This document shows, one piece after another, positions 1 through 64,000 of a stretch of DNA of 64,000 nt (position 1 is the stretch's first letter; each line of letters opens with the position of its first letter). A program made the translations under genes and the position numbers. The stretch is from Cytophagaceae bacterium (GTDB taxonomy: Bacteria > Bacteroidota > Bacteroidia > Cytophagales > UBA9547), in NCBI GenBank assembly GCA_027488865.1, contig JAIYAU010000025.1, forward strand, positions 62,001 to 126,000, read 5' to 3'. The notes beneath the pieces are model-generated. The model was not told the origin of the DNA and searched no databases. It saw only the letters and a list, made by a program, of their open reading frames with translations.

Positions 1-1711
1 GGGTGGCTATAGTATTTTCGTTATCATTTAACAATTCTTCATAAAGCTTTTCTCCGGGGCGTAATCCTGTGAATACAAGTTGTATATCTTTTCCCAAAGT
101 TAACCCGGACAACATAATCATTTTTTTGGCAAGGTCTACTATTTTAACAGATTCACCCATGTCGAACAAAAATATCTCACCACCATTTCCCATGGTTCCA
201 GCTTCTAGCACAAGCTGAACAGCTTCAGGAATGGTCATAAAATATCGTGTTATTTCAGGATGTGTTACAGTAATAGGCCCACCTTCCGCAATTTGTTTTT
301 TAAATCGAGGTATAACTGAACCATTGGAGCCCAACACATTGCCAAATCGTGTTGTTACGAATCTGGAATTCTTTTTTTCAGCTTCCATCCATCTATTCAG
401 CGATTGAATGTAAATTTCAGCTATTCTTTTAGAAGCACCCATTACATTGGTAGGATTAACCGCCTTGTCTGTGGAAATCATAACAAATTTATCTACTCCA
501 TGTTTTACAGATAAATCGGCTAATATTTTTGTTCCTTTTATATTGGTCAAGATTGCTTCTGTTGGATTCTCTTCAATCATTGGCACGTGTTTATATGCAG
601 CTGCATGAAACACAAATTGAGGTTTAAACCTTTCAAACACTCTTTTCATCCTATCTGTATTGCGAATATCACCTAGAATAACCTCAAAATTAACTTTAAC
701 AGTCATTTCCGAAATATCGAGACTTAATTCATGTAAAGCAGACTCACTTTGGTCAAGCAACAAGAGAAGACCGGGATTTAGTGCGATTAATTGACGAGCT
801 ATTTCACTACCAATAGACCCAGCAGCACCAGTTACTAGCACAACTTTGTGTTCTATCTGTTTCTTTATTAATATATTATCTAGTTTAATAGAAGGTCTAC
901 CTAAAATATCTTCAATCCTAAGTTCTTTAATCTGCGAAAGACTAAATTCCCCATTTATCCATTTTTCAACTGGAGGTATTGTACGAACCTTTACCCCTCT
1001 TGAAAGACAAATATCCACTATTTCTTGTTTACGCTTGGGTGTAATATATGCTGCTGCTATAATGACCTCCTCTACCGCTTTTTCTTGAATAAATTCCCCC
1101 AAATTGCCGTTGGCATAATGAATTTGAACTCCTTCAATCATGTTTTTGCTTTTTTTCGGATCATCATCTACGAAGGCTACCACGTTGTAACTTGAACCAG
1201 AATATTGAGTAAGGGTGCGCTTTGTCATCATCCCCACTTCACCAGCACCAAAAATGATTACGTTAATGCGTTTAGAATTTTGAAGACGGTATTCAAAATA
1301 AGCGATTTTGGCCACAATTCTAAAGGCGGCCATTAATAACATGGTAATGAAATAATCCATTACCAAAACAGAAAAATGTGATAATAATATGCCTGTAATG
1401 GTGTAAATAAGCAAATTAAAAACTACCAAAAAAGCAAAGCTGATAGTAAGTGCGGTAAATATTTTTTTAGCATCTTCTATACTGGTATACCTAATGATCC
1501 CAGCGTAAGGTTTGTATCTGTAAAAAAGAATTAGCTTGATTGATAAGGTTGAGGAAATGGTAAATGGAAGTAAGTCCCAAGCTTCTAATGGAACATTAAA
1601 ATTAAATCTTAGAAAAAATGATAATAAAACCGAAATTATACACAGGTATATATCAATTTGTAGTACGGTCCATCGAGAAATTTTTGCAGTAAATATCCTG
1701 TGAATATCCAT
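1..1711 (-). CDS. Membrane-bound CapD/WbpM-type nucleotide-sugar 4,6-dehydratase (3' end missing)
   Basis: I translated this frame by eye; it is open from the ATG at 1709-1711 to the left edge (570 codons visible, C-terminus lost). The N-terminal ~135 residues hold about four membrane segments. A first Rossmann motif (IIFGAGEVG, ~residue 153) is followed by the main SDR domain with VTGAAGSIGSE near residue 294. The catalytic region reads STDKA...NVMGASK, so the usual Tyr of YxxxK is Met, as in the long WbpM/PglF class (Ser-Met-Lys triad) that makes 4-keto-6-deoxy sugars from UDP-GlcNAc. The gene reads out of the window, probably into a capsule/exopolysaccharide cluster. The exact sugar product cannot be told from sequence. 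Confidence 0.9.
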   Translation of the reverse strand, partial: MDIHRIFTAKISRWTVLQIDIYLCIISVLLSFFLRFNFNVPLEAWDLLPFTISSTLSIKLILFYRYKPYAGIIRYTSIEDAKKIFTALTISFAFLVVFNLLIYTITGILLSHFSVLVMDYFITMLLMAAFRIVAKIAYFEYRLQNSKRINVIIFGAGEVGMMTKRTLTQYSGSSYNVVAFVDDDPKKSKNMIEGVQIHYANGNLGEFIQEKAVEEVIIAAAYITPKRKQEIVDICLSRGVKVRTIPPVEKWINGEFSLSQIKELRIEDILGRPSIKLDNILIKKQIEHKVVLVTGAAGSIGSEIARQLIALNPGLLLLLDQSESALHELSLDISEMTVKVNFEVILGDIRNTDRMKRVFERFKPQFVFHAAAYKHVPMIEENPTEAILTNIKGTKILADLSVKHGVDKFVMISTDKAVNPTNVMGASKRIAEIYIQSLNRWMEAEKKNSRFVTTRFGNVLGSNGSVIPRFKKQIAEGGPITVTHPEITRYFMTIPEAVQLVLEAGTMGNGGEIFLFDMGESVKIVDLAKKMIMLSGLTLGKDIQLVFTGLRPGEKLYEELLNDNENTIAT

Positions 1712-1739
1712 TAGCTTTCAGTTTACTTGTTCCCATAAA

Positions 1740-1776
1740 AAAAATGAAAAGCAGCAAACTAGGGCTAATTTGCTGC
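1740..1776 (-). terminator. Rho-independent terminator after fabD
   Basis: On the minus strand an 8-bp perfect stem (GCAGCAAA at 1751-1758 pairing with 1769-1776) with a 10-nt loop is followed by TTTTCATTTTTTTT. It lies 20 nt past the fabD stop and should separate fabD from the CapD-type gene. Confidence 0.7.
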
Positions 1777-1795
1777 GGTTGGTAAATATACAAAT

Positions 1796-2674
1796 TTATA
1801 TACTAAAAACTTCTGCCTCAGGAGATATTTTTTTTACTAACCCCTGAAGTACTTTGCCGGGGCCACATTCTACAAAGATACTTCCACCATCTTGTGTTAT
1901 ATTTTTTACAGTCTGTGTCCACCTTACAGGCGCAGTGAGTTGTGAAACCAAATTTAATTTTATTTCATCTACATTTATAGAAGGAAGCGCATTTACATTT
2001 TGATACACAGGACAAATAGGCAAAGAAAATTTAGTTTCTAAAATTGCTTTTTCTAGTTCAACTCTTGCTGGCTCCATCAGTGGAGAATGGAAAGCCCCTC
2101 CTACTGGCAACACTAAAGCACGTTTTGCGCCAGCTGCTTTCATTTGCTCACATGCAATTTCTATCCCTTTTGTGCTGCCAGATATTACCAACTGGCCGGG
2201 GCAATTATAGTTAGCTGCTACCACAACTTCTTCAGTAATGCTATGGCAAATTTCTTCTACCTTTTCATCTGCCAAGCCAAGAACAGCAGCCATAGAAGAT
2301 GGATTTAGTTCACAAGCCTTTTGCATGGCTTGCGCTCTTTTGGATACCAACACCAAAGCGTCTTCAAAAGATAAAGCTTTATTAGCTACCAATGCAGAAA
2401 ATTCGCCAAGTGAATGACCTGCGACCATGTCAGGATTAAAATCGGCGGCAATACTTGCCAACACTACCGAATGTATAAAAATGGCTGGTTGTGTAACATT
2501 GGTTTGTTTTAACGCTTCATCACTGCCAGTAAACATAATATCTGTAATCCTAAATCCAAGAATATCATTGGATTTTTCAAACATCGCTTTGGCTTGATTA
2601 TTAGTATCATACAACTCCTTACCCATTCCAGAAAACTGTGAACCTTGGCCAGGAAAAACGTAGGCTTTTTTCAT
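1796..2674 (-). CDS. fabD: Malonyl-CoA:ACP transacylase FabD
   Basis: Transfers malonyl from CoA to acyl carrier protein, feeding type II fatty acid synthesis in the cytoplasm. The protein (292 aa, normal for the family) begins MKKAYVFPGQGSQFSGMG, carries the nucleophile elbow GHSLGEFSA and the His-containing GGAFHSPLM, and ends with the usual GPGKVLQGL segment. The frame could run to a TTG at 2707, but the ATG at 2674 gives the canonical N-terminus. A TAnnTTTG-like box at 2705-2712 (minus strand) would start transcription between the two. No other fab genes are adjacent. Confidence 0.96.
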   Translation of the reverse strand: MKKAYVFPGQGSQFSGMGKELYDTNNQAKAMFEKSNDILGFRITDIMFTGSDEALKQTNVTQPAIFIHSVVLASIAADFNPDMVAGHSLGEFSALVANKALSFEDALVLVSKRAQAMQKACELNPSSMAAVLGLADEKVEEICHSITEEVVVAANYNCPGQLVISGSTKGIEIACEQMKAAGAKRALVLPVGGAFHSPLMEPARVELEKAILETKFSLPICPVYQNVNALPSINVDEIKLNLVSQLTAPVRWTQTVKNITQDGGSIFVECGPGKVLQGLVKKISPEAEVFSI

Positions 2675-2790
2675 TTTTATACTTATTTGTGAACTAAAAT
2701 TCTTCAAAAATAAATATATTTTGCCAAAAACATGCTCAACAGTTCAAAATAAGAACATTGGAATAAAATTTTACTATCTAATTGCTTGGC

Positions 2791-3951
2791 TTAATAGCTC
2801 ATTTCTAAGATATTATGAGCATCGTTTGGCGTTAGTGATTTATTTTCGCCAAGGCCTACCCAATTTCTTTCAGTAAATCGATTTTTAATAAAATCAGCTG
2901 ATTTTTGATAATCAGAAGTATATTGTGACAACTTAGTATCAATCCCTAATGAATGAAAAAATTCTTCAGTTTTTACGATAGCTAATTTTGCTTTTTCTAA
3001 AACATTGCCATCATTTATACCCCAAACTCTTTCTCCATACTGGGCCAATTTCTCTTTTTTAGATTCAATATTGTAGGCATAATGGCTTGGCGCAATTATG
3101 GCCAAGGTGCGTGCATGATCGATATGATAAAGTGCAGTAAGTTCGTGACCCATGGCATGGATTGCCCAATCGTTTGGAACGCCTTTTTGAATAAGACCAT
3201 TAAGTGCCATCGTGCAAGACCACATAAAATTGGCCGCAGCGGTATAATCACTTGGGTCTTTCATAATAACCGGTGCTACCTGCACTAAGGTTTGCATAAC
3301 ACTTTCTGCTAATCTGTCTTGCAGATAGGCCTGCACAGGATAGGTCATATATTGCTCCAACACGTGTGTGAAGGCATCTGTAATTCCATTGGCAATTTGC
3401 CTTTGAGGAATAGATTTAATCACTTCAGGGTCACAAATCGAAAACAACGGAAATAGCCCTGGTCCGCCCATACCTAGTTTTTCTTGGGTGGCTTTGTTGG
3501 TAATCACTGCACCCGAATTCATTTCAGAACCCGTAGCTGGCAAAGTAAGTACGGTACCAAATGGCATTCCTACTTCAGTTCTGATGTTATTTTTTAAAAT
3601 ATCCCAAGGATTTTCTCCTGTGTATAAAGCCGCTGAAGCCAAAAACTTAGTGCCATCTATCACCGAACCCCCTCCTACTGCCAACAAAAATGTGATTCCT
3701 TGTCCTTTAATTATTTTCAATGCGTCCACCAATACTTCATACTCAGGATTAGCTGGAATTCCCCCAAACTCTATTACTTCAAAATCTTTAAGGGCAGCCT
3801 TTACTTGGTCATAAATGCCATTTTTAAAAATGCTTCCACCGCCATAAAGCAGTAATATTTTTGATTTAGCTGGAATCTCTTTTGGTAATTTGACTATTTG
3901 TCCTTTTCCAAAAATGATTTTAGTTGGATTTTTGAATTCAAAATTGAGCAT
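2791..3951 (-). CDS. yqhD: YqhD-type iron-containing alcohol dehydrogenase / aldehyde reductase
   Basis: An NADPH-dependent aldehyde reductase of the Fe-ADH family, likely reducing short-chain and lipid-derived aldehydes. The 386-aa length matches E. coli YqhD (387 aa), and recognisable blocks run the whole length: YGGGSIFKNGIYDQV, EFGGIPANPEYE, LAVGGGSVIDGTKF, LPATGSEMNSGAV, and the metal-binding stretch with DAFTHVLEQY, HAMGHELTALYHIDHA. The gene stands alone between fabD and a 539-bp intergenic region. The specific substrate is not shown by the sequence. Confidence 0.93.
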   Translation of the reverse strand: MLNFEFKNPTKIIFGKGQIVKLPKEIPAKSKILLLYGGGSIFKNGIYDQVKAALKDFEVIEFGGIPANPEYEVLVDALKIIKGQGITFLLAVGGGSVIDGTKFLASAALYTGENPWDILKNNIRTEVGMPFGTVLTLPATGSEMNSGAVITNKATQEKLGMGGPGLFPLFSICDPEVIKSIPQRQIANGITDAFTHVLEQYMTYPVQAYLQDRLAESVMQTLVQVAPVIMKDPSDYTAAANFMWSCTMALNGLIQKGVPNDWAIHAMGHELTALYHIDHARTLAIIAPSHYAYNIESKKEKLAQYGERVWGINDGNVLEKAKLAIVKTEEFFHSLGIDTKLSQYTSDYQKSADFIKNRFTERNWVGLGENKSLTPNDAHNILEMSY

Positions 3952-4490
3952 GAGTTATATTATAAAAAGTTTGTATTGCTAGAAACAATAAGAAGAAGAT
4001 TAGGTTCAAATTGGGTAATAAAAAATGTCATCAAGGCAACGATTTTTTACTCTTCCTTCTTGAAAGCTATTCAATAACAGACTTTGATGAAACTATGCTA
4101 GCTGATTTAGTATTAGTTAATGGCTTTATTGAACTAAGGCGTAAAAAAGAAGTCCAATAAATGCAATTACATTGAATATTTTTCAGCTGTTGATGGAGTT
4201 TAGCTAAAAATTAATTCTAAAGTTCTTTTTCAAGTAACTTCTTCTTGATTTGGTATAATGTTTTGGTAATAAACAAGCTATTGGTATAAAACTGATTATT
4301 AGATACTTATTATTAAGGATTTAGTTTGGTGCTTGAATACAATGCCGATGGTAAGGGGTAAGTATTGCATGTAAGTTATTTCAATAAGCCGAAAGTAAAA
4401 AAATTAAATAAAATTTTGGAGCATGGCAACCCTTTTACATTAAAAATCATCTAATAGGAAATTTTTAAACACTAAAACTTAAAAGTAATC
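3952..4490. other. 539-bp intergenic region, no supported gene
   Basis: I see no convincing gene, RNA or repeat. A plus-strand frame of about 64 codons (roughly 3966-4160, ending SITDFDETMLADLVLVNGF...) lacks an early ATG and resembles nothing I recognise. It could be a gene remnant or a chance opening in AT-rich DNA. The last 100 bases must contain the promoter of the T9SS gene, but no TAnnTTTG box with good spacing is visible. Confidence 0.5.
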
Positions 4491-7232
4491 ATGAAAAAAA
4501 TCTTTTTAGCTCATGCTTTTGTATGGGTATTATCGCTTTTGTGTGCTAATGCACAAGTTAATCTAGCCAATGGGCTGATTGCTCATTATTCATTCACAGG
4601 AAATGCTAATGATCTTTCTGGAAATGCAAACAATTTTTTTAACAATGGAGCAGCTTTAACAACAGACCGTTTTGGAAATCCAAATTCAGCTTTTGCTTTT
4701 AATGGGACAACTACTTCATTAAGCGCTCCAAATCCGGATATTTTACGAACGGAAGTGTGGTCAGTATCCGCTTGGTACCGAACAACAAGTAGCGGTACAA
4801 TTCAAAGATTAACAAATAAAGGAGGTCCTTTAACTTCTTCTACTAATTATATGTGTATTATGATGTCTCCTACTGGAGCCATATATGGTACTATTTGGAA
4901 CGGAGCTGTAGAAGTCCAATGTATGGATACAAGAGTTACAAATGACGGTCTATGGCATCATGTTGTTTTTATAAGAGAAGGTGTCAATTCTAGAATTCTC
5001 AACTTATACGTTGATGGGATTTTAAGAAGATCTGTTAACGATCCGTATGGAAATTTAGTTAATGCGTCAGATTTCACTGTTGGCAGGAATAGTCAACCAA
5101 ACCAATATTGGAATGGATCCATTGATGATATTCGTATCTATAATAGAATATTATCTCAAGAAGAAGTTTGTGCAATTCATGACAGAACCATTAACGTCCC
5201 TAGCCCAATATTTAATCCTTTACCTACTAATTTTTGTGTTGGCACTTCTTATAATTTAACTGTACAACAAATACCAAATGCTACATATGAGTGGAGTCTA
5301 AATGGTCAACCTCAAACTTCAACTGGAAACACATTTCAATTTACTCCACAGACTAATCAAGCCAATACAACAATTGTATTATCTGTAAGGGCGAGAATTT
5401 GCAATCAATTTGGACCTGCAGCCACTACAAATATTGTGGTTCCACCTACTGCAGCTCCAAACCCAACATGGACTAGTGCTCTTCCTGCCAGCGTTTGTGT
5501 AGGTGTACCTTTAACTTATGCTGTAGTAGCTATGCCCAACGCTTCTACCTATGAATGGATTATAAACGGCACTACTCAGGCTGCAACAGGACCAACTTTT
5601 ACGTACACTCCTGTTGCAACCCAAGCAAACAGCATCCAAAACATCTCGGTAAGAGCGAGGGGTTGTAATATGGTGAGTACTTTGGCTAACACTAATATTT
5701 TTGTACATTCACTTCCCAATATTCCAGCAATTCAATCACAGCCATCTTTAATATCATGTGCTGGTAACACAAGTCAATTTTCTGTAGTATCCACCCCAAA
5801 TATTACTTATTCTTGGACTTCTAATGGAATTGCTCAAACTTCTACAACGAACCAGTTAAATTTAAATACTGCTACTTCTGGTAGCTATTTGGTTCAAGTT
5901 CGAGCGATTAATGGTAATGGCTGTAGAAGTGATGCTTTAGGCTTTAACAGCATAACAGCTAACGCCCTTCCATCAACACCAACTTTAATTTCACCAGCGA
6001 CTAGTTTAACCTCAGTTTGCTCTGGTACAACTAATTTATTTAGTGTAGGTGGCACAGCTAGTGCCTACCAATGGTACGAAAATGATGTTTTGCTTGGTAC
6101 AGTAACGACTAACTCCTTTAATAAAACGTGGCTAGCCTCACCAACTACCTCTACCATAAAAGTTCGTGCAGTACAGAATGGTTGTTTCAGTGGGTTTTAT
6201 ACCTTCCCGGTTGTAACAACTACTGCGACACCTACTACCCCCGTAATTTCAGGTAAATTAACTGATGTATGTGAAGCTAGTTCTCAGGTTTATTCTGCCA
6301 CAGGTAGTACAGCAGCCACTTATCTTTGGAAATTAAATGGGACTTCATTACCTCAAACAACACAATCGGTTACAGTAACTAACATCAACACTGGAAACAA
6401 TATTATTGATGTAATAGCCAAAACCAATAATTGTATTTCGCCTATAGCTACTGCCACCATTGTTGGTAAAGCCAAACCTATATTGCCGATTATTTCAGGA
6501 AACGCAACACCTTGTCCTTTAAGCAGAACTGAAGCATATGAGATTTCCAATGTGATAGCAGGAAGTGAATACTTCTTTAGAGCCAATGAAGGGTTATCTA
6601 TAAAATATGCCACTGATGCGGGTGTCCCATATTCGAAAATCATTGCGGATTTTCCATATTTGTTAGATAAACCGTATGTAATTCAAGCTACTAGCAAAAA
6701 TGAGTGTGGCACTAGCATTGCAACGCTTAATGTACGTACTAAAACTGGAGTGCCACAATTGCCAAATATTTCATGTGTTACTCCTACGTGTAACCAATAT
6801 CAAATACAAGTAGATCCAGTTAACCCAGCAATAGTTTGGACTAATGCAACAGTAACAGGTAATAACTATGTATCAAACTCTAATGGGCCTGGTCAGAATG
6901 TAAGGGTAAAAGTAACAGCAAATGGTTGTTCTTACGAAAGTGGATTTAACTGTGGCGCTATTTCTACTGCTAGAATGGATGCTACTGAAACTTCCGAATC
7001 ATTAGCCGTGAGCAATGTTTATCCAAATCCTAACAATGGATCTTTTACCTTAGAAACTGATGGAGAGCCAGGGACTGCATTTGTTTATAGTAATAATGGT
7101 CAGTTAGTAAAACAGTTGGAACTCGTAGAAGGTAAATACCTTTATGATTTATCAATCGCAGTAAAAGGAATATATTTAGTTAAGTTAAGAACTAATAGTT
7201 ACAGTCGTTCTCACTCAATTGTAATAAATTAA
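4491..7232 (+). CDS. Secreted LamG/PKD-like repeat protein with T9SS type A sorting domain
   Basis: A 913-aa cell-surface or secreted protein. Residues 1-22 are a signal peptide (ends LLCANAQ). Residues ~25-230 form a LamG/concanavalin-like jelly roll (LIAHYSFTGNANDLSG near the start, SIDDIRIYNRILSQEEV at the end). About seven Ig/PKD-like modules of ~80-90 residues follow, each with a Cys near its start and a Y-x-W strand (e.g. TYEWSLNG, TYEWIING, TYLWKLNG). The last ~75 residues are a type IX secretion sorting domain (VYPNPNNGSFTLE ... GIYLVKLRT). The LamG fold suggests carbohydrate or protein binding; no catalytic motif is visible. A hairpin terminator follows directly. Confidence 0.92.
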   Translation: MKKIFLAHAFVWVLSLLCANAQVNLANGLIAHYSFTGNANDLSGNANNFFNNGAALTTDRFGNPNSAFAFNGTTTSLSAPNPDILRTEVWSVSAWYRTTSSGTIQRLTNKGGPLTSSTNYMCIMMSPTGAIYGTIWNGAVEVQCMDTRVTNDGLWHHVVFIREGVNSRILNLYVDGILRRSVNDPYGNLVNASDFTVGRNSQPNQYWNGSIDDIRIYNRILSQEEVCAIHDRTINVPSPIFNPLPTNFCVGTSYNLTVQQIPNATYEWSLNGQPQTSTGNTFQFTPQTNQANTTIVLSVRARICNQFGPAATTNIVVPPTAAPNPTWTSALPASVCVGVPLTYAVVAMPNASTYEWIINGTTQAATGPTFTYTPVATQANSIQNISVRARGCNMVSTLANTNIFVHSLPNIPAIQSQPSLISCAGNTSQFSVVSTPNITYSWTSNGIAQTSTTNQLNLNTATSGSYLVQVRAINGNGCRSDALGFNSITANALPSTPTLISPATSLTSVCSGTTNLFSVGGTASAYQWYENDVLLGTVTTNSFNKTWLASPTTSTIKVRAVQNGCFSGFYTFPVVTTTATPTTPVISGKLTDVCEASSQVYSATGSTAATYLWKLNGTSLPQTTQSVTVTNINTGNNIIDVIAKTNNCISPIATATIVGKAKPILPIISGNATPCPLSRTEAYEISNVIAGSEYFFRANEGLSIKYATDAGVPYSKIIADFPYLLDKPYVIQATSKNECGTSIATLNVRTKTGVPQLPNISCVTPTCNQYQIQVDPVNPAIVWTNATVTGNNYVSNSNGPGQNVRVKVTANGCSYESGFNCGAISTARMDATETSESLAVSNVYPNPNNGSFTLETDGEPGTAFVYSNNGQLVKQLELVEGKYLYDLSIAVKGIYLVKLRTNSYSRSHSIVIN

Positions 7233-7260
7233 TATCTAGTTAATTAGTAATTTTATTTTT

Positions 7261-7294
7261 ACGGTAGTAACTTTTAGTTGCTACCGTTTTTTTT
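7261..7294 (+). terminator. Rho-independent terminator of the T9SS gene
   Basis: An 11-bp stem (ACGGTAGTAAC with GTTGCTACCGT, one G-T wobble) closes a 5-nt loop and is followed by eight T. It begins 29 nt after the stop codon. Confidence 0.85.
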
Positions 7295-7337
7295 GGTAGT
7301 ATGGTAAGATTTTTTCGAACAAATATCAAAATAACTA

Positions 7338-7345
7338 TAAATTTG
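7338..7345 (+). promoter_or_regulatory. Candidate Bacteroidota -7 box for the 7372 gene
   Basis: TAAATTTG matches TAnnTTTG. Twenty nt upstream is TCG within TTTTTTCG, one base off the -33 TTG. The predicted transcript would start ~20 nt before the ATG at 7372. Confidence 0.4.
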
Positions 7346-7371
7346 CGCTTGGTAGGTAAAAATTACCCAAT

Positions 7372-8529
7372 ATGCTTTTTTTAATTAACAGACGAATATA
7401 TAGTTGGATTTGTGACAAAGTGGTTTATTTTGCTCAATTCAAATATTTTTCTCTTTTATTTATTTTCTTCTGTGTTGTAGTTTCAATTTTTTTTGCCTTT
7501 CCACCATTTCATGTAATCGTCTTTAATAAGTACGATGAGTACTGGGTGCCAATATTATTACAAATACAATCTCCTTTTAATCCTGTGGTCTATCCTAGTG
7601 AATTACACGCTGCAAAAAGGTGTTTCCGATTAACAGTTCCCATAATTGCTCATTATTTGAATTTTAAAGTTTGGGGTTGTATCCTTCTTCAATATGTTTT
7701 CGGGGTAGTTTCTATATGGATTAATCTAAAGCTAATAATGAGATTTACAAACGATATAATTATATCTGTATTATTAACAATTTCATTTGTATTTATATAT
7801 GTTGGATTTGGTGCGTTTTATGATTTACGTGGTATGTTTGATACAATTAGTATTGGATTTATTTTGTTGGCGATGTACCTGAGAAGTCCCTTACTCGTCT
7901 TTATACTAACATTATTATCGTCCTTTACAGACGAAAGAGGTTTAATAGCTTCCAATATCCTATGGATATTCTTCTCATTCCGTGATGATAAAAGCGGAGA
8001 ATTTGATATTTTTAAACTGAACAGTTGTAAAATTGCACTTATCCTTAGTTGGTTGGTGTACTTTGCGCTAAGATATTATTTAATACATAAGTTAGATTTT
8101 TATACTGCTACAGGAGGGGTCACTTTTAAGTTAATAGTTGAACAAATGAATAACATGCCTCTGGCATTTTGGAGTGCACTAGAAGGATTTTGGGTGCTTA
8201 TCGTATTGTTTTTTACTTACAGTGTTAGAACCAAAAAATACCTATTTTCATTGATTTGTTTAATTAGTTTGTTAATCTCTCTAACAACAGCCATGATGGT
8301 AGGTGATTTAACCAGGAGTGCCATGTACATCTATCCATTTATATTTGTTGCATTAATTTATGTTAGCAAACATGAACCCACAAGCGATTTAAGGAAAGTC
8401 GCATATTTAGTTTTGGTTATATCATTTTTATTTCCAGGTTATTACTTTTTTGGAGAAAATTTCACCCGTTGGTGTTATCCTCTACCTTTCAGGGCCATTC
8501 ATGTATTAAATTCATACCTCAATCAATAA
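7372..8529 (+). CDS. Multi-spanning membrane protein of the polysaccharide island
   Basis: I do not recognise a specific family. The 385-aa protein has about ten hydrophobic helices spread over its length, separated by short basic or aromatic loops, with no signal peptide and no soluble domain. An extracytoplasmic-looking loop between the first and second helices (KYDEYWVPILLQ ... LHAAKRCFRLTVP) is where lipid-linked-sugar GT-C enzymes often carry catalytic acids, so a glycosyltransferase or polymerase role is possible but not shown. The FkbM-type gene begins 5 nt after its stop, so the two are probably co-transcribed. Confidence 0.8.
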   Translation: MLFLINRRIYSWICDKVVYFAQFKYFSLLFIFFCVVVSIFFAFPPFHVIVFNKYDEYWVPILLQIQSPFNPVVYPSELHAAKRCFRLTVPIIAHYLNFKVWGCILLQYVFGVVSIWINLKLIMRFTNDIIISVLLTISFVFIYVGFGAFYDLRGMFDTISIGFILLAMYLRSPLLVFILTLLSSFTDERGLIASNILWIFFSFRDDKSGEFDIFKLNSCKIALILSWLVYFALRYYLIHKLDFYTATGGVTFKLIVEQMNNMPLAFWSALEGFWVLIVLFFTYSVRTKKYLFSLICLISLLISLTTAMMVGDLTRSAMYIYPFIFVALIYVSKHEPTSDLRKVAYLVLVISFLFPGYYFFGENFTRWCYPLPFRAIHVLNSYLNQ

Positions 8530-8534
8530 CTTTA

Positions 8535-9272
8535 ATGAAAAGATTTATTAAATATTTGCTCTTCACAAATTTGTTTTATGCATTTTACCTTTATTTGATT
8601 CATAAAATGAAGTTTGTAGGGTATTCGGTTAGCTATTTTAAAGGACGTCCTATAAAATTGAGATCCGGTAAATCTGAGTATTTAATATTAAACCAAATTT
8701 TTGCTGATGATCAATACAGTGTAGATAATTATGTGAATGATCCGAAAACAATAATTGATGGAGGAGCAAACTGTGGTCTTAGTGCTATTTATTTTAAAAA
8801 TAATTTTCCTAATGCAGTGATTTACTGTTTTGAACCTCAAATTGACAACTATGCGCTGCTGCAGTTCAATACCAAAAAATTAAAGGATGTTCACAATTTC
8901 AATCTTGGAATATGGAGCGAGGATACAATTTTATATCTTAACCACAAGTCAGCTGCAGCAGATTTTTATATTGGGGATAAGAACGTTAGTGAAGGAGTTA
9001 AAATCGATGTAGTATCGATAGATACTATTATAAAGCAAAATAATATCGACAGAATTAATATATTAAAGTTGGATATAGAAGGTGCCGAAAAGGAAATATT
9101 TTCATCGGAATGCAATTGGCTAGATAAAACAGATTGTATTTTGATTGAGGTACATGATAGGTTTAAAAAAGATTGTGCAAAAACTTTATTCAATAAAATG
9201 AGCGAATATGACTATGACTTGGAAGTGTCTGGCGAAACTTTGAAATTTTTTAATATAAATAGAATTAACTAA
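8535..9272 (+). CDS. FkbM-family SAM-dependent methyltransferase
   Basis: A 245-aa protein with an N-terminal hydrophobic/basic segment (MKRFIKYLLFTNLFYAFYLY) followed by a class I methyltransferase core. Motif I is TIIDGGANCGLSAIYF, the acidic strand-2 residue is in VIYCFEPQ, then ISIDTII-like VVSIDTII, and motif IV is ILKLDIEGAEKEIF, the FkbM signature. Members methylate hydroxyls on sugars or polyketides; here a surface-glycan sugar is the likely target. The frame is open upstream to 8469 inside the preceding gene, but the ATG at 8535 gives a natural N-terminus and a 5-nt gap. Its 3' end overlaps the convergent flippase gene by 4 nt. Confidence 0.88.
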   Translation: MKRFIKYLLFTNLFYAFYLYLIHKMKFVGYSVSYFKGRPIKLRSGKSEYLILNQIFADDQYSVDNYVNDPKTIIDGGANCGLSAIYFKNNFPNAVIYCFEPQIDNYALLQFNTKKLKDVHNFNLGIWSEDTILYLNHKSAAADFYIGDKNVSEGVKIDVVSIDTIIKQNNIDRINILKLDIEGAEKEIFSSECNWLDKTDCILIEVHDRFKKDCAKTLFNKMSEYDYDLEVSGETLKFFNINRIN

Positions 9273-10579
9273 GATAACATTTTTTTTACCTTAAAGATTG
9301 AATACCAAAAACTACAGATCAAAGTGGATACCAATGTAGCTAAGCCAATACCAAATATCCCCAAATACCTGCACAAAAGCACTGATAATGAAATATTTAT
9401 AGTCAATTCGATTATGGAAATAATTGATAAAAAACTATGATTCCCCGAAACATTTAGAAGTGTCCAATTGGTGAAATAAACTGTGTAGACGGTAATATAT
9501 ACAGAGAACACATAGATTACATTTTGGTCAAAATCGATAGTCGGTCCGAGCCACAGTATTAAAATATCACCACCGAACAAGGAAATTACTATGCCTGCTA
9601 AAACAGCCAGAATGGATTGAATTATAATAATCTTAGAATATAGATTTTTTAACCTTTCCTTTTGATTGGTTTTAAGGAGGTTGACCATTTTAGGTATACT
9701 GATTTCAGTAACCTTTCTGATTAACTTTGATGAAATATCTGTTAGTCTAAAGCTAATGGCATAAATATAAATATACTCTGTTCCTAATAAGATACCAATA
9801 AGAATATTATCACTATTGAAAATAGCTATGTAAATGGCATTAAGAAATAAAAAATGTAAGCTGGGTTTTACATATTGCCTTATGGATTCGATTCTTACAA
9901 ACTGAAAAGATATTTTATACGACAAATACCGCTTGGAATAAATAATATTAACAAACAAAAAGAAAGCATTAATAAAAATCAAGAAGAAAGCAATGTCAAT
10001 CAAAGTGCCTTGATTGCGCAAAATTAGATGAAAACCAATATTGCTAAGTACAATCTTGGCTATTTCTATCAAGTTCTTATGAAAGATACTTCCAATTACA
10101 TACTGATTTATAGCTTCAAAAAACGTACTGAAATAGGTGGATAAAAATCCTACATATAGAATTAATAGAAGGATTTGATTTGAATCATTTCCGATATCAC
10201 TAACAAACAGTTTGTTAAAATTAACATACAAGAACAATATCACTGGCACTGTAAGAATAAATGTAACCAGTATTGTAAAAAATACCGAACTAAAAAGCCT
10301 ATTTAGTTGTAAATCTTTGTCTGAATCATCATGCTTAATTTTAATATATTCAGCTATAAGGTTGTTAATAAAGCCAAAGTTAAAAAGTATTAAATAGTTG
10401 GTTATATTCTGCATCAGTATCCATATCCCATACTGACCTACCCCAATAGATTGAATAAATAAGGGCGTCTGGAATATCATGGCACAGGTTTGAACAAAAA
10501 AAACTACATATGAAGTGCTAAGCAGTTTTAAAAAGTGGAAGTTTTTTTTTATCAATACAAAAAAATCGAATATCCGCAT
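9269..10579 (-). CDS. Wzx-type oligosaccharide flippase (MATE/MVF-like)
   Basis: A 436-aa integral membrane protein with about 12-14 helices from end to end. The start resembles polysaccharide exporters (LKLLSTSYVVFFVQTCAMIFQTPLFIQSIGVGQYGIW), followed by FGFINNLIAEYIK and the later VTEISIPKMVNLL ... LFGGDILILWLGPTIDF typical of the Wzx/PST group. It would move undecaprenyl-linked oligosaccharide units across the inner membrane. It is transcribed after the GT2 gene (12 nt gap) on the minus strand. Confidence 0.88.
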   Translation of the reverse strand: MRIFDFFVLIKKNFHFLKLLSTSYVVFFVQTCAMIFQTPLFIQSIGVGQYGIWILMQNITNYLILFNFGFINNLIAEYIKIKHDDSDKDLQLNRLFSSVFFTILVTFILTVPVILFLYVNFNKLFVSDIGNDSNQILLLILYVGFLSTYFSTFFEAINQYVIGSIFHKNLIEIAKIVLSNIGFHLILRNQGTLIDIAFFLIFINAFFLFVNIIYSKRYLSYKISFQFVRIESIRQYVKPSLHFLFLNAIYIAIFNSDNILIGILLGTEYIYIYAISFRLTDISSKLIRKVTEISIPKMVNLLKTNQKERLKNLYSKIIIIQSILAVLAGIVISLFGGDILILWLGPTIDFDQNVIYVFSVYITVYTVYFTNWTLLNVSGNHSFLSIISIIELTINISLSVLLCRYLGIFGIGLATLVSTLICSFWYSIFKVKKMLS

Positions 10580-10590
10580 TTTTACTTTAG

Positions 10591-11616
10591 TTACTTAAAT
10601 GATTTCTTTTTTAAAAACTTAGCCAACCATTCTACATCTAGTTTAAAGTAACTCATAATGATACCAATGATGGCTCTCAACCTCCATAAAATGTTAATAG
10701 TTTTTGTATCCAGAAGACAATTCATGTAATCGGTACGTGCAGAGCCATACATTTTGGAAATTAACTTGTACCTTCCAGATATTGCATAAGCCTTCATTAT
10801 CTTATTATTGCTGTATCTTTTAATACTTCCAATATTAATATCGCTTGTAATGATTGATGAATTTTTAGCGTAATGATCAAGAACAAATTCTTTTTTGGTA
10901 AGTGCTATGTCTATGATGTGCTTTTTTGTGGTTTGTTCTGGAAAAATTCTCCAATTAGACAAGCTTTTGTCTACAAAACCAAATCGCCCAATCAATGACA
11001 AATTTAGAATAGTCGGATAATCGACTAGAGGAAAACCTTTAAAGCTTGTAAATCCACCAATCAACTCCAATGCAGTTTTTTTTATCATAACAGTAACCGC
11101 TGGAATAATATTCTCGAAATACAAAATGCCTAGAATGGAAGAGGGTGGGCTATTTTCAAAATATTCTGAATTGATAAACGGCAACACAAGGTCTTTCGGA
11201 GACACATACATAATTTTTTCAGTTTTTGAATCAAAAATATTGGCATTACCCCAAATCAGGACATAATCAGGATCCAAATTTATTTTTGCAACATAATTTA
11301 TCAATTTTTCTTGTTCCCAAAAATCATCGCCTTCTAATATAGCCACATATTCTCCTCTGCATAACTGAAGAGCCAGATTATATGTTTCACTCAGCCGAAA
11401 TACGCCTTTGTTGCTTTGATAAAAGTAGTGAATCCTTGTGTCCCGATCCGCATAATCCATTATTATCTCCTTAGTATTGTCTGAGCTGCCGTCATCAATT
11501 ATGATCATTTCCCAATTGGTATAGGTTTGTGTTAAAACACTATCTATAGTTTTCGAAATAAATTTAGCATGGTTATAAGTGGGCGTAATTATTGATATCA
11601 ATGGAGAATTTTTCAC
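10591..11616 (-). CDS. Family 2 glycosyltransferase
   Basis: A 341-aa GT-A-fold transferase. The first 20 residues (PLISIITPTYNHAKFISKTI) and NWEMIIIDDGSSDNT give the nucleotide-sugar binding strand. GEYVAILEGDDFW supplies the DxD-like acidic motif (EGDD), and QEKLI follows. No transmembrane segment is evident. It probably adds one sugar to the lipid-linked repeat unit that the neighbouring flippase exports. It is divergent from the GT1 gene, whose start I place at 11664, leaving a 47-nt shared promoter space. Confidence 0.93.
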   Translation of the reverse strand: MKNSPLISIITPTYNHAKFISKTIDSVLTQTYTNWEMIIIDDGSSDNTKEIIMDYADRDTRIHYFYQSNKGVFRLSETYNLALQLCRGEYVAILEGDDFWEQEKLINYVAKINLDPDYVLIWGNANIFDSKTEKIMYVSPKDLVLPFINSEYFENSPPSSILGILYFENIIPAVTVMIKKTALELIGGFTSFKGFPLVDYPTILNLSLIGRFGFVDKSLSNWRIFPEQTTKKHIIDIALTKKEFVLDHYAKNSSIITSDINIGSIKRYSNNKIMKAYAISGRYKLISKMYGSARTDYMNCLLDTKTINILWRLRAIIGIIMSYFKLDVEWLAKFLKKKSFK

Positions 11617-11632
11617 TTTCCTTTTTTAGTTA

Positions 11633-11640
11633 TAGTTTTG
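11633..11640 (+). promoter_or_regulatory. Candidate -7 box for the GT1 gene
   Basis: TAGTTTTG is an exact TAnnTTTG match; the -33 position holds TTT rather than TTG. Transcription would start near 11647, downstream of the ATG at 11601 and upstream of the TTG at 11664, which favours the TTG start. Confidence 0.4.
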
Positions 11641-11663
11641 TAATATATCAATCCAATAAAAAA

Positions 11664-12716
11664 TTGAAAATTCTTTATTTTTATCCGAACAAAGCGACAT
11701 TCGTAAACAAAGATATTACAATATTATCTAAAAGTTATGAGGTCGTGACCTTTGAGTTTTTTGCTTATCCAAAATGGAAGACTCCTTATATTTTTTTGAA
11801 ACAACTTATCTTTATAATTTTAAAAATTAGAAGCACAGATTTATTAATTTGTCAGTTTGCTGGTTATCATTCCTTCCTTCCATGTGTTTTTGCCACTCTT
11901 TTCAAAAGAAAATCTATAATCATTTTAGGAGGTACAGATTGTTGTTCTTTTCCATCCATTGGATACGGAGCATATCAGAAAAGGATATTGTCAAATTTTA
12001 CACGTTGGTCAATACAACTAGCTACTCACCTTTCACCCGTTCACGAATCAATGCAGCTATACGACTATAGCTATGATGACAATGATTTCCCAAAGCAGGG
12101 GTTTGAATACTTCTGTGGTAAAGTTAAAGCGGATATAAAAACCATATATAATGGGTATGATAGTGAAAAGTTCAAAGATTTAAAAAAAGTGAGAATACCC
12201 AATTCATTTATAACAGTAGCCATGAGGGTATCAGGTACTAACTTTAATTTGAAAGGAATTGATCTGATCTTTAAAATAGCCAGAGTTTTAGAATCTTATA
12301 AATTTACAGTTATAGGAAACGCCTCATTTTCAAAAATGGATGTACCTCCTAATGTTGAATTGATTCCCCAATTGGCTAACGAAGAACTCATTGAATATTA
12401 CAACCACCACGAATTTTATTTACAATTGTCAATGTCAGAAGGATTTCCCAATGCTTTGTGTGAAGCCATGTTATGTGGGTGCATTCCAATTGGATCAAAC
12501 GTAAGTTCGATTCCGTTTATAATTGCAGATAGTGGCTTTATTTTGTCAAAAAGGAATGAAAAATTGTTGGTTGAGCTAATTACTAAAATCAAAAATGAAG
12601 ACAAAAGCATTTTAGCTCAAACTGCACGACAACGCATCGTAAGTAATTTTACCTTAGAAAAAAGAACACAGATATTCACATATTGGATAAATAGCATATT
12701 GAAATCAGTTGATTGA
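11664..12716 (+). CDS. Family 1 (GT-B) glycosyltransferase
   Basis: Starting at TTG 11664 the protein is 350 aa and opens with the first Rossmann strand (KILYFYPNKATFVNKDI). The C-terminal donor-binding half shows NVELIPQLANEELIEYYN and FYLQLSMSEGFPNALCEAMLCGCIPIGSNVSSIP, the EGFPNALCEAM block being the GT4-type EX7E motif. An in-frame ATG at 11601 would add 21 odd residues and overlap the start of the divergent GT2 gene, so I prefer TTG; this choice is uncertain by those 63 nt. The role is sugar addition in surface-polysaccharide assembly. Confidence 0.88.
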   Translation: MKILYFYPNKATFVNKDITILSKSYEVVTFEFFAYPKWKTPYIFLKQLIFIILKIRSTDLLICQFAGYHSFLPCVFATLFKRKSIIILGGTDCCSFPSIGYGAYQKRILSNFTRWSIQLATHLSPVHESMQLYDYSYDDNDFPKQGFEYFCGKVKADIKTIYNGYDSEKFKDLKKVRIPNSFITVAMRVSGTNFNLKGIDLIFKIARVLESYKFTVIGNASFSKMDVPPNVELIPQLANEELIEYYNHHEFYLQLSMSEGFPNALCEAMLCGCIPIGSNVSSIPFIIADSGFILSKRNEKLLVELITKIKNEDKSILAQTARQRIVSNFTLEKRTQIFTYWINSILKSVD

Positions 12717-13066
12717 GGCGGCTAATAAGAGTATCCATTGAGATGGCCTTACCTACTAATTATTTTAGACTTTTGTTTATGAATTGTATTAAAAACTATT
12801 GATTCTATTTTATGGATTAGGCAATTATGTATTGTTTATTTCATGAAATATTCAATTTAAACAATCGAGATTCTTGTGCAAGTTATCTTACCTATTATCT
12901 ATTAAGTAAGTTACTTTCAACAATCTGATATTCAATAATTTATTTTCTGACCTTAACATTCGAATCTTACAGATACCTTATAAACACAAACCTTTTCTGC
13001 AATCTCCTTATTTACAAATTTTAAAAACTTAAATAATAGATTTATATTTCGTAAAATGAATCAATA
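12717..13066. other. 350-bp intergenic region, nothing recognised
   Basis: AT-rich with no open frame of interest, no hairpin with a T-run and no clear TAnnTTTG box. It marks the right edge of the polysaccharide island. Confidence 0.5.
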
Positions 13067-13489
13067 ATGAAAATAATACTGGTAATAGTGTATTTATTAA
13101 ACCTAGGGTATTTAAAAGCTCAAAATGATACAATTACTAGCTCTAGTGGTTTAAAATTTATTACTTTAAAAGAAGGTAAAGGAGAACATCCTAAAAATAA
13201 CAACACCGCTAAAGTGAGATTCACTGGAAAATTTATTGATGGCAAAATCTTTGAAACTACAGAAGAAGGTAGCGCCCCTTTTAAATTTAAGGTAGGTGCA
13301 AAGGAGGTAATTCCTGCTTGGGATGAGGCAGTTTTAATGATGAAAAAAGGAAGCAAAGCCGTAATTGTGGTTCCACCTTCATTAGCTTATGGCACTACTG
13401 GCTATAGAAATCCTGATAATGAATCTACCTATTTGATCCCGCCTAACACGACCTTGATTTATGAAATTTGGCTTTTGGATTTTAAATAG
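13067..13489 (+). CDS. Secreted FKBP-type peptidyl-prolyl isomerase
   Basis: A 140-aa periplasmic folding catalyst. Residues 1-19 are a signal peptide ending LKAQ. The FKBP domain follows with the typical GKGEHPKNNNTAKVRFTGKF, DGKIFETT, FKVGAKEVIPAWDEAV and VVPPSLAYG; the late TLIYEIWLLDF strand completes the fold. The glycine-rich YG(TTGY) region fits an active FKBP pocket. It is convergent with the macro-domain remnant (6 nt between stops). Confidence 0.94.
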   Translation: MKIILVIVYLLNLGYLKAQNDTITSSSGLKFITLKEGKGEHPKNNNTAKVRFTGKFIDGKIFETTEEGSAPFKFKVGAKEVIPAWDEAVLMMKKGSKAVIVVPPSLAYGTTGYRNPDNESTYLIPPNTTLIYEIWLLDFK

Positions 13490-13495
13490 CCACCA

Positions 13496-13966
13496 TTAAT
13501 AGTCATATACCCAAGTCTCAATTCCTTGCTTAATTAATGTATTCATAATAATTGGCTCAATTTTTTCCCATTTACCACCTGCCAAACCACAACCTATCCG
13601 AGGCATATGAACAGAGGCATTTAGCTCTTTAGATATTACGACAAGCTGTTCTAAACAATCATTTACAGCCTCATATCTTATTGGTACTCCATTACTACCG
13701 GTTTTTGTGCCTTTCTGGCCAATCATATTAGCGACGTAAATGTATGTTTCAACCTTTACAATTTGAACCTTACCTAACCCGAAATCATTATTTGCCCTTT
13801 CATTGTACCAGTTTCTATATTCGGCTTCTGGGCTTAGCCATCTCTTAGATACTGCCAAAACAAAGCCTTTACCCCATCTGCCTAAATCATTACAAATATG
13901 TGCAATGATTTTTGTCCCTTGGGACTGAGGTGCAGTAGCATCTACTTTTAGTTAAATTATTTCCAT
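13496..13966 (-). pseudogene. Macro-domain (ADP-ribose-binding) gene with an in-frame stop at codon 5
   Basis: From the ATG at 13964-13966 the frame reads MEII, then TAA (13952-13954), then LKVDATAPQSQGTKIIAHIC and on without a break to 13496 (156 codons). The post-stop part has the whole remaining macro fold: HICNDLGRWGKGFVLAVSKR, NMIGQKG, and MPRIGCGLAGGKW. Relatives I recall start MEI-x-YLKGDAT, so TAA sits where Tyr is expected and Val replaces Gly of the GD motif. A TTG at 13856-13858 could give a 120-aa product lacking the first strands. It may be an inactive gene, a recent nonsense mutation or a sequencing error. Confidence 0.75.
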
Positions 13967-14047
13967 TTAGAATGAATTAATAAATCTATGGTTTCGATTT
14001 TATCTTCTAGGTTCTAAGTTTACAACTCATTACTTCAAATAAAAAAA

Positions 14048-15409
14048 TCAATAAACCGTATCTACATAACAATTTGGATGGCTGTTTATAAAATCTTCGA
14101 GGGAAGCTTGGTCGACTAAGGAGTTATAATGACACAACGTTAATAGTCCTGCATTTATGTTTTCGAGTTTTTTAATTTTGGTGTAGGATATATTTAAGTA
14201 CTCTAAACCAACAAGTTGGCTCACACCATCTAAATCTGTTACCAACGTGCTAGAGATGTCAAGGGTGTGTAATTTGGTTATTTTAGATAACAGTATAAAA
14301 CTGGCCAACTTGGTTTGTCCTAAATACAAATATTCTAAGGAATCTAAATTTTGTAAGGCTTCAAAATTGCTTATTGGTGTATTGGAGGCATTTAATGATT
14401 TTAATTGATGTAAGTGCTCAATACCTTTTAAAGAAGACACCTTTGTTTCAATTAGTTCTAGATATTCTAAATTTACACAATTAGCTAATTCTGTAAGGTT
14501 ATTAATTGGCGTATAATTAATGGATAAATAAGTCAATAACTCTTTATTTTTCAATGATTTAAGGTTATTGACTGAGGTAAAACCTATGGATATACTTTTT
14601 AGATTTTTTAATTCTTCAAGTGCATCCAAATTATCAATAAATGTATAGTTAAATTCAACAATTTCTAATTTGGTTAAATATTTTATTGCATCTATGTTTC
14701 TGAGGCATAAATTACTGGCATAAAGATTAAGAAGATTACTAAATTTATCGATCCCGTCTAAGGTGGTCAAATAATTTTGATTTAGATAAATTGTCTCCAA
14801 ATTAGGCATTGATGCAAACTGGGCAAGGCTTTCTATTTTGGTGCTTGAAATATCCAACAGTTCCAAAGATTCTATTTGACCGATTTCATACAAGTTATCT
14901 ACTTTCAAAAAACTTGCATGGAGCCTTTTTAATTTTTTTAAAGATGCTAAGGGTTGTAAACTATTGACTCTTAAGGATACTATCGATAATTCTTCAAGAT
15001 TTTTTAGGGCTTTAATTGGGCTAATATCATTTACCATAGAATAGGAAATATCCAACAATTCTAAGGATTCCATATAGGACAAAGCTGAAATATCGCACAC
15101 TCTTGAGTTACCTAACCAAAGACTTTTTAACACTTTAAATGGCTTAAGCGGCTCTAAGTCAATTATATCTATACTATTAAGAGGCTCGGTGTATAATGAA
15201 ATAGAATCTAAAGACAACAATTGTTCAAGTTGGTCATCGTCGGGATCTCCTTCAAATTGTTGTAGATTTCGAAAAAGGTTTTTCCAGCCCGTTTTTAATC
15301 TATTCCACCATAACCTTGCATTAAAGGATCCTTCACGAAAAGAAATTTGTCCTTCGTTAACCAAATTACCCGACCTGCCCGGTATTGAAGGATCTTGTTG
15401 TGGAGTCAT
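14048..15409 (-). CDS. Cytoplasmic leucine-rich-repeat protein
   Basis: A 453-aa protein without a signal peptide or membrane segment. After ~75 polar residues (MTPQQDPSIPGRSGNLVNEG; a WWNRLKTGWKNLF helix) it is built of about sixteen 22-23-residue repeats of the SDS22/internalin type (L--L-IS-T-I--L--L--L--L), e.g. LELLDISSTKIESLAQF and LEYLYLGQTKLASFILL. Such solenoids bind other proteins. Its own promoter lies at 15444-15474. It is divergent from the WG-repeat gene; whether they work together is unknown. Confidence 0.85.
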   Translation of the reverse strand: MTPQQDPSIPGRSGNLVNEGQISFREGSFNARLWWNRLKTGWKNLFRNLQQFEGDPDDDQLEQLLSLDSISLYTEPLNSIDIIDLEPLKPFKVLKSLWLGNSRVCDISALSYMESLELLDISYSMVNDISPIKALKNLEELSIVSLRVNSLQPLASLKKLKRLHASFLKVDNLYEIGQIESLELLDISSTKIESLAQFASMPNLETIYLNQNYLTTLDGIDKFSNLLNLYASNLCLRNIDAIKYLTKLEIVEFNYTFIDNLDALEELKNLKSISIGFTSVNNLKSLKNKELLTYLSINYTPINNLTELANCVNLEYLELIETKVSSLKGIEHLHQLKSLNASNTPISNFEALQNLDSLEYLYLGQTKLASFILLSKITKLHTLDISSTLVTDLDGVSQLVGLEYLNISYTKIKKLENINAGLLTLCHYNSLVDQASLEDFINSHPNCYVDTVY

Positions 15410-15443
15410 AAACCTAGGTGATAAAAAACTACGAGATAAAATG

Positions 15444-15474
15444 CAAAGCTACATTTTTATGCAAGAATGGCCAA
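15444..15474 (-). promoter_or_regulatory. Bacteroidota promoter of the LRR gene
   Basis: On the minus strand TTG (15472-15474) is followed by 20 nt and TAGCTTTG (15444-15451), an exact TAnnTTTG. The start codon is ~35 nt further on. Confidence 0.55.
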
Positions 15475-15539
15475 AAGCTTAGTTAAAATTGAATCAATTA
15501 TTAAAACAGTTAGCTCAAAATTTAACTATTTTTGCATCA

Positions 15540-17318
15540 ATGAATGGAGCACACACGATTAATAAAACATTTTTATGCATTACCTACTTTTTGTGCCTTC
15601 ATTATTCTATTTATTGCCAACAACCATCCACTAATTACACTCTGGTTGCTCCTGCTGATCTTTATAAAAAAGGTTCTTTTATTGTAGAGAAAGGCGGACT
15701 TCAGGGTATCAATACCAAAAAAAATAAACAACTAATTCCTGCCATTTATAAGAAAGTGATACCGGTTCACAAAGAACTGGCCTTGATTATAGATACAAAT
15801 GGCTACTACGGTTGTTATCATTTAAAAGAAAGTATTCCGTGCAAATACGATAGCATGATTTTTTGTAATGATAGCTTAGTCGTAGTTAAAAGCAATTCAA
15901 AATATGGGCTACTTTCAATTAATAACCATGAGTTGTTGAGTACAAAGTATAAATCGATCTGTATTAATGCCTATGGCAATACTTTAGTTGAGACCTTTAA
16001 TCATTATATAATTGTTGGTGAGCGACTTGACACAATCAAGATAGATGCAGATGAGCTTAATTTTGTCGACAGCCTATATCATTATTCTTATAATAACGTG
16101 CACGTATTGTTAAATCATGAGGGAATGACAATTGGACAGGGGGATTATAACTGGCTTTTTGATTATAAATGTAAATTAAACCCAAACCGAGATACCATAA
16201 CCAACTTAACTACAATCGTTACATCAGACTCTTTATTGTCTTTTAAACAAAATGATTATTGGGGTGTAGTAAATGTATTTGGCGACACCATACTACCCGC
16301 CATTTTTGACCAAATTTTTCCAATTAAAGATAGCCTTTTAGTGTTTAAAACAGGTAAAAAATATGGCTTTGCCAACAAATACGGTAAAATAAGTTTAATG
16401 CCTTTTGCAGACAGCCTAAGAATATTAAATGAAAAATCAGTTCTTTTTAAAAATAACCATTATTGGGGCATATTAGATCACAATGGGTTTATTAAATCAG
16501 ACACACTTTATGAATGTATTGAAGAAATTTTTACGAATAAATGTTTTTATACTAAAAATAAGACCAAAAATGGAATAATAGGCTATGATGGTAATCTAAT
16601 TTTGTCATGTGACTATCCCTATCTTCTTTCACAAACCTCTGAGGGTTTGATAACTGTAAAAAATGAATCTCAATATTTGGCAATAGTGGGCACAGAAGGC
16701 AGACAATTATTGGACACCACCTATCAATATCAGGAAATTTTAGATTTCAAAAGAGGGTATGCTAGAGTAAAAAAATTTGACAAATATGGATTTATTAATA
16801 GTGAAGGAGGGCTCACTATTGCTACTCAATATCCCAAGGTGGGTGAGATCGTGAATAATAGAGTGGCTGTGATGATAAAAAATAAATGGGCTGTAGTAGA
16901 TGGATGGGAGAAAATGATCTGTCAGCCATATTATAGCTATTGCAGTACTTTTGTTGATAGTGTGGCCATTGCTTCGAGAGATAACAAGTTTTTGATGCTT
17001 GGTTTTCATGGAAAAGAACTATTTGAACCAAAGTATGAAAGCATTAGTAAGTTGTATGACAATAGGTATTTAGTTTTTAAAGGCAAGAAGGCAGGTTTAA
17101 TTAATAAAGAAGGTCACGAAATTATTTTTACCAAATACGATTCTATTGTAAGTGCCAACGACCGATTGCTGATTTATAAAGATTTTGGGAAGTATGGAAT
17201 TTTAACTCTTGATGACGTAAAACTATGTAATCCAAGTTTCGAAAAATTATTGCTACATCCAACAAAAAAAGAGTACATTATACTGGTAAGAGGTAAGTGG
17301 AATGTTTTTCAATTTTGA
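15540..17318 (+). CDS. Secreted WG-repeat protein
   Basis: A 592-aa protein with a signal peptide (FLCITYFLCLHYSIYCQQ) and about ten WG-type beta repeats: a strand with (W/Y)G-h-h, a G-x-x-hhP-x-hYD-x-h element and an acidic or basic turn, e.g. YWGVVNVFGDTILPAIFDQI, KYGFANKYGKISLMPF, KYGFINSEGG. These repeats occur in many secreted Bacteroidota proteins of unknown task. The frame is open from a TTG at 15489, but the ATG at 15540 sits just before the signal peptide. Its stop is 3 nt from the stop of the convergent kinase gene. Confidence 0.85.
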   Translation: MNGAHTINKTFLCITYFLCLHYSIYCQQPSTNYTLVAPADLYKKGSFIVEKGGLQGINTKKNKQLIPAIYKKVIPVHKELALIIDTNGYYGCYHLKESIPCKYDSMIFCNDSLVVVKSNSKYGLLSINNHELLSTKYKSICINAYGNTLVETFNHYIIVGERLDTIKIDADELNFVDSLYHYSYNNVHVLLNHEGMTIGQGDYNWLFDYKCKLNPNRDTITNLTTIVTSDSLLSFKQNDYWGVVNVFGDTILPAIFDQIFPIKDSLLVFKTGKKYGFANKYGKISLMPFADSLRILNEKSVLFKNNHYWGILDHNGFIKSDTLYECIEEIFTNKCFYTKNKTKNGIIGYDGNLILSCDYPYLLSQTSEGLITVKNESQYLAIVGTEGRQLLDTTYQYQEILDFKRGYARVKKFDKYGFINSEGGLTIATQYPKVGEIVNNRVAVMIKNKWAVVDGWEKMICQPYYSYCSTFVDSVAIASRDNKFLMLGFHGKELFEPKYESISKLYDNRYLVFKGKKAGLINKEGHEIIFTKYDSIVSANDRLLIYKDFGKYGILTLDDVKLCNPSFEKLLLHPTKKEYIILVRGKWNVFQF

Positions 17319-17321
17319 GTA

Positions 17322-17747
17322 TTACAATATTGAAAAATTAGAAACATGCTTGTAAAGGGTGCAAATATTAAACGTTTTTTCAACACGATATTCAATCTTA
17401 TCCATGATTCTATTTACTAACATTAATCCCAGTCCACCTTTTCGCTTCGTTTCTACTATTTCTTGCAAGCTTGTAGATTTATGTTCTATTGGATTGTAAG
17501 AAAGGCCACTATCTTTAATTTTTACAACAATATTTTCTTGCTCCTTTTTCAGTTCCAATTCCAGATTTTTGTTTATGTCACAGTTGCATGAATGAATAAT
17601 TACATTTGCACATACTTCATCTACTGCAAGCACAATTACATCAGATTCTTGATCATTCACCTCCAATTCGGCCAATGAGGTATTGACAAAATCACGAATG
17701 ACCTTTAAATTTTCTTTAGAACAAGATATTTTAATTTGATAATTCAT
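17322..17747 (-). CDS. RsbW/SpoIIAB-like anti-sigma-type serine kinase (GHKL ATPase)
   Basis: A 141-aa stand-alone GHKL ATPase domain. The N-box is VLAVDEVCANVIIHSC, the G1-like box KIKDSGLSYNP, and the G2 box KRKGGLGLMLVNRIMD. In partner-switching systems such kinases phosphorylate a STAS antagonist and bind a target (often a sigma factor). No B-type sigma gene is next to it, so the target may be another protein. Its ATG overlaps the 3' end of the STAS gene by 17 nt, implying translational coupling. Confidence 0.88.
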   Translation of the reverse strand: MNYQIKISCSKENLKVIRDFVNTSLAELEVNDQESDVIVLAVDEVCANVIIHSCNCDINKNLELELKKEQENIVVKIKDSGLSYNPIEHKSTSLQEIVETKRKGGLGLMLVNRIMDKIEYRVEKTFNICTLYKHVSNFSIL

Positions 17748-18078
17748 TTACCTTCTTAATCGCTTTTTCTTTATTTTCCTCAAAATTAAGTAACTGATCT
17801 AGTCCTAATATTCTAAATACATTATGCACCTTATCTGTTACATTATACAATACAAAACCAATTCTTTTTTCGTTAATATCTTGAATATAAGACATAAAAA
17901 CACCTAATCCAGCCGACGAAATATAGCTTAGTTTTTCACAATCAACTAATATTTTCAATTCATTATTAGCCAATGCTTTGTCTAATACCGTGTCTAAATC
18001 AATAGATGAGGATGCGTCTACCTCGCCCTCTATTTGAACAATAAACAAATCTTCTGTTTTGGAGGATGTTATTTTCAT
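17731..18078 (-). CDS. STAS-domain anti-anti-sigma factor (SpoIIAA/RsbV-like)
   Basis: A 115-aa single STAS domain. The signature around the phosphorylatable Ser is DCEKLSYISSAGLGVFMSYI (~residues 46-65); the N-terminal VQIEGEVDASSSIDLD and the following VLYNVTDKVHNVFRILGLDQ complete the fold. It should be phosphorylated by the kinase encoded downstream and dephosphorylated by the SpoIIE-type phosphatase encoded 48 nt upstream. Confidence 0.92.
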   Translation of the reverse strand: MKITSSKTEDLFIVQIEGEVDASSSIDLDTVLDKALANNELKILVDCEKLSYISSAGLGVFMSYIQDINEKRIGFVLYNVTDKVHNVFRILGLDQLLNFEENKEKAIKKVNELSN

Positions 18079-18126
18079 GGCCTTAATAATTTGAATACGA
18101 AAAAATTATAAATTGGTTTTTAAAAA

Positions 18127-20181
18127 TTAAACAAATTTAAGAATAAGTAAAGTACAATCATCAGTCATTTGCTCATTACCTGCAAAGGCATACACATTTT
18201 TCATGATTGTTTTAATAATTTCATCAGCAGAACTATTATAACAAGACTCAATAGAACTTTGAAGTCTAATCTCTCCAAACTCTTCATTATCAGTTCTTTT
18301 AGCTTCCATTATCCCATCAGTATACAAAACCAAACAATCACCAGAATTGTATTCTATCACGTCATTGTTAATAAAATTTTTATAGGAATTATTTCGAATA
18401 ATCCCTAATCCTAAACCCTTGTTTGTAACAAAATAGGATTTATTTAATATTTTGTTATAATATAACATAGGGCAATGTCCTGCCCTTGCTTGAATAATTT
18501 TGCGATTTTCTACATCTACTAATAACAAGGTTAAAGTAATAAATGTTGTTTTTTCTAAGCAGGAACTTAATGCTTGGTTTGCATAAACCATAAATTCTTC
18601 AGGAGTAAGGTTCATTTGAATAAGTGCTTGAAAAACACCCTTCATTTGTGCCATGTGAAAAGCGGCGCTAGTTCCTTTGCCAGATACATCTCCAATTATT
18701 AAAGCAAATTTTGTGTTAGAAATTTGGTGAATATCATAATAATCCCCTCCTACTTCTTCAGCTGATTTACAAAAAGCAGCAGTTTCAAAATATTGATTGG
18801 TTATAAGTTCTTTTGGTAATAAACTTTGTTGTACCCTTTCTGCAATTTTTAATGCTTCTTTGTACCGTTCGTTTTCTATGGCATTCGCTATTAATCTTGC
18901 ATTATGAATGGTTACACTTGCTTGGCTTACATAAGTTTCAACAATGTTAGTCACCTCATTATCAAAACCTTCCCTCACATCGCTAACTAAAGTGAGTATT
19001 CCCAAGTTTTGATTATACGTTTGCAAGGGCATCACCAAAAAAGATTTGAAGTTTAATTTTTTTATATCTTCAAAATATTTCATGGTTAAAATATCTTTGA
19101 TATAAGTGGTTTGTTTACTAGCATCTAAATCATTTTTCCTGAAAAAAGATTTGATTTTAATGGCAACATCTTGTTCAATATTTTTGGACAAAAAGGCACA
19201 AATATTTCCTTTGTCGTCAAACACTTCTAGCCAACCACCCACCGCCTGTACTGTGCCCAAGCTGCCTTCAAATAGCACCTCATATACTTGACTTTCTTCT
19301 TGACCTATCTGTACGATCTGACTAAGTCTTTGGAAATTAAGAACTTCATTGAATTTTTTTTCAAAAACTGACGAAGTTGGTAAATTAAATAATAACACCA
19401 ACACTGAAATAATACAATAACCGATAGTAAATGAAAACACGGTAACCACAAATAAGTTACCTGTCACATCCAATATTAAATAGTTATTTATTGATTTATC
19501 GTACAGATATTGTAAAAATGTAAGACAAATTGCCAATATCAAAAAAAGTAAGATGATTGACTGCCATTTTTGTTTAAAAGTGAGATAAGCTATCCATTTT
19601 AAATTAATAGAAATGTAAATTGAAAAGGCTAATAAAGGAAAGAATAGTATAAGAAAAAGTTTGTCAGTAAATGCCAAATCAAAAAAAGAGCTTAATACAC
19701 ACAATCCCATGAGTACTTCATAAGCTAGCCATAATTGTGCTAAAAGCTTGTTTTTTTGAAACAAAATCATTCGCTTGAACAAGAAAAATGTAGTAGCTAA
19801 CATGATTAATAAAAACAAGGCGTTGAGGTGATAAAAAAAGTTAATCACAACACTGTTTTCAGCCAGATTGGTATTTTCTATAAAACTGTAAAACAACTTA
19901 ATCAAAAGGAGCACCAACAATGCTACAGAACTGGTTATAAATGACTTCCATAATAATTCTGTAAAGCCTTCTTCTCCTCGGGAGCCAATTTCTAATTTAA
20001 AAATCAAAAAAATGGAGGCACACAAAAGCGCAAACAACAAATCATTAAAACTAGATGGTATGCCAAAATTAATTCCTGATTCTTCGCCCACCAACATTGT
20101 TAAATTAATGATAGTCAACAAAACCCAAGAAACAAATCCTAGAATTACATAAAGCTTAAAAAAATTCTTTTTAGAAATCAT
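18127..20181 (-). CDS. Membrane-anchored GAF-SpoIIE (PP2C) serine phosphatase
   Basis: A 684-aa sensor-phosphatase. Residues ~1-270 contain seven or so transmembrane helices; a GAF domain follows (~290-420: LEVFDDKGNICAFLSK ... LVMPLQTYNQNLGILTLV), then a short coiled linker (AERVQQSLLPKEL) and a PP2C-like SpoIIE domain (~460-684) with VGGDYYDIHQI, IIGDVSGKGTSAAFHM, YTDGIMEA and MTDDCTLLILKF, giving the metal-binding Asp set. It would dephosphorylate the STAS protein encoded next in the operon. Its ATG is 18 nt after the guaB stop. Confidence 0.92.
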   Translation of the reverse strand: MISKKNFFKLYVILGFVSWVLLTIINLTMLVGEESGINFGIPSSFNDLLFALLCASIFLIFKLEIGSRGEEGFTELLWKSFITSSVALLVLLLIKLFYSFIENTNLAENSVVINFFYHLNALFLLIMLATTFFLFKRMILFQKNKLLAQLWLAYEVLMGLCVLSSFFDLAFTDKLFLILFFPLLAFSIYISINLKWIAYLTFKQKWQSIILLFLILAICLTFLQYLYDKSINNYLILDVTGNLFVVTVFSFTIGYCIISVLVLLFNLPTSSVFEKKFNEVLNFQRLSQIVQIGQEESQVYEVLFEGSLGTVQAVGGWLEVFDDKGNICAFLSKNIEQDVAIKIKSFFRKNDLDASKQTTYIKDILTMKYFEDIKKLNFKSFLVMPLQTYNQNLGILTLVSDVREGFDNEVTNIVETYVSQASVTIHNARLIANAIENERYKEALKIAERVQQSLLPKELITNQYFETAAFCKSAEEVGGDYYDIHQISNTKFALIIGDVSGKGTSAAFHMAQMKGVFQALIQMNLTPEEFMVYANQALSSCLEKTTFITLTLLLVDVENRKIIQARAGHCPMLYYNKILNKSYFVTNKGLGLGIIRNNSYKNFINNDVIEYNSGDCLVLYTDGIMEAKRTDNEEFGEIRLQSSIESCYNSSADEIIKTIMKNVYAFAGNEQMTDDCTLLILKFV

Positions 20182-20199
20182 AAAAAGAGAACAAGCAAC

Positions 20200-21669
20200 C
20201 TATCTGGAATAATTAGGCGCTTCCCTCGTTATTTGAACGTCGTGTGGGTGGCTTTCTCTTACTCCAGCTTGGGTAATTTTAACAAATTTAGCATTTTTTA
20301 AGACATTTATATCTTTAGCTCCACAATATCCCATACCAGCTCTTAAGCCCCCTACCAATTGATATAACACCTCTGACACTTTTCCTTTAAATGGTACTCT
20401 ACCAACAATTCCTTCTGGTACAAGTTTTTTTATATCATCCTCTGCATCTTGGAAGTATCTATCTTTGGAACCATCTTCCATGGCTTCTAGAGAACCCATT
20501 CCTCGATAACTTTTGAACTTACGTCCCTCGTAAATAATTACCTCACCTGGTGCCTCTTCCGTACCTGCCAAAAGACTTCCAATCATAATGGTACTGGCTC
20601 CTCCTGCAATAGCTTTTACTAAGTCCCCTGAAAATCGAATACCCCCATCAGCTATTATAGGCACTCCCCTTCCTTCAATAGCTTTAGCCGCTTCATACAC
20701 GGCTGAAAGCTGCGGCATGCCTACGCCGGCAATGATTCTTGTGGTACATATTGAGCCAGGCCCCACTCCTACTTTTATTCCGTCTGCACCTGCATCAGCA
20801 AGAGCAATCGCCGCCTCTGCTGTCGCAATATTACCCACCATAACCTCTAATGTCGGAAATGCAGCTTTTACTTTTTTAAGGGTGTCAATAACACCTTTAG
20901 AGTGACCATGTGCCGTGTCAATCGATATCACATCTACTCCTGCATTTTTAAGTGCTTCAACACGCAATAAAATGTCTGGTGTTACACCGACTGCTGCACC
21001 CACCCTCAACCTCCCAAATTCATCTTTGCAGGCATATGGATGATCTTTTTTCTTTAAAATATCTTTGTATGTAACCAACCCAACCAATCGGCCAAGTTTA
21101 TTTACAATGGGCAATTTCTCTATTTTGTATTCTTGAAGAATGTCCTCTGCCGTTGATAAATCTATTCCCTCTTGGGCTGTTACCAAGTTATCCTTGGTCA
21201 TAATATCTTTAACAGGCTTTTTGAAATCTTTTTGAAATCTTATATCTCTATTGGTAATAATACCCACCAAATTACCTTCAGCATTTACAACTGGAATACC
21301 CCCTATTTTAAAATTTTTCATGATATCCAAGGCATCTTTTAATACCGCAGTATCCGGCAAGGTGACAGGATCTAGAATCATTCCACTTTCAGATCGTTTA
21401 ACACGTCTAACTTGTGCAGCTTGGGCTTCAATGGACATGTTTTTATGAATTATCCCTATTCCTCCTTCTTGAGCCATAGTTACTGCCAATTCATATTCGG
21501 TTACAGTATCCATAGCGGCAGAAACTAATGGAATATTAAGTCTAATATTTTTAGTTAATTGTGTGGAAGTATCTGTTTCTCTTGGAAGAATTTCTGAATA
21601 AGCTGGAAGTAATAGCACGTCATCATAAGTGAGTGCTTCAAAAATAAACTTGGATGTATCGAGTGGCAT
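20200..21669 (-). CDS. guaB: Inosine-5'-monophosphate dehydrogenase
   Basis: Oxidises IMP to XMP with NAD+, the committed step to GMP. The 489-aa length is standard. The N-terminus ([19 protein letters not shown]), two CBS domains (~residues 95-210), ISIDTAHGH, the catalytic loop [20 protein letters not shown] with its Cys, the DGGIRFSGD phosphate site and the flap [16 protein letters not shown] are all present. A TAnnTTTG box precedes it at 21700-21707. The partner-switching genes follow closely and may share its transcript. Confidence 0.97.
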
Positions 21670-21699
21670 GGCAAATATTTATAACTGCTATTTGCAGTG

Positions 21700-21707
21700 C
21701 AAAATTA
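21700..21707 (-). promoter_or_regulatory. Candidate guaB promoter -7 box
   Basis: TAATTTTG on the minus strand matches TAnnTTTG. About 20 nt upstream is a T-run (TTT) instead of TTG. The guaB ATG is 30 nt downstream. Confidence 0.4.
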
Positions 21708-21904
21708 GTCGTTGTGAGCGAATAAAAAAACGGAACTGGAGAAAAGTGAAAATATTTTTCACATTATACAAAATAGTTTAATATTACGATAAATATGGTT
21801 TTTTATATTTCATTACTTAATTTAATATAAATGTCGTTTATAATTTTACTAAGTATAATTTATAGGTAACAACAACAAAAATAACGTTAAAACAATTAAA
21901 GTAT

Positions 21905-22801
21905 ATGATTATTCCACCCATCATAAAAAAAGGTGACTGGATCGCAATAATATCGAGTGCTAGAAAAATTTCAAAGGAGGAACTTGCCCCTAGTATAAAA
22001 ATTTTAGAGCAATGGGATGTAGAAGTGGTGTGTGGACCCAATTTATTCGCATCGGCGGATCAAATGGCGGGTACAATTACCCAAAGAACAGAAGATTTAC
22101 AATGGGCCATAAATGAGTCCAAGGTCAAGGCAGTTCTGTTTGCCAGGGGCGGATATGGCACTGTACAAATTGTAGATAAAGTAGATTACAAACCACTGAT
22201 TACCAATCCAAAATGGTTCTGTGGTTTTAGTGACGTCACGGTTTTGCACAATCATTTAAATACACTTGGTTTACAAAGTATCCATAGCACAATGCCCATA
22301 TTATTTGACAAAACTTCACAAACCTCTATTGCTAGTCTTTATAACATTTTAAAAGGTAATGCCATCTCATACGAACTTAAGCCAAACGTAAATAACAAAA
22401 CCGGCAAGGGAGTGGGACAATTGGTGGGCGGAAATTTATCACTTTTGGTATCGATGATAGGTACGCCATCTGATTTACAAACGGATAGCAAGATTTTATT
22501 TGTGGAAGATATTGATGAATATAAATACCACGTCGAACGCATGTTGTTTCAACTAGATAGGGCTGGAAAACTAAAAAATCTACAAGGATTGATAATAGGA
22601 CAAATGACTGATTTGAAGGACAACCAAATACCGTTTGGTAAAACAGTTGAAGAAATGGTATTAACGATAACTCAAGATTACAACTTTCCTATCCTATTTA
22701 ATTTCCCCTCTGGACACACTTTTGATAATTTTGCCTTAAAACTGGGCCAAATTCATCAGCTGGTAATAGAAGAACAACAAATACAATTATTCGAATTATA
22801 G
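21905..22801 (+). CDS. LD-carboxypeptidase (peptidase S66, LdcA-like)
   Basis: A 298-aa cytoplasmic peptidase that trims the terminal D-Ala from murein tetrapeptides during cell-wall recycling. Family markers are the start PPIIKKGDWIAIISSARK, ARGGYGTVQIVD, the nucleophile Ser in WFCGFSDVTVLHN, the Glu in LLFVEDIDEYKYHVERM-like FVEDIDEYKYHVERM, and the His in FPSGHTFDNFALKLG. Its ATG at 21905 is well placed; no strong promoter box is seen in the 235-bp divergent gap with guaB. Confidence 0.92.
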   Translation: MIIPPIIKKGDWIAIISSARKISKEELAPSIKILEQWDVEVVCGPNLFASADQMAGTITQRTEDLQWAINESKVKAVLFARGGYGTVQIVDKVDYKPLITNPKWFCGFSDVTVLHNHLNTLGLQSIHSTMPILFDKTSQTSIASLYNILKGNAISYELKPNVNNKTGKGVGQLVGGNLSLLVSMIGTPSDLQTDSKILFVEDIDEYKYHVERMLFQLDRAGKLKNLQGLIIGQMTDLKDNQIPFGKTVEEMVLTITQDYNFPILFNFPSGHTFDNFALKLGQIHQLVIEEQQIQLFEL

Positions 22802-22912
22802 CTTGCTCGTGGATTTGAAAGACAACCACCCTATTTTGAAGCATTTAAATAAAGTTAAAGTCGTTTTTGGTGGGAATTAACTAATATTCATTAAAATAAC
22901 TTCACCTAATTA

Positions 22913-22944
22913 TTTGTGTGTTCAACGTTAAAATCCTATTTTTG
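22913..22944 (+). promoter_or_regulatory. Bacteroidota promoter of the 22962 gene
   Basis: TTTG at 22913-22916, 20 nt, then TATTTTTG (22937-22944): both consensus boxes at standard spacing, 17 nt before the ATG. Confidence 0.6.
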
Positions 22945-22961
22945 AACTTAAACTCTTATTT

Positions 22962-23888
22962 ATGGAATCTAAAAAAGATAATTCAGGAAGCAAAAAAGGC
23001 CTAGTAATTGCCTTGTTCGTTATTTTGGCAGCTGTAATTGGTATTTTGTTATATATGAATATGCAAAAGGCAAATCAAATCGAAACCCAGCATAACACCA
23101 TTGAATTAAAGGATCAAGAGCTTAATAAAAAAATAGAGGAAATTAGTGGTTTAAAAACAGAACTTGAGCAAATAAAACAACAACGAGACGAAATAGGGCT
23201 TAAATCGGATTCATTACAGTTAAAAATTGACAACCTTAACGCAATGGTAAAGGAATTAAAGTCAAAAAACGCTGGTAATTATCAAAAAAGAGTTGATTTT
23301 GAAAAACAATTGAGTGAAATAAAAAAACAACGTGATAATCTACTTAATGAAATAGCAGAATTTAAAACTAAAAATGAGCAACTTAGCTCCGAAGTACAGA
23401 ACTTGAGCACTGAAAAAACGCAACTAGGTGACTCTATTTCCAACTTAAAAAATACCAAGTCGGAATTGGAAGCAAAAGTAGCTATTGCTTCTATATTAAA
23501 AGCTGACAATCTCAAAATAGAAGTAATGGACTCCAAAGGAAAGGTACGTGAAGGTGATGAGTTCAAATCTAAAAGGATTGATAAACTTAAGGTTACATTT
23601 ACTTTAGCCGATAACAAAGTAGCCAAAAAGGATAAAAAGAATTTGTATCTAAGACTTATTGAACCTTCTGGTGCAGCTTTGTTCGATATGGCAACAGGAG
23701 GTGGAAGCTTTGAAGTAGATGGCAAAAATGTTTCTTATACCGCTAAACAAAACGTGGAATTTTCCAATACAAAACAGCTAGTTACATTTGTATATAGTAA
23801 AGGTTCTGAATATGTTCGAGGAACTCATAAAATTGAAATATATCAAGACGAATATCAAATAGGAGAAGCTTCTTTTACTGTTAAATAG
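22962..23888 (+). CDS. Membrane-anchored coiled-coil protein, function unknown
   Basis: A 308-aa protein: a short Lys-rich cytoplasmic start, one transmembrane helix (residues ~14-31, GLVIALFVILAAVIGILLY), about 150 residues of heptad-rich coiled coil (QIETQHNTIELKDQELNKKI onward), and a ~125-residue C-terminal beta domain (LKIEVMDSKGKVREGDEFKS ... GTHKIEIYQDEYQIGEASF) that resembles extracytoplasmic Ig-like domains. It looks like a periplasmic spacer or scaffold; I do not recognise a named family. It has its own promoter and terminator, so it is a single-gene unit. Confidence 0.85.
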   Translation: MESKKDNSGSKKGLVIALFVILAAVIGILLYMNMQKANQIETQHNTIELKDQELNKKIEEISGLKTELEQIKQQRDEIGLKSDSLQLKIDNLNAMVKELKSKNAGNYQKRVDFEKQLSEIKKQRDNLLNEIAEFKTKNEQLSSEVQNLSTEKTQLGDSISNLKNTKSELEAKVAIASILKADNLKIEVMDSKGKVREGDEFKSKRIDKLKVTFTLADNKVAKKDKKNLYLRLIEPSGAALFDMATGGGSFEVDGKNVSYTAKQNVEFSNTKQLVTFVYSKGSEYVRGTHKIEIYQDEYQIGEASFTVK

Positions 23889-23894
23889 ATTAAT

Positions 23895-23923
23895 AAAGCC
23901 CCCTAACCCATAATGGGGGCTTT
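23895..23923 (+). terminator. Terminator of the coiled-coil gene
   Basis: AAAGCCCCC (23895-23903) pairs perfectly with GGGGGCTTT (23915-23923) around an 11-nt loop. The T-run is short (TTT then AAAA), so it may work in both directions. Confidence 0.75.
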
Positions 23924-24133
23924 AAAATACAATTTGCAAAGATTGTGCTAGCCTTTTTACCTTCAACCGCTATTTGGTAAAAAATTATTTGTTAAAATTC
24001 CATTATTGTATCATTCTTTACGTGAATCGCCGCATTACATATTTAACCACGCAAATCCATATTGTTACATTCAATCTTCCATTTCTCATATCACCTATTT
24101 ATTTGTATTTTTTCGTACCAATGTTTTCCATTC

Positions 24134-24420
24134 ATGGCACAAACGCATATTGTTTTTGACTGGGCAATAAAAAAAACAGCTCCGAAACAAATCTAATTTT
24201 GATATACTAGAAGGTTTCCTTCCGGTGCTTTTGGAACAAGATATTTTTATTCAGGAGATTCTAGAAAGCCAAGGAAAGAAAGAATATAAATTTGACAAAA
24301 TACGGCTGGTGAACTTGGTTTGATAGAAGTGCACAACGAAAAGGAGCACAACTACTTTCACCGCATGAGTTATGGCCAAGCCAAAGTTTAATTACTAGAA
24401 TGCAAAAGAAGGGAGCTTAT
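24134..24420 (+). pseudogene. Remnant of an Rpn-type PD-(D/E)XK transposase/nuclease gene
   Basis: From ATG 24134 one frame reads MAQTHIVFDWAIKKTAPKQ then a stop; the +1 frame continues SNFDILEGFLPVLLEQDIFI and QEILESQGKKEYKFDK; after another shift it reads GELGLIEVHNEKEHNYFHRM and SYGQAKV then a stop. In order these match the Bacteroidota Rpn / PD-(D/E)XK transposase family as I recall it (VFDWAIKK, NFDILEGFL, IEVQN, YFHRMLYG). At least two frameshifts and one or more stops make it non-functional, and the C-terminal half cannot be traced. The next 290 bases (24421-24710) contain no recognisable gene. Confidence 0.8.
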
Positions 24421-24710
24421 TTTAAGGACAGAAAGCACTAAGAGGAAGGGTCATTGCCAACAAAAATCCCGTAACATAAATCTGTGGTGAACCAACATTC
24501 CAAATGTATCAAAGATTATTGTTGATTTAGAAACGGAGGCGTCACAAGTTAAATTGTTAGTACTTATACTACTAGAGTTGGATGGTAATTGTGATGTTTT
24601 GTAACTAATAACGGAAAAGTTAACAAAGTCATGAAATATTTGTTTGTGACTCCCTGTAAGTTTAATAGAACTTCAGAAAGTATTGTGGGATAAACGCTTA
24701 CAACGGAGGA

Positions 24711-25286
24711 TTATTTGGAGCAAAATTTATCATAATCCATGATAATACTATAAAAATCTCTTTTTTTGTACTCCTTTAAAGAAAATTTTACATATACCTC
24801 TTTGCAGTCTGAAACAAGCCTTTTCATTTTACGCCTAAATTGACCTCTTTTTATAAAAGTTGTTTTACTATCTTTTACGATCACATCAACAATATCACCT
24901 GTACTACCATTCACAAAAGAAAAGCTATAGAATGCCATTCTCTTTCCTTTGTACAAAGGATCCATAAATCCATAACAGTTTATTCCCCAACTACGAAAAG
25001 GAACTACCTCCCAATACTCTAATCTACTACCATAAAAGCCGTAAGAAATAACCTTATCACCAGTAATTGTGGAATATTTATCTGATTCATTTAGTTTATA
25101 CCAAAGTTTTCCATTTACTTTTTCTTGGTGACCATTGTTAATGGTAGCACCATTGTATTTAATAAAACATCTAACGGTATCTTTAGAGTCCTTAAGAACT
25201 ATAAAACCCCATTTGCTTTCAGCATAACAAGTATTTAATAAAGCAATGAAAAAAATAACTAGGTTCTGTTTATTAAAAAGTATCAT
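24711..25286 (-). CDS. Secreted hypothetical protein
   Basis: A 191-aa protein with a signal peptide (residues 1-22, LVIFFIALLNTCYA) and a mature part of mixed beta character (WGFIVLKDSKDTVRCFIKYN, LWYKLNESDKYSTITGDKVI) with a basic C-terminal third. This resembles the many small Bacteroidota exported proteins that begin with a description of a 'DTV' strand, but I cannot name a function. It lies in a decayed stretch, yet the frame is intact and a consensus promoter (25346-25375) precedes it. Confidence 0.75.
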   Translation of the reverse strand: MILFNKQNLVIFFIALLNTCYAESKWGFIVLKDSKDTVRCFIKYNGATINNGHQEKVNGKLWYKLNESDKYSTITGDKVISYGFYGSRLEYWEVVPFRSWGINCYGFMDPLYKGKRMAFYSFSFVNGSTGDIVDVIVKDSKTTFIKRGQFRRKMKRLVSDCKEVYVKFSLKEYKKRDFYSIIMDYDKFCSK

Positions 25287-25345
25287 TATATCCTAAACTA
25301 AATTGTGGAGCTATATTGATTTTATTTCAATTTAAATTTTATGGC

Positions 25346-25375
25346 CAAAATTATATAATTTATCTTCGCATTCAA
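25346..25375 (-). promoter_or_regulatory. Bacteroidota promoter of the 24711-25286 gene
   Basis: On the minus strand TTG (25373-25375) is followed by 19 nt and TAATTTTG (25346-25353). Both boxes are exact; the ATG is ~60 nt downstream. Confidence 0.55.
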
Positions 25376-25440
25376 AGAATATTAAAATATATTATTTCAA
25401 CGAATAAATTGGTTAGATGTTATTCCTTTTCTCTCGATTA

Positions 25441-25734
25441 TTAATCAAAAATCACTTTGGTGGTTTTTGCGAAATTACTACTTTTCACTGCAAATAAGTG
25501 AGAGCCTTTGGGGAGTGAGCTCAAGTCCAGCTTAGTTGATTCAATTATGCTAGCCAAACAAGTCCTTCCAAGCAAATCAGCTAAGGAATATTCATAACCT
25601 TTCCATTGATTGGTTGATAAACACAGAATTCCATGTTTCACAGGATTTACTTAGTCCATTGTTTCCATTTGTTCATCAGAGAAGGAGGTGCTATAATATA
25701 AAGATATCTTATTCAACGAGTTAACTTCGTTCAT
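25441..25734 (-). pseudogene. Remnant of a T9SS type A sorting domain
   Basis: The last 66 codons read VKHGILCLSTNQWKGYEYSL and on to GSHLFAVKSSNFAKTTKVIF, with LADLLGRTCLAS between: the layout of a T9SS type A C-terminal domain (NPV..G.L, a D-x-x-G+ turn, L..LP.G.hLF.V). Immediately before VNPVKHGIL is an in-frame TAA, and the same frame upstream runs from ATG 25732-25734 (MNEVNSLNKISLYYSTS). There is no signal peptide or cargo domain, so this is the tail of a lost secreted protein. Confidence 0.65.
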
Positions 25735-25834
25735 CTGCTAAAATAGTTTAAATGACTAACCCTGTGTTGTTTCAACAAAATTGCCTTGTTATACGGAAGA
25801 CAATTCAGCTTTTGAACGGGTTTGGCATACAATA

Positions 25835-27358
25835 TTAATGTTTAAAATGTCTAGTGCCTGTAGTTACCATGGCCAATCCATGTGAGTCACAATAGTTTAT
25901 TGAATCTTGGTCTTTAATGGAACCTCCTGGCTGTATCACTGCAGTAATTCCCGCTTGATGTGCTATTTCAACACAATCTGGGAAAGGAAAAAATGCATCA
26001 GAGGCCATTACTGCGCCATTAAGATCAAACCCAAAACTAACTGCTTTTTCTATGGCTTGTTTTAATGCATCAACTCTTGAAGTTTGGCCAACTCCTGCTG
26101 CGTAAAGCTGGGTCCCTTTTGCGAGTATAATGGTATTCGATTTGGCATGTTTCACTAATTTATTTGCAAACAACAATCCTTCAATTTCTAAGGTGGAGGG
26201 AGTTTTAACCGTTACAGTTTTTAAATCATTAGCAGTTTCAGTTTTCAGGTCCTTATCTTGAAAGATCACCCCATTTAAAAGTGTTTTAAATTGGTTTTTG
26301 GCAAAATCTACTGGTTTTCTTCTTAACAATATTCTATTCTTCTTTTCTACCAAGAGATTGAACGCGTCTTCGTTAAAACTAGGTGCTATTAGAACCTCAA
26401 AAAACAATTTATGTAGCTCTTGCGCAGTATCAATATCTACTGGTTTGTTGGTTATAATCACCCCACCAAATGCTGAAACGGGGTCAGCGGCTAAAGATTG
26501 CAAATAAGCCTCTTTTGGTGTAATTGCAGTTGCCACACCACATGCATTGTTGTGTTTTAAAATGGCGTAAGTGGTATCTTCAAATTCGTCAATCAAAGCA
26601 ACGGCTGCATCAACATCCAGTAAATTATTGTAAGACAGTTCCTTTCCATTTAATTTATCAAAAAGAGCGTCTAGATTTCCATAAAATATACCTTGTTGAT
26701 GCGGATTTTCACCATATCTTAATACGTGGGCTTGCTGTTCACTTTGTTTAAATCTTAACAAATCCTCCTTATGGTTGAACCAATTAAATATGGCTGTGTC
26801 GTAATGTGAAGAGACGTCAAAGGCATAACTTGCAAATCTTCTTCTATCTTGTAAGGTGGTGCTGCCTTGATTGTTTTTAAGGATTTCTGCGGTTTCTTCA
26901 TATTGATCTCTTGACGAAACTATAAGTACATCATTGAAATTTTTTGCCGCTGCACGTATTAAAGATATACCTCCAATATCAATTTTTTCTATAATTTCTT
27001 GTTCTTCGGCATTGGAAGCCACAGTTTCTTCAAAAGGATACAAATCTACTATTACCAAATCAATAGGAGGAATATCATGGGTAGCCACTTGTTCATTATC
27101 TCCCACATGATCCCTTCTGTATAAGATACCACCAAATATTTGCGGTTGAAGTGTTTTTACGCGGCCACCAAGTATTTCTGGAAAGCCAGTTATATCCTCT
27201 ACAGGTGTTACAGCCACCCCTAAACTTTCAATAAATCTTTGTGTACCGCCCGTGGAGTAAATTTTTACTTGATTGGCCTGAAGTAATTTAATGATAGGCT
27301 CTAAATTGGTTTTATAATAGACAGAGATGAGAGCAGATTTTATGGACTTTAGTTGCAT
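25835..27358 (-). CDS. purH: Bifunctional AICAR formyltransferase / IMP cyclohydrolase
   Basis: Catalyses the last two steps of de novo IMP synthesis. The 507-aa protein has the N-terminal MGS-like IMP cyclohydrolase domain (IKSALISVYYKTNLEPIIKL, IYSTGGTQRFIESLGV, LGGRVKTLQPQIFGGILYRR) and the C-terminal AICAR transformylase domain (LRYGENPHQQG, ILKHNNACGVA, SDAFFPFPDCVE, IQPGGSIKDQDSI). The block usually written KTLHP reads KTLQP here, a small deviation. A TAnnTTTG box lies 53 nt upstream. guaB, next in the same pathway, is 4 kb away on the same strand. Confidence 0.96.
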   Translation of the reverse strand: MQLKSIKSALISVYYKTNLEPIIKLLQANQVKIYSTGGTQRFIESLGVAVTPVEDITGFPEILGGRVKTLQPQIFGGILYRRDHVGDNEQVATHDIPPIDLVIVDLYPFEETVASNAEEQEIIEKIDIGGISLIRAAAKNFNDVLIVSSRDQYEETAEILKNNQGSTTLQDRRRFASYAFDVSSHYDTAIFNWFNHKEDLLRFKQSEQQAHVLRYGENPHQQGIFYGNLDALFDKLNGKELSYNNLLDVDAAVALIDEFEDTTYAILKHNNACGVATAITPKEAYLQSLAADPVSAFGGVIITNKPVDIDTAQELHKLFFEVLIAPSFNEDAFNLLVEKKNRILLRRKPVDFAKNQFKTLLNGVIFQDKDLKTETANDLKTVTVKTPSTLEIEGLLFANKLVKHAKSNTIILAKGTQLYAAGVGQTSRVDALKQAIEKAVSFGFDLNGAVMASDAFFPFPDCVEIAHQAGITAVIQPGGSIKDQDSINYCDSHGLAMVTTGTRHFKH

Positions 27359-27410
27359 GATGTAAGATGAAGATAAAAGGGCCTACAGAGCCATTAATGA
27401 TAAGAGGTGG

Positions 27411-27418
27411 CAAAGGTA
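27411..27418 (-). promoter_or_regulatory. Candidate purH promoter -7 box
   Basis: TACCTTTG on the minus strand is an exact TAnnTTTG; the -33 region is only T-rich. Confidence 0.35.
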
Positions 27419-27606
27419 ATAAGTAATTGAAATTATGAAAAATGAATTTTTAAATTTAAATTAAGTAATTTAAACCCAAATTATGTTTCTAACAGGTTAT
27501 CAAGTTTGTTAAAGAACAAATCCTACGATTTTCAGTTTTAAAAGGATTCTTGAAGAATAAAAGATTATTCATTTTTATTAAGAAAAAGTATTATCAAATA
27601 TCAACA

Positions 27607-28188
27607 ATGGAAGAAAGCCATTTTTTAAAAACCATCTTTTTAGAACAAAACTTCAAGAAGGAAGATTTAGAACTTATAATAAGTCAATACCAACGACTTG
27701 AATTTTCCAAAAATGATTACCTCATTAAAGCAGACACCACAGCCAATTATTATTATTTTGTAGAATCTGGGTTTGTTCGGTCGTATGTAATTGATCTTGA
27801 AGGAAATGATATAAGCACTAAATTTTTTAGCCATTCGGATATTGTCATAGATTGGCATTCGTATTTTTTAAAAACCAAATGCCGCGAACACATACAAGCC
27901 GTTACAAATTGTGTGGTATGGAAAATTTCGTTTGACAATTTTATGAAATTATTTTCCATTGAGGCTTTTAGGGAAATTGGTCGTACACGATTAGTAAATA
28001 ATTATTTTGAACTAAAAACTCATTCTATTTCCATAATTGCAGATGCGGCCAAAGATAGGTATCTTAACCTGTTAAAAGCCAAACCAGATATTGTGCAAAA
28101 TGTGCCATTAAAACAACTTGCTACATATTTGGGTATTACGGACACCTCATTGAGTAGAATTAGAAAAGAAATAGCAGAAAGTAAATAA
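27607..28188 (+). CDS. Crp/Fnr-family transcriptional regulator
   Basis: A 193-aa regulator. Residues ~15-120 form a cyclic-nucleotide-binding-like beta barrel (EFSKNDYLIKADTTANYYYF, VESGFVRSYVIDLEG), without the arginine-rich phosphate cassette of true cAMP receptors. The C-terminus is a short winged HTH (NVPLKQLATYLGITDTSLSR). The longer frame begins at a TTG (27550); the ATG at 27607 fits the family. The multi-TM gene starts 20 nt downstream, so the pair is likely one transcript. Confidence 0.88.
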   Translation: MEESHFLKTIFLEQNFKKEDLELIISQYQRLEFSKNDYLIKADTTANYYYFVESGFVRSYVIDLEGNDISTKFFSHSDIVIDWHSYFLKTKCREHIQAVTNCVVWKISFDNFMKLFSIEAFREIGRTRLVNNYFELKTHSISIIADAAKDRYLNLLKAKPDIVQNVPLKQLATYLGITDTSLSRIRKEIAESK

Positions 28189-28208
28189 TCTCTAGAATTG
28201 TTAAGTAT

Positions 28209-28913
28209 ATGAATGAAATAACCCAATACCTTGTTCCTCAATGGATTTCTACAATGTTTCTTATAGTTATTCCACTGCCTTTTTTATTGATCCTATTGTT
28301 TATTAAAAAGATATCTTCTACCTACACTAGCGGGGCAGTTTTGGTTTTTTATTCTATTTACTTAACCTATATTACTTTTGCAAGTTTTAGCGGATGGTTC
28401 AACTATGTTTCCTTACCACCTCGTATTCTACTTTATACCACCTTTCCTTATGCCTTTCTGCTTTTTGGTGTAGTTATTAATTTAAAGATTTATAAAACGA
28501 TTTTAAATAATGCACCTCTTGAAAATATTGTTAAACTCCATATGTTCAGAGTAATAGGGGTGTTTTTTATCCTACTTGGATTACATGATTTTTTACCCAA
28601 ATACTTTGCGTTTATTGCTGGTTTAGGTGATATTATTACAGCCTTAAGCAGCATTTTTGTGGCCAAAGCCCATCAGAATAAAAGGTTTTATGCCAAAACC
28701 TTAACGTACTTTTGGAATATTTTTGGCACAATTGATATCTTGTTTACAGCCATTGCGGCCAATGTATTAACAAAAATATCCATCGATACAGGTGTTATGG
28801 GTGTTGATATATTAGCTAGTTTTCCTTTTTGTATAATTCCGGCATTTGCACCTCCAACTATTCTATTTTTACATTTCGCTATTTTTCAAAAAATGAAAAA
28901 TTACACCCGCTAA
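28209..28913 (+). CDS. Seven-TM hypothetical membrane protein
   Basis: A 234-aa protein of about seven transmembrane helices (first at STMFLIVIPLPFLLILLFIK, last at IPAFAPPTILFLHFAIF). Family not recognised. A helix-rich segment with the polar motif LGLHDFLPKYFAFIAGLGDI in the middle is the most distinctive part. It directly follows the Crp-type regulator gene, suggesting that the two act together. Confidence 0.78.
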   Translation: MNEITQYLVPQWISTMFLIVIPLPFLLILLFIKKISSTYTSGAVLVFYSIYLTYITFASFSGWFNYVSLPPRILLYTTFPYAFLLFGVVINLKIYKTILNNAPLENIVKLHMFRVIGVFFILLGLHDFLPKYFAFIAGLGDIITALSSIFVAKAHQNKRFYAKTLTYFWNIFGTIDILFTAIAANVLTKISIDTGVMGVDILASFPFCIIPAFAPPTILFLHFAIFQKMKNYTR

Positions 28914-28958
28914 AAGCATTTCTTGTCCTATGGCAAGAATAGGTTCTTTGAGTCCATA

Positions 28959-28966
28959 TACCTTTG
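28959..28966 (+). promoter_or_regulatory. Candidate -7 box for the YCII-like gene
   Basis: TACCTTTG matches TAnnTTTG and lies between two possible ATGs (28930 and 28990), favouring the second. Confidence 0.35.
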
Positions 28967-28989
28967 TATCATCATTAACACTAAAACAA

Positions 28990-29343
28990 ATGAATATGGT
29001 ACAAAGTAATGAATTCATGCTTGTGTTTAGATTCGAACCAAGCAATTCCAATCCACCTTCAGAGGCTGAATTAATGGAGATGCACCAACAGTGGGGTATT
29101 TTTATTGGCAACATTGCCATTCAAGAAAAACTAGTTAGCACTTATCAACTTGGTTTTGAAGGTAAGCAGGTTGCTTCCGACAAATCTGTAAAAGAAGGCA
29201 TACATATTGCCGAAGCGCAAACCTTAGGTGGCAACATGGTAGTAAAGGCAAACACCATTGATGAAGCTGTAGAAATTGCTAAAAATTGTCCAATCTTATT
29301 GGTTGGAGGCACAGTTGAAGTAAGGGAAATCCAACCAATGTAA
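28990..29343 (+). CDS. YCII-related domain protein
   Basis: A 117-aa ferredoxin-like-fold protein: MVQSNEFMLVFRFEP as strand 1, AELMEMHQQWGIFIGNIAIQ as the helix, and a conserved tail GNMVVKANTIDEAVEIAKNC followed by LLVGGTVEVREIQPM. Members are small and usually of unknown function, often next to ECF sigma factors. I take the ATG at 28990 because 28930 adds residues foreign to the fold and lies upstream of a promoter box. The SRPBCC gene starts 22 nt downstream. Confidence 0.82.
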   Translation: MNMVQSNEFMLVFRFEPSNSNPPSEAELMEMHQQWGIFIGNIAIQEKLVSTYQLGFEGKQVASDKSVKEGIHIAEAQTLGGNMVVKANTIDEAVEIAKNCPILLVGGTVEVREIQPM

Positions 29344-29365
29344 TTAATAAATTAATTTAACTAAA

Positions 29366-29911
29366 ATGAAACTAAAAATGATTTTATCGATAATAGGTGT
29401 GGCTATAGTTGCATTCATAGGGTTTGGTTTGTACAATGCCAATGGGCTTAAATCCATCCAAATTAAAAAATCTGTCGTAGTAAAAGGTAAACAAGAAGAA
29501 GTATTTGATATGGTGAGATATCTCAGAAACTTCCCCAAATGGTCTCCGTTTTTGGCACAAGATTCTTCCCAAAAATATGAAATAAAGGGAACAGATGGTA
29601 CAATAGGAGCGCAATATCATTGGAATGGAAATAAAGGCAATGATTTGGGTTATCAAGAACTAATTAAGGTGGATGCCAATAATTATGTTTTGTTTAAATG
29701 TGCTATTCAAAAGCCTTTTGTTGCTGAGCCAACGTTTGAATATACCTTTAAGAGTACTCCATCGGGTATTGAGGTTGTGCAGGATTTTAAGCTTCAATCA
29801 AACTTGAGCAGTGCGTTCTTCATGTGGCTTTTTGGGGCTAAATCTGCCATGGAACAAACTAATCAACAAGGTCTAGATTTACTAAAAAAGGCAGTTGAGC
29901 AAGGTTTATAG
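29366..29911 (+). CDS. SRPBCC (polyketide cyclase-like) protein with an N-terminal membrane anchor
   Basis: A 181-aa protein with one hydrophobic helix at the N-terminus (MILSIIGVAIVAFIGFGLY) and a START/Bet v1-like fold: IKKSVVVKGKQEEVFDMVRY, LRNFPKWSPFLAQD, IGAQYHWNGNKG, and a final long helix. It binds a hydrophobic ligand in related proteins, but no ligand is known here. It is probably co-transcribed with the YCII-like gene. Confidence 0.85.
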   Translation: MKLKMILSIIGVAIVAFIGFGLYNANGLKSIQIKKSVVVKGKQEEVFDMVRYLRNFPKWSPFLAQDSSQKYEIKGTDGTIGAQYHWNGNKGNDLGYQELIKVDANNYVLFKCAIQKPFVAEPTFEYTFKSTPSGIEVVQDFKLQSNLSSAFFMWLFGAKSAMEQTNQQGLDLLKKAVEQGL

Positions 29912-29946
29912 TAAATTAATCAGAATACAAATTGCATAACTATTAA

Positions 29947-30015
29947 AAACCCCTTCGATAAGTTTAATCAATTACCTTGGTATAAGGAATAATTTATAAC
30001 TTATAGGAGGGGTTT
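29947..30015. repeat. 69-bp imperfect palindrome in a 371-bp intergenic region
   Basis: AAACCCCT (29947-29954) and ATAAGTT (29958-29964) pair with AACTTAT (29998-30004) and AGGGGTTT (30008-30015), separated by a 3-nt bulge on each arm; a small CCTT...AAGG hairpin lies in the loop. It is 35 bp after an SRPBCC gene and could be a terminator, a small structured RNA or a dispersed palindromic element. The rest of 29912-30282 shows nothing. Confidence 0.6.
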
Positions 30016-30282
30016 ACCTTGTTTGCCGATCATTAGTTGAAACAAAGTAACCAATTTTACAACTGCTATAATGTAATGTTATAGCAGTCGGTATTATTCA
30101 CATTTCTAAATCGAACTATTTTAAATTCTCAATCAAAATCAAGCAAACGAGCTCAAGATTATATTCTTAACTACACTAATTCACAATAACACCCAATTTG
30201 AATAAGTTAATTAAACTATTTCTATAAAACTTGCCAATATATATTAAAAACTTTGGGTTAGGTTATTTGTTACAATTAAGTA

Positions 30283-31737
30283 ATGAATTATAAACCTCCT
30301 GTAAATATAGTTTGGCTAAAAAGGGATTTGCGATGCCAAGATCATGAACCTCTATTTGAGGCGGAAAAAGATGGATTGGCCTATTTTATTATTTTTATTT
30401 TTGAGCCAAGTATTATGGCACACCCTGACTGCTCCTTGCGTCATATACAGTTCCAATATCATTCTTTGTTGGTTCTTAACCAAGAGTTAAAACCATCAAA
30501 GCTAAATGTAAATGTGCATTATGGAGAATCAATTGATATTTTTAAGTTTATTTTAACAAATTTTGAAATTAAAAAAGTATTTAGTTATCAAGAATCTGGT
30601 ACACAAATTACCTTTGACAGAGACAAGCGCCTAAAAAAATATTTTAATGTAAACAATATTTGTTGGATTGAATACCAACGCGATGGAATAATTAGAGGTA
30701 TTAAAACAAGACAGGATTGGGACAAAAACTGGTTTAATACCATGGAAACAAATCCAATTATCAACACCTTCAAACCCGCACTTGTTGAATTCCCTTCAAA
30801 TCCGTTCCCAATACCTGATAGTCTAGAAAAAGAGTGGGCACAATACCCCAAAAACTTTCAACCTGCTGGATTCAAAAATGCGAGGCAATATTTGAGTAGT
30901 TTTCTGAATGGGCGATGTATAAATTATAATAAACATATTTCAAAACCGTCCTTAAGCAGAAAATCTTGCAGTAGATTATCTCCTTATTTGGCTTGGGGCA
31001 ACCTTTCTATTAGGCAAGTTTATCAAGCTGCACTCCAAAAACAAAATGAAAATCCTTCTAAAAAGCAACTTGGACAATTTATAACCAGATTGCACTGGCA
31101 CTGTCATTTTATTCAGAAATTTGAGATGGAATGCACTTACGAAATCAAATGTATCAATAAAGGCTACGAATTATTATCAAATAGCAACGACGAAACCTTA
31201 CTTAATGCATGGAAATCAGGCACAACTGGTATTCCTTTGGTAGATGCATGTATGAACTGTCTTCATGAAACAGGTTGGATAAATTTTAGAATGCGCGCTT
31301 TGACTGTTTCATTTTTAACCCATCATTTATTTATCGATTGGCGAAAAGGTGTCTATCACTTAGCAAAACTTTTTCTTGATTATGAGCCTGGCATCCACTA
31401 CCCACAATTTCAAATGCAGGCGGGCACCACAGGTGTAAACACCATTCGAGTTTACAACCCTGTCAAAAATTCGATTGCCCACGACCCTGATGGTGAATTT
31501 ATTAAAAAATGGATACCTGCATTATCACAATTGCCAATACATCTGGTGCACCAGCCATGGCTCATTACACCGCTCGAAGAAGAAATGTTTCGGTTTAGAT
31601 TAGGTAAAGATTATCCAGCTCCTATTATTTCAATCATAGATGCTCCGAAAGAAAATGTAAAAAAGCTTTGGGAAATGCGTAAGAATGAACTTGTAATTCA
31701 AGAAAATCAAAGAATTTTAAAGAAACATGTACGATAA
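30283..31737 (+). CDS. Photolyase/cryptochrome family flavoprotein
   Basis: A 484-aa FAD-binding photolyase superfamily protein. The N-terminal antenna domain starts [20 protein letters not shown]. The C-terminal FAD domain has [63 protein letters not shown] and [20 protein letters not shown]. The region that in CPD photolyases reads like NNGGWQWAASTG is [13 protein letters not shown] here, so the flavin-proximal Asn seems replaced; it may be a repair enzyme of another subclass or a photoreceptor. Its 3' end overlaps a DUF2256 gene by 11 nt. Confidence 0.9.
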
Positions 31738-31894
31738 AAATTCATTCAAAGGGAATAAAAGCACTTTACCATCAAAAATCTGTCAATCTTGTAATAAAAT
31801 TTTTACATGGAGAAAAAAGTGGGAAAAAAATTGGAATGATGTAAAATACTGTAGCGTGCGTTGTCGAAACATTAAACACAATCTTAAATCATGA
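31727..31894 (+). CDS. DUF2256 small zinc-ribbon protein
   Basis: A 55-aa gene found by reading between the two photolyase genes. It starts at ATG 31727 and stops at TGA 31892-31894. The protein has [18 protein letters not shown] followed by VKYCSVRCR, the DUF2256 pattern: two Cys pairs and the W-R-K-K-W core. It overlaps the preceding gene by 11 nt and the following ATG by 4 nt (ATGA), so all three are translationally coupled. The function is unknown; genes of this family are typically next to photolyase/cryptochrome genes. Confidence 0.88.
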
Positions 31895-33372
31895 AGTGTA
31901 ACGAAGTATTTTTAATTTTTCCACATCAATTATTTCAAGAACTACCCCAAATAAATGATAGTATTCCATTTATTTTGATCGAAGAATCACTATTTTTTAA
32001 TCAATATCCTTTTCATAAACAAAAATTAGCCTTTCATAGAGCCAGTATGAAGGCATATGAGCACTTTTTAAATAACCAAGGAAAACAGACCACTTATATT
32101 AATGCTATTGAATATGAGGCAGATATCAGAATACTAATTGAAAAATATTCTATAGAGGGTGTTAAAACAATACATATATACACGGCACATGACAATTGGT
32201 TGAATAAAAGAATTAATAATAGTTGCGTCAAAAATGGAATAAAAATAATCGAACATAGTTCGTCTTATTTTATTAATACCGAAGCAGAAAATAAAGCGTT
32301 TTTTAAAAATAAAAAGAAATTTTTTCATGCAGATTTTTATATTCAACAAAGAAAAAAATTAAATTTAATGGTAGATAAAGACCAACAGCCGGAAGGAGGC
32401 AAATGGTCTTTTGATGAAGAAAATCGTCTTAAATATCCCAAAGGGAAAACACCACCAAAGTTATGTTTTAAGTCTGATTTAGAATATTACCAAGAGGCAA
32501 ACATATATATCAACACCAATTTCGAAAATAACCCCGGGGAACAAACTAACAACTGGAACTACCCATGTACCCACGAAGAAAGCAAAAAATGGTTGAATAT
32601 ATTTTTGGAACAGCGTTTTGAAGAATTTGGCCCGTACGAAGATGCCATCGTGTCAAATGAAGATGTTTTACATCATAGCGTATTAAGTCCTTTAATAAAT
32701 GTTGGTCTCCTAACACCACTGGAAACGGTAGAGGCCATAATTGACCATACTAGATTACATCATATTCCCCTTAATTCTCAAGAAGGATTGATTCGTCAAT
32801 TAATAGGGTGGCGCGAATTTATAAATGCAGTATACCAACAGAATGGAACAAAAATGAGAACGACCAATTATTGGAACAATACAAGATCAATTCCTTCCTC
32901 TTTTTGGGATGGTACCACAGGAATAATCCCCATTGATACTACCATTAAGAAAGTACTTAAATCGGGCTACTGTCATCATATTGAGCGCCTTATGGTTATT
33001 GGCAACTTTATGTTACTTTGTGAGTTTGACCCAGACGAAGTTTATCATTGGTTTAGTAGCTTATTTATTGACGCCTACGACTGGGTTATGGTCCCAAATG
33101 TTTATGGAATGAGCCAGTTCGCAGACGGGGGAATAATGGCCACCAAGCCTTACATTAGCGGAAGCAATTACCTTTTAAAAATGAGCGATTATCCTAATGG
33201 GAAGTGGCAAGAAGTTTGGGACGGCCTATTTTGGAACTTTATGAACAAAAATCGTAACTTCTTCCTAAATAACCCAAGATTGAGCATGCTCATTCATACT
33301 TTTGACAAAATGCCAATAGATAAAAAACAAAAGCACCTTGAAATTGCACAAAATTGGTTGGTAAAGCTTTAA
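31891..33372 (+). CDS. PhrB-like photolyase-related protein (PF04244 type)
   Basis: A 493-aa protein of the bacterial cryptochrome / (6-4) photolyase-related group: LIFPHQLFQELP at the start, the FAD domain with QLIGWREFINAVYQ, SGYCHHIERLMVIGNFMLL, DAYDWVMVPNVYGMSQFADG and KPYISGSNYLLKMSDY. In Agrobacterium PhrB four Cys hold a 4Fe-4S cluster and three of them are in the C-terminal part; here the last Cys is at ~residue 376 (LLCEFDPDE), so that cluster cannot form in the same way. Stop at 33372, followed by ~290 bp without features. Confidence 0.92.
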   Translation: MKCNEVFLIFPHQLFQELPQINDSIPFILIEESLFFNQYPFHKQKLAFHRASMKAYEHFLNNQGKQTTYINAIEYEADIRILIEKYSIEGVKTIHIYTAHDNWLNKRINNSCVKNGIKIIEHSSSYFINTEAENKAFFKNKKKFFHADFYIQQRKKLNLMVDKDQQPEGGKWSFDEENRLKYPKGKTPPKLCFKSDLEYYQEANIYINTNFENNPGEQTNNWNYPCTHEESKKWLNIFLEQRFEEFGPYEDAIVSNEDVLHHSVLSPLINVGLLTPLETVEAIIDHTRLHHIPLNSQEGLIRQLIGWREFINAVYQQNGTKMRTTNYWNNTRSIPSSFWDGTTGIIPIDTTIKKVLKSGYCHHIERLMVIGNFMLLCEFDPDEVYHWFSSLFIDAYDWVMVPNVYGMSQFADGGIMATKPYISGSNYLLKMSDYPNGKWQEVWDGLFWNFMNKNRNFFLNNPRLSMLIHTFDKMPIDKKQKHLEIAQNWLVKL

Positions 33373-33665
33373 CAATACCTAATAAACGTAGATAATTAAT
33401 AAAATTATCAATCTTCCAAAGTTTTGATAAATTTTGCAGCAACAATAAATTAAAAATAATAAACTTTTGTAGGGTTTAGCTCTATCAATAATACTGTATT
33501 TAAAATTGGATATACAATCTTCCTTTGAATTGGATATTTAGCGTTAGTTAGTAGATTATACTCCAGTTTAGGGTATTTAATCACTCTTGAAATGGTATTA
33601 AAACTAAGAAATTAAATCAAACATGGTTTTAATATTTATGGAAGTCAAGCTTAAAGTGGCAACTT

Positions 33666-34847
33666 TTACATCAAAGGTTGAGCTTGGTAAGTTTCCTTCC
33701 GCATAATTATCATATCATAAATAACTTTAATCCATACAAAAATACATGGAACCGCTTTTAATGCGTATGGATGTACAAATTCCTCTCTTAAATATCTTGG
33801 GAAAATATCTGTTGGAGATAACGATGTTAAAATAAAAGTACTTATAAATAAAATGATATTTAATGTGTTTTTATTGCTTTGAATAAACCACAACGCAATG
33901 CCCGTCATCGCGATTATAAATGTTGGGGATTCTGCTTTATGATTAAAAATAACGATCCAAATCAAAATTGAAGTCAAAAGCAAGTATTTAAACATAAACT
34001 CGTTAAACATTTTCAACCTACAAAATGGTAATAAAAAAACGACTATACCCATAGCAACAACCATATTTTTATTCAATTCTATAGAAAACCAAGAATGCAA
34101 CCAACCCATAACTGAATATCCATATGAGGCATCATGGTCATTCGTTAATAAGTTAAGATAGCTGATGTACAGTTTTAAATATTGTTCAAGATTTACAAAA
34201 AATAATGGCAAAGCTAATAAAACAATCACCCAGAATACAGCATATAGAGCTGATTTCCATTTGTTTGGATAAAAAAGAAAAATTGCAAAAGCAACAATTC
34301 CAAACAATTTTATAAACATTGAGAATACAATACACAATATCGCCCAAAAGAATTGATTTCTTTCGAGTAAGCCTAATGACAAAACAATTAAACCTGCAAT
34401 TAAACCATTGGATTGAGAATTTTGCATGGAGGTCATAAGTTCAATCAATATAATTAATAGAACCAAACCTTTATGATAAGAATTTAATTTGGGCAAATAA
34501 TATATACCTAATAATAAGATCGTTGCGTTTAATAAATTCCATAAGCTTAGTCCAAGCCAATCAGGGAGGATATTAAAAATACCAAAAAATGCCGAAAAAG
34601 TTGGTGTATATTTGTACAAATCCCAATGTTCTTTAGGATATAAAATATACAAATCTTGATAATTTTTTAGATGTTCAAATGATTTCTCAAAAATAGTATA
34701 ATTGTTATAGCTATTATAGACAACATCCCCCTCATTATAAGTTTTTGTTAATATCAAAGATTGAATACTTGCTGCCAGCGCAAATAATATATAAATGATT
34801 ACTATTACTCGCTTGTTTGAAATTATCTTTTGAAATCTATTTGTCAT
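33666..34847 (-). CDS. GT87/DUF2029-like membrane glycosyltransferase
   Basis: A 393-aa polytopic membrane protein with about ten helices. The segment LYPKEHWDLYKYTPTFSAFF with a following LPDWLGLSLWNLLN is the DUF2029/GT87 pattern of polyprenyl-phosphate-sugar-dependent GT-C mannosyl-type transferases. It would add a sugar on the periplasmic side of the inner membrane. It stands alone; no polysaccharide genes are beside it. The donor and acceptor are not predictable. Confidence 0.8.
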   Translation of the reverse strand: MTNRFQKIISNKRVIVIIYILFALAASIQSLILTKTYNEGDVVYNSYNNYTIFEKSFEHLKNYQDLYILYPKEHWDLYKYTPTFSAFFGIFNILPDWLGLSLWNLLNATILLLGIYYLPKLNSYHKGLVLLIILIELMTSMQNSQSNGLIAGLIVLSLGLLERNQFFWAILCIVFSMFIKLFGIVAFAIFLFYPNKWKSALYAVFWVIVLLALPLFFVNLEQYLKLYISYLNLLTNDHDASYGYSVMGWLHSWFSIELNKNMVVAMGIVVFLLPFCRLKMFNEFMFKYLLLTSILIWIVIFNHKAESPTFIIAMTGIALWFIQSNKNTLNIILFISTFILTSLSPTDIFPRYLREEFVHPYALKAVPCIFVWIKVIYDMIIMRKETYQAQPLM

Positions 34848-35072
34848 AATTATCTATTTTTATGTCAATATGACCTGTTATGTCCAGCGCTTGAAATATT
34901 CACAAAATTCAAGAATTAAGCCAAAATCTTATTAGTATAAAAATATAAAAAATAGTGTCTAAGCCAAAGTAATGACCATTACTATTAAACAAGTTATATT
35001 TACTAAACACAGTTACTTTCCTAATAACCGATCTAGGAAATAGAAAGATTTATTTATTATGTTAATTAGCGA

Positions 35073-36023
35073 TTAAAAGTTATCTCTTATCAACTTAGCC
35101 AAAACCGCTTGTGCAGACCACACTCGATTTGCAGCCTCGGGTATCACCAATGAATCAACACCATCGAGTACCTCATCCGCCAATTCTACCCCCCTGCGTA
35201 CTGGCAGGCAGTGCATTACCTTAGCCTTGTTAGTGAGAGCAAGTAACTCGTTGTCGATCATCCAATAACTATCCATAGTAATTACCTTTCCATAATCTTT
35301 GTAACTTGACCAGTTTTTAACATACACAAAATCAGCGCCTTCAAGTGCCTTTTCTTGTTCATATTCTACTTTGGCTGCTCCTGCAAACTCTGGCGCAAGC
35401 TCATAGCCCTCAGGATGTGTAATTACAAAATCAACATCAGCTTTGTTCATCCATTCAGCAAATGAATTAGGAACTGCTTGCGGCAAAGACTTTATGTGCG
35501 GTGCCCAAGTAAGTACAACTTTGGGTCTTGGTTTTGGCTTATGTTCTTCAATTGTAATTAAATCTGCGAGGGATTGTAAAGGATGTCTGGTAGCACTTTC
35601 TAAACTCACTATTGGAACGCCAGAATATTTAATAAATTTATTGAAAAAATCTTCCGAATAATCCTCATTTCTATCTACCAACCTAGGAAATGATCTTACC
35701 CCAATTATATCACAATATTGACCCATTACAGCTGCTGCTTCACGTATGTGCTCCACAGTATTGTGATTCATAACCACACCATCTTGTGTTTCTAATGCCC
35801 ATCCTTCCTTATCCATATTCATTACAATCACATTCATTCCAAGATTTTGGGCTGCCTTCTGGGTGCTGATGCGGGTACGTAAGCTTGGATTTAAAAAAAT
35901 TAGTCCTATCGTTCTGTTTTTACCAAGTTCTTTGTGCAAATACGGGTTGGCTTTATGAGTTAAAGCCTCTTTAACCAATAAGGATATATCCTCAACATCA
36001 TTAACAGAAATAAAGTGTCTCAT
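35073..36023 (-). CDS. Acylornithine carbamoyltransferase (Bacteroides-type ArgF')
   Basis: Carbamoylates N-acetyl- or N-succinyl-ornithine in the arginine pathway variant of Bacteroidota. The 316-aa protein has the carbamoyl-phosphate motif NPSLRTRISTQKAAQNLGM, the LESATRHPLQSLADLITIEE block, MHCLPVRRGVE and IPEAANRVWSAQA. In published enzymes the residue at position 90 separates substrates (Pro in B. fragilis succinylornithine enzyme, Glu92 in X. campestris acetylornithine enzyme); here the aligned residue is Val90 (NTVEHIREA), so the substrate cannot be called. No other arg gene is nearby. Confidence 0.92.
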   Translation of the reverse strand: MRHFISVNDVEDISLLVKEALTHKANPYLHKELGKNRTIGLIFLNPSLRTRISTQKAAQNLGMNVIVMNMDKEGWALETQDGVVMNHNTVEHIREAAAVMGQYCDIIGVRSFPRLVDRNEDYSEDFFNKFIKYSGVPIVSLESATRHPLQSLADLITIEEHKPKPRPKVVLTWAPHIKSLPQAVPNSFAEWMNKADVDFVITHPEGYELAPEFAGAAKVEYEQEKALEGADFVYVKNWSSYKDYGKVITMDSYWMIDNELLALTNKAKVMHCLPVRRGVELADEVLDGVDSLVIPEAANRVWSAQAVLAKLIRDNF

Positions 36024-36167
36024 AAAAAATTATAGGGAATATTTATACTCGAAAAATAGGTGAAATTATTGAAACATTAAAATTTATATTGTGAATGTAT
36101 GACAAATAGAATCCTCTAAAAGCCTTCCTAATCTTAAGTAGCAACTAAAACGTTAAGATTCTCTAAT

Positions 36168-38567
36168 TTATTTTTTCCATTTAATGGGGTTTGTTTCCAT
36201 CATTAATTTGTATGCTGCATCAAATACATCTTCGGCACTAGGCTTGCTAAAGTAATCTCCATCATTGGCATAAGCGGGGCGATGTTCTTTTGCTGTCACA
36301 GTAACTGGTGCAGAATCTAAATATTGATAGCCATTTTGAAGTTCCAACACTTGTTGCATCATGTATGCCGACGCGCCTCCAGGTACGTCTTCATCCGCAA
36401 ATATGACCCGATTAGTTTGTTTTAAAGAATCAACAATGGTATGGTGAATATCAAACGGAAGAATTGTTTGGATATCTATTACTTCACATTCAATTCCAAA
36501 CTCTGCCAATTGGTCAGCTGCTTCGAAGACAATCCTACACATTGTGCCATACGTAACTATGGTAAGATCCTTGCCTTTACGTATTATTTCTGGCACACCC
36601 AATGGAACAGTAAACTCCCCAATGTTGGCTGGTAGTCTTTCTTTTAAACGATAGCCATTGAGAGATTCGATAATAATAGCCGCATCATCCGATCTTAACA
36701 TGGTGTTGTACAAACCTGCAGCCTGGGTCATGTTACGAGGCACAAGTACGTACATTCCTCTTACAGCATTGATTATCATGCCAATCGGTGATCCAGAATG
36801 CCAAACACCTTCAAGTCTATGACCTCTAGTTCTAATAATAATTGGGCTTTTTTGACCTCCTTTGGTACGATAATGCAAACATGACACATCATCAGCTAAT
36901 GTTTGAATAGCATAATAGATATAATCTAAATACTGAATCTCGGCGATTGGCCTTAATCCCCGTAGCGCTGCTCCTATTCCCTGTCCAACAATAGTTGTTT
37001 CTCTTATTCCCGTGTCTGTTACTCTTAAAAGGCCATGTTTTTGTTGAAGTCCTGCAAAAGCTTGATTTACATCACCTATATTTCCCACATCCTCTCCAAA
37101 AGCAATAACGCGTTTGTCGTTGGTAAGTGCATAATCAAAACAAGTACCAAGTACCTCACGTCCATCAACTAATGGGCTATCCTCGTTGTAAACAACTGGT
37201 ACAATGGGTACCTTCATGGCTGACTCAACAGATTCGCTATATAAGTGGGAACTATATCTTTCTGTACACTCTTTTAAAACTCTTTCCAGCCATTTTGTCA
37301 AACCTTGTTTGGCTTCATGGTCTTCTTGCACAAGATAACGCAAAGCCTTTCTTACAGCGCGTACATCATCACTACGAGTTGGAAATACTGTTTTTTCTAA
37401 AATTGACTTAATCTCAGCAATTTTGTCATGATTGGCTGACTGCTCAATAGCCAAATTCAAGAAAAACATGGCACTATCCCTGTCTTGTTTAAGCCAATTT
37501 TGGTAATCATTCCATGCCTTGTTTCTGCCTTGTAAAACCTGTTCTTTTACTTCATTTTCTAGTGAAACAATTGCAACCTCATCAGCATAACCAATATCGA
37601 GAATCCATTCCCTCATTTTTCTTATACAATCATATTCTTTTTCCCATTCTAATCGTTCTTTAGATTTATATCTTTCATGAGAGCCAGAAGTAGAATGCCC
37701 TTGCGGTTGTGTTATTTCTAAAACATGAATAATGCTTGGGATATGTTCTGCCCTTGAAATACCAGCGGCTCTTAGATAAGTGTCGCAGCAACCTTCATAG
37801 TCCCAGCCTTTTACACGATAAATATCAAAACCATCTTCCGTTTCTGTACGCCTAAATCCTTCTAAAACAATAGAAATGTCCTCTTTGGTAGTCTGATATT
37901 TCTTCGGAACCGAAATACCATAAGCATCATCCCAAATAGAAACAATCATTGGAATTTGCAAAACACCTGCTGCATTTATAGATTCAAAAAATATCCCTTC
38001 AGATGTACTAGCGTCACCAATAGTACCAAAAGCCACCTCATTTCCATTAATTGAAAAGGAAGTCATATCATGTAATGCGGGATTTTCTCTATACAATTTT
38101 GATGCATACGCCAAGCCTACTAATCTCGGCATTTGTGCTGCCGTACAAGAAACATCAGCCGTAGAATTTTTTAATTTGGTAAGGTCCTTCCAGCTACCAT
38201 CAGCATTGAGATTACGTGTAGCAAAGTGAACATTCATAAGTCTGCCACCCGTGAATGGCTCATGGTCTAAATCGGCATGTGCATATAATTGAGCAAAAAA
38301 TCTTTCAACAGTTAGCTCACCTATTGCAAACATAAAGGTTTGATCTCTATAATATCCTGATCTGTAATCGCCTGCTTTAAATGCCTTAGCCATTGCAACT
38401 TGAGGAACCTCTTTCCCATCACCAAATATCCCAAATTTTGCTTTGCCCATAAAAACCTCCTTACGTCCCATCAAGGATGCTTCTCGACTTAAATATGCAA
38501 TGCGATAATCATTAAGTACTTCCTCTTTTGTCAAATATTCGATGTCTTTGATTTTGGCTGTCTCCAC
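36168..38567 (-). CDS. Fused alpha/beta 2-oxoacid dehydrogenase E1 component
   Basis: Thiamin-diphosphate-dependent decarboxylase subunit of a branched-chain 2-oxoacid or pyruvate-type dehydrogenase complex. The 799-aa chain joins both subunits: the alpha part holds the ThDP motif GDASTSEGIFFESINAAGVL (~residues 180-200) and GHSTSGSHERYKSKERLEW; the beta part begins ~residue 455 (VLGTCFDYALTNDKRVIAFG, EDVGNIGD) and ends with FADEDVPGGASAYM. The fused form is common in Bacteroidota. The start is GTG (38565-38567): a TAG lies 3 codons upstream in frame and no ATG is near. E2 and E3 genes are not adjacent. Confidence 0.93.
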   Translation of the reverse strand: METAKIKDIEYLTKEEVLNDYRIAYLSREASLMGRKEVFMGKAKFGIFGDGKEVPQVAMAKAFKAGDYRSGYYRDQTFMFAIGELTVERFFAQLYAHADLDHEPFTGGRLMNVHFATRNLNADGSWKDLTKLKNSTADVSCTAAQMPRLVGLAYASKLYRENPALHDMTSFSINGNEVAFGTIGDASTSEGIFFESINAAGVLQIPMIVSIWDDAYGISVPKKYQTTKEDISIVLEGFRRTETEDGFDIYRVKGWDYEGCCDTYLRAAGISRAEHIPSIIHVLEITQPQGHSTSGSHERYKSKERLEWEKEYDCIRKMREWILDIGYADEVAIVSLENEVKEQVLQGRNKAWNDYQNWLKQDRDSAMFFLNLAIEQSANHDKIAEIKSILEKTVFPTRSDDVRAVRKALRYLVQEDHEAKQGLTKWLERVLKECTERYSSHLYSESVESAMKVPIVPVVYNEDSPLVDGREVLGTCFDYALTNDKRVIAFGEDVGNIGDVNQAFAGLQQKHGLLRVTDTGIRETTIVGQGIGAALRGLRPIAEIQYLDYIYYAIQTLADDVSCLHYRTKGGQKSPIIIRTRGHRLEGVWHSGSPIGMIINAVRGMYVLVPRNMTQAAGLYNTMLRSDDAAIIIESLNGYRLKERLPANIGEFTVPLGVPEIIRKGKDLTIVTYGTMCRIVFEAADQLAEFGIECEVIDIQTILPFDIHHTIVDSLKQTNRVIFADEDVPGGASAYMMQQVLELQNGYQYLDSAPVTVTAKEHRPAYANDGDYFSKPSAEDVFDAAYKLMMETNPIKWKK

Positions 38568-38780
38568 TTTTGACTAATTTAATTTTACCTAACTTTTCAA
38601 ATTATTCCTTGTCCAATTTGCTTTTCAATCAATTACAGATTTTGCCTTTTAATATATCAAAACAACAAATCGTTTAGTTAAACTACCCGAATAATACCAT
38701 TTTTATTATGTTCTCTAAATCTGCAAGGTGTGTAATGAGATTTGATGGGTCAAAAATAAAGAAAAACTTTTAGCATACAA

Positions 38781-38812
38781 TTGTAAATATTTTTGTGTTT
38801 GGCATACTTTTG
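38781..38812 (+). promoter_or_regulatory. Bacteroidota promoter of the DUF1573 pair
   Basis: TTG at 38781-38783, 21 nt, then TACTTTTG (38805-38812), about 55 nt before the first ATG. Confidence 0.5.
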
Positions 38813-38866
38813 GTAGTTAAATAATTAAATATTTTACTAATTTTGTTCAATAACTTAAAAATCAGC

Positions 38867-39289
38867 ATGACAATGAAAAATAAAGTTTTATTAATTGTAT
38901 CATTAATTTTTACATCTCTAGTTTTTTCTGCACAAGCACAAGGCAATTTTAAATTTACAACAGAGACTTTCGATTTTGGCAACATTAAAGAAGGTCCTCA
39001 AGCAACCCATGTGTTTGAATTTGTTAATACAGGAGATCAACCAATAATTATTTCAAATGCTCAAGCTTCGTGCGGATGCACCACACCTGATTGGACAAAA
39101 GAACCAATCCCTCCTAAAGGCAAAGGAATGATTAAAGCAACTTATAATACTGAAGGAAGAGTAGGAGCATTTAATAAAAGCATTACTATTATTTCCAACG
39201 CAATAGAGTCAAATAAGGTGATTATTATAAAAGGTACCGTAGAGCCTAAAGGCGCGCCAGCTGTGGCTCCTGCACAACTTCCTAAATAG
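38867..39289 (+). CDS. DUF1573 secreted protein, single domain
   Basis: A 140-aa exported protein: signal peptide (LLIVSLIFTSLVFSAQAQ) and one DUF1573 Ig-like (ASH/MSP-type) domain with FKFTTETFDFGNIKEG, the NTGDQPIIISNAQASCGCTT turn carrying the CGC motif, and ATYNTEGRVGAFNKSITI. A TTG at 38843 is possible, but ATG 38867 (or 38873) starts right at the signal peptide. The next gene, 23 nt on, is a close paralogue. DUF1573 domains are common in Bacteroidota secreted proteins; no specific role is known. Confidence 0.88.
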   Translation: MTMKNKVLLIVSLIFTSLVFSAQAQGNFKFTTETFDFGNIKEGPQATHVFEFVNTGDQPIIISNAQASCGCTTPDWTKEPIPPKGKGMIKATYNTEGRVGAFNKSITIISNAIESNKVIIIKGTVEPKGAPAVAPAQLPK

Positions 39290-39312
39290 TTTATAATTCA
39301 AACAAGATAATT

Positions 39313-40098
39313 ATGTTCATGAAAAAGTGCTATTTATTATTAATTTCTAGCTTAATAGTTGTTTCAAATTTATTAGCACAAGGTAGCTTTAAATTTAAAA
39401 CAGAAAGTTATGACTTTGGTGATGTCGAGGAAGGACCACAAGCTTCTTACAGGTTTGAGTTTACTAATGTCGGCGACCAACCGATAATTATTACCAATGC
39501 TCAGGCATCTTGTGGTTGTACCACTCCAGATTGGACAAAAGAGCCCATTCCTCCGCAAGGTAAAGGATTTATACAGGCTACTTACAATACACAAGGTAGA
39601 CTTGGTGCTTTTAATAAAAGTATCACCGTATATTCGAATGCCATAGAACCAACAAAAGTTATGTACATAAAAGGTACGGTATATACTAAAGAAAATATGC
39701 CAGTAACTTATACCCCTGAACAGTTGGCAAATTCTCCAATCATCACTATTAATAAAACCATACATAATTTTGGAAAAGTTGAAAGGAATCAGAAAGTAAG
39801 TACCAATTTTACAATTAAAAACACTGGAAAATCAGAGTTAAAAATTAACAACGTAACAACAGGTTGTAATTGTACTAGCTATACAGTTGATAAGGAGGTA
39901 ATTAAACCAAATGATTCCGCTACTTTAGTGATTTCTTATACTCCAAGAGGTATGAATGAAGTAATGGACATTGCAAGCGTATTGACTAATGACATTACAA
40001 AAAAACCTCTAAAAATAGAATTAAATGCCACAGTGGTAGAAAACATTGCCACAAAAAGTATTTTGAATGAAGGTAACGGAGGTAGTTTATTTAAATAG
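39313..40098 (+). CDS. DUF1573 secreted protein, two domains
   Basis: A 261-aa paralogue of the preceding protein. After a signal peptide (LLISSLIVVSNLLAQ) the first domain repeats the neighbour almost word for word (GDQPIIITNAQASCGCTTPD, WTKEPIPPQGKG, GRLGAFNKSITV). A second, more diverged DUF1573 domain (~145-245) has NFGKVERNQKVSTNFTIKNT and a CNC turn in place of CGC. Arrangement suggests tandem duplication plus fusion of an extra domain. Its 3' end overlaps the convergent nucleotidyltransferase by 8 nt. Confidence 0.88.
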   Translation: MFMKKCYLLLISSLIVVSNLLAQGSFKFKTESYDFGDVEEGPQASYRFEFTNVGDQPIIITNAQASCGCTTPDWTKEPIPPQGKGFIQATYNTQGRLGAFNKSITVYSNAIEPTKVMYIKGTVYTKENMPVTYTPEQLANSPIITINKTIHNFGKVERNQKVSTNFTIKNTGKSELKINNVTTGCNCTSYTVDKEVIKPNDSATLVISYTPRGMNEVMDIASVLTNDITKKPLKIELNATVVENIATKSILNEGNGGSLFK

Positions 40099-40807
40099 TT
40101 AATCTTAAATAGGACGCTAAACTTTCGGGTGTTCCCAGGTCATACATTTCATAAGCCAAGGTGATTCCAACAAAATCGCCTTGGCTTATGTATTTTTGAT
40201 ACAAAGGAATCACATAGAATTCATTTCTCGTGCGCTCATTTGAGTCTATCAATTCTTGTGCTAATTCACAAAACTTTTTACCATTAGCAAAATAATAAAG
40301 ACCTGTACTTGCGTGATTGGAGATCCTCACCTTTTCAGCCACTTCTATAACTGCTCCTGCTTCATTAATTTTTGCAAAGCTCCATCTATCTCCGGGCATA
40401 TCTGCCACAGATATTAAGCCAGCACAATTGTTTGATTTATTTCTAATATCAAAACCTATATTGGACAAAACTATTGTATCCGAACTTATGATTAATATAT
40501 CCTCATCTGTTTCAATAAAATCTTTAGCTGCTAATACTGTACAAAGTTGACCTTCAGTTATATCCTTTAAAGTCACCAATTTAAATGAAGCTGTTAAGTG
40601 TTTTTTTACATAATCACTTACTTTGTAGTTTTCTTCATGCTCCTCAAGTGTTACAAAAATTATTTCGGAATAGTCAACATTTTGTAGGCTTTTTAAGGCC
40701 AATAAAAACATAGGGATTCCATTTACCTCAATTAAAGGTTTTGGACGATTATAACCGCTGCCGCTAAATCTAGATCCCCTGCCTGCCATCGGCATTATTA
40801 CCTTCAT
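40091..40807 (-). CDS. Sugar-nucleotidyltransferase-like NTP transferase
   Basis: A 238-aa nucleotidyltransferase fold protein: signature MPMAGRGSRFSGSGYNRPKP (G-x-G-S-R-F ... K-P) at the N-terminus, ILIISSDTIVL as the metal-binding Asp region, and DLGTPESLASYLR at the end. It probably activates a sugar-1-phosphate or similar group with CTP/UTP/dTTP; the substrate is not evident. The ATG is 4 nt after the dcd stop, so it is translated from the same mRNA. Confidence 0.88.
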   Translation of the reverse strand: MKVIMPMAGRGSRFSGSGYNRPKPLIEVNGIPMFLLALKSLQNVDYSEIIFVTLEEHEENYKVSDYVKKHLTASFKLVTLKDITEGQLCTVLAAKDFIETDEDILIISSDTIVLSNIGFDIRNKSNNCAGLISVADMPGDRWSFAKINEAGAVIEVAEKVRISNHASTGLYYFANGKKFCELAQELIDSNERTRNEFYVIPLYQKYISQGDFVGITLAYEMYDLGTPESLASYLRLTI

Positions 40808-40811
40808 AATC

Positions 40812-41348
40812 CTAAAATTTATTTTTCCACATCATTGATTCTACTGGAAATACAGTGCGGTCGTTATATTTTGCATTGGGCTTGTGATTATAAAGATTGT
40901 GAATGCCACCTTTAACCTCGAAATAAATCAACTGTCCAACAGGCATACCAGCGTAGATTCGTACCGGCTGACTTACAGATATTTCTAATGTCCAATGATT
41001 ACAAAAGCCTACATCACCTTTACCAGCTGTGGCATGAATATCTATACCAAGTCTACCAACGCTAGACTTACCTTCTAGAAATGGCACATGTGCGTGAGTT
41101 TCGGTATACTCCTCAGTTGCGCCAAGATATAATGTATTAGGTTGCAATAAGAATCCATCCTCCCCTATTTCAAAAATATTAATTTCATTATGTTTCTTAG
41201 CGTCTAATTCTCGGTTTTTGTAGGTAGCCAAATACTTACTCAAATGCACATCGTAAGAATTTGTTCCTAAACAATCATCTCTAAATGGTTCAATTATGAT
41301 AGTACCAGTTTTTATTTCTTCTAAAATTTGTTGATCAGTGAGAATCAT
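40812..41348 (-). CDS. dcd: dCTP deaminase
   Basis: Deaminates dCTP to dUTP for dTTP synthesis. The 178-aa trimer-forming protein carries DDCLGTNSYDVHLSKYL, FLEGKSSVGRLGIDIHATAG, the catalytic-region KGDVGFCNHWTLEISV and PVRIYAGMPVGQLIYF. Length and motifs are typical of the non-bifunctional Dcd/Dut clan. A good promoter precedes it (41389-41420). Confidence 0.95.
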   Translation of the reverse strand: MILTDQQILEEIKTGTIIIEPFRDDCLGTNSYDVHLSKYLATYKNRELDAKKHNEINIFEIGEDGFLLQPNTLYLGATEEYTETHAHVPFLEGKSSVGRLGIDIHATAGKGDVGFCNHWTLEISVSQPVRIYAGMPVGQLIYFEVKGGIHNLYNHKPNAKYNDRTVFPVESMMWKNKF

Positions 41349-41388
41349 AAAGCACGATTAAAAAGCAATTGCTAAGATATTAGCAACA

Positions 41389-41420
41389 CAAAAGTAAAAA
41401 TATTATTCAATAAAAGACAA
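41389..41420 (-). promoter_or_regulatory. Bacteroidota promoter of the dcd operon
   Basis: On the minus strand TTG (41418-41420) is followed by 21 nt and TACTTTTG (41389-41396); the dcd ATG is 40 nt downstream. Confidence 0.55.
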
Positions 41421-41460
41421 TGATCTACATACACAATGATGTGGTTTGAAAACACTTTCA

Positions 41461-41519
41461 AAACTTAAAAGTCATAAAAACATGGACTCAGACCTTTGTT
41501 TTTTATGACTTTTAAGTTT
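41461..41519. repeat. 20-bp perfect inverted repeat, likely terminator hairpin
   Basis: The arms 41461-41480 and 41500-41519 are exact reverse complements (AAACTTAAAAGTCATAAAAA and its partner), with a 19-nt loop. It starts 11 bp past the desaturase stop (minus strand) and is 41 bp upstream of the dcd promoter. A-T content is high and the following T-run is short, so either a terminator or a mobile palindromic unit is possible. Confidence 0.75.
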
Positions 41520-41530
41520 ATAACTAACAA

Positions 41531-42637
41531 CTAAGCAAATGCTAGCTTAGGAGTTTCTATTCCAGTACCTATTTTCTTTAAAGTATTAATATGAGAAAAC
41601 CATGCATTGGAGAAAGTATCATATTCATAATACGGAATACCAAACTCTTTAGCTGTTGATTTAACAATTTTTGAGATTTCAGGATAATGAATATGACAGA
41701 TCAGTGGAAATAGATGATGTTCCACTTGAAAATTGAGTCCTCCAACGTACCAAGTTAACAATTTACTTTTAGGAGCAAAATTACAAGTGGTATTCAATTG
41801 ATGAATGGCCCAAGAATTTTCTATATTACCTTGTTCGTCAGCAATGGGCTGGGTAGTATCTTCCATAATATGTGCTAATTGAAAAATCACACTTAAGATT
41901 GTGCCGGTTATGATGTGTACAAATACAAAACCTAGTAAAACCTGATACCAAGTAACATCCAAAAATAGTATTGGAAGCACAATAGCGTAAGAAAAATAAA
42001 AAATCTTAGAAATTATTAAGCGAAAAATCTCAAATCCCGCAGTAGAGTTATTTTGAGTATAATATCCACCTTTATTAAACTCAATAAGTTGACGAAAGTC
42101 TTTGGCTAAAAATGAAATAGTCATTAGGCTATAAAGTGGTAAGGCATATATATGTTGATATTTGTGATACCATTTCCTTTTCGCATGTTCTGAAAAACAA
42201 AGGATAAATCGAGAGTCAATATCTTGGTCATGACCAAAAATATTGGTGTAAGTGTGGTGCAAAACATTATGTTGTATTTTCCACGTATACGAGTTACCCC
42301 CGATAAATGTAAGTGTTTCACCTAACAGGTTGTTAATCCATTTATTAGGACTATACGAACCGTGATTGGCATCGTGCATAATGGATAATCCAATACCAGC
42401 AGTACCTAAGGCCATTACAAATAATAACCCAAGCATTTGCCAACCATTAAACATATTGGTCATTATCAAGCTATATGGAATTATGTAAAGAGATAACATT
42501 GTTAGTGTTTTTACTACCATAGTCTTGTTTGCGTATTTGGTGATTTTGTTATCGATAAAGTACTGGTCTACCCTATTTCTTAATGTACTATAAAACTCAG
42601 GACGAGTATTTATAAATTTGATTTTTTGAGAATACAT
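41531..42637 (-). CDS. Fatty acid desaturase, front-end-like
   Basis: A 368-aa membrane di-iron desaturase with all three His boxes: HDANHGS (~residue 86), HNVLHH (~123) and QVEHH (~303). The Gln in the third box is the mark of front-end/acyl-lipid or linoleoyl-CoA-type desaturases. Four or so hydrophobic helices are spaced as expected. No cytochrome b5 domain is present. The frame extends upstream to 42778, but the ATG at 42637 (MYSQKIKFINTRPEFY) fits the family. It would add a double bond to membrane fatty acids. Confidence 0.9.
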   Translation of the reverse strand: MYSQKIKFINTRPEFYSTLRNRVDQYFIDNKITKYANKTMVVKTLTMLSLYIIPYSLIMTNMFNGWQMLGLLFVMALGTAGIGLSIMHDANHGSYSPNKWINNLLGETLTFIGGNSYTWKIQHNVLHHTYTNIFGHDQDIDSRFILCFSEHAKRKWYHKYQHIYALPLYSLMTISFLAKDFRQLIEFNKGGYYTQNNSTAGFEIFRLIISKIFYFSYAIVLPILFLDVTWYQVLLGFVFVHIITGTILSVIFQLAHIMEDTTQPIADEQGNIENSWAIHQLNTTCNFAPKSKLLTWYVGGLNFQVEHHLFPLICHIHYPEISKIVKSTAKEFGIPYYEYDTFSNAWFSHINTLKKIGTGIETPKLAFA

Positions 42638-42973
42638 TGGATTTACTAAAATTAAAACTTTCGAAATATAACACAATTTATTGAAAAACTTTTGGGGAAA
42701 TTTTAAGTGCACCTGTAATAAAGTAACACATTTTGGGTTCAACATTAAGATAATGTGATTTGTTTTAGGATTATACAAAATACATTTAGTTATATTTCTA
42801 AGAAATTTTTTTTATAAAACAATCGGTATATTTAATTTTAACACTTTAGACGAGAGATTAGACATAAGATAAAATATTCTAGTCTAATAAAGTGATTGAA
42901 TATAAGTAGGTTTGTAATCTTAATTTTTTATCTTCGTATAAACATATATATTTACCCACGGTTCGAGCAGTTT
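42638..42973. other. 336-bp divergent intergenic region, no gene
   Basis: AT-rich. It must carry the promoters of the desaturase (minus) and the 42974 gene (plus). A near-match TATATTTCG sits ~30 nt before the desaturase ATG on the minus strand; nothing else is recognised. Confidence 0.5.
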
Positions 42974-43828
42974 ATGAAAAAAACAAATGCTATTGTTGAA
43001 AATAGAAAAGGAGTTGCACTAGGTCTGTTGATCATCAATTTAGTAGTAGCAGTAAGTGCATTTTTCTTAATAAGTAAACTTTGGTATCTTTCTTTGTTTT
43101 CGGCAGCAATTATCAGTTTTGTACCATTTTTATTTCTTCAATTTTCCAGCAACCCACTTTTAAAACAGAAATATTGGATTGGTATGATTGTTGCTTTTTT
43201 AGGTGGCTTTTTAACTTCCATATTTTACAGTAATTACTATAGTATCAACACCTCCAAAGTCACAATTGAAAGTGTTACAAAATTAGATGCAAAGGATATT
43301 CACAACACCAAAGATAGTGTTATTCATCTCTCTAATTATAAAGTAATGTTGGATGTGGAAGGTTTATATCACAATAAATTAAGAGATCAATCTGAAAATT
43401 ATGTTGTTTACCCAATTGTCCCAAAAACTTGGAAATCTGGAGATTCAGTTATCGTTTGGGCTGGATTTTCTCACAACGCTGAGATATTTGGAAAAACCAA
43501 AGCCGAATTCATAAGGCAAATAAAATCAAGTAATAGTTTAGCATTTCACATTAGAAATGAATATGAACTTAAAAAATATGAAAGAGCCTTGTATGAAACA
43601 GGTTTTCTACATGGGCTAAAAATTAGACAACATTCAATGGTATTCAAGTTTGTTGATGCCGAGATGGAGAGAATTTTTTGGTTAGTTCGTTTTGTTATTG
43701 GAATGTTTGTGATTAACGGTTTATGGTTATTTATTACGATACCGCTTATAAATAAACTAAAAGATAATACTGAGGAATTAAAAGAAGTTGTGACCGAATC
43801 AATTTCTACATCTGCTATAAACAAGTAG
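42974..43828 (+). CDS. Three-TM hypothetical membrane protein
   Basis: A 284-aa protein of unrecognised family. Two or three hydrophobic segments lie in residues ~14-80 (VALGLLIINLVVAVSAFFLI; YWIGMIVAFLGGFLTSIFYS), then ~130 extracytoplasmic-looking residues rich in charged and aromatic side chains (WKSGDSVIVWAGFSHNAEIF), and a last helix near the C-terminus (VRFVIGMFVINGLWLFITI). The longer frame starts at a TTG (42896); I take the ATG at 42974. The 3' end overlaps the convergent AlbA_2 gene by 14 nt. Confidence 0.78.
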   Translation: MKKTNAIVENRKGVALGLLIINLVVAVSAFFLISKLWYLSLFSAAIISFVPFLFLQFSSNPLLKQKYWIGMIVAFLGGFLTSIFYSNYYSINTSKVTIESVTKLDAKDIHNTKDSVIHLSNYKVMLDVEGLYHNKLRDQSENYVVYPIVPKTWKSGDSVIVWAGFSHNAEIFGKTKAEFIRQIKSSNSLAFHIRNEYELKKYERALYETGFLHGLKIRQHSMVFKFVDAEMERIFWLVRFVIGMFVINGLWLFITIPLINKLKDNTEELKEVVTESISTSAINK

Positions 43829-44435
43829 AAAAGGTCTCCTTATTATTCAAATAATTAATTTTAATAACCTTGCTATTAACCAGTTTAACCAAAATTGGTA
43901 TTGATTTTTTTCTTTTTATTTTAAATTTTTTTTCAAAAGATTTAAGATCAATAAATGTTTGATTTTCCAATGTAGTAAGTAATCCTTTTTCGATTTCTGA
44001 AAATTCAATTGTATTATTTACATGCTTATTTCTAAGTGCTTCTAAGGTGACAATACCTGCCAAAATTGTTTCATCTAACACCCTTACATAAGCCCACCAA
44101 TATCCATTTTCATCTTTTGCAAAAGTTGGTTTAATGATACTCTCCTTCACTTCCACCACCAACACTTGTTTGTCATTTTCTTCAATTACCTCAAATTCTA
44201 CGTCAATATTGGGTTTACAAAAATTGGAAATAGCAGCTTCAATCATATAACGCTCTTCATCTGGCTCAATTCCCAATATTTTGCCATTATCTTTAACTCC
44301 AATTATAAGTCTGCCTCCGTGGGTATTGGCAAATGCAACCAAGGTTTTAGCTATCTTGGCCGCACTAGTTATAGCCAGCTTAAAGTCCTGGTGTTGATTT
44401 TCCCCTTGGTTAATAAACAACTCCAATTTGGTCAT
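43815..44435 (-). CDS. AlbA_2/Schlafen-like domain protein
   Basis: A 206-aa protein. The N-terminal two thirds match the AlbA_2 nucleic-acid-binding domain: QGENQHQDFKLAITSAAKIA, KTLVAFANTHGGRLIIGVKD, and ISNFCKPNIDVEFEVIEE. The C-terminal ~65 residues (KGLLTTLENQTFIDLKSF) look like a small winged-helix domain. Such proteins are usually transcription-associated or defence-linked; here no partner gene is adjacent. The ATG at 44435 is well defined. Confidence 0.82.
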   Translation of the reverse strand: MTKLELFINQGENQHQDFKLAITSAAKIAKTLVAFANTHGGRLIIGVKDNGKILGIEPDEERYMIEAAISNFCKPNIDVEFEVIEENDKQVLVVEVKESIIKPTFAKDENGYWWAYVRVLDETILAGIVTLEALRNKHVNNTIEFSEIEKGLLTTLENQTFIDLKSFEKKFKIKRKKSIPILVKLVNSKVIKINYLNNKETFSTCL

Positions 44436-44498
44436 TGATTATGGATTTAAAAATATGAAATATTTGAAAAACTGTAATTTCAAAATTAAATACTATTT

Positions 44499-44529
44499 TT
44501 GTACAAATTGTTTAGGTAGATTAGTTTTG
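44499..44529 (+). promoter_or_regulatory. Bacteroidota promoter of the small lipoprotein gene
   Basis: TTG (44499-44501), 20 nt, TAGTTTTG (44522-44529). The predicted start of transcription is only ~9 nt before the TTG codon at 44545. Confidence 0.45.
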
Positions 44530-44544
44530 TTTTAATAATCCAGT

Positions 44545-44823
44545 TTGAAACCATTTAAGTTCAAAAATTTTACGACTATATTATTACTGTGCATTTCGTT
44601 ACAGTTGTTGTTATCTTGTAAGAATTTTTTTATCAAACGCTGCCCCATAAAAAACTGTGAAACCAGAATGATACATTTGCACGGAGGCAAAGAATTTAGA
44701 GGCAGACATTGGATTTACAAAAATCAAAATCCTAAAATTGGTCAGCTCAAAAAAGATATTGTTCATGACGATGGGAAAGACGCGCATTCTAGAAAAAAGA
44801 AGAAATTTTTAGGAATCTTTTAG
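44545..44823 (+). CDS. Small lipoprotein with a TTG start
   Basis: A 92-aa protein (if it starts at TTG 44545; no ATG is usable). Residues 1-25 form a lipoprotein signal ending LLLSC, so Cys25 would be lipid-modified. The mature part is short and basic, with conserved-looking CPIKNCETRMIHLHGGKEFR and WIYKNQNPKIGQ; small proteins with this shape are familiar from Bacteroidota, function unknown. The SRPBCC gene follows 16 nt later. Confidence 0.72.
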   Translation: MKPFKFKNFTTILLLCISLQLLLSCKNFFIKRCPIKNCETRMIHLHGGKEFRGRHWIYKNQNPKIGQLKKDIVHDDGKDAHSRKKKKFLGIF

Positions 44824-44839
44824 CATAATACTTAAGCCA

Positions 44840-45358
44840 ATGTCTACTAATTTCCTGAAGATAATTTTGTTTGGGTTTATGGCAATTTTATCTTTTGTTT
44901 TTATTTATCCCTTATTTTTAGCTGATAGATATCAAGTTATCCAAGAAAAGTACATAAACAACACCGTTGAAATTACTTTTCATCAAACCTTTCACTTCGA
45001 CAGCCTTAAAAGGTGGAATCTATTTTTAGATGAAGATCTCAAGTTTGACTCTATTCAACAACTAGGAAAAAAATACCCTTGGCGAGCTAAAATGTTTGGC
45101 TCTGGAAAGATACAAGTAGATTCCATTTATACAAATAACAAAATACATTCTACAATCTTTATTGAAGAACCATTTGAAAGTAAAATAAATATAGTTTGGG
45201 ATATTACAAGTACGGGTTCTACACAAACACTGATTAAGTGCACTGTATCAGGGAGCTTATCTTACCCATTTGGAAGATTTTTGGAAGGTCAAATGGTCAA
45301 TTTTATTAATTCCAAGTTACAAAAAAGTTTCAACAAACTAGAACAAAGAAATTCTTAG
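44840..45358 (+). CDS. SRPBCC-like membrane-anchored protein
   Basis: A 172-aa protein with one N-terminal transmembrane helix (IILFGFMAILSFVFIYPLFL) and a Bet v1-like fold: VEITFHQTFHFDSLKRWNLF, then the central strands and the final helix FLEGQMVNFINSKLQKSFNK. Same general class as the protein at 29366-29911 but with no close similarity. It probably shares a transcript with the lipoprotein gene. Its 3' end overlaps the convergent VWA gene by 4 nt. Confidence 0.75.
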   Translation: MSTNFLKIILFGFMAILSFVFIYPLFLADRYQVIQEKYINNTVEITFHQTFHFDSLKRWNLFLDEDLKFDSIQQLGKKYPWRAKMFGSGKIQVDSIYTNNKIHSTIFIEEPFESKINIVWDITSTGSTQTLIKCTVSGSLSYPFGRFLEGQMVNFINSKLQKSFNKLEQRNS

Positions 45359-46494
45359 CCTTTTTTAACTCCTATATCGTTAGCACTGGCCCAAAGCCCA
45401 ATATCTTGTTTGCTTAATGCCGCCGCCATTAAATCGGGAAATTTATCTGGGGTGCATGCAAAAACTGGTACTCCAAGATCCGCCAAAAATTGTGCATTTT
45501 TATGATCATAATAAGGTGCTCCATCATCATTTAATGCTAGCAATACCACCAACTGCACTCCTGCCGATACTATTTCAAACATTTTTTTTCTCATTTGAGC
45601 CTCATTTCCACCTTCAAAAAGATCTGTGATAAGTACCATCACAGTATCAGTAGGTCTTGTGATAACTTGCTGGCAATAGGTTAATGCTTTATGAATATCA
45701 GTACCACCTCCAAGCTGCACCCCAAACAATAATTCTACTGGGTCTTGCAGATCTTCGGTAAGATCAACTACAGCCGTATCAAAAACTACCATTTTGGTTT
45801 TTACGGCTGGCAGTGAGGCCATTACCGAACCAAAAATACCTGAGTAGATTACGGATGTACCCATTGAACCACTTTGATCTAGACACAAAACAATGTCTTT
45901 TAATGCTTTACGCTTGCGCCCAAAACCAACAAGCTTTTCTGGAATGATGGTTTTATATTTTGGCTGATAATTTTTTAAATTCTTTTGAATGGTTCCCTTC
46001 CAATCAATTTCATTTTGTTTGGGTCTGTTATTCTTAGCAGAGCGATTAAGTGCTCCTGCTACTGCTTGTTGCATGGGTGAAGCTAATTTTCTTAAAAGAT
46101 CCTCCACAACTCGTCTCACTACTTGTCGTGCGGTATCTTTGGTTTTTTCAGGAATAACCCTACTTAAACTCATTAATGTAGCTACCAAATGCACATCAGG
46201 TTCAACGGATTCAAGCATTTCCTTCTCCATCAACAATGAGGTAATGTTAAGTCGCTTAATAGCATCTTGTTGCATTATTTTTACAACTGCAGTTGGAAAA
46301 AATTCACGAATATCGCCTAACCAACGACTTACATTTGGTGCAGAAGCACCCAACCCCCCTTTTCGCTCGCTATCATAAAGTGCATCCAATGCCTTGTCCA
46401 TTTTAGCATCTTGAGGATCAAGCTGGTATCCAGTACCATCATTGTCGTGATTTCCGATAATCAGCCTCCACTTTCTAATCGTATCTTCACTCAT
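45355..46494 (-). CDS. VWA-domain protein (last gene of the MoxR cassette)
   Basis: A 379-aa cytoplasmic protein. A ~200-residue helical N-terminus (DTIRKWRLIIGNHDNDGTGY) is followed by a von Willebrand A domain with an intact MIDAS: DQSGSMG (~residue 205), GGGTDIHKAL, and LITDLFEGGN, supplying DxSxS, Thr and Asp for Mg2+. In MoxR/VWA pairs this domain binds client proteins whose remodelling is driven by the AAA+ partner, encoded two genes upstream. 8 nt after the DUF5682 stop. Confidence 0.92.
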   Translation of the reverse strand: MSEDTIRKWRLIIGNHDNDGTGYQLDPQDAKMDKALDALYDSERKGGLGASAPNVSRWLGDIREFFPTAVVKIMQQDAIKRLNITSLLMEKEMLESVEPDVHLVATLMSLSRVIPEKTKDTARQVVRRVVEDLLRKLASPMQQAVAGALNRSAKNNRPKQNEIDWKGTIQKNLKNYQPKYKTIIPEKLVGFGRKRKALKDIVLCLDQSGSMGTSVIYSGIFGSVMASLPAVKTKMVVFDTAVVDLTEDLQDPVELLFGVQLGGGTDIHKALTYCQQVITRPTDTVMVLITDLFEGGNEAQMRKKMFEIVSAGVQLVVLLALNDDGAPYYDHKNAQFLADLGVPVFACTPDKFPDLMAAALSKQDIGLWASANDIGVKKG

Positions 46495-46502
46495 GCTATT
46501 AA

Positions 46503-48737
46503 TTATTTCAAATTTAAAAGTTGTAGGATAACAGGCATACCCTTTAATCCCTTTTCAAAATCGAAGTCAACTTCCTGTTGTTTCAATATTGGGTTTATGT
46601 CCATCCCCAATTTAGCTTTTTCACCAATTTTATGACGTTCTGCTGGCGAGTAATTACTAAATGTTCTTCGTAACAATGGTAAAAGTTGAACAAAGATCTC
46701 TTCCTGAAGACCTGCAACCCAATTATATAAAATGGCCCAAAGTGAGTCGTCCAATAATAAAATTGTCCCACTGCCCGAAAGAAATCCTTCTGCCCAAAAT
46801 GCTGCATTCATAGGCTCCCCACCCGTAGAAAGAGCATATCCAAAATGAGTGGCAACTTCTTCATGTGATAGAACTTTTGTATCAAGTAATAACCTCGTAG
46901 CAAATCCACTTAGTAACGGGTGACATTGGTTGTTATTAGATAAAATTTTAATAGTTTCATACCATTCTTGAGACTTATCATCCAATTGTATCAACAAAAT
47001 TGCTTGATTTACCTGAGTTATAAGTTCTAACAATTGCTGTGCGGCTGTTTCATCTATACCAGTTGCGGCTAAAGGCAATCCGATACAAGAACGAGTTAAT
47101 AAGGCATTGGCTATTGTTGATAACATAGATGTATCTGTTTGACGCACATCACCATATCTCATAATTCTGGCAATATTCGGTATAGCTTTCATTAAAGCCT
47201 GTACATCGTTAGCAGTAGCTGCCACTTGATCTAACTTTATCACCAACGCTTCTACTGCACTAGCCAAATTTGAAGGAATGGCTTTTTCTAACATTTCTGA
47301 CAGACTCACTACATCTAGCTGATGTTGAGCTTCATGAATCAGTAAATTATTTGCAGCTTCTTCGATTGTATTTCCCCAAACTCCTTGTTCAATTACTTTA
47401 ATGGAATATTCTGGTTGCCATTGCACCATCCACACCTCTTTAAATGTGCCTTTGCCAGTGCTTCTGCCCTCATGCCCCCATTCAATCCCTATAATTTTTA
47501 GCCGATGTAACAATATACTTCTAGCCAAATCATTCTCTTGCCTGAGATCAAGGGTATATTCCTTAATTCCTGCTTCCGCAGGCATTCTTAATTTTTTCTG
47601 TAAATTTTCTAAATCAAGCAGTAAAGGTACTTTTGGCACACTAATAGGAACCTCCCCAATCCTATCACTCACTATTAATTGTGACTTAATTAACTCTAAA
47701 ATGATACCATCTCCAAATCCCATAATGGCGGTGGTGGCCTCATTAAACTCATTTAGTCCTGCTCGACTACGCATTCGTATTGCAGCTAAGGCATTGGCCA
47801 ATCGCACAGATTCAACCACGTGAGCCACAGAAGTATCCATTCTGTTTTCTCGAAGTAATTTGGCAATTGTTGACATCCAAATTGTGCCATCATCTTCATT
47901 ATTGTTCCAAAGGTGATGGTACCAGCCAGGAGAATGAATACCAGCACCGTAGCCACTATTAAAAGTTAATCTTTCATAGGTCCACGGAATCCATGTAGTT
48001 TCTATTTTTACTTTAGGAAGACCTTTTAAAAGTTCCTGATCCTCTTTAACAATTTGTAAATTAGTGTCTAGTGCAGGAACGTGCCAAGCACCACAAATTA
48101 CAACTATCGTATTATAGCCATCTTTTTGGGTTTGTTTGATAACCTTGCGCATCCATGCCTCTCTTAATTCATCTCTATGGTTTTTAAATTGAGTGTTTTC
48201 TCTTAAAGCTTTAACAGCCTCTTTTACAGCATCAAAAACTTGGGAATTATTATTTCTACTTTCAAACTGAAGATCCCACCATGTTTCGCCGTCGGGTAAC
48301 CCATCAATATCAGCAAAATATTGAAATGGATCGGAGTATAATTTATCGCCAAAGTTGGTATTTATATTTTGTATTGGAGCAGCCTCATAATTATCAGTAT
48401 TTTGTTCTTGTTGAATATCCAAAGCAAAAGAATGTGCCAATGGAAGGTCGAAAAATTTTAGAGGAATACCATTTTTAACGGCAAACTGCATTGACTGCCA
48501 TTCGGGAGAAAATTCTGCAAATGGATAAAATGAAGCTTTTTTAGGTTGTTGGGGCAAATAAGCTAATAATGCTATTGGCGGTTTTAAGTTAGAATCGGCA
48601 AGGTAATTAAGCATACTCTCGCCTTCAGGAGGACCTTCTACCAATAATATATCTGGACGAATCTGTTCAAGAAAGGATTTAACGTTTCTTGCCGACCCTA
48701 CCCCATGGTGCCTTATTCCTAATACATGTAATGCCAT
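46503..48737 (-). CDS. DUF5682 protein with a TIKI/ChaN-like N-terminal domain
   Basis: A 744-aa protein. Residues 1-~240 have two GxxH motifs (GIRHHG at 7-12; CGAWHVPAL at ~215-223), an EGPPEGE motif and FFDLPLAHSF, an arrangement like the ChaN/EreA/TIKI metal-dependent hydrolase superfamily, which I infer rather than know for this family. The rest (~250-744) is largely alpha-helical with repeats and no clear motif. It lies between the AAA+ gene (4 nt) and the VWA gene (8 nt). The catalytic activity and target are unknown. Confidence 0.85.
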   Translation of the reverse strand: MALHVLGIRHHGVGSARNVKSFLEQIRPDILLVEGPPEGESMLNYLADSNLKPPIALLAYLPQQPKKASFYPFAEFSPEWQSMQFAVKNGIPLKFFDLPLAHSFALDIQQEQNTDNYEAAPIQNINTNFGDKLYSDPFQYFADIDGLPDGETWWDLQFESRNNNSQVFDAVKEAVKALRENTQFKNHRDELREAWMRKVIKQTQKDGYNTIVVICGAWHVPALDTNLQIVKEDQELLKGLPKVKIETTWIPWTYERLTFNSGYGAGIHSPGWYHHLWNNNEDDGTIWMSTIAKLLRENRMDTSVAHVVESVRLANALAAIRMRSRAGLNEFNEATTAIMGFGDGIILELIKSQLIVSDRIGEVPISVPKVPLLLDLENLQKKLRMPAEAGIKEYTLDLRQENDLARSILLHRLKIIGIEWGHEGRSTGKGTFKEVWMVQWQPEYSIKVIEQGVWGNTIEEAANNLLIHEAQHQLDVVSLSEMLEKAIPSNLASAVEALVIKLDQVAATANDVQALMKAIPNIARIMRYGDVRQTDTSMLSTIANALLTRSCIGLPLAATGIDETAAQQLLELITQVNQAILLIQLDDKSQEWYETIKILSNNNQCHPLLSGFATRLLLDTKVLSHEEVATHFGYALSTGGEPMNAAFWAEGFLSGSGTILLLDDSLWAILYNWVAGLQEEIFVQLLPLLRRTFSNYSPAERHKIGEKAKLGMDINPILKQQEVDFDFEKGLKGMPVILQLLNLK

Positions 48738-48741
48738 AGTG

Positions 48742-49818
48742 CTACATTAAATCGCGACAAGCACGATAAAGATCTTTCCAATTGTCTCTGTTTTTTATTA
48801 CTGTTTCCATGTATTCTTTCCAAATAAGTTGGTCTTGAACTGGATCTTTAACAACAGCTCCTAAAATACCCGCCGCAAGATCAGCCGCTTTTAAACTACC
48901 ATCACCAAAATAACCAGCCATAGAAAGACCACTATTTACTACTGAAATGGCCTCAGCAGTGCTAAGCGTACCAGAAGGCGACTTTAATTTTGTTTTTCCG
49001 TCAAGTGTTACACCATTTCTTAACTCGCGAAAAATGGTAACAATTCGGTTAATTTCCTCTAGTGCTGGTTTTTCGGCCGGAAACTCCATTATTTTCTCAA
49101 AACTCGCCACTCTGCGTTTTACAATGTCAGCTTCTTCCTCGAGCGTTTCTGGTAATGGTAAAATTACGGTATTAAATCTGCGCTTTAAAGCACTTGAAAG
49201 TTCGTTTACACCTTTATCTCGATTATTAGCTGTAGCAATAACGTTAAATCCTCTTACTGCCTGTATTTCAGTGTTTAACTCTGGTATTGGCATTGTTTTT
49301 TCTGACAAAATTGTAATTAGAGTATCTTGTACATCAGCGCCAATTCTGGTTAATTCTTCAATTCTTGCAATCTTACCATCTCTCATGGCGTTAAACATAG
49401 GTGTGCGGACGAGAGCGTCTTCACTTGGGCCTTCTGCAATCAATTTGGCATAATTCCATCCGTATCTTATTGCCTCCTCACCTGTACCAGCAGTACCTTG
49501 TATTACTCTAGTTGAATCTCCGCTAACTGCAGCAGCCAAATGCTCAGCTACCCAAGATTTAGCAGTGCCAGGCAAGCCATATAGCAACAATGCCCTGTCG
49601 GTTGTAAGTGTGGCTATGGCGATTTCCATAAGGCGCTTACTACCAATATATTTAGGAGAAATTTCAAAACCATTTTTCAATTTTCCACCCATCAAGTAGG
49701 TCAATACTGATTGAGGAGATAATTCCCAGTTTTGTGGCACTTTGTTGTTTTCTTGCTTTTTTAGTTCTTGTAATTCTTCAGCAAATTGTACTTCGGCGTG
49801 TTGTCTTAAAATACTCAT
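48742..49818 (-). CDS. MoxR-like AAA+ ATPase
   Basis: A 358-aa AAA+ ATPase. Walker A is GLPGTAKS (residues 81-88). The sensor 1 region FNVIATANNRDKGVNELSSA leads into KRRFNTVILPLPETLEEE with the arginine finger. At the Walker B position the sequence is ARIEE (151-155), so the usual Asp-Glu pair appears as Glu-Glu; similar variants exist in this cassette type as I recall it. MoxR ATPases act as chaperones that work with VWA proteins. The stop is 4 nt before the DUF5682 gene and the start 2 nt after DUF5691. Confidence 0.93.
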   Translation of the reverse strand: MSILRQHAEVQFAEELQELKKQENNKVPQNWELSPQSVLTYLMGGKLKNGFEISPKYIGSKRLMEIAIATLTTDRALLLYGLPGTAKSWVAEHLAAAVSGDSTRVIQGTAGTGEEAIRYGWNYAKLIAEGPSEDALVRTPMFNAMRDGKIARIEELTRIGADVQDTLITILSEKTMPIPELNTEIQAVRGFNVIATANNRDKGVNELSSALKRRFNTVILPLPETLEEEADIVKRRVASFEKIMEFPAEKPALEEINRIVTIFRELRNGVTLDGKTKLKSPSGTLSTAEAISVVNSGLSMAGYFGDGSLKAADLAAGILGAVVKDPVQDQLIWKEYMETVIKNRDNWKDLYRACRDLM

Positions 49819-49820
49819 GA

Positions 49821-51305
49821 TTATATCGCTTTTTTTATTTGTTCTTTTAGTTCAATTAATACTCTAAATTGATTTTGCATATTTTTCAATAATGTTTTTC
49901 GATACTCATCTTCTTGTTGCACATTATCTAAATCAGATAAAATTGTACTTGGCAGGTATAAACTTAATGCCTCACACGTCGCTCTATTGTTCCAATATAA
50001 ATTCTTTGCAAAATCCTGCACTACAGCTTTAGAAAAATTATATGGCCAATCTTCATAATCAGATTTTTGAAGCACAAGCTGAATTGTGTAGTCAAAAAGC
50101 TGATTTTTTAAGAAAGGAAGCGCAAAAACAAAAAGCTTTTTCAAATCTAACAATTCTAACAAATAGTGTTGATCTCGCCCAAAACGTTCCAATGCCAATA
50201 TTGACCAATCTGTTAGCTTAAATTTATGTATTGCCTTACAAAGAGCTACTCTAAAATAGGCCAATTGATCCATATTATCAAATAACTCAATAACCTCTTG
50301 AGGGCTCATTGAAAAATGAACCGTCCAAAAATGAGGAGGAGCCTCTGCAACAAGTTGATAGAGAATAAAATCCTCATCTTTAATCTTTTTATCATTACTT
50401 AATTTTTCTATACCAGTCAAAAAAACGGTATCATCTTCAATTTTAAGCTCAACCACCACCGATTTTTTAGAAAGTATTCCGAGTATTTTAGATTGTGAGA
50501 GTGTAAATGAATTGGCTAGAATTTTTTGGTATTGCAGAATAATATGGCTAGACGCTATGGATTTGAGCAAATCAATAGACTTTTCTTTGACTTTTGTACT
50601 TTTATCTTGGATGCAAGACTGCAAAAAATCTTCGTCGTCAAGATTAAGGTTAGTAGCCAAACTACCTAATAATTCAACTCGATGCGCGGCATTTTCTTCT
50701 TTCCAAATGGCCTTGATTTTATCCAAAGCTAAATTTGGTTCTGTTTGTCGTAATTTTTCAAGATATCTAATTCTATCTTTAGAACTGGCTGTTTCCCATT
50801 CAATGTTTTCTACTGGCTTGACTATAATGGAATTCCAATCTTTTTCAAATTGCGCCAACCATTTACCTCGTTCACCAATCACCTTTACAAAAGATTCAGC
50901 ACTTGTTTTTTTATTCGTTAATCCCCATTGAAAAAACTCTGTCAATAGATTTGGAGGCACAATCAAGCCTTTTTGCGCACACAACTCCACCCAAAGCCAA
51001 GTTAAACTTTGATAATTATTGGCCAAAATTGTCGTAAGTAAGTTGCTTGCTTCAAGGGAGCAATAAGACAAGGTTTCATTGGGTGCAACGTTAGCTATAA
51101 GTTCTGTCTTAGAAGGTGAAAATCCAGCTTTATAACAATTAAAAGCGACTGCGGTAATACCAAGAAATTGGGTTTCTTTATCTTTTAATTTATCTGCAAA
51201 ATCATTTGCAATAGCTTGTAATGGTTCTGGTATATCATTTGTTGAAATCACTTTCTTCTCGGTGCCGAGTAGGGCATGATTAATTAGTATTCTTTTAAAA
51301 TCCAT
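49821..51305 (-). CDS. DUF5691 helical-repeat protein
   Basis: A 494-aa all-helical protein from the ATG at 51305. It starts MDFKRILINHALLGTEKKVI, the pattern of DUF5691 as I know it. The middle (IRYLEKLRQTEPNLALDKIK, IWKEENAAHRVELLGSLATN) and VALCKAIHKFK read like HEAT-type pairs of helices. No enzyme motif is seen. A 21-nt longer start (51326) exists, but 51305 gives the family N-terminus; it overlaps the SWIM gene by 11 nt, so coupling is likely. Probably an adaptor for the AAA+ complex. Confidence 0.85.
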   Translation of the reverse strand: MDFKRILINHALLGTEKKVISTNDIPEPLQAIANDFADKLKDKETQFLGITAVAFNCYKAGFSPSKTELIANVAPNETLSYCSLEASNLLTTILANNYQSLTWLWVELCAQKGLIVPPNLLTEFFQWGLTNKKTSAESFVKVIGERGKWLAQFEKDWNSIIVKPVENIEWETASSKDRIRYLEKLRQTEPNLALDKIKAIWKEENAAHRVELLGSLATNLNLDDEDFLQSCIQDKSTKVKEKSIDLLKSIASSHIILQYQKILANSFTLSQSKILGILSKKSVVVELKIEDDTVFLTGIEKLSNDKKIKDEDFILYQLVAEAPPHFWTVHFSMSPQEVIELFDNMDQLAYFRVALCKAIHKFKLTDWSILALERFGRDQHYLLELLDLKKLFVFALPFLKNQLFDYTIQLVLQKSDYEDWPYNFSKAVVQDFAKNLYWNNRATCEALSLYLPSTILSDLDNVQQEDEYRKTLLKNMQNQFRVLIELKEQIKKAI

Positions 51306-52599
51306 TACTCTTAGGGTTTGAAGCATTTAAAATAGAGAGCGGCAGCACAGAATTCTCATTAATAAGCATAAAAACACGTACGGGTGCACCACCTGTAATG
51401 GCCAAAATATGTAATTCTGCTTGAATACCCACTAACACTGGCAACGCAAATCCTTGTTGATCAACCGCATAAAAAGAATTTCTTTCCTTTATAAAAGAAA
51501 TATTTTCTATTAGAATTGGAACTTCGTCCATAAAAGGGTTATCTGCCAATGATTTATTAAATATGGTATAGGCGGCCTCAAAATTTTGTAAAAACACTAG
51601 ATCATTATTGGAATTAATCAAAGACCAATCTTTTAGTAGCACCCTATAATTTCTCCCAGGATAATACACCACTTCTGCATCAATGGTGGTATTTGGTAAT
51701 AAGTTTTGCTCAGGAAGCTGTGCTGTTGGATAAAATTGAATAAATAATGCGAATTTTTTTGTTTTTACTCCCCATAGCCAATTATGTTCAACAACAATTT
51801 TATCTAGAGGTTGTACGTTTTTTGATAACACCATCCATTGGTCTTTTACACCTTCTAACGCAGTTAACTGCTCCTTATTTTGGTTAAATCCAATCAACAA
51901 CTTTACCTCTTGTTGTAGATCAACAGGGAGCGTTTCAAGGTTATTATAGGCCTCAGAAAGTAAATAAATTTTGACTAGTTGGTTTAAAACGTTGTATTGC
52001 CATGAATCATCAAAATAATTATAATTTCCAAGTTCGGCAACCATATTAGCCAACCCTCCTGCTTGGGCATCTACTAATCTTTTATTGGGCAACTGCCAAT
52101 ATTCATAGGCTCGGTTTGGCAAATCGAGAAGTCCAGATTTAATAATATCTTTTATCCATGTTTGCAATTCAGCAATTCCCTGAATCACTTTTTTATTTCT
52201 AGCATCAGCGCGTTTAGCTTGTGCTTCGACATCAACTGGTTTGGCCGCAATTTCCGATTTTTTTTCTTCTTTTTCTTTCCTTTTATCAAGCCATTCACTT
52301 ACCCAAGACGGCTCATCTTGGGTTTTGAAACTTGCTTTACTTTTAACATATAGTAAAAGCAACCCAAGACCATGTTTACATGGAAATTTTCGACTTGGGC
52401 AAGTGCATTTAAAAGCAATATTATGAATATCGACTTGAGTTTGATACGGTAATTTGCCACTACCTTGACATTCACCCCACAAAGCCCGCTCGTTATTTGC
52501 AGCTAGCACCCATTTAGATTGAGATGACAACCCTTGACCCGCCTTAAGAGAGGCAGGATCTGGAGAAAGGGTAACAATTTGTTCCTCGGTAAATTGCAT
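51295..52599 (-). CDS. SWIM zinc-finger protein (first gene of the MoxR cassette)
   Basis: A 434-aa protein with a SWIM finger near its start: C65-x-C67...C74-x-H76 in CTCPSRKFPCKHGLG. A basic coiled-coil linker (~110-150: EWLDKRKEKEEKKSEIAAKP) follows, then a beta-rich domain of unknown fold. SWIM fingers bind DNA or protein. First in a five-gene minus-strand operon (SWIM, DUF5691, MoxR-type AAA+, DUF5682, VWA) with gaps of -11 to 8 nt; a near-consensus promoter lies 28 nt upstream. Confidence 0.9.
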   Translation of the reverse strand: MQFTEEQIVTLSPDPASLKAGQGLSSQSKWVLAANNERALWGECQGSGKLPYQTQVDIHNIAFKCTCPSRKFPCKHGLGLLLLYVKSKASFKTQDEPSWVSEWLDKRKEKEEKKSEIAAKPVDVEAQAKRADARNKKVIQGIAELQTWIKDIIKSGLLDLPNRAYEYWQLPNKRLVDAQAGGLANMVAELGNYNYFDDSWQYNVLNQLVKIYLLSEAYNNLETLPVDLQQEVKLLIGFNQNKEQLTALEGVKDQWMVLSKNVQPLDKIVVEHNWLWGVKTKKFALFIQFYPTAQLPEQNLLPNTTIDAEVVYYPGRNYRVLLKDWSLINSNNDLVFLQNFEAAYTIFNKSLADNPFMDEVPILIENISFIKERNSFYAVDQQGFALPVLVGIQAELHILAITGGAPVRVFMLINENSVLPLSILNASNPKSNGF

Positions 52600-52627
52600 A
52601 TTGCAATAGCAGATTTTTTAGGTATTG

Positions 52628-52657
52628 AAAAACTAATTTTAGTTATAAATTTTTCAA
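52628..52657 (-). promoter_or_regulatory. Candidate promoter of the MoxR/VWA cassette
   Basis: On the minus strand TTG (52655-52657) is followed by 19 nt and TAGTTTTT (52628-52635), one base off TAnnTTTG. It is the only such site in the 89-bp gap to the PBP1A gene. Confidence 0.4.
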
Positions 52658-52688
52658 ATAGCAAATAGAAATTTTAATACCCACTAAA

Positions 52689-55070
52689 TTACTGCTCTAA
52701 AATTGTGGCGCTGGAATCTGAAATAATAACTGCAGATGTATCAATTTTGGCTTTAATGCGTGTTCGACAGTTATATGGTTTGGTAATTTTAATTTTAGGT
52801 TTTGGGAAATATCCCATTTTGATACCCAAATCTTTATCTGCGTATACCCTTTCCATAAATTTACCAAAAATTGGCAACGCAGTTCTTGCGCCCTCTCCCA
52901 TTGCTGACGTGCGAAAATGTATACAACGATCATCACCACCTACCCAAGTACCTGCCACAAAATCTTTGGTTAGGCCCATAAACCATCCGTCAGAATGATT
53001 ATTAGAAGTTCCCGTTTTGCCTCCAAATTCGTTTCCTCTAAATAAATCGAACTCAAAAAGTGCTTGAGAGGTGCCACCTGGTTCCTCTAAACCGCCCTTA
53101 AGCATGTGCATCATCAAAAATGCAGATTCTTCACTTATCACTTGTTGTTTATAAGGTACAAAATCGTGAATAATATTTCCATTTCTATCTTCAATTCTTG
53201 TGATAAACATTGGTCTAGTATATACCCCATTGTTTAAAAAAGTAGCATAAGCGCCTACCATTTCGTAGAGATTAACATCACTAGAGCCCAAACCAACCGA
53301 TGGCACAGCTTTTAAAGGACTTTTAATACCAAGTTTTTTAGCATATTCCACTACCGATTTCCAGCCAACACGTTCGGTAAGTTGTGCTGTAATGGAGTTT
53401 ACTGATTTTGCCATAGCGCGGCGTAAGGTCATACTATCACCGGTAAATACACGATCACTATTGTGCGGCACCCATACTTTCTTCTCATTATTTTCTTCAT
53501 ACTCTATGCTTACAGGCCTATCAATCATTTTATGGCATGGTGAATAACCCTTTTCTATAGCCGTAAGATATACAAATGGTTTAAAGGTAGATCCTGGCTG
53601 ACGGCTGGCTTGACGCACGTGATCGTATTTAAAATATTTATAATTTATTCCGCCTACCCAAGATTTTATATGACCGGTGTATGGGTCGATTAATAAAAAG
53701 CCAGCATGCAAGAAATATTTGTAGTATTTTATAGAATCTATTGGACTTAAAGTTGTATCCTTTTCACCTTCCCAAGTAAACACAGTCATTTTTCTTGGGG
53801 TATTCATGATGATGTTAACGGAATCATGTTTCTCACCAAATTTTTTTACTAAAGTTAGGTAACGTTGGGTGCGTTTGGCCACAGTTTCAATAAAATCGGG
53901 AATTTCCTTTTTATTTTCATCTATCCAAGGATTTTGTCCTTTCCAGTGATTGTAAAATTTCTTTTGCAAATTTTTCATGTGATCTTCCACTGCTAATTCA
54001 GCATGTTTTTGCATACGTGAGTCTATGGTCGTGTAAATTTTAAGTCCGTCAGTATATAAATCGTATCCATTTTGTTTGCACCATTCTTTGAGGTAGTTGT
54101 TCATAATACCCCTAAAATAAGTTCCAGCACCATCATAGTGTTTTTCAACATAATACCTCAATTCAATGGGGAGTTTAGAAATAGAATCAGCCTCGAATTT
54201 GGTAATGATATTATCCTTGGCCATTTGCTCCAACACCACATTTCTTCTTTTTAAGCTCTTTTTAGGATTTAAAATTGGGCTATAGGTAGTAGTGGCTTTT
54301 AATAAACCTACCAGCATGGCGGCCTCTTGTATGTTAATTTGGTCGGGGGCACTATTAAAATAAGTTTGACAAGCTGTTTTTATACCAAAAGCTCTACTAC
54401 CGAAATCAACCGTGTTCAAATACATGGTCACTATTTCTTCTTTTGTGTAAGCACGCTCAAGTTTAACGGCCGTAATCCATTCTTTTGTCTTGATAATCAA
54501 GGTGTTAATTCCAGGAATAAAACTAAAAAGGCCTTTAGAACTCTGTCCTCTGGTTCTGTAGAGATTTTTGGCAAGTTGCTGAGTAATAGTACTGCCTCCC
54601 CTACTATCACCTTTAACCAATGAAAATAAAATGGAGCCAATTGCTTGCATATCGATGCCGGAATGTTTGTAAAATCTTACATCTTCTGTGGCAACTAACG
54701 CTTTAATTAATATTGGAGATATTCTAGAATAATCAACGGGCACTCGATTTTCTTGATAATATTTACCTATCATTATTCCGTCGGCTGTAAACAACTCAGA
54801 AGCTTGTTCAAGTTTAGGATTTTCAAGTTTTTGAATACTTGGGCTTGAGCCAAAAAGCCACAAAAAGTTAATGTCAACGGCCAAAATTAAAATGCCAATG
54901 CCAAAAATGACATATATGAATCCCTTCCATACTTTGGTAACAGCATTTCTATTAAAAAACAGCAGAAATTTTTCACGGTAAACTAAAAAATAATCCCAGC
55001 CAATATTTAAATACTTTAGCAAATAGTTAAAAACCAATTTTACGGTTGAAAAAAATTTATTCTCAGGCAT
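52689..55070 (-). CDS. Penicillin-binding protein 1A (bifunctional transglycosylase/transpeptidase)
   Basis: A 793-aa class A PBP. An N-terminal membrane anchor (~residues 48-70) is followed by the GT51 glycosyltransferase domain: EDVRFYKHSGID, RGGSTITQQLAKNLYRTRGQ, KLERAYTKEEIVTMYLN. The transpeptidase has SxxK (GSTFKPF, ~residue 493), SVNSI and KTG (GGKTGTSNN, ~684). It polymerises and cross-links peptidoglycan on the periplasmic face. About 170 bp upstream shows no other gene. Confidence 0.95.
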   Translation of the reverse strand: MPENKFFSTVKLVFNYLLKYLNIGWDYFLVYREKFLLFFNRNAVTKVWKGFIYVIFGIGILILAVDINFLWLFGSSPSIQKLENPKLEQASELFTADGIMIGKYYQENRVPVDYSRISPILIKALVATEDVRFYKHSGIDMQAIGSILFSLVKGDSRGGSTITQQLAKNLYRTRGQSSKGLFSFIPGINTLIIKTKEWITAVKLERAYTKEEIVTMYLNTVDFGSRAFGIKTACQTYFNSAPDQINIQEAAMLVGLLKATTTYSPILNPKKSLKRRNVVLEQMAKDNIITKFEADSISKLPIELRYYVEKHYDGAGTYFRGIMNNYLKEWCKQNGYDLYTDGLKIYTTIDSRMQKHAELAVEDHMKNLQKKFYNHWKGQNPWIDENKKEIPDFIETVAKRTQRYLTLVKKFGEKHDSVNIIMNTPRKMTVFTWEGEKDTTLSPIDSIKYYKYFLHAGFLLIDPYTGHIKSWVGGINYKYFKYDHVRQASRQPGSTFKPFVYLTAIEKGYSPCHKMIDRPVSIEYEENNEKKVWVPHNSDRVFTGDSMTLRRAMAKSVNSITAQLTERVGWKSVVEYAKKLGIKSPLKAVPSVGLGSSDVNLYEMVGAYATFLNNGVYTRPMFITRIEDRNGNIIHDFVPYKQQVISEESAFLMMHMLKGGLEEPGGTSQALFEFDLFRGNEFGGKTGTSNNHSDGWFMGLTKDFVAGTWVGGDDRCIHFRTSAMGEGARTALPIFGKFMERVYADKDLGIKMGYFPKPKIKITKPYNCRTRIKAKIDTSAVIISDSSATILEQ

Positions 55071-55240
55071 TTTAAAGAAAACAATAAAAGAATGATAAAT
55101 ATAATCGAATTAGATTATGATATTATTTGCAAATATGAAAATTAAACCGACAAAATAATTTGACCAATAATTCTAAACAATATACGAAAATAAATAGAAG
55201 TGGGTTATTGAATAAACTATTGCTTCAAAAATCTAATAAA

Positions 55241-56089
55241 CTAGTCAAGTTTAATAATATAATTTTTAAAATTGTCAATAATTGCTTGCCAACCCATTAC
55301 TTGAAGTTCATTAGAAAATACCGTTTCTGAATCAAAAGTTGTGGTGATCCTAGTCTCTTCTGAGTTGCTTTCAAAAAATATTTGAATTTTTCTTCCATCC
55401 GCAAGTGAATAAGAAATGTTCTTGTAAAAATCCACTAACGTATAAATCCCTTCAAAATCAAAACTTACACTTCCATCTTTAGCGGCCATCCTACTTAAAA
55501 ATTTACCTCCGACTTGTAAATCATTTTCAGCATAAGTGGTATGCCAATCGTCAGAGGCATGATTCCACTGGGTAATATGTGCAGGTTCTGTCCAAATTGG
55601 CCAAACCTTCGCTACTGGTAAAGGCACGGTAGTTTGAATAGTCAATTTTGATCTTGTTTCTGCTAATTCTTTTACCTTTTCTAGAGCAAGTGGGAAATGT
55701 TTTTGAAAATAGTCCTCGTATTCCTCAATAGTATCCATCTCCACTTTCAATAAAAATCCTTCGTTTTGAGGTATTATAAAATACTTTTCTTGTGCTCCTG
55801 ACCACAACATCGACTCTTCATTGGGTAATTGATCCACGTGGTCTTTAATTAGTCCTTGATGAGAAAAAATAATTTTCTCTTCTTCCACCAGATCAGAAAT
55901 TTGGCTATAAATTCCATCACCATTTTTTGCAATAAATTTTACAGAACTGCCCAATTGCCAATCTGAAATAGCCCTTGAGCCTTCGCCAAACACGGAGGTC
56001 CATACAGAATAGGTGGTTTCATGCCAAAGTGTATTCCAAATTCTATTTTTACCAGCATTAATGAATGCTTCAAATACCAAAGTCTTCAT
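55241..56089 (-). CDS. SRPBCC (AHSA1-like) protein with two domains
   Basis: A 282-aa protein made of two Bet v1/AHSA1-type halves: residues ~1-135 (MKTLVFEAFINAGKNRIWNT, LIKDHVDQLPNEE) and ~140-282 (PLPVAKVWPIWTEPAHITQW, GGKFLSRMAAKDGSVSFDFE, LVDFYKNISYSLADGR). The second half keeps the W-T-x-P-x-H-I-x-x-W pattern of activator-of-Hsp90-like stress proteins. No signal peptide. The function is unknown; ligand binding is inferred from the fold. Confidence 0.85.
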   Translation of the reverse strand: MKTLVFEAFINAGKNRIWNTLWHETTYSVWTSVFGEGSRAISDWQLGSSVKFIAKNGDGIYSQISDLVEEEKIIFSHQGLIKDHVDQLPNEESMLWSGAQEKYFIIPQNEGFLLKVEMDTIEEYEDYFQKHFPLALEKVKELAETRSKLTIQTTVPLPVAKVWPIWTEPAHITQWNHASDDWHTTYAENDLQVGGKFLSRMAAKDGSVSFDFEGIYTLVDFYKNISYSLADGRKIQIFFESNSEETRITTTFDSETVFSNELQVMGWQAIIDNFKNYIIKLD

Positions 56090-56191
56090 TTCAAATTGAG
56101 TTATTAATGTTTTTTTAAAGATAATACATTTAATATTTTATGTAATTAAACTGAAGTTTAAATAAACAGCACAAAGAACTACTAAAAGGCC

Positions 56192-56608
56192 TTAAACTGA
56201 TAATTTTGACCTGTCCATGTATAAAACATTCCATTTGTGCCCGTCAGGATCCGCAAAGCCAAATCCGTACATCCATCCCTGCATTTCTGTAGGCGGTGAA
56301 AATATTGCCCCTCCTGCAGCAATAACCTTATGCGCCAAAAAATCAACCTCATCTTTACTTGCGGCGTCTATAGAGATTAACATTTGATTAGAACTATGTG
56401 CATCAGCGATTTTGCCATTTACAAAAACCTCAAATTGAGATTGAATAAAAAGCATTAATACAAAATTGTGATCACCAATAAGAAAGCTTGCGGATTCTGG
56501 CCCATTGTTATAGTGAGAATTGAGTTCAAAGCCAATACCTGCATAAAACTCTACTGATTTCAAGATGTTTTTTATGGGTAAATTAAGCCAAATTTGTTTA
56601 GTTGCCAT
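56192..56608 (-). CDS. VOC-family (glyoxalase/bleomycin-resistance fold) protein
   Basis: A 138-aa vicinal-oxygen-chelate protein: IWLNLPIKNILKSVEFYAGI at the N-terminus, FVLMLFIQSQFEVF, then GGAIFSPPTEMQGWMYGFGF and ADPDGHKWNVLYMD. The D-P-D-G-H-x-W ending is diagnostic of this group. Metal-ligand residues are not all clear, so an enzymatic activity is not claimed. The preceding RluA gene ends 29 nt before its ATG, so the two may be co-transcribed. Confidence 0.88.
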   Translation of the reverse strand: MATKQIWLNLPIKNILKSVEFYAGIGFELNSHYNNGPESASFLIGDHNFVLMLFIQSQFEVFVNGKIADAHSSNQMLISIDAASKDEVDFLAHKVIAAGGAIFSPPTEMQGWMYGFGFADPDGHKWNVLYMDRSKLSV

Positions 56609-56637
56609 TTTATTATGTTAATTTTAGTTAAATTGAT

Positions 56638-57348
56638 CTAAGCGTATGCTTCCAATTGCTTCACGAGCACCGCAAAATCTTTAGGATATTCAGCCACAGC
56701 AGAAATGTCTTTTCCTGATTCATCCTTAAAATTAAGTCCATAAGCATGTAATGCCACTCGTCTTATCAAAGGAAGTTCATCCGTATTTTTCTTTAATTTA
56801 AAATTTCTTTTAAACTCCGACAAATAAATATCCTTGCCACCATATTGTTTATCCCCGATTATTGGTGCTTTTAAAGTTGATAAATGTATTCGAATTTGAT
56901 GCATCCGGCCTGTTACTGGTAAACATTCAATAAGTGTGGCGTTGCGATAAGCTTGGACAGTATGGAAAAAAGTGACAGCTATTTTACCTTCAGCTTTATC
57001 AATTTTAACTGCGCCATCCCCAATTTGTGTTATAGGTAAATTTACCATCATTTTATCCAAATCGTGTACTCCATTTGAAACTGCATGATATACCTTATTT
57101 ACATGACGCTCTTCAAACTGTATCGATATATGCCTATAGGCTTCAGGATTTTTAGCTATTGCCAATGCGCCAGATGTTTCCTTATCTAATCGATGACAAA
57201 GTTGTGCATCAGGCCAATATAATTTGGCCATTCTTAATATATTTTGACCTTGGCCTGTGCGTTCATCTAATGATGAAACAGAATGTGGTTTATTGATGAT
57301 GATATAGTTATCATCTTCATAAATAATAATTTCTTTAAAGTTGATCAT
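56638..57348 (-). CDS. RluA-family pseudouridine synthase
   Basis: A 236-aa RNA-modifying enzyme. The catalytic Asp is in HRLDKETSGALAIAKN, followed by RHVNKVYHAVSNG and the TGRMHQIRIHLS motif. It begins INFKEIIIYEDDNYIIINKP without an S4 RNA-binding domain, i.e. a short RluA/TruC-like form. Target rRNA or tRNA position unknown. Its ATG lies 14 nt inside the end of the histidine kinase gene, so the two are translationally coupled. Confidence 0.93.
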   Translation of the reverse strand: MINFKEIIIYEDDNYIIINKPHSVSSLDERTGQGQNILRMAKLYWPDAQLCHRLDKETSGALAIAKNPEAYRHISIQFEERHVNKVYHAVSNGVHDLDKMMVNLPITQIGDGAVKIDKAEGKIAVTFFHTVQAYRNATLIECLPVTGRMHQIRIHLSTLKAPIIGDKQYGGKDIYLSEFKRNFKLKKNTDELPLIRRVALHAYGLNFKDESGKDISAVAEYPKDFAVLVKQLEAYA

Positions 57349-58402
57349 TTATTATTTGTTCACTGTATTTAATCCCTTTGCGTAGTTTAAAAGAAAATGT
57401 GGTTCCTTTACCAATCTTGCTTGTTACAGATACTTTGGACTTATGCGCCTCCACAATGTACTGCACGATGGACAATCCAAGACCAGTACCTCCTTTATCT
57501 TTTGAACGACTTTTATCAATTCTGTAAAATCGTTCGAAAATTCTGCTCAAGTGCTCTGGAGCTATTCCTGGGCCATTATCTTTGATGGATACCATGTAGT
57601 TATCGCGCTCCCTTTCAACAAACACTTCTACTGATCCTTTGTCAAAACCATATTTAATGGCATTATCAACCAAATTGGTTAATACTTGGCTGATTCGTAA
57701 TTTGTCTGCATTAACAATATAAGGCTTGGTGATGTCCATAAAGAGCTTTATTTTAATTCCTCGTTTATCAGCCTTTTGCTCAAGTTGGTCTATCACATCT
57801 TCAATGAGCTTGATTAAATCAAAATTTTCAAAGTGCATTTTGGTTTCACCAGTTTCCATTTGTGACAAGGTAAGCAGATCTTGTACCAAAATATGTAACC
57901 CATCCAGACTTTTAGCAGCCTTTTTTAAGAATTTATCCCTAACCTGCTTGTCGTCTACCGCGCCGTCGAGGAGCGTATAAACAAAACCTTGGGCAGCAAA
58001 AATAGGAGTTTTTAATTCGTGGGAAATGTCCGCTAAGAATTCTCTGCGGTAATTTTCAAGCTTTTTTAATTCATCTATTTCTTGTTGTTTTTTGGTGGCA
58101 AATGTAAAGATCTCTTGATTTATTTTTTGCAACGGATTTGAGGTGTTTTTGAGTCGCTTTAAAGACACTTTAAAATCCTTTTTTTTAATTCTATCAATAA
58201 CGGTATAGATTTTGTTTATTTCCTTGAAAATGAGAAACTCCAATGTGGAAAATATCAATAAAAAAGATGATGAAAAAGAAACTAACGCACAGACTGCAAG
58301 CTCAATCCACTCAGACTTACCTGTAACCAATAAAAAGCAGGTAGTTATAAATGATATACAAGCACCAAGAAAAAATGCTGCTATTCTGGAATTAAAAAAC
58401 AT
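57335..58402 (-). CDS. Sensor histidine kinase (PhoR/ResE type)
   Basis: A 355-aa membrane kinase: two N-terminal helices (residues ~7-60), a short HAMP-like/coiled region, the HisKA box LADISHELKTPIFAAQGFVY with the phosphorylated His (~residue 125), N-box LTNLVDNAIKYGF, G1 KDNGPGIAPE, F-box RFYRIDK and G2 KGGTGLGLSIVQYI. No extracytoplasmic sensor domain larger than a short loop. The matching response regulator is not next to it; instead RluA overlaps its 3' end. Signal unknown. Confidence 0.93.
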   Translation of the reverse strand: MFFNSRIAAFFLGACISFITTCFLLVTGKSEWIELAVCALVSFSSSFLLIFSTLEFLIFKEINKIYTVIDRIKKKDFKVSLKRLKNTSNPLQKINQEIFTFATKKQQEIDELKKLENYRREFLADISHELKTPIFAAQGFVYTLLDGAVDDKQVRDKFLKKAAKSLDGLHILVQDLLTLSQMETGETKMHFENFDLIKLIEDVIDQLEQKADKRGIKIKLFMDITKPYIVNADKLRISQVLTNLVDNAIKYGFDKGSVEVFVERERDNYMVSIKDNGPGIAPEHLSRIFERFYRIDKSRSKDKGGTGLGLSIVQYIVEAHKSKVSVTSKIGKGTTFSFKLRKGIKYSEQIINDQL

Positions 58403-58672
58403 TGGCTATAATAATCAAGGCTAATGGTTGTCGAAAAGCGACATAGTCAACAAAGTTAATTGAATTAAATAACAACACAATAGGAATATAAAACTTGACG
58501 AAACCCAAATAAAAGAATAAAAAGTTTACTCCTTTTAATAGTAAATATTTCGTTTACAACAGTAAACAAATTGATTAAAGTTTAGACAGATTATAACTCA
58601 GATTCTTTTAATTAGAAATATTGAAAAAATCAAATATCTTTAATCAACCGTTCACCAATAATAACTAATAAA

Positions 58673-59296
58673 ATGAAAATTAAATATTACCTAATTATAA
58701 CGATTATCTTATTAGGACTGAGGCAACTATTAGCCCAAGAGATTGAAAACAAGTATGATAATGGTGTGATTAAAGAAAAAGGGCTAATTGTGAATGGTAA
58801 AAAAAATAGATTATGGAAATTTTACTACCCCAATGGCGGCCTCAATGCTGAGATTTTTTATGAAGAAGATATGCCTTCGGGTATTTATAAAACTTACAGT
58901 TATGCTGGTAGTCTAGAGTCGGAAGAGAATTGGTCAAAAGGGGTTCAAGAAGGTAAACAAGTATACTACCACGAAAATGGGCAAATAAGTAAAGAAGGGC
59001 AATTCAACCAAGGTTTATATGAAGGCCAATGGAATTTTTATTATGACAACGGCAAATTAAAACGAACTGGAAGTTATAAAAAGGGCTTGCCTGAAGGAAT
59101 GTGGCTATTTTATACCCAATCTGGTATTTTATATCAAGAAGGCCCTTATATCGCTGGAAAAGAACATGGTTATTTTAAAATTTATGATGAAGAAACTGGT
59201 TTAATTGACCATGAGGGTAATTATGAAAATGGACTACAAAAAGGAGAATGGTTGTATTACAAAAAAGGAAAAAAATCCAAAACAAAATTATATTGA
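58673..59296 (+). CDS. Secreted MORN/YwqK-like repeat protein
   Basis: A 207-aa exported protein: signal peptide (YLIITIILLGLRQLLAQ) and seven or so ~23-residue repeats of the MORN/YwqK type, with Y-x-x-G-x-h and G-x-W-x-F/Y-Y patterns (e.g. LYEGQWNFYYDNGKL, LPEGMWLFYTQSGIL, LQKGEWLYYKKG). Often labelled 'toxin-antitoxin system YwqK family antitoxin', but no toxin gene is adjacent and the signal peptide argues against it. Function unknown. Confidence 0.85.
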   Translation: MKIKYYLIITIILLGLRQLLAQEIENKYDNGVIKEKGLIVNGKKNRLWKFYYPNGGLNAEIFYEEDMPSGIYKTYSYAGSLESEENWSKGVQEGKQVYYHENGQISKEGQFNQGLYEGQWNFYYDNGKLKRTGSYKKGLPEGMWLFYTQSGILYQEGPYIAGKEHGYFKIYDEETGLIDHEGNYENGLQKGEWLYYKKGKKSKTKLY

Positions 59297-59481
59297 GGTT
59301 TTAGCGTGGAGTTAGGCAGTTTATATTCATGGTATTTGAAATCCTTTGCCGTTTGAAACAAATATTTATTTGATCATAAAACTCCAGTAAAAATGGATTA
59401 GAAGTATCCGTTTGTATTTAGTAATATTAATTAAACGTTTTGATTATAACTTTTAATTATTCAAAACCAGGTAACTCCCAA

Positions 59482-60054
59482 TTAAAATAACAAAAACAGA
59501 ATCACCCAAACAGTTCCTACAAAATGCCAATAATATGAAACATAGCGAAGCTTGTTAATGGACTTAGCGTGAAGCTTAAAACGGAAATGATCGAGTATTA
59601 ACACTAAACAAAGCAACAAGCCTATGGCAAGATGTAGCAAATGAAAGCCCGAAATACCTACAAATAACATATATTTTGAATATAACTGCGATCCTATCAG
59701 ATTCTTATATTGTTGATTGAGATCTTTCCAACCGATAATTTGAAAAATGGAAAAAGCCAAGGATATAAGAGTGGTTGTGACCAAAGCAATCAATCCCAAT
59801 TTTAACTCGTCTCTCTGATAATATTTTAAGCATTGATGAATAACTAAACTACTTAATATAATCAAAATAGTGTTTATTTTAAATATTAAACCAAATTGAA
59901 TGGCCTCGGTTTTTAAAAAAGTATAGATAATTGTTAATATTGAAAATGCTATAAAACTTGAGGCTAAAACAATCCACAAAATAAAATTAATCGCATGTTG
60001 TGAACGCTGCTTGGCATCAATATTTTTCTGTAAGTGAATTTTAAGTGGCTCCAT
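59482..60054 (-). CDS. Cytochrome c oxidase subunit III-like protein
   Basis: A 190-aa integral membrane protein of five helices with the COX3 marks SGFHLLHLAIG and YYWHFVGTVWVILFLLF at the C-terminus; these include the family's conserved His and Glu-free short form. It is a short CyoC/CtaE-like protein and would be part of a haem-copper oxidase assembly. No subunit I or II genes are in this window, so it is a solitary copy; the partner is unknown. Confidence 0.85.
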   Translation of the reverse strand: MEPLKIHLQKNIDAKQRSQHAINFILWIVLASSFIAFSILTIIYTFLKTEAIQFGLIFKINTILIILSSLVIHQCLKYYQRDELKLGLIALVTTTLISLAFSIFQIIGWKDLNQQYKNLIGSQLYSKYMLFVGISGFHLLHLAIGLLLCLVLILDHFRFKLHAKSINKLRYVSYYWHFVGTVWVILFLLF

Positions 60055-60103
60055 GTAATTTTGTTACTTTAAAAACTATATTTTAAGCAATAGGTTTTAA
60101 AAT

Positions 60104-60135
60104 TTGTTGGCTTCTATTGAAGTTGTTTAACTTTG
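60104..60135 (+). promoter_or_regulatory. Bacteroidota promoter of the helicase gene
   Basis: TTG (60104-60106), 21 nt, TAACTTTG (60128-60135). It lies inside a longer TTG-started frame (60117), so the ATG at 60180 must be used. Confidence 0.5.
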
Positions 60136-60179
60136 GTGTTTTATGCAACAGCCATTGCGCCGTTAATCAAAGACTGGGA

Positions 60180-62099
60180 ATGAATTCAAAAGAGGAACTT
60201 AGAAACTTAAGGGCAATTCTCAAAATCGAAAAAGAGGAAGACCTTAATCAATATAGAAAAATGGTGCAAGAAACCAACATTCAGGACCGTGTAAAAAGTG
60301 GTGTAAGTTGGTATCCTGTTAAAATTACCCAAACTGGTATTGGACGTGGTGAGCAAGTTTTTGTAGAAATAGAACGTACTAATAACCATGATATTGAACA
60401 CCAGTTGCAGTCAGGGAAACGCGCTACATTGTTTTGTAATCTTGATAACCGAGCAAACGAGCAACGTGCAGAAGGTGTGATAGGCATGGCAACCAAAACA
60501 CATTTACGCATTTTTTTACACCAAGACGAATTACCAGAGTGGATTAAAGATGGCAAAATTGGCATCGATATGCTTTTTGACGAAGGAAGTTATAAAGAAA
60601 TGGACGAAACGTTAAGAATTGTTTCGGAGGCAGAACACAATAGACTTGCGCAATTACGTGAAATATTACTAGGACATAAAACAGCCATTTTTAAAGAAAA
60701 TCATAACCAAATTAATCATCCTAAACTCAATGAATCACAAAATAAGGCGGTTAATCTCATATTAAAAGCGGAGGATGTAGCTATAGTACATGGCCCTCCA
60801 GGTACTGGCAAAACCACCACATTTATTCAAGCCATAAAACAGGTTGTAAAAATAGAAAAGCAAGTTTTAGTTACTGCGCCAAGTAATACTGCAGTTGATT
60901 TACTGGCAGAGAAATTATCATATGAAGGGCTAAAAGTTGTAAGAATTGGCCATCCTGCTCGTGTAAGCGAAAGACTTCTTAACCTTACACTCGATAATCA
61001 AATAGCCAACCATGATTACTTCGCAGATATTAAAAGTATTAGAAAAAAGGCTGAAGAATATAGAACAATGGCCTTTAAATATAAACGAAACTTTGGAAAA
61101 GCTGAGGCTAGCCAACGAAAATTACTCATAGATGAGGCCAAACAACTTAAAAGTGAAGCGATTAAACTTGAAGACTATATTGTAAGTGATCTAATGAGTA
61201 ACGCCGATGTTATTGCCTGTACGTTGGTTGGGGCAAATAACGTTAATATGCGTGATAAAACATTTAAGACTGTTTTTATTGACGAAGCCGCCCAAGCACT
61301 TGAGCCTGCCTGTTGGGTGCCCATCACAAAGGCACATCGTGTGATAATGGCCGGAGATCATTGGCAACTCCCTCCTACGGTAAAATCTTTTGAAGCAGCT
61401 CAAAAAGGCCTTAATGTTACACTTTTTGAAAAAACCATTAAACGTCAAGCTGTAGATGTAATGCTTGAAGTGCAGTATCGAATGAATGAGTTTATTATGA
61501 ATTTTTCTGGAGATCAATTCTATAAAGGAAAATTATTAGCACATGAATCGGTAAAAAACATTGTCGTAAGTGATACCCAACCACCAGTAGAATTTGTAGA
61601 TACCGCTGGATGTAGTTTTAATGAACAATATCAACATCAACGAAGTGTTAGCAACCCTGAAGAAGGCACTTTATTGCTTAAACACCTAGCAAACTTGTTA
61701 GAACATATTGAATATGAGGGACAATCGCAAATAGGTGTAGACCTAAATATAGGAATAATATCTCCTTATAAAGCCCAAGTAGCTTGGCTTACTGAGCACC
61801 TTATCACCCATGAGATACTCGAAAAATATAAGGCTTTTATTTCAATTAATACAGTAGATGGCTTTCAAGGCCAAGAGCGTGACATCATGTATATTAGCTT
61901 AGTAAGAAGTAACGAAAACCAAGAAATTGGATTTCTATCAGATACTCGCAGAATGAACGTGGCACTTACACGTGCAAGAAAAAAGTTGGTAGTCTTTGGC
62001 GATTCCGCTACCCTAGCTAGTAATGCTTTTTATGGAGATTTTCTAAACTATGTAGAAAAAAATCACTTTCATAAAAGTGCTTGGGAATACCATGGTTAA
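60180..62099 (+). CDS. IGHMBP2-like superfamily 1 helicase
   Basis: A 639-aa cytoplasmic DNA/RNA helicase. After an N-terminal beta-barrel-like region (residues ~60-150: VEIERTNNHDIEHQLQSGKR) come the SF1 motifs: I GPPGTGKTTT (~residue 205), Ia APSNTAVDLLAEKL, II FIDEAAQALEPACW, III MAGDHWQLPPTV, IV QYRMNEFIMNF, V TVDGFQGQERDI, VI ALTRARKKLVVFGD. This is the Upf1/IGHMBP2 5'-3' group. The start at ATG 60180 is preferred over TTG 60117 because the promoter lies between. Likely role in repair or RNA turnover. Confidence 0.93.
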   Translation: MNSKEELRNLRAILKIEKEEDLNQYRKMVQETNIQDRVKSGVSWYPVKITQTGIGRGEQVFVEIERTNNHDIEHQLQSGKRATLFCNLDNRANEQRAEGVIGMATKTHLRIFLHQDELPEWIKDGKIGIDMLFDEGSYKEMDETLRIVSEAEHNRLAQLREILLGHKTAIFKENHNQINHPKLNESQNKAVNLILKAEDVAIVHGPPGTGKTTTFIQAIKQVVKIEKQVLVTAPSNTAVDLLAEKLSYEGLKVVRIGHPARVSERLLNLTLDNQIANHDYFADIKSIRKKAEEYRTMAFKYKRNFGKAEASQRKLLIDEAKQLKSEAIKLEDYIVSDLMSNADVIACTLVGANNVNMRDKTFKTVFIDEAAQALEPACWVPITKAHRVIMAGDHWQLPPTVKSFEAAQKGLNVTLFEKTIKRQAVDVMLEVQYRMNEFIMNFSGDQFYKGKLLAHESVKNIVVSDTQPPVEFVDTAGCSFNEQYQHQRSVSNPEEGTLLLKHLANLLEHIEYEGQSQIGVDLNIGIISPYKAQVAWLTEHLITHEILEKYKAFISINTVDGFQGQERDIMYISLVRSNENQEIGFLSDTRRMNVALTRARKKLVVFGDSATLASNAFYGDFLNYVEKNHFHKSAWEYHG

Positions 62100-62185
62100 G
62101 TAGTTGCGATAATTGGTAGGAAATAAAAATTTAATTTTAAATAATGATAATACCTATTTTAATTTAAAGCAAACATATAACCCTT

Positions 62186-63373
62186 TTACTCTAGTTTACT
62201 TAATATCTCCTTAGCTTGGATGGCATAAGCACCATTTTGCTGAATTATTTCGTTAAGTTTTAGTCTAGCTTCATTTTGTTTGTTTTGGTTTATTAAAGTA
62301 ATTGTATTTAACCAATCCTCAAGTTCGGTAATTATTCCAGTTCGGTTATTCTTAGTTTTTAACAAGGTGTATTTCGTTAATTGAAAATCACAAAGTACTA
62401 AATATCCTTCTACCATATGGTCTTGAGGATTTTCTTTTAGCAGTTTTTCAAATATTGCTTTAGACTCCGCAAATTGGTCGTTTTTGTATTTTTTTATCGC
62501 TAACTCTCTTGTCAAACTTTGTCGCTCTGCTGCATCTTTATAACTGGCATTCACATCTGGACAATTTTTACAATCCTTTTTCTTATTTTCAATATTGGCA
62601 TTTTTGGTAATTTCCTTAAGTGTTTCTCTTTTTACACTAATTTTACCAATATTTTCTTCCGCAATTTCAATCATGTCATTTATTAGATTTACCTCCCCTG
62701 ATATATTATCATCCTTCGCTTTAGCTGACATACTAAGACTTAGCTTATCAGCTATATCTTCCTCATTATCAATTGCGAAATCACCACTTGCAGACTGTTG
62801 TGATTCTGAAGGTTTTACTGGAGAATTGTTTTCCTCTTCTAATGATGAGATGACCAACTCTTCAGCATTTTCTCTTGCTTTGCTTGGGGTGGGCGGGCAA
62901 GGTTCATTTTGGAAAGCCAAAGGACCATTTATTTTAACATCTGAAATGGTTTCAGGTAATTTGGTAGAATCTTGACTTGGCTCAATAGAAGACGCAGTTA
63001 TGGCGTTGGACACGGTATCTTGAACTTCCACACTCGATTCCATTTTAGAAACTGAGGCTGGTAAAGAGAAATAAATTATAAAAAAAGCAATTACAATAGA
63101 TGCCGCTACCGATAAGGGCACCCATAATGGTCTTTCTTTGGTCTTCGGGCTGGATAGTATTTCGTTATTTAATTCATTTACAATTCTTTTTGACACCGCA
63201 GGGTTTTGCATGGAGAGACCTTCTACGGCATCCGCAAGAAATGGATCGTCAACCATTGCCCTTTCAATTAATCTTGTTTCGGCAGGAGAAAGTGTTCCAG
63301 CCAAGTACTTTTGTAGTACCTCTAATGAAAATTCTGCTTGAACGTTTCTAAATATATCTTTCTCTTTTGACAT
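62186..63373 (-). CDS. Membrane-anchored regulatory protein next to the ECF sigma factor
   Basis: A 395-aa protein. Residues 1-80 form a cytoplasmic helical region (EVLQKYLAGTLSPAETRLIE, VDDPFLADAVEGLSM) as seen in sigma-linked Bacteroidota proteins; residues ~83-105 are a transmembrane helix (VPLSVAASIVIAFFIIYFSL). The periplasmic part is acidic and low-complexity (~110-240), then ends with TPR-like helices (KKYKNDQFAESKAIFEKLLK, DHMVEGYLVLCDFQL). Its ATG overlaps the sigma stop (TAATG), so it is translationally coupled; an anti-sigma or output role is inferred. Confidence 0.85.
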   Translation of the reverse strand: MSKEKDIFRNVQAEFSLEVLQKYLAGTLSPAETRLIERAMVDDPFLADAVEGLSMQNPAVSKRIVNELNNEILSSPKTKERPLWVPLSVAASIVIAFFIIYFSLPASVSKMESSVEVQDTVSNAITASSIEPSQDSTKLPETISDVKINGPLAFQNEPCPPTPSKARENAEELVISSLEEENNSPVKPSESQQSASGDFAIDNEEDIADKLSLSMSAKAKDDNISGEVNLINDMIEIAEENIGKISVKRETLKEITKNANIENKKKDCKNCPDVNASYKDAAERQSLTRELAIKKYKNDQFAESKAIFEKLLKENPQDHMVEGYLVLCDFQLTKYTLLKTKNNRTGIITELEDWLNTITLINQNKQNEARLKLNEIIQQNGAYAIQAKEILSKLE

Positions 63374-64000
63374 TACATTGAAAATAATTGATAATTAAGT
63401 ATCAATAACAACACTTTAATAATACTGGATTTATGAATAACCAAATAATTTTTAAGATTCCTTTTCCCATTTTGAATGTAACTTTTAACTTCGTTTAGGC
63501 TATAACCAGTAGATTCACATATTTCTTTATAACTCTTTTCTTGTAAATAAAACTGTTCTACACATATTTTTTGTGGTCCATTCAGCTGAGTGAGACCTTC
63601 TTCTAATTTTTGCAAATCTATTTCTAACGATTGATCTTCTGTTTGATGCACAATTTGGGTATTTTCCATAAACTCATCTTCTTGGCTTGATAAGTTTATT
63701 TGGAAGTGGCCTTTGCTTGATCGAAGCTTCATTAAACAGTGATTTTTTGTAACACTGTAAAGCCAACTTTTAAAGTTTACGACATCATGTGTGAGCAAAT
63801 CTTGAAGCAATTTTTCAAAAACCTGCATACACGCATCTTTACTTAATTCTTGGTCTTTGAGATACTTGTAACAAACTCCATATACCAAATGAGTATACTT
63901 TTTATATAATTCTCCAATGTAGACATTATCCAAGGAGGCTTTGTAACGAGCCACCATTTCTTCATCAGATAAAGAATTAAATTTTTTGGAAATAATCAAA
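63373..64000 (-). CDS. ECF-type RNA polymerase sigma factor (5' end at or beyond the edge)
   Basis: About 208 codons are visible. Region 2 reads YTHLVYGVCYKYLKDQELSK, DACMQVFEKLLQDL and FKSWLYSVTKNHCLMKLRSS; region 4 reads GPQKICVEQFYLQEKSYKEI, CESTGYSLNEVKSYIQNGKR, with the HTH. The frame is open to the last base and its first codon inside the window is only a TTG (63997-63999), so the true start may lie outside. The C-terminus overlaps the next gene's ATG by one base. Confidence 0.9.
   Translation of the reverse strand, partial: LIISKKFNSLSDEEMVARYKASLDNVYIGELYKKYTHLVYGVCYKYLKDQELSKDACMQVFEKLLQDLLTHDVVNFKSWLYSVTKNHCLMKLRSSKGHFQINLSSQEDEFMENTQIVHQTEDQSLEIDLQKLEEGLTQLNGPQKICVEQFYLQEKSYKEICESTGYSLNEVKSYIQNGKRNLKNYLVIHKSSIIKVLLLILNYQLFSM

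Follow-up and report, generated by a model that had tools for sequence, protein, structure and literature searches.

A YehL-type MoxR-VWA cassette with a DUF5682 protein predicted to be TraB/Tiki-like in a Cytophagaceae bacterium

Introduction

NorQD is the precedent for a pair of a MoxR ATPase and a VWA protein, as described in the cited passages of PMC13036017 and PMC9976466, and the MoxR-vWA ternary systems are defined, in the portion of PMC7159879 cited here, by VMAP, iSTAND, FtsH or a vWA-fused beta-propeller. The open-access literature, to which our search was confined (subscription papers fell outside its scope), contained no paper with DUF5682 or DUF5691, and no functional study of yehLMPQ was found among the matches listed there, many of which were homonyms. 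To our knowledge, no DUF5682, DUF5691 or SWIM part has been described with NorQD, CoxDE or RavA-ViaA. Here, we describe a cassette in which DUF5682, DUF5691 and SWIM proteins are encoded together with a MoxR-VWA pair, located in a 64,000-nucleotide stretch of a Cytophagaceae genome; this whole stretch is referred to as the window.

Results

Gene Content and Linkage of the Cassette

In the list of open reading frames, five adjacent minus-strand genes at positions 45355-52599 encode a SWIM zinc-finger protein, a DUF5691 protein, a MoxR AAA+ ATPase, a DUF5682 protein and a CoxE-type VWA protein (Table 1), all of which scored above the curated Pfam cut-offs. An overlap of the SWIM and DUF5691 genes is followed by intergenic gaps of 2, 4 and 8 nt; the overlap is 32 nt with the first listed DUF5691 ATG and 11 nt with an in-frame ATG at residue 8, and it is the latter start that gives the spacing of -11, 2, 4 and 8 reported in the original prediction, which was correct in describing five packed genes. 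From this tight spacing we infer co-transcription of the five genes; the transcript may extend further, because the SWIM start lies 89 nt downstream of the end of a penicillin-binding-protein gene on the same strand.

Table 1. Features of the cassette, in positions of the window.
Feature	Position	Strand	Basis
SWIM zinc-finger protein, cassette gene 1, 434 aa	51295..52599	-	PF04434
SWIM finger CTCPSRKFPCKH, residues C65-H76	52372..52407	-	conserved Cys/His
DUF5691 helical protein, 501 aa; possible start at 51305	49821..51326	-	PF18944
HEAT-repeat stretch of DUF5691, about residues 191-265	50532..50756	-	profile and model comparison
MoxR AAA+ ATPase, YehL type, 358 aa	48742..49818	-	AAA_5; E. 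coli YehL alignment
MoxR Walker A GLPGTAKS, residues 81-88	49555..49578	-	conserved
MoxR Walker B-like KIARIEELTR, EE replacing DE, residues 149-158	49345..49374	-	conserved
DUF5682 protein, 744 aa, YehM relative (E. coli)	46503..48737	-	PF18934; YehM alignment
Predicted TraB/Tiki-like alpha/beta domain, residues 1-255, with H10, E34, R192, H219	47973..48737	-	model, hhalign, conservation
Predicted HEAT/armadillo-like helical half of DUF5682, about residues 440-714	46596..47420	-	AF2 model, VIA-align
CoxE-type VWA protein, 379 aa, YehP relative (E. coli)	45355..46494	-	PF05762; YehP alignment
VWA MIDAS metal site DxSxS / T / D, residues 206-210, 265, 291	45622..45879	-	conserved

The original prediction would have been refuted had the genes rarely been together elsewhere, and it was not: all five parts were found together in 66 of the 80 relatives fetched (the SWIM gene in 67), and all 66 complete loci have the window's gene order on a single strand, ruling out a fixed order by chance. 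In six of the 80 loci, several of them with short flanks, DUF5682 stood alone, none of its four partners being close by. Natural fusions of SWIM with DUF5691 (five loci) and of DUF5682 with VWA (one locus) agree with the five genes forming one unit.

Within the window's phylum, the profiles of DUF5682, SWIM, MoxR and VWA (for the last two, matches at E 1e-20 or better) each matched seven of 296 genomes, always the same seven, and the naive chance of two such sets coinciding, ignoring kinship, is 2.7e-14. DUF5691 matched eight genomes at E 0.001, namely the same seven and G014, and passed its family cut-off in six of these, with G162 and G014 below it. The genes are dispersed yet all retained in three of the seven genomes (G037, G178 and G162); the SWIM match in G162 does not cover residues 1-131, and the finger may therefore be absent from that genome. 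Mirror-tree correlations among the parts ranged from r 0.77 to 0.93 for 58 loci and the window, calculated without an unlinked control gene, and the evolution of MoxR and VWA is several times slower than that of the SWIM, DUF5682 and DUF5691 proteins. Judged by linkage, co-inheritance and fusions, the five genes behave as one unit.

The cassette occurs in 25 of 148 members of the window's order and one of the 10 in its own family as listed. Relatives were also recovered from 36 plasmid-collection records, some of them chromosome-sized, with one plasmid copy adjoining type I restriction genes and insertion sequences; phage records contained them in one case out of 50,697, and scanning viral contigs for a pattern gave no confirmed relative. 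In E. coli, yehM was present in 5284 of 5426 genomes, at a median of one place per genome, and its places were chromosomal except for 2 of 5291. Genes of this set are near-core in that species and scattered over many phyla.

The MoxR-VWA Pair and Relatives in E. coli

The MoxR protein matched AAA_5 with 122 bits and, when the MoxR subfamilies YehL and RavA were compared one by one, was nearer to E. coli YehL (40% identity, 357 aa, E 5e-79) than to RavA (22% over 110 aa, E 0.009), with a weak match to NorQ (E 2e-4). Its E154 and E155 are conserved at at least 95% in 76 sequences including YehL, where RavA has LDE. The VWA protein matched VWA_CoxE (PF05762) with 164 bits and E. coli YehP with 34% identity over 365 aa (E 8e-76); D206, S208, S210, T265 and D291 are conserved at at least 95% in 77 sequences, and a PDB sequence search with this protein found no relative. 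Conservation of the MIDAS and Walker A sites supports the MoxR-VWA motor pair that had been predicted.

A YehP-like VWA protein and a YehM-like DUF5682 protein adjoin the YehL-like MoxR in the window, and because these three are related to YehL, YehM and YehP, which the original prediction had not named, the cassette is, on sequence grounds, a variant of the known YehL-type MoxR-VWA system. YehQ aligned with the window's SWIM protein at the finger only, and not significantly. Profile searches found DUF5691 neither beside E. coli yehLMPQ nor in a Fusobacterium copy, and a hidden DUF5691 in YehQ or YehI had no support. The tested proteins flanking the window's cassette included no DUF4132, and DUF5691 stands in its place; six other loci contain both families. 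DUF4132 was treated as a variable part, and the window's cassette was accordingly classed as a YehL-type variant.

The DUF5682 Protein

DUF5682 matched PF18934 with 846 bits and E. coli YehM with 27% identity over 520 aa (E 5e-39), and its AF2 model had a pLDDT of 88.4. Foldseek ranked 7w5z_E first for this model, at an E of only 0.01, and VIA-align superposed residues 1-232 on the same chain with Z 9.5 (185 aligned, rmsd 4.6), little above the Z of 9.1 that a designed repeat protein scores on the helical half. The chain is named "TraB family protein", and the TraB profile also matches it (E 2e-8). Profile alignment of DUF5682 with TraB by hhalign gave a score of 41.8 (E 2e-4, 243 columns), where 100 column shuffles reached at most 29.9, and paired H10, E34, R192 and H219 of DUF5682 with H13, E37, R184 and H208 of TraB; the N-terminal piece alone scored 27.6 against the TraB domain, with a shuffled maximum of 27.1. 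DUF5682 did not reach the PF01963 cut-off (best E 0.037, in one of 50 members) and is therefore called TraB/Tiki-like rather than a PF01963 member.

Among 50 sequences, H10, E34, R192, G216 and H219 are invariant and G7 is conserved at at least 90%, so that DUF5682 has two GxxH motifs, a Glu after strand 2 and a conserved basic residue, as in TraB/Tiki. A crude version of this motif pattern was complete in 84 of 87 DUF5682 proteins, the other three each failing one element, and a Deinococcus copy has PxxH as its first GxxH, with Pro for G7. According to the cited part of PMC6254334, TIKI enzymes rely on His and Glu together with a basic residue that is conserved, PMT is said to be without the 2His/2Glu set, and some proteins of the TIKI fold are non-enzymes. 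The hydrolase-like N-terminus of the original prediction has thus taken more definite shape: in predicted fold and motif order it resembles TraB/Tiki hydrolases, and its relation to TraB is remote.

PDB sequence searches returned no relative of DUF5682 (one row at E 0.24) and no solved relative of the E. coli TraB family protein YbaP; of the TraB-related loci collected, five TIGR00261 loci were used and the PF01963 loci were set aside. The structure search was run with the whole DUF5682 model, and most rows came from the helical half; for this reason, the absence of other TIKI-fold structures, such as ChaN and Ere, from the matches listed is no evidence against them. That half is nearly all-helical in the model and matched VPS35, transportin and the PP2A scaffold with VIA-align Z of about 7-8.6.

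The SWIM and DUF5691 Proteins

The Cys/His finger that had been read from the sequence proved sound: the SWIM protein matched PF04434 with 21.7 bits (cut-off 19.6), and C65, C67, C74 and H76 are invariant in 36 sequences. A PDB sequence search with this protein found no relative. DUF5691 matched PF18944 with 256 bits, and its AF2 model had a pLDDT of 91.6; its profile matched alphaRep/HEAT chains (best E 8.6e-5), and its model matched HEAT/armadillo chains with VIA-align Z of 8.4 and below, supporting the predicted HEAT-like character for one stretch of the protein. The SWIM-DUF5691 fusion at locus L086 was considered as a fold stand-in for the pair and dropped, as MAFFT placed about 100-125 DUF5691 residues under its SWIM part (about 50-80 after trimming), and DUF5691 was consequently folded alone.

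Defence Families and Flanking Genes

Of the five cassette proteins, MoxR alone matched PADLOC models, and then only in traces (E 1e-4 or weaker). Among 114 flanking proteins, 38 PADLOC families matched single proteins, none matching more than one, and the families of these proteins did not support a defence island around the cassette. No Pfam match to VMAP, iSTAND, FtsH or the beta-propeller exceeded its cut-off in the five cassette proteins, and bpMoxR, at 22.2 bits, fell short of its cut-off of 27; the suggested kinship with MoxR-vWA ternary conflict systems was not upheld.

Discussion

We propose that the cassette encodes one multi-part YehL-type MoxR-VWA machine. MoxR would form an ATP-driven ring, on which the CoxE-type VWA protein would dock, using its MIDAS metal site to grip the client; DUF5691, with its HEAT-like stretch, would make up a single recognition or scaffold arm with the SWIM zinc-finger protein and present the client; and after the ring has remodelled it, DUF5682 would hydrolyse (most likely cleave) or otherwise process it. 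Ring, grip, arm and client processing as parts of one putative machine is a tentative reading, which we regard as almost as apt to be right as wrong. A wider and bolder form is conceivable, though we would sooner expect it to need correction: a MoxR-VWA ring widespread in bacteria may pass its clients on to DUF5682 as an integral protease of the TraB/Tiki type, the choice of client falling to a zinc-finger protein and a HEAT arm that can be either DUF5691 or DUF4132, and with E. coli YehLMPQ as the near-core representative. Genes of no assigned role would in either case be joined into a single system whose parts have names and whose residues can be tested, and the presence of a relative in nearly all E. 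coli makes the function testable there. Should the TraB/Tiki-like domain prove to be an active protease, the roles of MoxR-VWA rings would extend beyond folding and metal insertion to proteolysis or processing.

It is rather unlikely that the cassette instead encodes a dedicated chaperone, in which the MoxR-VWA pair opens an apo-enzyme encoded elsewhere for metal or cofactor entry, as NorQD, CoxDE and MoxR do, and the TraB-like domain is a non-catalytic part binding client or metal. The CoxE family of the VWA protein, the weak NorQ matches and a molybdopterin cofactor-binding domain in one of the 114 flanking proteins are consistent with this, as are the cited passages in which the maturation of methanol dehydrogenase, nitric oxide reductase and CO dehydrogenase is assigned to several MoxR proteins or MoxR-VWA pairs that have been characterised (PMC3893208, PMC9976466, PMC13036017); however, other MoxR proteins have membrane, stress or virus-tail roles (PMC3893208, in the part cited), and the invariance of the putative catalytic residues in 50 of 50 sequences exceeds a scaffold's need. 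The commonest flanking family was DUF4132 (5 of 114), the others in the top 25 of the 146 families reaching at most three, which also argues against the chaperone. Families at three or fewer include short-chain dehydrogenases and AraC regulators. Cofactor insertion, as first suggested, keeps its place as a possible role, but no client enzyme stands out among those 25 families.

It seems improbable that the cassette is a stress or DNA-damage response module whose targets are protein complexes on nucleic acids, with the nucleic acid contacted by the SWIM finger or DUF4132/WGR-type partners. SWIM fingers bind DNA or proteins, which would suit such a module, as would the DUF4132 partner of the E. 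coli-type cassette. Mitomycin C induces the DUF4132 protein DRA0166 of Deinococcus radiodurans, with DdrO/IrrE as the DNA-damage regulators in control (PMC8533742); however, the operon there is drA0165-drA0166, the words MoxR, VWA and SWIM do not occur in the text of PMC8533742, and no repair family was among the 25 most frequent of the 146 in the flanks. An anti-phage or other conflict system, forming one more branch within the MoxR-vWA ternary group, is very improbable: sporadic occurrence, the plasmid records, the restriction genes and insertion sequences beside one copy, the faster-evolving SWIM, DUF5682 and DUF5691 and the scattered PADLOC matches in the flanks would fit it, but the defence role once suggested fares poorly because of the mere PADLOC traces, the lack of a recurrent PADLOC flank family and the near-core, chromosomal E. 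coli relative, and the scarcity in phage and viral records and the lack of a variable effector domain on the five parts, unlike the ternary systems in the cited part of PMC7159879, also speak against it.

Read as a client-processing YehL-type machine, the cassette shares with the MoxR-vWA ternary conflict systems a MoxR, a vWA and extra parts in one operon, and with NorQD, CoxDE and RavA-ViaA an AAA+ ring ATPase and a VWA adaptor with MIDAS, although RavA and ViaA hardly align to the window's MoxR and VWA. E. coli YehI-YehL-YehM-YehP-YehQ is like it in encoding MoxR, DUF5682, a CoxE-type VWA and a SWIM protein together, whereas DUF4132 (YehI) there replaces DUF5691 and the SWIM gene comes last. 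To the TraB/Tiki superfamily, DUF5682 is tentatively linked by the match of the predicted fold of residues 1-255 and by the collinear GxxH, E, R and GxxH; unlike that superfamily, it is genetically tied to an AAA+ motor, and the new element is a predicted N-terminus resembling TraB/Tiki joined to a HEAT-like half.

The cassette in the window

The ORF listing gave five ORFs at 45355-52599, confirming the spacing originally read from the sequence for five minus-strand genes, and all five products scored above curated Pfam cut-offs (see table). At the thresholds used, the genome holds a single match for each family. The surrounding genes look unrelated to the cassette: a penicillin-binding protein gene on the same strand ends 89 nt upstream, and the VWA stop is overlapped 4 nt by a short convergent gene. 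A small Schlafen AlbA_2 domain protein is encoded near the cassette end.

Cassette genes of the window, in transcription order, and other features located in this analysis
Feature	Source	Coordinates	Strand
SWIM zinc finger	window	51295-52599	minus
DUF5691	window	49821-51326	minus
AAA_5 (MoxR type)	window	48742-49818	minus
DUF5682	window	46503-48737	minus
VWA_CoxE	window	45355-46494	minus
AlbA_2 protein	window	43815-44435	
MoxR/DUF5682 insert	L043	4079-4801	
MoxR/DUF5682 insert	L004	8368-8979	
MoxR/DUF5682 insert	L078	7593-9944	
Split VWA matches	L006	11160-12385	
VWA match	G166	C1:2000751-2001863	
MoxR-DUF5682-VWA	L150	166-4876	
DUF4132-form cassette	L154	1-17437	

Linkage across relatives

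A DUF5682 alignment, run as a pattern scan over genome contigs, recovered at least 572 relatives, of which the best 80 were kept; being closest to the query, these lean toward the window's form. Bacteroidota supply the nearest of them, and the window's phylum is therefore taken to be Bacteroidota. The profiles for counting parts were built from the same loci, two of which (L029 and L036) are near-duplicates by coordinates. The five genes that the original prediction joined in one complex were all present in 66 of these best 80 of at least 572 relatives, in one order and on one strand throughout, and neighbors were spaced by -60 to 50 nt in 58, 56, 42, and 60 of the 66 loci at the four junctions, respectively. 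Judging by their titles, the loci come from Bacteroidota, Cyanobacteria, Chloroflexi, Planctomycetes, Verrucomicrobia, Acidobacteria, Proteobacteria, Actinobacteria, and Trueperaceae. Among the 14 incomplete loci, L019, L032, and L050 hit contig ends; L052 has flanks of just 1.5 kb upstream and 0.6 kb downstream; L045 and L080, both beginning at a contig end, contain a DUF4132-like gene; L067 lacks SWIM and L031 the three upstream genes; and DUF5682 stands alone in L030, L037, L046, L047, L065, and L073, some with short flanks.

Genes of no known kind lie between MoxR and DUF5682 in some copies (L043, L004, and L078), with a weak TPR match only in L078. On the Methylosinus OB3b plasmid (L006), VWA matches are split over three overlapping ORFs and the gene is unannotated, so this copy is probably decaying. 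The DUF5682 annotation on a Hymenobacter radiodurans plasmid (H2) is in three pieces.

Co-inheritance, fusions, and co-evolution

In a 296-genome sample of the window's phylum, DUF5682, SWIM, MoxR, and VWA each matched seven genomes (MoxR and VWA at E 1e-20 or better), and DUF5691 matched eight at E 0.001, six of them over the family cut-off. The same seven genomes, from five families, recurred every time (G000, G023, G037, G126, G162, G166, and G178); the DUF5691 matches below cut-off were in G162, beside MoxR, and in G014, which has none of the other four families. The naive probability that two sets of seven genomes coincide, ignoring kinship, is 2.7e-14. Three of the seven, all of one family, have dispersed genes: G037 carries them at five places on four contigs, G178 over three contigs, and G162 has MoxR, DUF5682, and the weak DUF5691 together, with SWIM and VWA on other contigs. 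That the five genes are kept though unlinked is the strongest evidence that their proteins work together. The cassette is patchily distributed: within the order, 25 of 148 genomes carry it, and within the window's own family one of the 10 listed. The VWA match in G166 crosses one TAA; the gene is probably intact, since in the scan of the same place (L139) the frame is open and scores strongly for VWA.

SWIM and DUF5691 share one open frame in L004, L039, L077, L083, L086, and L152, and DUF5682 and VWA form one protein in a Streptomyces plasmid locus (L007). In a comparison of the five families alone, made over 58 loci and the window, distances in their trees correlate at 0.77 to 0.93, so that shared species history contributes to these values. 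By nearest distances, MoxR (0.27) and VWA (0.41) are slow, and SWIM, DUF5682, and DUF5691 (1.3 to 2.0) fast. The five genes are nearly certainly a five-part unit.

A likely TraB/Tiki-like domain in DUF5682

The N-terminus of DUF5682 likely adopts a TraB/Tiki-like fold. The AlphaFold2 model of the protein is confident (pLDDT 88.4). The top row in both Foldseek (E 0.01) and VIA-align was 7w5z_E, aligned by VIA-align to model residues 1-232 with Z 9.5 and rmsd 4.6 over 185 residues; VIA-align rows 2 and 3 were other entries of the same protein, and in row 4 (Z 9.1) a designed repeat protein matched the other half of the model. In the PDB, 7w5z_E is called a "TraB family protein," a TraB profile from five genomes matches it at E 2e-8, and a legend in PMC10060162 mentions a TraB-family subunit. 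Profile alignment of DUF5682 with TraB scored 41.8 over 243 columns (E 2e-4, probability 46%) and 38.6 with another column setting, against 17.6 for reversed TraB and at most 29.9 for 100 column shuffles. The N-terminal piece against the TraB domain alone scored 27.6, with shuffle maxima of 27.1 (100) and 23.6 (50), so the sequence link by itself is suggestive.

The alignment pairs G-I-R-H with G-T-A-H, E34 with E37, R192 with R184, and G-A-W-H with G-A-G-H. In the model, H10, E34, and H219 immediately follow predicted strands, and R192 is part of a helix. None of the four varies in 50 DUF5682 sequences or in a six-sequence set including E. coli YehM and the Streptomyces form; G7 is Pro in L005. 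PMC6254334 describes a TIKI active site of His and Glu together with a basic residue. The second half of DUF5682 is helical, with HEAT/armadillo scaffold matches at middling Z, a level easily reached by helical proteins.

The other four parts

The DUF5691 model (pLDDT 91.6) matched HEAT/armadillo chains with Z of at most 8.4, and residues ~191-265 matched HEAT/alphaRep chains by sequence profile (E 8.6e-5). The residues of the SWIM finger do not vary over 36 sequences, VWA keeps a full MIDAS, and MoxR keeps Walker A; its nearest solved natural relatives by sequence are Midasin and NorQ.

Proposed role

PADLOC, flank, phage, and viral-contig results weigh against a role in defense, leaving it a low probability. 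PADLOC gave at most trace matches to MoxR and none to the other four parts, and among the 114 nearest of 121 flanking proteins each PADLOC family occurred in at most one protein (38 families with single-protein matches). The commonest flanking Pfam family was DUF4132 (5 of 114), others reaching at most three among the first 25 of 146 families. The pattern scan of viral contigs confirmed no relative, and one of 50,697 phage records matched: L150, an unverified faecal scaffold labeled "Bacteriophage sp." Its profile scores are much like those from L149, a Fusobacterium copy, so bacterial contamination is likely.

Hydrolysis coupled to remodeling is our best single guess, held tentatively. In NorQD, according to PMC13036017 and PMC9976466, the VWA adaptor reaches with a finger into the pore of the MoxR ring and transmits force to its client. 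The MoxR and VWA proteins of the window would, by analogy, remodel a client as well. Natural candidates for holding it are DUF5691 together with SWIM, and the helical half of DUF5682; the TraB/Tiki-like domain is the candidate for chemistry on it.

Two forms and comparison with known systems

The E. coli K-12 locus comprises yehI (DUF4132), yehK, yehL (MoxR), yehM (DUF5682), yehP (VWA), and yehQ (SWIM). The DUF4132 form also occurs, in two gene orders, on plasmids of Iodobacter (L154), Agrobacterium vitis (L153), and Sinorhizobium (L155), and six Bacteroidota loci (L010, L011, L012, L015, L021, and L024) carry both DUF5691 and DUF4132. Thus, MoxR, DUF5682, VWA, and a SWIM protein make up the usual core, supplemented by DUF5691 or DUF4132. 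In L149 the core is present and the DUF5691 profile detected no DUF5691. Because the DUF4132 protein of L010 matches HEAT, below cut-off, DUF5691 and DUF4132 may serve as equivalent scaffolds. The Iodobacter plasmid was classed as mobilizable, and its cassette sits between insertion sequences and genes for type I restriction.

yehM is found in 5284 of 5426 E. coli genomes (5166 at 80% coverage), yet the yeh block is deleted from the reduced strain DGF-298, according to PMC10652928. An IS5-family element interrupts yehM in E. coli HNSQ2209 (H21), and PMC12795559 reports Shigella sonnei lineages 2 and 3 without yehL and yehM.

Both the MoxR-VWA principle and the relatives in E. coli are already known; the literature searched did not turn up the DUF5691 form, the exact co-inheritance, or the TraB/Tiki-like domain. 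Identity to the E. coli proteins is 40% for MoxR-YehL, 34% for VWA-YehP, and 27% for DUF5682-YehM. Whereas RavA has the usual Walker B DE, the window's MoxR has EE at its residues 154-155, as do at least 95% of 76 sequences, YehL included.
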